DNA from: a virus
Reading direction: 5' to 3' (one strand)
Virus record (IMG/VR): IMGVR_UViG_3300032050_001018
Coordinates: 1 to 20,453 of that record
Length of the DNA stretch: 20,453 bases
Shown: positions 1 through 20,453 of the stretch, in pieces
Layout of the letters: every line of letters starts with the position of its first letter
How positions within the stretch are numbered: position 1 is the stretch's first letter
Position numbers and translations under genes: made by a program
Notes under the pieces: model-generated
What the model was told of the DNA's origin: nothing
The model's input: the letters and a program-made list of their open reading frames with translations, nothing else
Database searches by the model: none

Positions 1-53
1 CGTCGTTAGTTAAATATGATGTTGAACCCTGTTGGGTTGTTGGGTTAATCGCA

Positions 54-335
54 TTAGCCACTTGAACTGTCCATCTCTATTCGTTCGTTTAATTCACCGC
101 ATCTAGAACATTTCTTAAACCAACTGCCGAATCCGCAACTGGAACATGGATAACCGCCACTAGTGGCATATCCGTTTAATCCTGCTTCGCCTAATCCTTC
201 TTCTTTCAATTTCTTTGCCAACCTTGGGTTCTCAATATTGAATAATCCGTCTTTGCCTGTCCGAATAACTTTAGTGCCTCTGCGAGTTTTGACTTCTAAC
301 TCTTTCATGCCTTGCGGTGGAATTATTCTTGCCAT
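54..335 (-). CDS. Small zinc-ribbon protein, unknown function
   Basis: This 93-residue protein follows the capsid genes in the same transcription direction. The N-terminal half is basic. The C-terminal half carries two CxxC pairs (C64/C67 and C76/C79) separated by eight residues, the geometry of a zinc ribbon. The ATG at 335 is preceded by GGCGAGGG at suitable distance, so the start is well supported. Similar short proteins after the capsid gene occur in actinophages, but I cannot assign a role; DNA or protein binding through the zinc site is inference. The stop TAA overlaps an ATG (TAATG) that opens only a 14-codon frame. From there to the left edge I see nothing further. Confidence 0.72.
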   Translation of the reverse strand: MARIIPPQGMKELEVKTRRGTKVIRTGKDGLFNIENPRLAKKLKEEGLGEAGLNGYATSGGYPCSSCGFGSWFKKCSRCGELNERIEMDSSSG

Positions 336-347
336 TTTGCCCTCGCC

Positions 348-494
348 TCAAATAGATGTCCAACCTATGTATTTTGCTTCGGGATTATCTTTCAACCACT
401 GCTCTCTTAGTTGATTTTGATATTCCCAATCAATATCACGATTATTTTCTGTATGAACAAGGGCATACCCTTCATTTGATATGCCCTTATCCAT
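348..494 (-). CDS. Small hypothetical protein, 48 residues
   Basis: An open frame of 48 codons fills the gap between the major capsid gene and the zinc-ribbon gene. It starts with ATG at 494, about 12 nt after the double TAG that ends the capsid gene, and ends with TGA at 348-350. The product begins MDKGISNEGY and ends KYIGWTSI. It is polar and acidic, with a central W/Q/E-rich segment that could be helical. The Shine-Dalgarno signal is weak (only a GGAAAT about 20 nt upstream, inside the capsid stop region), which lowers confidence. Coupling to capsid translation is plausible. No family was recognised. Confidence 0.5.
   Translation of the reverse strand: MDKGISNEGYALVHTENNRDIDWEYQNQLREQWLKDNPEAKYIGWTSI
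459..488 (-). repeat. Hairpin just after the capsid gene
   Basis: A perfect 9-bp inverted repeat, AAGGGCATA (459-467) and TATGCCCTT (480-488), flanks a 12-nt loop. Read on the minus strand it begins about 18 nt after the capsid stop codons and lies within the first codons of the 48-residue gene. No T-run follows on the minus strand, so a classical intrinsic terminator is unlikely. It could stabilise the 3' end of the capsid message or hinder translation of the next gene. Confidence 0.4.
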
Positions 495-506
495 TTTAAT
501 TATCTA

Positions 507-2186
507 CTACGCATTTCCAATTCCTGAAACTGCTCCATTCCATGCTGGTGCATAGCAGAAGAAAGTTCCACGGAAATAGGTTGAGAAGTCGTAAGTAAAT
601 TGAACTACTGGCCATTGAATGCCCATGTAGTCTTGAACATTTACTGCTGCCCATACATCAGATACTTCTGTATCTGGAATTGGCAGTGTGTATGACAACA
701 CAGGGCTTACGCCTTGTTGTAGCCATGGGTGAACAGTAATTGGCACCATTTTACCAGTGATTTCGTTGTTTAGAGCACCGATAGTTGCGCCACCTACATA
801 ATTACCTGTATCTGTTTGTGACAGAGTTAGACGGTAGTTAGCAGTTGAACCATTCTTGATTGCATCAGACAATTGCTTGCGGTCTGCGCCATTGATAAGA
901 ATCTCATCTGGGTCAGCCTTAACATTGTTGTACAAGTTGTAGAACACAGTCTGATACTCAACGCCCGGATTAGATGTGCTGAAGAAAGCACCATTGCGGT
1001 TGTTGTTGAATCCTGTGTTTGGACCTAGGACAGTTGGAAGAATTCCATCATATCCTGTTGCGTAAGCAGAAGTATCTGCGTTAGCACGAGAAGCAGCGGC
1101 ACCTGTTGTTGAGAACGCAAAGTTATCACCAGTTAGGTTGATCGCAGCAGCACCTTGAATTACGCAGGAGTTTCCTTCTGCTGTTCCAACATACTTGCAA
1201 TTTGCTGTTCCTGTTGCAGTTCCAACATAAATGTTGTAACCAATTGCGCCTGTTACTGCTGTCCAAGTTAATGCAAGTACATCACCTGAAGCAACTGTTT
1301 CAGAGGCTACTGAAGAAACGATTGACTCACCGAACCCTGAACCTGAGATACCTGCGTTTGCTGTGATGTAGATGTAGTAAACGGCTGCTGCTAAAGCAGT
1401 TTGTCCTGATACTGCTGCTGGTGAAGAAGCAACGATTCCTGTTGGTGCTGCTAAAGCCCCTGAGAATCCTGATGCAGTTCCACGAGCATATAGGAACATT
1501 CTTTCTTCCATCAACATTGTTGCGTAAAGAGTTGATGTAGAAGATAGTTGACGAAGGTCTTGATATCCCATACCTGAGAAGTTTGCATCGAATGAAACTT
1601 GATCAGATAGTGAGTATGAGTTGTAAGGAATTACTAAATCATCAGCAGCGTATGAAATCTGTGGACCACGCTCTAATTGGAAAGGAGTGGCTGCTCCCGG
1701 AGCGAAGTTGTTCTGAGTGGTTTCGTTGATTCCTGGCCAAATGTTTCCAACTCCGCCAGTACCTGTACCTGTGTATCCAAGAATTCTCTTAACACGGCGA
1801 GATGTACCAATTCCTTTTTTACGAGGAATCTTATTGCGTAGTGGTGTTGGACGAGGTGTAAGCATCTTTGCTGGTGCTTCTAAGTCGAAAGCAGCGAAAG
1901 ATGTTGAAAGAGGGTTTGTTAATGTGATTTCTTTGTTGATATCACCCATTGCGCCTCTTTGTGCAGTTAGCGCAGTTTGTAGAGAAGACAACGCATCAGG
2001 AGTTAGTGACTTGCTTAGCGCAAGTGATTCTAACTGTTGTGTTGGGTCTTGTCCTAGTTCGCCATTGACGAATGGTCGTGGAGATGAAAGCGACTTGCTT
2101 AATTCTCCAAGATATTCCTCATGACGCTCTGCGGCAACTTTAGGGTTGGACTCGTTGAACAAGTCCTGAACTTTTAAGTTTTCCAT
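507..2186 (-). CDS. Major capsid protein (HK97 fold) with Ig-like insertion
   Basis: This 559-residue protein follows portal, minor head and protease-scaffold genes, the usual position of the major capsid protein. The first ~110 residues are polar and helical, resembling a delta/scaffold-like N-arm. The segment 176-235 (ISYAADDLVIPYNS ... EERMFLYARGT) and the segment 400-545 look like HK97-type shell sequence. Between them, residues ~245-365 form a Gly/Ala/Thr-rich beta module with an FN3/Ig-like core (LALTWTAVTGAIGYNIYVGT, 304-323) and two cysteines (C330, C341). This explains the length above the usual 300-400 residues. The ATG has AGGAG 10 nt upstream. Assignment by gene order and sequence character; no alignment was run. 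Confidence 0.85.
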   Translation of the reverse strand: MENLKVQDLFNESNPKVAAERHEEYLGELSKSLSSPRPFVNGELGQDPTQQLESLALSKSLTPDALSSLQTALTAQRGAMGDINKEITLTNPLSTSFAAFDLEAPAKMLTPRPTPLRNKIPRKKGIGTSRRVKRILGYTGTGTGGVGNIWPGINETTQNNFAPGAATPFQLERGPQISYAADDLVIPYNSYSLSDQVSFDANFSGMGYQDLRQLSSTSTLYATMLMEERMFLYARGTASGFSGALAAPTGIVASSPAAVSGQTALAAAVYYIYITANAGISGSGFGESIVSSVASETVASGDVLALTWTAVTGAIGYNIYVGTATGTANCKYVGTAEGNSCVIQGAAAINLTGDNFAFSTTGAAASRANADTSAYATGYDGILPTVLGPNTGFNNNRNGAFFSTSNPGVEYQTVFYNLYNNVKADPDEILINGADRKQLSDAIKNGSTANYRLTLSQTDTGNYVGGATIGALNNEITGKMVPITVHPWLQQGVSPVLSYTLPIPDTEVSDVWAAVNVQDYMGIQWPVVQFTYDFSTYFRGTFFCYAPAWNGAVSGIGNA

Positions 2187-2209
2187 TGAGTTATTTCTCC
2201 TGTAAAGAG

Positions 2210-3118
2210 TTATTTAGATTCTGCTTCGGTACTCGCTTTGGCAAGAAAATCCTTAGCCATATCACGATATCCCTTAGCAAGAATCAGATCGGTTGTTGTG
2301 GCAGCCTTTGCGTAATACAAATCTGCTTTGGCTTTCCACTCGTTTGTTTTATTAGCACCTGTCGCTATGGTTGTCCGTTTTGGACCGCCACCTATTGCGA
2401 GAGATTTTGCCGTTGCTAATTCAGTTTCTAACGCAGTTGCTTTATTCTCTACCGCCTCTTTTGCGGACTTCAATAATGCAATTTCGGCTTCAACCGAAGA
2501 CATAGCACTCTTTACGGCTTTCTCAATGATGTCGTTTAATTTAACATCAGCGAGCAGGGACTTATCTGCTGAGTTGTCCTCATCAGAATCTTCTTCTTCT
2601 ATAATTGTTCCTACTTCTTCAATAGTTGAAGGTGGAACGATTGTTTCAACTGACTTAGGTAGTGGTGTTTCGTCAGGTGTGATCATAGTAGCAGTAGATA
2701 CATTAGCCATTTCGTTGGCTGGTGTTCCGCCTGTTACTGGTACTTGTGTTAATCCGTGTGTTGCTCCCGGCATATTGCAACCACATTCTAAACATTTAGT
2801 AGTTGCTTCGGCTGACATTTCAACATTATCGTTTTGATCAACCATTTCTTTTTTGGCTTCGCCTAATTCATGTTCGGCTCCGCTGCCAGCAGGACCTTCG
2901 GCTGTTTCTTCTTCTGCGGTTTCGCCGTATTGTTTATCAATATCGCCGTATCCGTATTCTTTGCACATAGCAGTAACATCATCTAGTGCTTTGCGAGCGG
3001 ATGCGTAGCGTTGTGCCATTTCTTCACGAGAAGGTATCGCTTTTGCTTCACCGCCCATAGGGGTAGATTCCGTTGGCATTTCTTTGACAATGGAATTGTT
3101 TTTCTTGTTTTTCTTCAT
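2210..3118 (-). CDS. Scaffolding protein from an in-frame internal start
   Basis: Inside the protease-scaffold gene, methionine 329 (ATG at 3116-3118) is preceded by GCGAAAGGTCGCTA, giving an AAAGG ribosome-binding site 6 nt from the start, as strong as those of independent genes here. The start falls exactly at the junction between the helical domain and the scaffold-like part. Translation from it would give a 302-residue free scaffold beginning MKKNKKNNSIV. Lambda C/Nu3 is the known precedent for a scaffold nested in-frame in the 3' half of a protease gene. Whether the internal start is used is inference. Confidence 0.5.
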   Translation of the reverse strand: MKKNKKNNSIVKEMPTESTPMGGEAKAIPSREEMAQRYASARKALDDVTAMCKEYGYGDIDKQYGETAEEETAEGPAGSGAEHELGEAKKEMVDQNDNVEMSAEATTKCLECGCNMPGATHGLTQVPVTGGTPANEMANVSTATMITPDETPLPKSVETIVPPSTIEEVGTIIEEEDSDEDNSADKSLLADVKLNDIIEKAVKSAMSSVEAEIALLKSAKEAVENKATALETELATAKSLAIGGGPKRTTIATGANKTNEWKAKADLYYAKAATTTDLILAKGYRDMAKDFLAKASTEAESK

Positions 3119-4102
3119 TAGCGACCTTTCGCTCTGTTTTATTGATGCTGACATACCGATCATTGATTCATAATCTGGGTCATATTCTGTTAAGTATTCA
3201 TCTATCTCTAAAGATAAATTACCTATAGAATCTTCTAAATCTGCTGCGTATCTTGCGTCAATGCCCCCAACAATACCGTACGCTTGATCTAGACTACCCA
3301 ATGCTGATGTTAATGCAGCAACATGCTCTGGACCATCTGCTGCTCTCGATGCTTCAGATATATAATTTTCTGCATCTTTGATATGTCTTTCAACTTTATC
3401 TGCGTTTTTGACATCTTTAGCACTGGAACCGACATTACGAACTTCTGCACGCAACTCGCTTGCGACATCACGAATATCTTTAACAGAAGCGACTCGATCT
3501 TTATCTCCATCACTAGTGCGTACCCCAGACCGAGCATTTTCTCCTGGCTCTTTTCCGCCACCACCGCCATGTGGATTATGGTCTGATTGGTCGTGATCGC
3601 CATGTTTTTCAATCAATTCTTCTGACTTAATCAATGTGCTTTCGCCTGCTACAGATTTAGCCAATATAAGTTGGCAGTTAGGATTTGCTGGTCGATCTAC
3701 TAAAGACACTTCAACAATTTGACCATCAATGATTCTGCCATTGGCTGCTTTCTGATCACGCACTACACGAGGTGATTTGATACCAATACTGAATCCTCGT
3801 AGCACACGATTTTGAACTTTCTTCACTGATACTGGGTCAACTACTAATGCGCTAATGTAATGTCCGTCTGCTTTTGCTTCGTATTCTTTTGCTACGCCAG
3901 CAGCGATATTGCTATGTTGTTCACGAATATTTCCGCCAGTTCTGAACCAATCAGGCATGGCTCTGTCTAACCAAACAGGGTCGCAAATTTGTTGATCAAT
4001 GTCTAGTGCGTCGTCTGTTGCTTTACCATAGACTGTTAATGTTCCATCGCCATTATCATCATATTTGAGAATATCGGCATAGACATTTGTATTTTCGCTC
4101 AT
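2210..4102 (-). CDS. Prohead protease-scaffold polyprotein
   Basis: Residues ~1-145 match a U35/HK97-type prohead serine protease: the strand TLTVYGKATDD, a catalytic-type His in IREQHS (H63), Ser in LRGFSIGI (S105) and the family ending VEVSLVDRPANPNC (131-143). A histidine-rich linker KHGDHDQSDHNPHGGGGG follows (166-183), then a helical domain (~195-318). From ~329 to 630 comes an acidic, Lys/Glu/Ala-rich part with coiled-coil character (525-570), typical of scaffolding protein, with a small cysteine motif CLECGC (437-442). At 630 residues it is far longer than a lone protease (~200), so a protease-scaffold fusion is the best reading. The product would cleave the scaffold and capsid N-arm during prohead maturation. 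AAAGGA lies 5 nt before the ATG at 4102. The capsid gene follows after a 23-nt gap. Confidence 0.85.
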   Translation of the reverse strand: MSENTNVYADILKYDDNGDGTLTVYGKATDDALDIDQQICDPVWLDRAMPDWFRTGGNIREQHSNIAAGVAKEYEAKADGHYISALVVDPVSVKKVQNRVLRGFSIGIKSPRVVRDQKAANGRIIDGQIVEVSLVDRPANPNCQLILAKSVAGESTLIKSEELIEKHGDHDQSDHNPHGGGGGKEPGENARSGVRTSDGDKDRVASVKDIRDVASELRAEVRNVGSSAKDVKNADKVERHIKDAENYISEASRAADGPEHVAALTSALGSLDQAYGIVGGIDARYAADLEDSIGNLSLEIDEYLTEYDPDYESMIGMSASIKQSERSLMKKNKKNNSIVKEMPTESTPMGGEAKAIPSREEMAQRYASARKALDDVTAMCKEYGYGDIDKQYGETAEEETAEGPAGSGAEHELGEAKKEMVDQNDNVEMSAEATTKCLECGCNMPGATHGLTQVPVTGGTPANEMANVSTATMITPDETPLPKSVETIVPPSTIEEVGTIIEEEDSDEDNSADKSLLADVKLNDIIEKAVKSAMSSVEAEIALLKSAKEAVENKATALETELATAKSLAIGGGPKRTTIATGANKTNEWKAKADLYYAKAATTTDLILAKGYRDMAKDFLAKASTEAESK

Positions 4103-4111
4103 AGTTTTCCT

Positions 4112-4966
4112 TTACTCGCTTTCATCGCCATAAACATAATCCCATAGTCCAGTATCCACTACATAAGGTGCAATGTCACACATGCAGTTCGGGTGTACTG
4201 GTGGGTCGCCATTTGGCCACTGCTCACCAATGTCTATTGGCGAAGCATCATAATTTTCTTGACATTCGTCGCAAGGGTCTGCAACTAAATATTCAACTTT
4301 TTCTACACCGCTTTCAGCGTAAAGTTCTTTACTGGACTCTACTACTGCTCGGCTCATTTCTGTTCCAGCAATACTGATTGCTCTTTCATCATCGCCAAGA
4401 ATGTATGAAATATCGTCTGCTATGTCTAGTCGTGTAGCACCTCGTTCTAAGCCTTCAGCGAGGGCTGTGCCAATGCGATTCAGAGTGGTGTTAGTAATTC
4501 CCTGAATGACTATTGATCGACTCTGTAATAGGCGTTTAAGGCTTTCTGGCGGACTAACTAAAGCAGCAGCAGCACGATTGCCTGCTTTCCATTTGCTCCA
4601 GTCGATAGTCAATGCTCTTTGCATTTGTTTCTTGCTAGGAGCAGCCTTTTGTAAACCTACGGCTCTAGCAATTTCATAAGTCGTTATGTCTTCGCCTAGT
4701 ACATAGGCTTCGGCATACAGTCTTCCGAGCGCAGAGTTGAGTCGGGTTATATCAAGTTTCGGCGCATGAATGCGTACCCAGTCCCGAGCAAGTTGACTAT
4801 GAACTTTGGCTGGCAGGTTTTCGTCAAGATTATCCATAGGGTTGTGTAACGAAAACCAAGAATCAAGTATATTTTCAACAGATACTAAATCTTTAATGCC
4901 CAATCTTATTGAGCGAGCGAAACGAACCGCAACTCTAGTTTTAAGTCGGGTTCTATTCGGTTTCAT
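4112..4966 (-). CDS. Minor head protein, Mu F / SPP1 gp7-like
   Basis: The C-terminal half carries the head-morphogenesis signature: the helix ERAISIAGTEMSRAVVESSK (194-213), then ADPCDECQENYD (C232, C235) and the closing PPVHPNCMCDIAP (H258, C261, C263). These are the conserved Cys/His residues of this family. At 284 residues it has usual size. The N-terminal half is helical and would contact the portal or procapsid interior. The ATG overlaps the portal stop by one base (TAATG) with AGGA 5 nt upstream, so the two are translationally coupled. The family acts in head assembly or DNA injection at the portal vertex. Confidence 0.88.
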   Translation of the reverse strand: MKPNRTRLKTRVAVRFARSIRLGIKDLVSVENILDSWFSLHNPMDNLDENLPAKVHSQLARDWVRIHAPKLDITRLNSALGRLYAEAYVLGEDITTYEIARAVGLQKAAPSKKQMQRALTIDWSKWKAGNRAAAALVSPPESLKRLLQSRSIVIQGITNTTLNRIGTALAEGLERGATRLDIADDISYILGDDERAISIAGTEMSRAVVESSKELYAESGVEKVEYLVADPCDECQENYDASPIDIGEQWPNGDPPVHPNCMCDIAPYVVDTGLWDYVYGDESE

Positions 4967-6840
4967 TAGAGTCCTATGTATCTTTCGGCGTACCAGCGAG
5001 CAGATTCTTCATCGTTGATAGCGACATATTTATTGATAACTTCTGCGTATTCTGCTTCAACAATTTCAAAATTAAATGGTCGTTTGCGATTGCTCTTGCG
5101 TAACCATTTTAGAAATGCTTTGACTTCTTTGACTGCTTTATCTGTATTGTCTTCGGATTCTTCTTCAACTATTTCGGGTTCAGGTTTGCCTGTTTCAGTT
5201 TCAGGCACTTCGCCGATAGTTAATTCATCATCAACTGGCGTGGCATCATCGCCACTTAATGCAGAAGCACCACTAGCAGTAGTAGCATCAATGATTCCTT
5301 CTGGTGACAAGAAATATAATCCTGCTCCACTGTAAAGCATAGGCATATCTGCTTGTGGAGTATCTAATAACGGAAGACCCATATCGCTTCGGGCTTCATT
5401 TACTGTGCGTCCGCCATTTTTTAATTCGATATCAACTCGACGAGCCTCTGACTCTGTATCAATTTTGCTTTCAAATAATATCTTGAATTCTAATTCACGA
5501 GGCATACCTAGATACAGATAAGACAGATTAGTTAATTGTTTGCTAATCCAATCAGCCAATGGTTGAATACCAATAATCTCTGCTGAAAGTGATTCGCCTT
5601 TCTGTAAGCCAGAAGCACCCAGAGAACCACTACCGCTAAATCCAATTTCGCTAGGTAGTACGCCGAAATGTCCGCAAATAGATGTAATCAAATAATTATC
5701 TAATACATCTTTGAACTTCTCACCATATCCGTCATATTGAATTGGCGTCATACCAGCAGGTAGTAAACGAGCACGCTTTCTTTGTGCGGTCTGTCCTGCT
5801 AAATCATCGTTGAATATATTTTCATACGCTCTTAATAATTCAGGATTATTGCCGAAGGTTGCATCAGTAGTGAATAATAATTCAGGCAATACCCCATCTG
5901 TATATTCGGCTCTTATCCATTGTTGTCTGCGTAGATAAATATCTGCTAAAGGTAATGATCTTTCAGTTGGGCTGAATCCGTAGATAGTCCATGAGCGACG
6001 ATTCTTAACTAAATAAGATAATTCATCAGATGTAAATTCACCATCAGCGTCTTCAATTTCATTTGGCGCCATGAACTCTGAACGAGGGAAGCCAAATAAG
6101 ATCTGTTGAAATGCAGGGTTCGGTGGCATTGGACGCATACCACGATCATCAATCAATGGCTTGATCGTTGAGCCATCAAGAATTTGAAATCCGAATAAAT
6201 CTCCGCCTACTGATTTCTGTGGCCAAATAGCCCAAGCATCAATTACCAAAATTTCTTCTAATGCTAAATTCAACCAATCAGACCATGTGTATCCGTTGGC
6301 TTTATCTGGGGTTTCCCAAAACGCACGAAGTCTTGCGATGTCTTCAGTGAATTTAGTTCTTGCTTGCGCCATAGCACGAACATGATCTTTACCTGATTCG
6401 GCAGCGATTCTTTCGGAAGCATCTTCGGATAAAGTGATATCCCAACTCATGCCAACGATTTTATTTTTAACAACTTCAATACATCTGCGAATAATATCTA
6501 CTTGATCAGCAGTTGAACGCAGGGTAGTGAACGGAATAAGTTTAGTTGGCGTGATATTGATATTTTGCGCAACTTGATATTCATATCTTCTTGGGTCGGC
6601 TCTGCCATCTTCACGAACAGGGTTGATCGCTCCCGGGATTAACGGATTGCCCGGAGTGAAAGGTACATTTGGCCATATTGCATTTCTCGGTAATGAAACT
6701 GATTGACCATACTGTTGATTCATGATCCCTGAACGATTAACCATTTCTTGTTCAGTCATGGTTACGGAACCAGCAGGTAGATTTGGTGCTTTTTCTATCT
6801 CTGCTGCAACTCGCTTAGCGAATCTATCTAATAGACCCAC
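4966..6840 (-). CDS. Portal protein
   Basis: This 624-residue protein sits directly upstream of the Mu F-like gene and has portal sequence features: a stem-like region in which a GTNE-like motif is represented by GGRTVNEARSDMGLPLL, preceded by ESKIDTESEARRVDIELKN, and the wing-type segment LFGFQILDGSTIKPLIDDRG. The C-terminus continues with an acidic linker (Glu/Asp-rich, ~530-560) and a small basic then helical tail (KAFLKWLRKSNRKRPFNFEI ... YAERYIGL) not found in minimal portals. The start is GTG at 6838-6840, with AGGAGG 6 nt upstream. It would form the dodecameric DNA channel that docks the terminase. Confidence 0.88.
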   Translation of the reverse strand: MGLLDRFAKRVAAEIEKAPNLPAGSVTMTEQEMVNRSGIMNQQYGQSVSLPRNAIWPNVPFTPGNPLIPGAINPVREDGRADPRRYEYQVAQNINITPTKLIPFTTLRSTADQVDIIRRCIEVVKNKIVGMSWDITLSEDASERIAAESGKDHVRAMAQARTKFTEDIARLRAFWETPDKANGYTWSDWLNLALEEILVIDAWAIWPQKSVGGDLFGFQILDGSTIKPLIDDRGMRPMPPNPAFQQILFGFPRSEFMAPNEIEDADGEFTSDELSYLVKNRRSWTIYGFSPTERSLPLADIYLRRQQWIRAEYTDGVLPELLFTTDATFGNNPELLRAYENIFNDDLAGQTAQRKRARLLPAGMTPIQYDGYGEKFKDVLDNYLITSICGHFGVLPSEIGFSGSGSLGASGLQKGESLSAEIIGIQPLADWISKQLTNLSYLYLGMPRELEFKILFESKIDTESEARRVDIELKNGGRTVNEARSDMGLPLLDTPQADMPMLYSGAGLYFLSPEGIIDATTASGASALSGDDATPVDDELTIGEVPETETGKPEPEIVEEESEDNTDKAVKEVKAFLKWLRKSNRKRPFNFEIVEAEYAEVINKYVAINDEESARWYAERYIGL

Positions 6841-6850
6841 GCTATGCCTC

Positions 6851-8350
6851 CTAAGCGTGTACTACTACACGATATTGATTTGAAGTTGGTGCTACTGAGA
6901 ATAATAGTGTAACAGCAGTTGTTGAAGTATGTTCAACATCGCAAATTACTTCAGCATATTGTCCAGAGTTAGTATATACGCTAACAATTACATCTCGGGT
7001 ACCAAGATTGTGTGTAATAGTATAAGAGGTCGCTGTGCCATCGCCAACATTGGCTGCATACTTGCGAACGGCAATAGCAGTATCTAATTCGAAGCCTGAT
7101 GAGCCAACAGTTAATCCACCATTGACTACTGCAACGCCTGAGAAGTTTGAACCAACTAATTGAACACCATTGCTAGCAGTATATGTACCAGCACCAGAGA
7201 ATTGTTGCCAAACAATAGATGTTGAACCAACAGTTACGCTTGTTGATGTTTGTACCCAACCAGTGTTGTCATAAGCAGTTCCACCAGTAACAAATACGAA
7301 ATCGCCACCTTGTATTTCAGCAGATGTATCAAAATCAGTTGCTCGTGTTAATACCCAGTTGGTTGAACCTGAACCAGTATTTGTAACTGTATAAATACCA
7401 TTCTGTGCAGCAGATGATTGATTTTTAACCAATACACGATTTGATACTGAAAGTGTTACACCATCAATTACAAGTGCGGCTTGTGTATCGTTATTGGTAA
7501 GAGTTGCACCAACACCTGAAGTTCCATTGTCGTATGTGGCAACCAAATTGGCAGTTGTTGCGGCAACTACAGAAGCATGAATATGTAATCCTTGTGCTAC
7601 ATCATCTACATATTGTTTAGTTGCGGCATCGGTCGAAACTGTTGGCGTACCGAGGTTTGTGATTTTGTATGTAGCGAAAGAAACATCTGCTGTTGGAACA
7701 GCGAGTGCTGAAAGATTGATTGTGCTATGTGCAGAGTTGTCATGTGCTGGAGTTCCATGAGTATGATCTGCTCTAGCGATTGATGTGCTTGAACCATCAG
7801 CAGAACCAGCACCGAAAGTTGTTTGAGCAGTTACAGAACCAAATGAAGGCATTCCGTGTGTATGATCATCACGAGCAGGTGCAGTTCCAGTTCCTACTGA
7901 TGCTGAACCACCAACAGATAAATTGCTACCTGCGTTATTAGTTAATGATGGTGTTCCGTGTGTGTGATCTGCACGAGCATAATTATTTGATGAACCATTA
8001 CCGCTTGATTGTCCGTATGTAGTTTGTGCTGTTACGGAACCGAAGTTAGATACTTGTGCCCATGTAGTGCCATCATCAAAATATAAAAGTTGTTGATCTG
8101 TTGCGTAGTAAAGTCTGCCAGCAGTTCCAGCAGCAGGGCGAGCAGCAAATACACCATACAGAACTTCTGATTCTGCTTGTGTGCTTTCCCAAGCAGTTCC
8201 ATTCCAGTAATACAGTTCATTATCATTGGTGTTGTAGTAAATTTGACCAGCGACTGGTGTGCTAGGAGCAGTACCAAGATTTTGAATTACCGCATTTTGC
8301 AATTCATTCTTGTTAAGGTCTAAGCCAACTAGATATTTCTTTGATGCCAT
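6851..8350 (-). CDS. Repetitive fiber-like virion protein
   Basis: This 499-residue, Gly/Ser/Thr-rich protein is built from modules. Two similar beta units lie at the N-terminus (GQIYYNTNDNELYYWNGTAW, 35-54, and GRLYYATDQQLLYFDDGTTW, 78-97). Three DHTHG motifs follow (128-132, 162-166, 195-199); two sit in a duplicated 34-residue unit. DHTHG/HxH motifs occur in trimeric phage fibers that bind metal along the axis. Residues ~255-390 resemble a module frequent in cyanophage and pelagiphage fibers (LVIDGVTLSVSNRVLVKNQS ... NGIYTV). The C-terminus has a YTITHNLG domain also present in the next upstream gene. AGGAG lies 7 nt before the ATG. Its place between terminase and portal suggests a head or neck appendage, but a tail fiber is possible. 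Confidence 0.68.
   Translation of the reverse strand: MASKKYLVGLDLNKNELQNAVIQNLGTAPSTPVAGQIYYNTNDNELYYWNGTAWESTQAESEVLYGVFAARPAAGTAGRLYYATDQQLLYFDDGTTWAQVSNFGSVTAQTTYGQSSGNGSSNNYARADHTHGTPSLTNNAGSNLSVGGSASVGTGTAPARDDHTHGMPSFGSVTAQTTFGAGSADGSSTSIARADHTHGTPAHDNSAHSTINLSALAVPTADVSFATYKITNLGTPTVSTDAATKQYVDDVAQGLHIHASVVAATTANLVATYDNGTSGVGATLTNNDTQAALVIDGVTLSVSNRVLVKNQSSAAQNGIYTVTNTGSGSTNWVLTRATDFDTSAEIQGGDFVFVTGGTAYDNTGWVQTSTSVTVGSTSIVWQQFSGAGTYTASNGVQLVGSNFSGVAVVNGGLTVGSSGFELDTAIAVRKYAANVGDGTATSYTITHNLGTRDVIVSVYTNSGQYAEVICDVEHTSTTAVTLLFSVAPTSNQYRVVVHA
7742..8044 (-). repeat. Duplicated FGSVTAQTT...ARADHTHGTP unit
   Basis: The fiber-like gene contains a 34-codon direct repeat: residues 103-136 (7943-8044) and 170-203 (7742-7843). 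Both begin FGSVTAQTT, pass through a Gly/Ser-rich stretch and end ARADHTHGTP. A partial third copy of the ending (ARDDHTHGMP) lies between them at 159-168. This is internal duplication of a metal-binding fiber unit. Confidence 0.8.
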
Positions 8351-8360
8351 TGTTTATCTC

Positions 8361-8648
8361 CTAGATTATGTAAGCGGTACCAGTGAAGGCGGAATTAAAA
8401 GTTATTACCATTTGATTAACTGTTGGATAACTGAAACTGCCCTCGCAATTAGTTCCTGCTGAATCCAATACTACTGCTGTCGGATTAAAACCAAGATTAT
8501 GGTTTATTGTCCATGTTGCACTTGCGCTTGCTTGTGTATGTGTATATGCGATATCACTTGGCGTGAATGCGCCTGCTGGTCCTTGCGGTCCCGGAGCGGT
8601 TATTTCAACAACTGGAATTACTGGTTGAACTACAATTATGTCGCTCAT
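8361..8648 (-). CDS. Small virion protein with collagen-like stretch
   Basis: The 95-residue product has a Pro/Val-rich N-terminus, a short collagen-like GPQGPAGA (residues ~20-27) and a compact beta domain containing ATWTINHNLGFNPTAVV and an aromatic end. That domain resembles the C-terminus of the neighbouring fiber-like protein (YTITHNLGTRDVIVSVYTNS), suggesting a shared fold or trimerisation unit. The ATG overlaps the stop of the upstream gene by 4 nt (ATGA). A short fiber, adaptor or head decoration protein is likely; the exact role is unknown. Confidence 0.65.
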   Translation of the reverse strand: MSDIIVVQPVIPVVEITAPGPQGPAGAFTPSDIAYTHTQASASATWTINHNLGFNPTAVVLDSAGTNCEGSFSYPTVNQMVITFNSAFTGTAYII

Positions 8649-8995
8649 GGTGTTCTCGTAGTCTGTGGGCTAACTTGAACTGTTCCTTGAACGAGTCTTG
8701 TTACTACATTGGTTGGCGAAGTAATTTCAATATCGTAAGAATATTTGCCGTTAGTAATTGCTGCTGTTTGAACTGCTGTCGCATGACATTCTAATAATCC
8801 ACTAGCCCCAGTAATTGTAATACCACTGCTTGATGTCAATGTTAATACTGCTGTTGCTGCCAATGGTGAAGTACGAATTTGTAATGCGGCAGTATAATTA
8901 GTTATATTGATTGGTGTTCCGTTAGGATTCTTGTAAGTAAAGTTAATATACCAATCCGCACCTTGATCAATAACTGTGTTATATGTGACTGCCAC
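8645..8995 (-). CDS. Ig-like virion protein
   Basis: This 116-residue all-beta protein begins MAVTYNTVIDQGADWYINFT and continues with NPNGTPINITNYTAALQIR. That pattern (QGADW ... NG.PI.LT.YTA.mQiR) occurs in N-terminal domains of phage baseplate upper proteins and in many small virion proteins. The start is GTG immediately after the TAA of the large terminase gene, with CGGAG 5 nt upstream. It overlaps the next gene by 4 nt. It is probably a structural adaptor for the two fiber-like products that follow. Confidence is good for a structural protein and low for its position in the virion. Confidence 0.65.
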   Translation of the reverse strand: MAVTYNTVIDQGADWYINFTYKNPNGTPINITNYTAALQIRTSPLAATAVLTLTSSSGITITGASGLLECHATAVQTAAITNGKYSYDIEITSPTNVVTRLVQGTVQVSPQTTRTP

Positions 8996-10423
8996 TTATT
9001 CTCCGTTCAGCGAAGCATTGCAATAATTACAGACGATACTTGATTTAGGACTAGGCATCTGACAACTTGGGCAGATTATAGCCATACCCGCAAGACCAGC
9101 ATGCGATACTGAACCATCTTTCAATTCTGTCAATGCCCATACTAGCGCATCTAATCTGTCAGGTGAATCAGTTGCTTCAGGTGTCCACATTACCATTTGG
9201 TCTTCTAATTGTGGAAACGCACCAACATGATGCACTCTTTGTTGTTCATATAAAGCCGAGATAGGTTCTGCTCTTACTCTCTTACCTCTAGTCGCATGAA
9301 CTTTGGTAACAGGCGCATTTCTATCTACTTGTTGTAAAACCATAATGACCATATCTCCGCCATTATTTGTTTCGGCGACGATGCGGTCTGCTTTCCAATT
9401 CTTAAATGCTGCGATTGCTTTCTTGCCCCACTCGTTTGGAGTAGATCGTAAAGTATCATCAGCGAGGACATAGAAGTGTCCGTCTGCACTTGCGCCTGCT
9501 GTAATGATTCCTGTTTCATCTGAATTCTCTCCGCTGGTTACTGCTGGGTCAATCGCTACTACTATGCGATAAAGAGGCGGAAGTTTGTCTGGCGTGATTC
9601 TGGTGTCTTCAATCCAGTCACGAATCCACAATGCGCCTTCGGCTGCATCAAGAAGTTCGCCATATAACTCTTGCCTTCCTGTGCGAGTGCCTTCGTATCT
9701 CGCTCGCAACTCAATGAGTGCGGTCTCAGATAAGTTTTTAGCATTATCAAATGTACTGCCTCTCGTAACATAAACAGAACCATCTGTTCGTGTTGTCCAA
9801 TCACGGAGGAGTTTGATTGGTTTCGGAGTTGTAGTAACAACCACTCTCGGTCTGTCGCCGATACGGAGTGCTGGTGCTAAACCTTCCGTCCATGTTTCAT
9901 ACGGATATGGCCACATAGCCAACTCGTCTAACCAAGCACCTGATAAATTCAAACCACGACCTGCGTCTGGACTGTCAGCACCAAACATGTGTACTACTTG
10001 ACCGTCTTTGAATAATATCTTGTATGAAGATTTGTTATATATATAATCTATATCAGGTAGTAAACCTCTATGGTTCAATGCCTTTAGAAATCCTGATGGT
10101 CCTTCTACGCACACATTCTTAGTATCAGCGAACCTTGGTGCAATTATTGCCCATTGAGTTGCTGCGCCGTCAGGTGCTTTAGGGTTTTCTAATATATTTC
10201 GGGCTAACCATTCGCCACCAGTTCTAGTCTTACCCCAACCACGACCTGAAAGAATTAACCAGACATTCCAATCGCCTTCGGGTTCTTGCTGTTCAGGTCT
10301 GCCAATGAACCACCATGGCTTGCGAGATAAATCTTTAATGACGCTATCAGGAAGCGTTTGTATCCAGTTCGCTCGTTCCTGCTTCGTCAGAGATTGAATC
10401 TGATCCCGAATTGATAAACCCAT
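8996..10423 (-). CDS. terL: Terminase large subunit
   Basis: The packaging ATPase motifs are clear: Walker A-like SGRGWGKT (59-66), Walker B AWLDEL with D166/E167, and motif III TTTPKP (198-202 region). The C-terminal RNase H-like nuclease has IDPAVTSG (D292), ETNNGG (E351) and DRLDALVWA (D422/D425). At 475 residues it is of normal size. After the nuclease comes an extra zinc ribbon (C451, C454, C465, C468) that ends the protein. The ATG at 10423 lies 77 nt inside the small-terminase gene; the N-terminal SLTKQERANWIQ segment looks genuine, so the overlap is probably real. The enzyme packages concatemeric DNA through the portal and cuts it. Confidence 0.95.
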   Translation of the reverse strand: MGLSIRDQIQSLTKQERANWIQTLPDSVIKDLSRKPWWFIGRPEQQEPEGDWNVWLILSGRGWGKTRTGGEWLARNILENPKAPDGAATQWAIIAPRFADTKNVCVEGPSGFLKALNHRGLLPDIDYIYNKSSYKILFKDGQVVHMFGADSPDAGRGLNLSGAWLDELAMWPYPYETWTEGLAPALRIGDRPRVVVTTTPKPIKLLRDWTTRTDGSVYVTRGSTFDNAKNLSETALIELRARYEGTRTGRQELYGELLDAAEGALWIRDWIEDTRITPDKLPPLYRIVVAIDPAVTSGENSDETGIITAGASADGHFYVLADDTLRSTPNEWGKKAIAAFKNWKADRIVAETNNGGDMVIMVLQQVDRNAPVTKVHATRGKRVRAEPISALYEQQRVHHVGAFPQLEDQMVMWTPEATDSPDRLDALVWALTELKDGSVSHAGLAGMAIICPSCQMPSPKSSIVCNYCNASLNGE

Positions 10424-10844
10424 CTTTTGAATCGCCCTCGTCTAAGTATGCTAGAACTGCCTTCTTCGCATCTTCAATTGATAATGCTAGTGGTGCGCCA
10501 TCGGGACCACTAATTTCTTGCCTAATCTTATCGTTCCTGCCCCAACGCTCTCCGTACTTTCTTTCAAGCCACCATGCTGATGCTTGCCATCTGCCATTTT
10601 GTGCTGCTTGTTGAATTCTTGCTACCGCAGCCACTTCAGCCTCGGCTTCAGCCTGTGTGAGCGACTCCGAGAACTCCAGAAATTCTGGGTCTGCCTCTGG
10701 TTTTCTTGCTTGTTCTAGCCAAGAATACAATGTTGATTCACTGATTCCTGCCATAGCAGCAGCCACCTTCTTGTCATTACCTGCTCGTATAGAGGTTAAG
10801 AATCTACGCTTTACATCTTCCGTTAATTTACTTGGGCGAGCCAT
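10347..10844 (-). CDS. terS: Terminase small subunit
   Basis: The 165-residue protein starts MARPSKLTEDVKRRFLTSIR and has an N-terminal helix-turn-helix (KKVAAAMAGISESTLYSWLE, ~25-44), the DNA-recognition part of small terminases. A helical oligomerisation core follows (TQAEAEAEVAAVARIQQAAQ), then WWLERKYGERWGRND, a segment common in phage TerS proteins. The acidic Ser/Asp-rich tail would contact the large subunit. AAAGGA sits 7 nt before the ATG and overlaps the stop of the glycosyltransferase gene. The adjacent TerL supports the call. Confidence 0.88.
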   Translation of the reverse strand: MARPSKLTEDVKRRFLTSIRAGNDKKVAAAMAGISESTLYSWLEQARKPEADPEFLEFSESLTQAEAEAEVAAVARIQQAAQNGRWQASAWWLERKYGERWGRNDKIRQEISGPDGAPLALSIEDAKKAVLAYLDEGDSKDGFINSGSDSISDEAGTSELDTNAS

Positions 10845-10855
10845 TGCCTATTCCT

Positions 10856-11641
10856 TTATGGTCGTGGGTATTTGTTGAAGGTTATAGGCTTCAAGCGAAG
10901 ATTGACTACTCCGCCTGCTTTGATTTGAATAGATGAGATATCAGGATATCTTGATTGAACCCATTTTAATTCTTCTGCGTGCCTATCCGCTCTTTTTGCG
11001 CCATCTTCTGTTACGCAAGCATCTATACCGCCAGTTGCAAAATACTTTGTTTTTGGGCATAGAAATTCTAATCGTACTACTGAACCATAACGAGTGAAGC
11101 CTCTAAGGGTGCTGTGATGGTCTTCGCCTGTTGGTGTCATGCGGCGATTCGGGTCTGTGAATATCCAATCACCAGCAAATGTTCCCATGAAATTAGCGCA
11201 GATATATCGCAAGCCTACTGACACATGATTCTTTAGAAAGAAATGGTTCATTGTAGGGTTGATGCCCCACATCTTTGCATTTTCTAACTCTGCGTATTTA
11301 TATCCCATGCTTACGATATCGTCTATCGTGTATTGCGTAGGAATTAACTTCTTGTCGCCGAGTTCTAATAAATCTGCCATGTCATCATCAATACTGACAA
11401 TGCGCTCGCCTATTGGAAACCAGTTATGATAAAACTTTCTTTGGCTAGATATGCCACGAACACCTACAACTATTTGATATTCGCCATTTAATGCGGTGTT
11501 GTATGTTTCGTATTCTTCTTCGTTAGCAACAAATATAACAATGTTGTCACGATTTACCGAAAGTCTATCTAATACTGCGAGTGTCTGATTTTTTAATATA
11601 TCAGGTCGTCTGTAAGACGGTATCGCAATCGTATATTTCAT
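10856..11641 (-). CDS. GT-A glycosyltransferase, TAGT-like
   Basis: The 261-residue product opens with YTIAIPSYRRPD (3-14), the nucleotide-sugar binding start of GT-A enzymes. It continues with GVRGISSQRKF (60-70) and ERIVSIDDDMADLL (79-92), whose D85-D87 are the metal/UDP-binding acidic motif. Later GEDHHSTLR (172-180) could supply the catalytic acidic residue. The arrangement resembles TET-associated glycosyltransferases (TAGT), which add sugar to hydroxymethylated bases in phage DNA. The strongest support is context: the ATG overlaps the dioxygenase stop by 4 nt (ATGA), so oxidation and sugar transfer are translationally coupled. The donor sugar cannot be read from sequence. Alternative: a glycosyltransferase acting on a virion protein or host surface. 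Confidence 0.72.
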   Translation of the reverse strand: MKYTIAIPSYRRPDILKNQTLAVLDRLSVNRDNIVIFVANEEEYETYNTALNGEYQIVVGVRGISSQRKFYHNWFPIGERIVSIDDDMADLLELGDKKLIPTQYTIDDIVSMGYKYAELENAKMWGINPTMNHFFLKNHVSVGLRYICANFMGTFAGDWIFTDPNRRMTPTGEDHHSTLRGFTRYGSVVRLEFLCPKTKYFATGGIDACVTEDGAKRADRHAEELKWVQSRYPDISSIQIKAGGVVNLRLKPITFNKYPRP

Positions 11642-12501
11642 TTTATCTTGAAAGCGGTATCACCTTTGACTGCTGATGCAAGTCCAACTTCTCGTTCGGT
11701 TCTGCGCTTCCGTGCTTCCTTTTGTTCTACTGCGTAAGTGAAACAATCTTTCATGCCACGCAAACAGTAGTACACAACTGTATATCTATATGAATCTTTT
11801 TGAACATGTTTGATTGGTGTTACGCCATGTAAATATCTAAATCCCGGAAAGAACAATACCCAGCCATCACGACATTCAATTACTAAATCGTATTCAGGCA
11901 TTGATAAATAACCGCCACGAGTACCTCTGCGAATAACAGGCATAGCAGACCACATATCAAAATTGTTACCATCAAAATGATATGGAAGTGTGGAGGTTTT
12001 ATTGATCACTCCGCTTGTCCATAATGAACGCTCGCTGATGCGCCACTCATCTGTGACTGCATTTGTTTCTTGTACATCTTTGTCATAAATATCAGGCGCA
12101 AACTCACGCATCATATCTGCTAATAAATCTGCTGTTTCAACCAGAACATCATGTTCTTCAGGTTGTTCGTATGTCAGGCTAGTAGGTCTGCATGCTTCAC
12201 GAGTTTGAAATGGTTTGCGTGGTGCCATGCCGAATGTACGAGAATGATTTTCAGTTCCAGTTGATTGACGAGTTACACCTGATGAACTGTATTTAACATT
12301 ACGGACTGCTTGACGCAATTTAGGAACAGCATCTGCTGGCATTTCACAATAAACTAAAAATGGTTCATTGGTTTCAGCATCAACATAGATACCTGCTTTA
12401 GTAACATTTGCTTCTAAATCAGGAACATCGTTGCCTTTAATTTCTTTTGATTGATCTCTTGTGATTACTCGCTTAACTGGAATAATTTCTAAATCAATCA
12501 T
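11638..12501 (-). CDS. 2OG-Fe(II) dioxygenase, TET/JBP-like
   Basis: The C-terminal half carries the full 2-oxoglutarate/Fe(II) dioxygenase set on a double-stranded beta-helix: HxD in LPYHFDGN (H175, D177), the distal His in RYLHGVTPI (H225), and the 2OG-binding Arg in SYRYTVVYY (R239). The intervening GGYLSMPEYDLVIE ... DGWVLFFPG is the style seen in TET/JBP enzymes and also in prolyl-hydroxylase-like relatives. The N-terminal half (1-150) contains a Lys/Arg-rich stretch and could bind DNA. The gene is 4 nt overlapped on both sides, with the ParB-like gene upstream and the glycosyltransferase downstream. This context favours oxidation of a 5-methyl pyrimidine in DNA. A protein or small-molecule hydroxylase is the main alternative. 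Confidence 0.7.
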   Translation of the reverse strand: MIDLEIIPVKRVITRDQSKEIKGNDVPDLEANVTKAGIYVDAETNEPFLVYCEMPADAVPKLRQAVRNVKYSSSGVTRQSTGTENHSRTFGMAPRKPFQTREACRPTSLTYEQPEEHDVLVETADLLADMMREFAPDIYDKDVQETNAVTDEWRISERSLWTSGVINKTSTLPYHFDGNNFDMWSAMPVIRRGTRGGYLSMPEYDLVIECRDGWVLFFPGFRYLHGVTPIKHVQKDSYRYTVVYYCLRGMKDCFTYAVEQKEARKRRTEREVGLASAVKGDTAFKIK

Positions 12502-13139
12502 GATGGGCTGTTTTCTCCTGTTGTTAATTCGACTAATTTTAGAATTGCATCAGCGTTGCTCTCAACGCCATACTGTTCTCTGAGTGCTGTCAGTTTTTCA
12601 ATTATCCAAACATATTGTGCGTTTGGATATTCACACATCAATAAACGGATTGTGCGCTCTGCGTAATGTTCTGCTCGCTCAGATAATGTTGGGCGATGTT
12701 GAACATTTTCTTGCTGTCCTTCTAGCGGATTGCCTGTTTTCCAATCAACTGCAACTTTTTCTTCTAGGAATGCTAACAAATCATCAACATCTGCTGGTTC
12801 GTAACCAGTTCCTTCTAAATTGATTTCTTCTAATAAATCTAATAATGCTTGCTCGTCGTAAGTTCCTAATTCACCCAAACGATTATCTGCTGCAACAATT
12901 TTTTTTGCTTGATCATCATTGACATCAATCTCAACTACATTGATATCAGTCCAGCCTAATTCTTTTGCTGCTTTCCATAAATGATTGCCAGCAAGTATTT
13001 GTTGTGTTGATTTTTGCACAACAATTGGTTTGTATTGCCCATTAGCAGTTAATGATTCTGCTAGTTTTTTGACATTACCTTTGCGTGGATTGCCAGGAAA
13101 TTCTTTTAATGTATCAACTGATACTTTGATTGCTTCCAT
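12498..13139 (-). CDS. ParB/sulfiredoxin-fold protein without methyltransferase
   Basis: Residues 1-~95 are a ParB N-terminal-like domain: FPGNPRKGNVKKLAESLTA (14-32), then ILAGNHLWKAAKELG (48-62) at the place of the G-x-H-R motif, and VAADNRLGELGTYD (82-95), a segment typical of phage ParB domains fused to DNA methylases. Here no methylase follows; the C-terminal ~115 residues are helical, with ERAEHYAERTIRLL. At 213 residues it is complete. GAAAGG is 5 nt before the ATG. It heads the operon and overlaps the dioxygenase gene by 4 nt. Likely roles are targeting or regulating DNA modification, or nicking; a plasmid-type partition role is unlikely, as no ParA is nearby. Confidence 0.75.
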   Translation of the reverse strand: MEAIKVSVDTLKEFPGNPRKGNVKKLAESLTANGQYKPIVVQKSTQQILAGNHLWKAAKELGWTDINVVEIDVNDDQAKKIVAADNRLGELGTYDEQALLDLLEEINLEGTGYEPADVDDLLAFLEEKVAVDWKTGNPLEGQQENVQHRPTLSERAEHYAERTIRLLMCEYPNAQYVWIIEKLTALREQYGVESNADAILKLVELTTGENSPS

Positions 13140-13162
13140 GATTGCCTTTCGTTACAACAGGC

Positions 13163-13212
13163 GAGGCTATCTAATTTCTGGAAGGGTAAATAACAGATTT
13201 TAGATAGACCTC
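13163..13212 (-). promoter_or_regulatory. Long inverted repeat in the ParB operon leader
   Basis: GAGGCTATCTAA (13163-13174) pairs with TTAGATAGACCTC (13200-13212): 12 bp with one bulged A, around a 25-nt loop. It lies in the longest intergenic gap that holds no recognisable gene (13140-13259). No T-run follows, so it is not an ordinary terminator. It could be a 5' leader hairpin or a two-half-site operator. The gene just upstream encodes a small helix-turn-helix protein, which makes the operator reading attractive. Confidence 0.5.
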
Positions 13213-13226
13213 ACCCATTGACAGGA

Positions 13227-13235
13227 AGCATAACA
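13227..13235 (-). promoter_or_regulatory. Candidate extended -10 promoter of the modification operon
   Basis: Read on the minus strand, TGTTATGCT fits an extended -10 element (TGn-TATnnT). A good -35 at 16-18 nt spacing is not visible; TTGGAA lies 21 nt upstream. Transcription would start close to 13220 and place the inverted repeat at the 5' end of the message. Weak, position-based call. Confidence 0.28.
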
Positions 13236-13259
13236 CACTTACGCAAGAAAGTATTCCAA

Positions 13260-13439
13260 CTATTTGCTTCGGCGTGTTTGTAGTGCCAGAACATCAGCGA
13301 GAAGGAAACGGCTCCTACGCTTTTGCCTTCCTACTGGCACTAATTTTTTTCTATATACAAGCATCCGTAATGCGTCAGGACTTACGCCCAACATCATTGC
13401 AGCCACTTCCGAGTCAATAATACCGTCGCCTTCACTCAT
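13260..13439 (-). CDS. Small helix-turn-helix protein (Xis/MerR-like)
   Basis: The 59-residue protein MSEGDGIIDSEVAAMMLGVS... has the compact winged helix-turn-helix of excisionase/MerR-type DNA-binding domains: IIDSEVAAMMLGVSPDALRM (7-26), then RKKLVPVGRQKRRSRFLLAD, where the last part corresponds to the wing, and a basic tail. The start at 13439 is chosen over an in-frame codon eight residues upstream because AGGGGG lies 4 nt before it. The gene is followed by the leader with the inverted repeat, so a regulator of the ParB-dioxygenase operon is plausible. No integrase is in the window, so the excisionase name should not be taken literally. Confidence 0.72.
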   Translation of the reverse strand: MSEGDGIIDSEVAAMMLGVSPDALRMLVYRKKLVPVGRQKRRSRFLLADVLALQTRRSK

Positions 13440-13450
13440 TGATCCCCCTG

Positions 13451-13585
13451 TTAATCTACGCAATCATAACAATAATTGACTGCTCGTAATTCTTTTCTGC
13501 CTATAACAAACCACATGCCACAGTGATAGCATTGCACTGCTTCTGTTTCTTTGTTACCACGGAAATTCTTCAATAGGTTCTTCAT
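13451..13585 (-). CDS. 44-residue zinc-finger protein overlapping SSB
   Basis: A 44-codon frame starts with ATG at 13585 inside the 3' end of the ssb gene (32-nt overlap, different frame) and ends with TAA at 13451, 11 nt before the helix-turn-helix start. The product begins MKNLLKNFRGNKETEAVQCY and carries CYHC (C19/C22) and CYDC (C39/C42), a clean four-cysteine zinc site spaced by 16 residues. No strong ribosome-binding site is visible, so translation is probably coupled to ssb, or a later non-ATG start is used. The intact cysteine pairs argue for a real gene. Confidence 0.5.
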   Translation of the reverse strand: MKNLLKNFRGNKETEAVQCYHCGMWFVIGRKELRAVNYCYDCVD

Positions 13586-13952
13586 CTGATTTATCCGATA
13601 CTGGCACTTGTGGTTCAGGTGCATATTTAGGCACCAGTCCTACTGTGTCAGCATTTATTTCTAAAGACTGGCGGTCTTCGCCGTCTTTGGTAGTGTATTT
13701 TGATATTTGTAAACGACCAGTAACGATTATTTTGTCGCCTTTGCGTAACGCAGTTGCAGTTCCAGCAGCATCGTAATTCCATACGAATACACGGAACCAA
13801 GTTGTGTCACCATTCACCCACTCACCATTAACTGATTTGCGTGGTGTATTGGCTATATTGAAAGATGTAACAGGTGTTCCTTTAGGTGTCTTGCGGAACT
13901 CCGCATCGCTGCCTAAATTACCAACAACTGTAACGATTGCTTCACCAGCCAT
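13554..13952 (-). CDS. ssb: Single-stranded DNA-binding protein
   Basis: This 132-residue protein has the OB-fold signature of bacterial SSB: AIVTVVGNLGSDAEFRKTPKGTPVTSFNIA, then WVNGDTTWFRVFVW, KGDKIIVTGRL and DGEDRQSLEINAD. It ends with an acidic, aromatic tip (DEEPIEEFPW), equivalent to the DDDIPF tail that recruits replication and repair partners. The start at 13952 gives a 7-nt spacing from GAAAGG; the ATG two codons upstream is too close to it. That ribosome-binding site and start lie inside the end of the HNH gene (11-nt overlap). It would protect single strands during replication and Bet-mediated annealing. Confidence 0.93.
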   Translation of the reverse strand: MAGEAIVTVVGNLGSDAEFRKTPKGTPVTSFNIANTPRKSVNGEWVNGDTTWFRVFVWNYDAAGTATALRKGDKIIVTGRLQISKYTTKDGEDRQSLEINADTVGLVPKYAPEPQVPVSDKSDEEPIEEFPW

Positions 13953-14292
13953 TGCCATTCCTTTCTAGGTATTTGTAATTGCCTTCATTGTCAAGCATAA
14001 CAATACTTTTATCAGGAAGTGTAACAGGACACTCCCAAGGGTCTTGCCAACTTCCGACCATCAAGCCCAGTTGCTCTGCGTAAGAGGGGTTGAGATGAAC
14101 GGAATCTGTATCAAGATTGTGGCACCCATGATGAAGTGCAACAAAGTTAGATACCTCGTCTTGACCGCCTCTTGATTTCAGTTTCCTATGATGCAGAGCC
14201 CAACTTTCAGGAAGTGCGTTTCCGCATTTTTCGCAGTATCCTCTGCATCGTGCGTAAACAACCTGCCTCATTTCATTTAACTCGCTTGCCAT
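13942..14292 (-). CDS. HNH endonuclease
   Basis: The 116-residue product has the HNH core: a CEKCG zinc pair (C20, C23), WALHHRKLKSRGGQD (H34, H35), SNFVALHH (N49, H54, H55) and GCHN (C57, H58). This is the usual layout of a small phage HNH nuclease. The start at 14292 is chosen because AAGGTGG lies 5 nt upstream; an in-frame TTG further upstream has none. Position among replication genes suggests a role in DNA processing, or a homing-type nuclease; many phages carry an HNH protein next to terminase for packaging, but here it is ~3.5 kb away. Confidence 0.85.
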   Translation of the reverse strand: MASELNEMRQVVYARCRGYCEKCGNALPESWALHHRKLKSRGGQDEVSNFVALHHGCHNLDTDSVHLNPSYAEQLGLMVGSWQDPWECPVTLPDKSIVMLDNEGNYKYLERNGNGW

Positions 14293-14828
14293 GTAAGCCA
14301 CCTTCCAGTCAAGGGATTTCTGCAAGCACTATTGACGCAAATGAATTTATCATTCATACGAACTACGGAACGATGAGAACAGTTGTCGCACAAGAGTTCG
14401 GGTTGATAGGCATAAATATCTCCGTCATTGACTTTGACCCTGATTCGGGTGTGCCAATGGACTACCTCGTCGCCTAATGTTTTAGATAACGATTTGTTAC
14501 GCTGTTTCAAATAATGCCAATTATTGCTAATCCATTTGACACGATGCATAACAACAGGGCAAGGACCGACTTCTGTCTTGCGTATATCGTTTGATAACTC
14601 TATGCGTGTAGCGAGTGCTACTAATTTTGATGATATGTGTACCCAGTCATGAAAGTCAATTATTAAACTGAGTGTGCCTATTGGAACAGGATATCTTTGT
14701 GCGTACTTTGGCGCACGAGCCTTCTCGCCATCGTTATGCTTATAGAACTCCCAAATGCGTGGGTAGTCACTAAGTATCTCGTCTAATAACCTTACTGGTG
14801 ATTCCATACCTGTTCTATGGTTACCCAT
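14277..14828 (-). CDS. Hypothetical protein with C-terminal zinc finger
   Basis: With the ATG at 14828 the product has 183 residues. The N-terminal two thirds are helical, without a recognised domain. The C-terminus holds LLCDNCSH (C147, C150) and FICVNSAC (C164, C169), a zinc-ribbon-like site, and ends RWLTWQAS. Proteins of this shape are common in actinophage early regions, but their job is unknown. The start is uncertain: AAGGAG lies only 1 nt before the chosen ATG; another ATG at 14807 and a TTG at 14882 are possible. It overlaps the RusA gene upstream and the HNH gene downstream. Confidence 0.65.
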   Translation of the reverse strand: MGNHRTGMESPVRLLDEILSDYPRIWEFYKHNDGEKARAPKYAQRYPVPIGTLSLIIDFHDWVHISSKLVALATRIELSNDIRKTEVGPCPVVMHRVKWISNNWHYLKQRNKSLSKTLGDEVVHWHTRIRVKVNDGDIYAYQPELLCDNCSHRSVVRMNDKFICVNSACRNPLTGRWLTWQAS

Positions 14829-15199
14829 ACTCCTTCTCTTTGTCCGTATGTTTTTGTTGCTTGTAGTAATATCACTTGGCAATCATCTTCATAGGCTACT
14901 CCTGTAAGACCATCAAGTACAGATCGGCATAATTTATCTATGTCAGGTTTGACCCAAGGGAAGGCTCGGTGAGTTGATTTAGGTTTTAGAAATACAAAAT
15001 CTAACTCTAATTTCACACCACCCGCAACAGGTTTGAAACCAGCAAGTTCTGCGTTTCTTGCGATATCAGCACGCCATACAGCCAAGTCCTGCGCACGAGA
15101 ATGAATCATGACTCCTGGTTTAATGAATTTCATCGATCCTTGTGGGACTGGTCGTCCTTTGACAAAAAATGAATTACTAATACCAGTTCCTCTTTTCAT
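14792..15199 (-). CDS. rusA: RusA-type Holliday junction resolvase
   Basis: From the ATG at 15199 the product has 135 residues. Family features are SFFVKGRPVPQGSMK at the N-terminus, KPDIDKLCRSVLDGLTG (84-100) with D86, D88 and D96, and YEDDCQV (D105, D106), which correspond to the conserved acidic metal-binding residues of RusA. The longer TTG or ATG starts upstream lack a ribosome-binding site; GGA lies about 7 nt before the chosen ATG. It overlaps the lysozyme-like gene by 23 nt. It would resolve branched DNA formed by the exonuclease/Bet recombination system before packaging. Confidence 0.87.
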   Translation of the reverse strand: MKRGTGISNSFFVKGRPVPQGSMKFIKPGVMIHSRAQDLAVWRADIARNAELAGFKPVAGGVKLELDFVFLKPKSTHRAFPWVKPDIDKLCRSVLDGLTGVAYEDDCQVILLQATKTYGQREGVWVTIEQVWNHQ

Positions 15200-15638
15200 G
15201 ATGATTCCATGCTTCGCAAGGTGAACCATAACGATGGTCAATATAGTTCAATCCCCAAGAAATTTGAACCATTGGATTATTTAAGAATCTATCGATTTCT
15301 TCTTGTGTATTCTTGCTCATGTGTCTTTGCGGTATGCCGTAGTCTTGAGTTGGCGATTCGGCTTCATGATTCCAAGCAGATTCTTTGCCCCACAACTTAC
15401 CCAAACATTTCCATTCTTCGGTTCCCCAGTTATATTCAAGTTGCGCAAGAGATCTGGCATATAGCCTGTTGTCTATATTGAGTGCTTGTGCTTTTGTAGG
15501 GTCAAGGACTGGTGCATGAACGGGGTTAATCGGGGCTAGAAGGGTCATTAGAAGGGCGAGGTACATACCAACGGTAAACCTTACCCGCCATCTTTTTGTC
15601 TTCCGCAAAACGCTTTGTAGGACTTTGTTTGTTTTCAT
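15177..15638 (-). CDS. Secreted lysozyme-like / transglycosylase-like protein
   Basis: The 153-residue protein has a basic start and a hydrophobic segment (~21-41, FTVGMYLALLMTLLAPI...), a signal peptide or membrane anchor. The rest matches a small transglycosylase-like family of actinobacteria: WKCLGKLWGKESAWN (76-90; E86 a candidate catalytic acid), YGIPQRHM (100-107), ISWGLNYIDHRYGSPC and AWNHHEKRNWY. C78 and C141 could form a disulfide. GAGGT lies 6 nt before the ATG. It may act in peptidoglycan cleavage at lysis or entry. Its location among recombination genes, away from any recognisable holin, is unusual; acquisition from the host is possible. Confidence 0.75.
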   Translation of the reverse strand: MKTNKVLQSVLRKTKRWRVRFTVGMYLALLMTLLAPINPVHAPVLDPTKAQALNIDNRLYARSLAQLEYNWGTEEWKCLGKLWGKESAWNHEAESPTQDYGIPQRHMSKNTQEEIDRFLNNPMVQISWGLNYIDHRYGSPCEAWNHHEKRNWY

Positions 15639-15647
15639 ATTTACACC

Positions 15648-15920
15648 TCATAGAGTTCGGGTCTTAGACCTTTCGTCTTCGTCGTAGGCTTTTCGTTTAG
15701 TGTGAGTTCCTCGAGCACGAAGTCTTTCAAATAATTCGGCTCGGGTTTTAGAAGTTAGAAATATCTCGTAGCGATCAGGGTCGCAAATAGGGCATGGGGA
15801 TACGCCTTCGTATTCAACATATTTCTCATCTAGATGCTTCCCTAATATCCAACCTTTTTCGCAACCTAGCGTGTGAGTACATATACAGCCAGTGTTCCCA
15901 CAATGATTTTCTATGTTCAT
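15648..15920 (-). CDS. Cysteine-rich small protein, unknown function
   Basis: The 90-residue protein has an N-terminal Cys/His cluster (C7, C12, C14, H16, C20 within NHCGNTGCICTHTLGC) and a second CPIC pair (C43/C46), probably binding one or two zinc ions. The C-terminus is charged and basic. The CGNTGC...HTxGCxxGW pattern recurs in small actinobacterial and actinophage proteins of unknown role. The ATG overlaps the previous stop by one base (TGATG) and GAAGGGA precedes it. Confidence 0.7.
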   Translation of the reverse strand: MNIENHCGNTGCICTHTLGCEKGWILGKHLDEKYVEYEGVSPCPICDPDRYEIFLTSKTRAELFERLRARGTHTKRKAYDEDERSKTRTL

Positions 15921-16117
15921 CAGTTATCCCTTCTGCGAAACCTAAACCAATCAAAAAAAGATGGCAGAGGTTTTTCGTGTTCCATTAATATGTGAGCATC
16001 CATAGCCAAGCCTGAGTCGTAGGACTTGCCTCTTTCCCAGACCAATATGAACCCACAGTTGTAAATACAACTCATGCTTTCCCAATGTTCGGGAATGTCA
16101 TATTCACCTACTCGCAT
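15920..16117 (-). CDS. Small C2H2-like protein, unknown function
   Basis: The 65-residue product has C17/C21 and H42/H47 spaced like a zinc finger (CIYNC ... HILMEH), and a basic aromatic C-terminus (FFDWFRFRRRDN). The ATG at 16117 follows AGGAAGG by 4 nt and overlaps the replication gene's TGA by one base. An in-frame TTG one codon upstream is less likely. Function unknown; nucleic-acid binding is inference. Confidence 0.65.
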   Translation of the reverse strand: MRVGEYDIPEHWESMSCIYNCGFILVWERGKSYDSGLAMDAHILMEHEKPLPSFFDWFRFRRRDN

Positions 16118-16902
16118 CAAGCCTTCCTGTCTGCGTACATTCGTTGAGCCACTCTGAAAGCATAACTTACTAAGTCAGTTAAGTCTTTACTTGATGCCTC
16201 GTCTATTGCTAGCAGGGCTATCCTGCCGAACCGCTTAGTCATTTGACCTATGCGTGATATCTCAGCACTCGTTAATTGCCTTGACTGCAATTCAGACACA
16301 TACCATGCGGTCAATGCTATACAGCCACCGATATCGTTTGATTCATGCAACTTATCCCATTCATCTTCAACTAGTTTAGATAAATTCCACGCATTTACAC
16401 CTGCGCCTCTTGCTTCTTCTAACTTATTTCCTATCCTAATAACTGCCTCCTTTGCTGTTTTTACTCTTGGTTGAGGAATTATTTCTAGGGAGTAGTTATC
16501 TTTATCTATATTTGGGTTGGGTTGGGTTGGGTTGGGTTGGGGGTGGAGTTTCTTTTGCGTTTCATCTGCGTTTCCTTGCTTCTCTCGATATCGCCGAAGC
16601 CTTTCCCTTGCTTCATCTCGTTTTTTATTGACCTTCTCACGAGTCGGTTGATATTCCGTATAAGAGCGAATAGCGAATCCTTTATCCACTCGCTCCCATA
16701 AGTTTTGATCTTCTAGTTCGTCACTTGGTTTAGTAGGGTCGTCGCCTACCCAAGCACTAACAATTTGATAGGGAATTATTCCGTCAGTTAATTGTCTGTT
16801 TGAATAACACAATCCAGTTATGAATAACCGAAACGCTTTATCAGATAATGCAATTACCTTCGGGTGGTCTGCGAAATTATCGTCAAGCCTTACCCAACCC
16901 AT
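16117..16902 (-). CDS. Replication-initiator-like protein
   Basis: The 261-residue protein opens GWVRLDDNFADHPKVIALSD and continues with KAFRLFITGLCYSNRQLTDG, a winged-helix N-terminal domain common in phage replication initiators of actinobacteria. A charged helical segment (REKVNKKRDEARERLRRYRE) leads to a low-complexity Pro/Asn/Gln linker (~120-131). The C-terminal part (~150-261) is helical, as in helicase-loading domains. GGGGG precedes the ATG by 6 nt. In lambda-like phages the origin lies inside the initiator gene; here the linker is encoded by a G-rich tandem repeat, a possible origin element. Assigned by N-terminal pattern and neighbours. Confidence 0.68.
   Translation of the reverse strand: MGWVRLDDNFADHPKVIALSDKAFRLFITGLCYSNRQLTDGIIPYQIVSAWVGDDPTKPSDELEDQNLWERVDKGFAIRSYTEYQPTREKVNKKRDEARERLRRYREKQGNADETQKKLHPQPNPTQPNPNIDKDNYSLEIIPQPRVKTAKEAVIRIGNKLEEARGAGVNAWNLSKLVEDEWDKLHESNDIGGCIALTAWYVSELQSRQLTSAEISRIGQMTKRFGRIALLAIDEASSKDLTDLVSYAFRVAQRMYADRKA
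16512..16543 (+). repeat. (TTGGG)6 tandem repeat, G-quadruplex-forming
   Basis: Six perfect TTGGG pentamers run from 16512 to 16541, followed by two more G. On the plus strand this gives six G-runs of at least three, spaced by two T, which meets the usual G-quadruplex pattern. On the coding (minus) strand it encodes the Gln/Pro/Asn linker of the replication-initiator-like protein. A plausible replication origin or strand-switch structure, or slippage-prone linker DNA. Confidence 0.85.
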
Positions 16903-16903
16903 A

Positions 16904-17839
16904 TCATTCCCCCTTCACGGATAATCGTATGGTTTCTTTGCCATACCTTACAGGTATTTCTCCTAACAACTCTTTCACTTTATCTTCATCAACCATTTTC
17001 CTGCCAGCAATTGTTGACCAAGATACTTTGATACCTTCACTTGTGATTCCGCTAGTGCCTTCAAGTTTAGCCTTTAATGAGTCTTTGATTTTTTCTAAGT
17101 TGCTAATCTCAGATACAGTTTGAAGATAATCTTTTGCTGCGGAAGCCAGTTCAGGGTCATCTATAACTGCGCCTTCCGCCACTGCTTTTGGGCGACTGGC
17201 ACAACCAAACACGCCAGTAGGTTCGTAATACTGGCAATACAATTTACAGAACGCAACATCTTTTTCGGCAGGTGGCATGACAGAAGATTCTTTGATTTCT
17301 TCAAGCCAGCGTAGTGCTTCTTTTGCTGTTTCTTTATCGTATGGCTCTGTGTGATAAACAATATCTCGTTCATCACCATCACGAGGAATAGCAACTAGTG
17401 TTACATTCTTAACATCATAATTGTTTTGCTCTAGTAGCCAGCCATAGATTTGCACTTGCCAGCGTTGTTGCCTTGTGGGGAAGTAAGACAGATTAGATTT
17501 CTTGGTAGTTTTCCAATCAATCACTTCGCCATTTTCAATATCAAACATATCAATATGACCCTTGATGCCTTCGGCTTCCATACTTTCTTCAAGTAGATAT
17601 TTTTCACCGAATGGGTCTTGCTTCTTAAATGATTCTTGTATGTAGGTATGTATTGCTGTACCCATTATAGAAGCAAGTTTCAATGTGTTGTGATTGGTAG
17701 GTTGCCAGTCATTCAACTTCATATAAACCTTGCGTCGGCACCCACCAATTTCGCTAGGTCCTACTTCTGCCTGTAAAGACCTAGCACTAGTTTTGGATTG
17801 ACCAGTTATTGCTTTGATCAGTTCATTTGCTATTGTCAT
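16904..17839 (-). CDS. Cas4/RecB-like PD-(D/E)XK exonuclease
   Basis: Numbered from the ATG at 17839 (311 residues), the product has a first cysteine in SEIGGCRRKVY (C34), GTAIHTYIQE, the nuclease core GHIDMFD (D97) and EVIDWKTTKK (D108, K110), a QVQIYGWLL motif, and three C-terminal cysteines C198, C202 and C213. One early plus three late cysteines is the iron-sulfur arrangement of Cas4/AddB-type nucleases. The start is preferred over the ATG three bases upstream because AAGGG then has the 5-nt spacing shared by its neighbours. With the Bet gene upstream it would provide 5' resection for single-strand annealing. Confidence 0.87.
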   Translation of the reverse strand: MTIANELIKAITGQSKTSARSLQAEVGPSEIGGCRRKVYMKLNDWQPTNHNTLKLASIMGTAIHTYIQESFKKQDPFGEKYLLEESMEAEGIKGHIDMFDIENGEVIDWKTTKKSNLSYFPTRQQRWQVQIYGWLLEQNNYDVKNVTLVAIPRDGDERDIVYHTEPYDKETAKEALRWLEEIKESSVMPPAEKDVAFCKLYCQYYEPTGVFGCASRPKAVAEGAVIDDPELASAAKDYLQTVSEISNLEKIKDSLKAKLEGTSGITSEGIKVSWSTIAGRKMVDEDKVKELLGEIPVRYGKETIRLSVKGE

Positions 17840-18095
17840 CATTACCCTTCTGTTCTTTGAATTTCATCTCAACATAATGGCGGAACGCACCAAGCATTTC
17901 CTCCCACACGCCTTGATCTCTGTCCATGCTTTCAACGATGCTTTCCCATTGTTCGTTTGTGAATTTGAAATCTTTTTCATCATTCAAATTACTGACAACA
18001 TATTCGTCGGCTTCGTCTTTATCCATGATGCCGACAAACAAAATTGCGTCATTCGGCATATCTTCTATAACCTGCTTTAGATGACTTACTTTCAT
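17823..18095 (-). CDS. Acidic small protein, unknown function
   Basis: The 90-residue protein begins MKVSHLKQVIEDMPNDAILF and is rich in Asp and Glu. The pattern of a short helix, then PND and a beta strand, recurs in many phage accessory proteins but is not diagnostic. GAAGGGTAA lies 6 nt before the ATG. It overlaps the secreted protein gene by 4 nt and the exonuclease start by about 17 nt. An inhibitor or DNA mimic is possible given its charge, but that is speculation. Confidence 0.68.
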   Translation of the reverse strand: MKVSHLKQVIEDMPNDAILFVGIMDKDEADEYVVSNLNDEKDFKFTNEQWESIVESMDRDQGVWEEMLGAFRHYVEMKFKEQKGNDDNSK

Positions 18096-18763
18096 TTTTT
18101 ACCCTTCGTTCTGATTAGTATTTTTGCTATTTCTTTTCTGATGTAATTGATTTGATTTTTAATAACCCATATCACATCAGATAGTTCAATCGTCGTTGCT
18201 TTCAATGTTGATATTGTCGGCATCGTTTCAATTGATAAAGCAGTAGCAGTTATAGTTTCAACTACTGCTGTTGTAGTGTCAGTTGTAGCGATTGCTGTCG
18301 TACTATCAACTGCTGGTGGCACGACAACTGGCGTAACGATAACTGGGGCAGTTGCATTATTGCCGGGACTGGTTGCTGGTGTAAATTTCTCAACTACTTG
18401 CGTAGTATAAGAAATAACAGGTTGATTATTTATCACTATCGGCTCAGTAGGTTTAACTTCTATTTGCCTCGTGACAGTCCACTCATTAGTTTGTAAATCA
18501 ACTTTTACCTGTGTATTAGGATTATTATTTCCAATACCTGCGTGACCAGTTCCTTGTAATACATATCGCTCGCCTTCTTGTAATGTTAAACGAGAGTATT
18601 CAGAACCAGCACCGCAAGTACCAGCATCACACATGATGGCACCACCAATGGCATTACCATTAGCATCTACCTTGACATAAACATCTGCATTAGCAGAGTT
18701 GATATTCAACGCCACAAACACCAGCACGAATATCGTTACTGAGATTATTATTTTCTTTTTCAT
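18092..18763 (-). CDS. Secreted Thr/Val-rich protein
   Basis: The 223-residue product has a clear signal peptide: MKKK, a hydrophobic core and a likely cleavage after ANA (26/27). The mature part begins DVYVKVDANGNAIGGAIMCD and contains two cysteines in MCDAGTCG, then a Gly/Asn-rich stretch (GTGHAGIGNNNPNTQVKVD). Residues ~115-190 are a Thr/Val/Ala/Pro-rich linker of low complexity. The C-terminus is basic and amphipathic (IKNQINYIRKEIAKILIRTK). GAAGGGTAA lies 4 nt before the ATG. A secreted or surface protein in the middle of recombination genes; superinfection or envelope function is inference. No family name recognised. Confidence 0.72.
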   Translation of the reverse strand: MKKKIIISVTIFVLVFVALNINSANADVYVKVDANGNAIGGAIMCDAGTCGAGSEYSRLTLQEGERYVLQGTGHAGIGNNNPNTQVKVDLQTNEWTVTRQIEVKPTEPIVINNQPVISYTTQVVEKFTPATSPGNNATAPVIVTPVVVPPAVDSTTAIATTDTTTAVVETITATALSIETMPTISTLKATTIELSDVIWVIKNQINYIRKEIAKILIRTKGKK

Positions 18764-18781
18764 TTTACCCTTCCGTATCTA

Positions 18782-19129
18782 CTATACCTCTAAAGAGGCA
18801 CGAACACTCGTTCCGATTGAACGAGCGATATCTACTTGTGTGCGAACACGATTTGTGTTTGCTCTTGCTGCTTTCACCAACGCTTCTGCTGTTTGCAAGT
18901 TAATCCATTCTTGCTCGCACTCTAACAGTGCTTTATCTGCAACATCGCCTACACGAAGTTTTAGATTATTAGTGCCGATGTGAATTCTTGCTCTAGCAAT
19001 TGCTATTTCAAAAACTGCTTTATCGGTGTGATACTTCTTTTCGGCAGCGACTAATTCATCGTGAGCAGCATCAATTTCTTTGCTCAGTTCATACAGTCTT
19101 GCTTCTATTCTTTCAGGTGTTATTGTCAT
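18782..19129 (-). CDS. Coiled-coil-rich small protein, unknown function
   Basis: From the ATG at 19129 the product has 115 residues and is almost wholly helical, with a charged heptad-like region (ERIEARLYELSKEIDAAHDE ... AAEKKYH) and Ala-rich helices toward the C-terminus. AAGGA lies 4-5 nt before the start; a GTG 33 nt upstream has no such signal. It overlaps the small zinc protein gene by 17 nt. Function unknown. Confidence 0.65.
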   Translation of the reverse strand: MTITPERIEARLYELSKEIDAAHDELVAAEKKYHTDKAVFEIAIARARIHIGTNNLKLRVGDVADKALLECEQEWINLQTAEALVKAARANTNRVRTQVDIARSIGTSVRASLEV

Positions 19130-19301
19130 TTGTTCCTTCCATAATTTGTTTGCAAATAGCACATTTTTGATTTTGTGCTACATAATTACCTGAACACTTA
19201 CACCGAAATACCATTTCTTGATATCTAGGTTTAGGTGGTTCGGGAAGTTGGTGTGGGTATGTATATGCCCAACCATCTTTCCAGTGATATTCTTTAGACA
19301 T
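19113..19301 (-). CDS. Small zinc-ribbon protein, unknown function
   Basis: With the ATG at 19301 the protein has 62 residues: an aromatic, Pro-rich N-terminus (YHWKDGWAYTYPHQLPEPPK) and a C-terminal zinc site FRCKCSGN (C34, C36) and KCAICK (C47, C50). It overlaps the winged-helix gene by 8 nt; no strong ribosome-binding site is visible, so coupled translation is likely. An ATG 30 nt upstream is the alternative start. Confidence 0.6.
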   Translation of the reverse strand: MSKEYHWKDGWAYTYPHQLPEPPKPRYQEMVFRCKCSGNYVAQNQKCAICKQIMEGTNDNNT

Positions 19302-19866
19302 TAGCAAACAGCATTCCGTTGCTAAATTCATCGGCAGTCACCCACACAATACAATCGTTTCCGTTTTGATTTGTGCGTGTCTTGCCTGAATCAACCAAGA
19401 AGCCATCTAATACTAGAGTGCGCCTGCTGGCTGATATTGTTTGATGGCTACCCTTCAATACAGTTTCTAATTCATAATCTGTATATCCGTAATCGTTATT
19501 GGCAGCAATCGTGTCATAAACTAATCTGCGAATCGTGCCAGTATGGGGTAATACTTTTTCGGCAGATTTACGGCTAGTTGATTTTGCTTTCTTGCTAATC
19601 ATTACAACATTATCGCCAACTTCACGAATATATTTACCGCTTCGTTGTGCTTTAGTGATGTAATAATCTTTTCTGATGATTTGAAATACCTCTTTGCGTG
19701 TCTGATGTGGTGCCCATTCATCAGTCTGTTTGAGAGTCATCATTTCATAGGCGACTGGGTGATCTTCACAATGTGTTGATTCGTAGTCGCATACCCATAA
19801 TAAGTTATTGCTTGGTCTTGTGATGCGTGTATTGCACCAAAAGCATTTATCTTCCATCAGTTTCAT
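19294..19866 (-). CDS. Zinc-finger plus winged-helix DNA-binding protein
   Basis: The 190-residue protein has an N-terminal zinc site (CFWC at 8-11, then C26, C33 and H36 in VCDYESTHCEDH). A basic linker follows (KKAKSTSRKSAEK). A C-terminal winged helix (~108-180) reads TIRRLVYDTIAANNDYGYTD, then LETVLKGSHQTISASRRTLV, and a wing with GKTRTNQNG. This looks like a transcription or replication regulator, fitting its position next to early genes. GAAGGGTAA lies 5 nt before the ATG and is itself part of the stop region of the gene before it. Confidence 0.75.
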   Translation of the reverse strand: MKLMEDKCFWCNTRITRPSNNLLWVCDYESTHCEDHPVAYEMMTLKQTDEWAPHQTRKEVFQIIRKDYYITKAQRSGKYIREVGDNVVMISKKAKSTSRKSAEKVLPHTGTIRRLVYDTIAANNDYGYTDYELETVLKGSHQTISASRRTLVLDGFLVDSGKTRTNQNGNDCIVWVTADEFSNGMLFANV

Positions 19867-19868
19867 GA

Positions 19869-20030
19869 TTACCCTTCATGTAGTAGTTGTAGATATTGGT
19901 CTATATTTGTTTTCAGTTCACGCAATACTGCCTCGGCAAATTCAACATCACCGCTTTGTGCAGCATTGAATAACCTAGTGGCAGACCTACTTAGATAATC
20001 TGCCACTACTGGATTCAGTATTGGGCGCAT
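19869..20030 (-). CDS. Small hypothetical protein, 53 residues
   Basis: A 53-codon frame fills the gap between the Bet and winged-helix genes. ATG at 20030 overlaps the Bet stop by one base (TAATG), and TAA ends at 19869. The product MRPILNPVVADYLSRSATRL... is largely helical and acidic, with no recognised domain. Its last codons, GAA-GGG-TAA, double as the ribosome-binding site of the next gene. The tight fit on both sides supports it. Confidence 0.7.
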   Translation of the reverse strand: MRPILNPVVADYLSRSATRLFNAAQSGDVEFAEAVLRELKTNIDQYLQLLHEG

Positions 20031-20453
20031 TATGATAATGACGCTACCTTCTGAATTAATACTTCTCGTAAAGTAGTTGGGGGATTACTTTCCGGTAGTA
20101 CTGCGTCAAGTATTTCTTTCCTAGCGTTCCACATATTCTTGACGGCATCTTTGTTGTCCAGTTCGTCAATGGCTTTAGATAATGAATTCCAATCTACGCC
20201 ACTTGTATCTACTGGTTCTTTTGTTGGTATCTGTAAATCAACCTTCTTAGGTTTGATTTTTTCTTCAACGATCACATCAACCTGACTCATTTCTTCGTCA
20301 GTATAGATACCTGATAAATCGTTAGGAAATGCTTTGCGTAGTGCTAATGATTCTGCGCACTTTGCTAACATGACATCAGGCATCTTTTTCCATATTGGGT
20401 TGTTCATAACTGCGTATGATTCCCAACGAGCAATCGCCCAAGTCGGCTCAGCA
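20030..20453 (-). CDS. bet: RecT/Bet single-strand annealing protein, C-terminal part
   Basis: The frame is open through the right edge; ~140 C-terminal residues are visible. The sequence AEPTWAIARWESYAVMNNPI, followed by WKKMPDVMLAKCAESLALRK and AFPNDLSGIYTDEEM, is the hallmark C-terminal half of phage Bet/RecT proteins. An internal ATG at 20407 lies inside the conserved region and is not the start. After it comes a Lys/Pro/Glu linker and a helical tail with DKDAVKNMWNARKEI. With the exonuclease, SSB and RusA it forms a complete recombination set. Confidence 0.92.
   Translation of the reverse strand, partial: AEPTWAIARWESYAVMNNPIWKKMPDVMLAKCAESLALRKAFPNDLSGIYTDEEMSQVDVIVEEKIKPKKVDLQIPTKEPVDTSGVDWNSLSKAIDELDNKDAVKNMWNARKEILDAVLPESNPPTTLREVLIQKVASLS

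Follow-up and report, generated by a model that had tools for sequence, protein, structure and literature searches.

An origin in phage DNA modification is assumed for TET/JBP enzymes, and Iyer et al. reportedly predicted phage clusters of TET and TAGT genes, possibly with ParB. The demonstrated phage TET chemistry that we could trace acts on cytosine. 5hmdU is the substrate of a 5hmdU DNA kinase and of transferases in phages M6, ViI and phiW-14, and as of 2019 glucosylated 5hmU had not been reported from phages (PMC6449724). The ParB, Tet, aGPT and kinase genes of Rhodococcus phage Tonitrus were described by its authors as a thymidine hypermodification system (PMC11955845). We found no laboratory test of any ParB-linked TET cassette in the literature.

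Here we characterize such a cassette in an IMG/VR virus record of 20,453 bases, a genome fragment that is referred to as the window. An earlier note on this DNA had proposed that three coupled genes, encoding a ParB protein, a TET/JBP-like dioxygenase and a TAGT-like glycosyltransferase (GT), carry out DNA base hypermodification.

Organization of the cassette and probable host

The three open reading frames and the two ATGA junctions described for the cassette are present on the minus strand, in the order ParB, TET, GT, with a 4-nt overlap at both joints (Table 1). The terminase genes begin 11 bases past the GT gene on the same strand. An actinobacterial host is likely; the earlier suggestion that it is a low-GC member of this group is plausible in view of the G+C content of the window (41.7%), of a relative that carries the actinobacterial regulator WhiB, and of another relative that sits in an Actinomycetota MAG.

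Table 1. Features of the cassette and its surroundings, in window coordinates
Feature	Position	Strand	Basis or remark
ParB_N-domain protein, 213 aa	12498..13139	-	Pfam ParB_N; upstream partner of TET
ATGA overlap, ParB stop / TET start, 4 nt	12498..12501	-	sequence
TET/JBP-family Fe(II)/2OG dioxygenase, 287 aa	11638..12501	-	Pfam Tet_JBP, residues, fold
ATGA overlap, TET stop / GT start, 4 nt	11638..11641	-	sequence
TAGT-family GT-A glycosyltransferase, 261 aa, D85-D87 motif	10856..11641	-	TAGT family, phrog_842, model
Terminase small subunit, landmark downstream of tailoring slot	10347..10844	-	phrog_4102, 126 bits
Terminase large subunit, landmark downstream of slot	8996..10423	-	Pfam Terminase_6N/6C

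The dioxygenase belongs to the TET/JBP family

The dioxygenase scores 43.6 bits against Pfam Tet_JBP (PF12851), above the cut-off of 34.9, which agrees with the family proposed for it. The HxD pair (H175/D177), H225 and R239 had been correctly singled out, and all four residues are invariant in an alignment of 51 relatives; by homology to the family, H175, D177 and H225 would be the iron ligands and R239 the 2OG ligand. When the dioxygenase profile was compared to the PDB, TET structures were the only matches at E < 0.01. An AlphaFold2 model (pLDDT 83.8) was also analyzed with Foldseek, and ranks 1-26 were occupied by CcTet, NgTET1, TET2 and CMD1, followed by enzymes of the AlkB/FTO types. The grouping with protein or small-molecule hydroxylases that the earlier note had envisaged as an alternative was rejected on the best folds, which are of the TET type. 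By family, residues and predicted fold, the protein is a genuine TET/JBP enzyme.

The RefSeq name attached to this family, 'queuine tRNA-ribosyltransferase' (phrog_6059), was rejected, since both profile and fold indicate TET. The same name is carried by the TET genes of the Bclasvirinae mycobacteriophages L003, L086 and L090, where it looks like a propagated error. In loci L218, L249 and L004, TET enzymes are annotated as 'SNF2 DNA repair protein'; those of Cr30 and S-CBWM1 were confirmed with Pfam, and that of DLP6 is a TET by similarity.

ParB is the usual partner of TET

Relatives of the window TET were found in about 80 retained IMG/VR contigs and 93 phage records. ParB lies near TET in 91 of the 94 loci of the first set, and in 55 of the 57 loci that were left after dereplication at 95% TET identity. 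The two genes overlap or abut each other (gap ≤3 bp) in 52 of these 55 loci, a conserved junction. The cassette is real and well conserved, the profile matches of its genes argue against chance, and arrangements of this kind can already be seen in named phages.

The earlier note had taken the coupled ParB as the mark of a distinct version of the system. This did not hold, because nearly all close relatives, as well as named actinobacteriophages, have ParB immediately ahead of TET, and the ParB-TET-GT order itself recurs in Acadian and Indlovu and across dozens of IMG/VR contigs. ParB also adjoins TET, often together with an FkbM methyltransferase, in Prochlorococcus and Pelagibacter phages whose TETs are ~24% identical to that of the window. 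Acadian, Indlovu and these distant marine phages rule out a unique partner and, judging by gene order, ParB is typical rather than special.

The ParB protein itself scores 35.7 bits against Pfam ParB_N (cut-off 26.3) and aligns to the N-terminal domains of Noc/ParB. In the Noc alignment, the CTP motif GERRxRA of true ParB/Noc proteins (GERRWRA) is replaced by GNHLWKA. ParB_N domains have many roles, and no ParB was detected near TET clusters of the P12024L and Cr30 types, so that ParB could be a partition or regulatory protein that has nothing to do with modification, which would be compatible with either target base. We consider this rather unlikely, given that ParB-TET adjacency is kept down to ~24% TET identity, in the Pelagibacter and Prochlorococcus phages, and that the canonical CTP-motif residues are not kept in the window protein.

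In MED4-117, a gene annotated as 'DNA methylase' (L092:5831-6472) has ParB_N as its sole Pfam match, slightly under the cut-off. Marine phages (L099-L176, L179-L214) display the order ParB-FkbM-TET or ParB-TET-FkbM, mostly without a glycosyltransferase, and perhaps O-methylate the hydroxymethyl base.

The glycosyltransferase is related to TAGT

The window GT, taken alone, scores 21.1 bits (E 3e-4) against Pfam TAGT (PF20691) and falls below the cut-off of 27.5, whereas TAGT is the sole Pfam family matched by all 17 members of the GT family (best E 6.5e-38). The proposed TAGT relationship is seen at the level of the family. The GT also matches phrog_842 (beta-glucosyl-HMC-alpha-glucosyltransferase, 31.7 bits), and its DDD motif was confirmed as D85-D86-D87, which is invariant in the 17 family members. 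The GT model (pLDDT 89.4) displays a GT-A fold (best Z 14.4), with protein and polysaccharide HexNAc transferases as best structural matches; probing the PDB sequences with the GT profile produced noise only. By family and modeled fold, the protein is a TAGT relative with a GT-A fold and, its family being TAGT, it did not group with capsule enzymes, the outcome that had been named as contrary to a DNA-modifying role. TAGT is present in 19 of the 57 dereplicated TET loci.

Some relatives carry additional sugar-related genes. In Synechococcus phage S-CBWM1 (L004:3514-6924), genes for phosphoheptose isomerase and glucose-1-phosphate thymidylyltransferase come after the SNF2-annotated TET and a TAGT, and the donor sugar may be produced by the phage itself. 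Two tandem TAGT-like genes lie behind TET in L022, L025 and L069, which suggests a disaccharide on the base. Arthrobacter phage Klevey carries, as annotated, a PIG-L-type deacetylase behind the GT; since such a deacetylase comes after the GT in Acadian, Indlovu and Klevey, N-acetylhexosamine is suggested as the sugar in these three phages, not necessarily in the window phage.

Tailoring genes are exchanged in the slot between TET and terminase

The slot between TET and terminase is occupied by a variable set of genes across relatives. One version holds TAGT, behind which some contigs have FkbM, and Acadian and Indlovu a PIG-L deacetylase; in a second one, P-loop kinase3 and FAD or PLP-like genes accompany ADDT (amino acid:DNA transferase), and a third is made up of families without a name. 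ADDT and 5hmU kinase genes are absent from the window cassette and present in its sister cassettes. Among the 57 dereplicated loci, 24 are GT-type (a count that includes 5 loci with cluster 14 alone), 14 carry ADDT and none has both (Fisher p 1e-4, uncorrected for kinship). Cluster 14 remained nameless after Pfam, PHROGs and PDB sequence searches, and our guess from its sequence is that it could be a glycosyltransferase; clusters 12 and 9 received no name from Pfam or PHROGs. Families of 308 aa (L040:4765-5691) and 148 aa (L070:3040-3486), for which there were no Pfam or PHROG matches, occupy the slot in several phages.

On the TET tree, the GT label needs at least 10 changes, which are forced by supported branches, and individual swaps can be followed at the DNA level. 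L029 carries TAGT where L043 carries ADDT-PLP-kinase; their DNA can be aligned to either side of the exchanged genes, and their TETs, which are 84% identical, belong to a sister clade that shares 58% identity with the window TET. Between L045 (kinase) and L052 (cluster 14), the DNA flanking the exchange is ~90% identical in both directions. In a TET clade without ParB, L235 (TAGT) and L236 (ADDT-kinase) have DNA of 92% identity as far as the swap, and their TETs are 99.7% identical. From these clean swaps of GT against ADDT/kinase, one TET product appears to feed either tailoring route, on the premise that GT and ADDT/kinase both act on that product. The window's own TET clade, with 12 members, is uniformly GT-type.

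The Nigel protein annotated as 'terminase small subunit' (L086:1786-2382) is a P-loop nucleotide kinase3 (PF18751, 242.6 bits), and the Acadian gene of the same annotation (L003:3022-3588) clusters with it.

GT-A folds do not identify acceptors, and the HexNAc transferases that are closest in structure to the GT act on proteins and polysaccharides; one may thus ask whether TET makes 5hmU or 5hmC while the GT targets a protein or a cell-surface glycan. This reading is very improbable in our view, since TAGT is the only Pfam family matched in the 17 relatives, the GT gene shares a 4-nt overlap with TET, and the slot that the GT occupies is filled in other phages by ADDT/kinase genes that modify DNA. 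Because the dioxygenase is TET/JBP and the GT is TAGT-like, DNA base hypermodification by the cassette, the central proposal of the earlier note, is well supported by family and fold.

Thymine or cytosine as the target base

For the base, the earlier note had pointed to phage clusters that oxidize and glycosylate 5-methylcytosine (5mC). On this route, a C5-methyltransferase of phage or host would provide 5mC, TET would convert it to 5hmC and TAGT would glycosylate 5hmC. The route would follow the phage TET chemistry that has been demonstrated (Burke et al. 2021, as cited in PMC12730594), and glucosylated hmC is the presumed substrate of TAGT in T6-like phages (PMC13390438). 5mC of host origin might in principle supply TET and, in the window, which is a 20 kb genome fragment, no C5-methyltransferase adjoins TET.

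Among 49 records with related TETs, 5 carry a PF00145 C5-methyltransferase somewhere; it is absent from the other 44, including all 13 named phage genomes. Among the more distant marine ParB-TET clades, 2 of 40 records have the gene, and a set of 18 records from additional TET clades has none. Where present in ParB-TET records it lies kilobases from TET, whereas in the Methylophilales phages Melnitz it overlaps the TET gene (L250:2338-4522; clade L251-L321). A C5-methyltransferase is located ≤300 bp upstream of TET in 61 of 62 Melnitz-type loci, which are related, so that counts are not independent, and ParB is found in none of 71. Conversely, a relative of the Melnitz-type methyltransferase occurs in only 1 of 208 loci of ParB-TET clades, which are also related. 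In addition, ADDT genes, a mark of the hmU pathway, exchange into the same slot as TAGT. The cytosine route is therefore unlikely, and the earlier assignment is probably wrong: the methyltransferase is mostly missing from ParB-TET phages and adjacent to TET in the clade devoid of ParB. These sequence comparisons make 5mC an improbable substrate and thymine probably the likelier target base; for the window, the argument is carried over from sister clades, its own clade being all GT-type.

Other data bear on the choice of thymine. A thymidylate-synthase-family dUMP hydroxymethylase (PF00303) is absent from all 38 related records, which leaves TET as the only source of the hydroxymethyl group, and the family names of the slot genes (ADDT, 5hmU kinase) also point to 5hmdU-based pathways. 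Profile searches of the Melnitz-type loci found no TAGT or ADDT, and identified P-loop kinases beside 23 of 71 cytosine-type TETs, which weakens the kinase alone as a marker of thymine. The window TET has Leu247 at the position of H1904 of TET2 and H297 of NgTET1, the histidine that contacts 5mC in these enzymes; most cytosine-type phage TETs have Asp, not His, at this position, and Leu247 may argue weakly against 5mC as substrate. Thymine, itself a 5-methylpyrimidine and oxidized by JBP enzymes, would be the simplest substrate left for the window TET.

Proposed mechanism and implications

In our model, phage DNA would be hypermodified after replication by this ParB-TET operon. The ParB-like protein would probably guide or hold TET on phage DNA, TET would hydroxylate the methyl group of thymine in DNA to generate 5-hydroxymethyluracil (5hmU), and TAGT would add a sugar to the 5hmU hydroxyl prior to packaging, yielding a base-J-like base; glycosylated 5hmU would most likely block host nucleases. 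The model builds on what was computed, namely protein family and fold, the catalytic residues, a conserved operon, tailoring genes that replace one another, and the scarcity of methyltransferase and absence of hydroxymethylase in relatives, from which we infer thymine as target, the role of ParB, 5hmU glycosylation, the sugar and protection. That this ParB-TET operon oxidizes thymine in DNA to 5hmU, which TAGT then glycosylates into a base-J-like mark, is a reading to which we give reasonable credence. We are more tentative, and slightly inclined to doubt, regarding its broader form, in which base-J-like DNA would be produced in a bacterial virus along the lines known from trypanosomes, with a ParB-like protein in the place of a methyltransferase picking the thymines and the tailoring gene being exchanged as a cassette.

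If ParB-TET phages oxidize thymine, they would provide a bacterial counterpart of base J. Acadian, Indlovu and Klevey would then be easily grown test phages, and the enzymes could be useful for modifying thymine. The contrast between loci with ParB and loci with a methyltransferase makes the base question directly testable.

Comparison with known systems

The arrangement most similar to that of the window is found in Mycobacterium phages Acadian and Indlovu (Bclasvirinae), whose left-end genes 1-3 encode ParB, TET and a TAGT-related GT next to terminase; unlike the window, both carry a PIG-L deacetylase and a P-loop kinase behind the GT. The Acadian TET and GT are ~45% and 28% identical to those of the window, respectively. 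Rhodococcus phage Tonitrus (PMC11955845) shares ParB and a TET that is ~49% identical, with thymidine proposed as target, but employs ADDT/aGPT-type and 5hmU-kinase-type proteins for tailoring instead of a GT. In phages with a C5-methyltransferase and TET, represented here by the Melnitz type, a TET/JBP enzyme likewise makes a hydroxymethylpyrimidine in DNA for tailoring, but the methyltransferase lies upstream in the place of ParB. The base J pathway of kinetoplastids (JBP1/2 and JGT) corresponds to the one predicted here in that thymine is hydroxylated in DNA and then glycosylated; the window differs in its ParB partner, and its chemistry is a prediction from genes. Lastly, the 5hmdU pathway of M6, ViI and phiW-14 has the ADDT and kinase families in common with the sister cassettes of the window, but these phages make 5hmdU as a nucleotide before replication, whereas the window TET would generate 5hmU within DNA.
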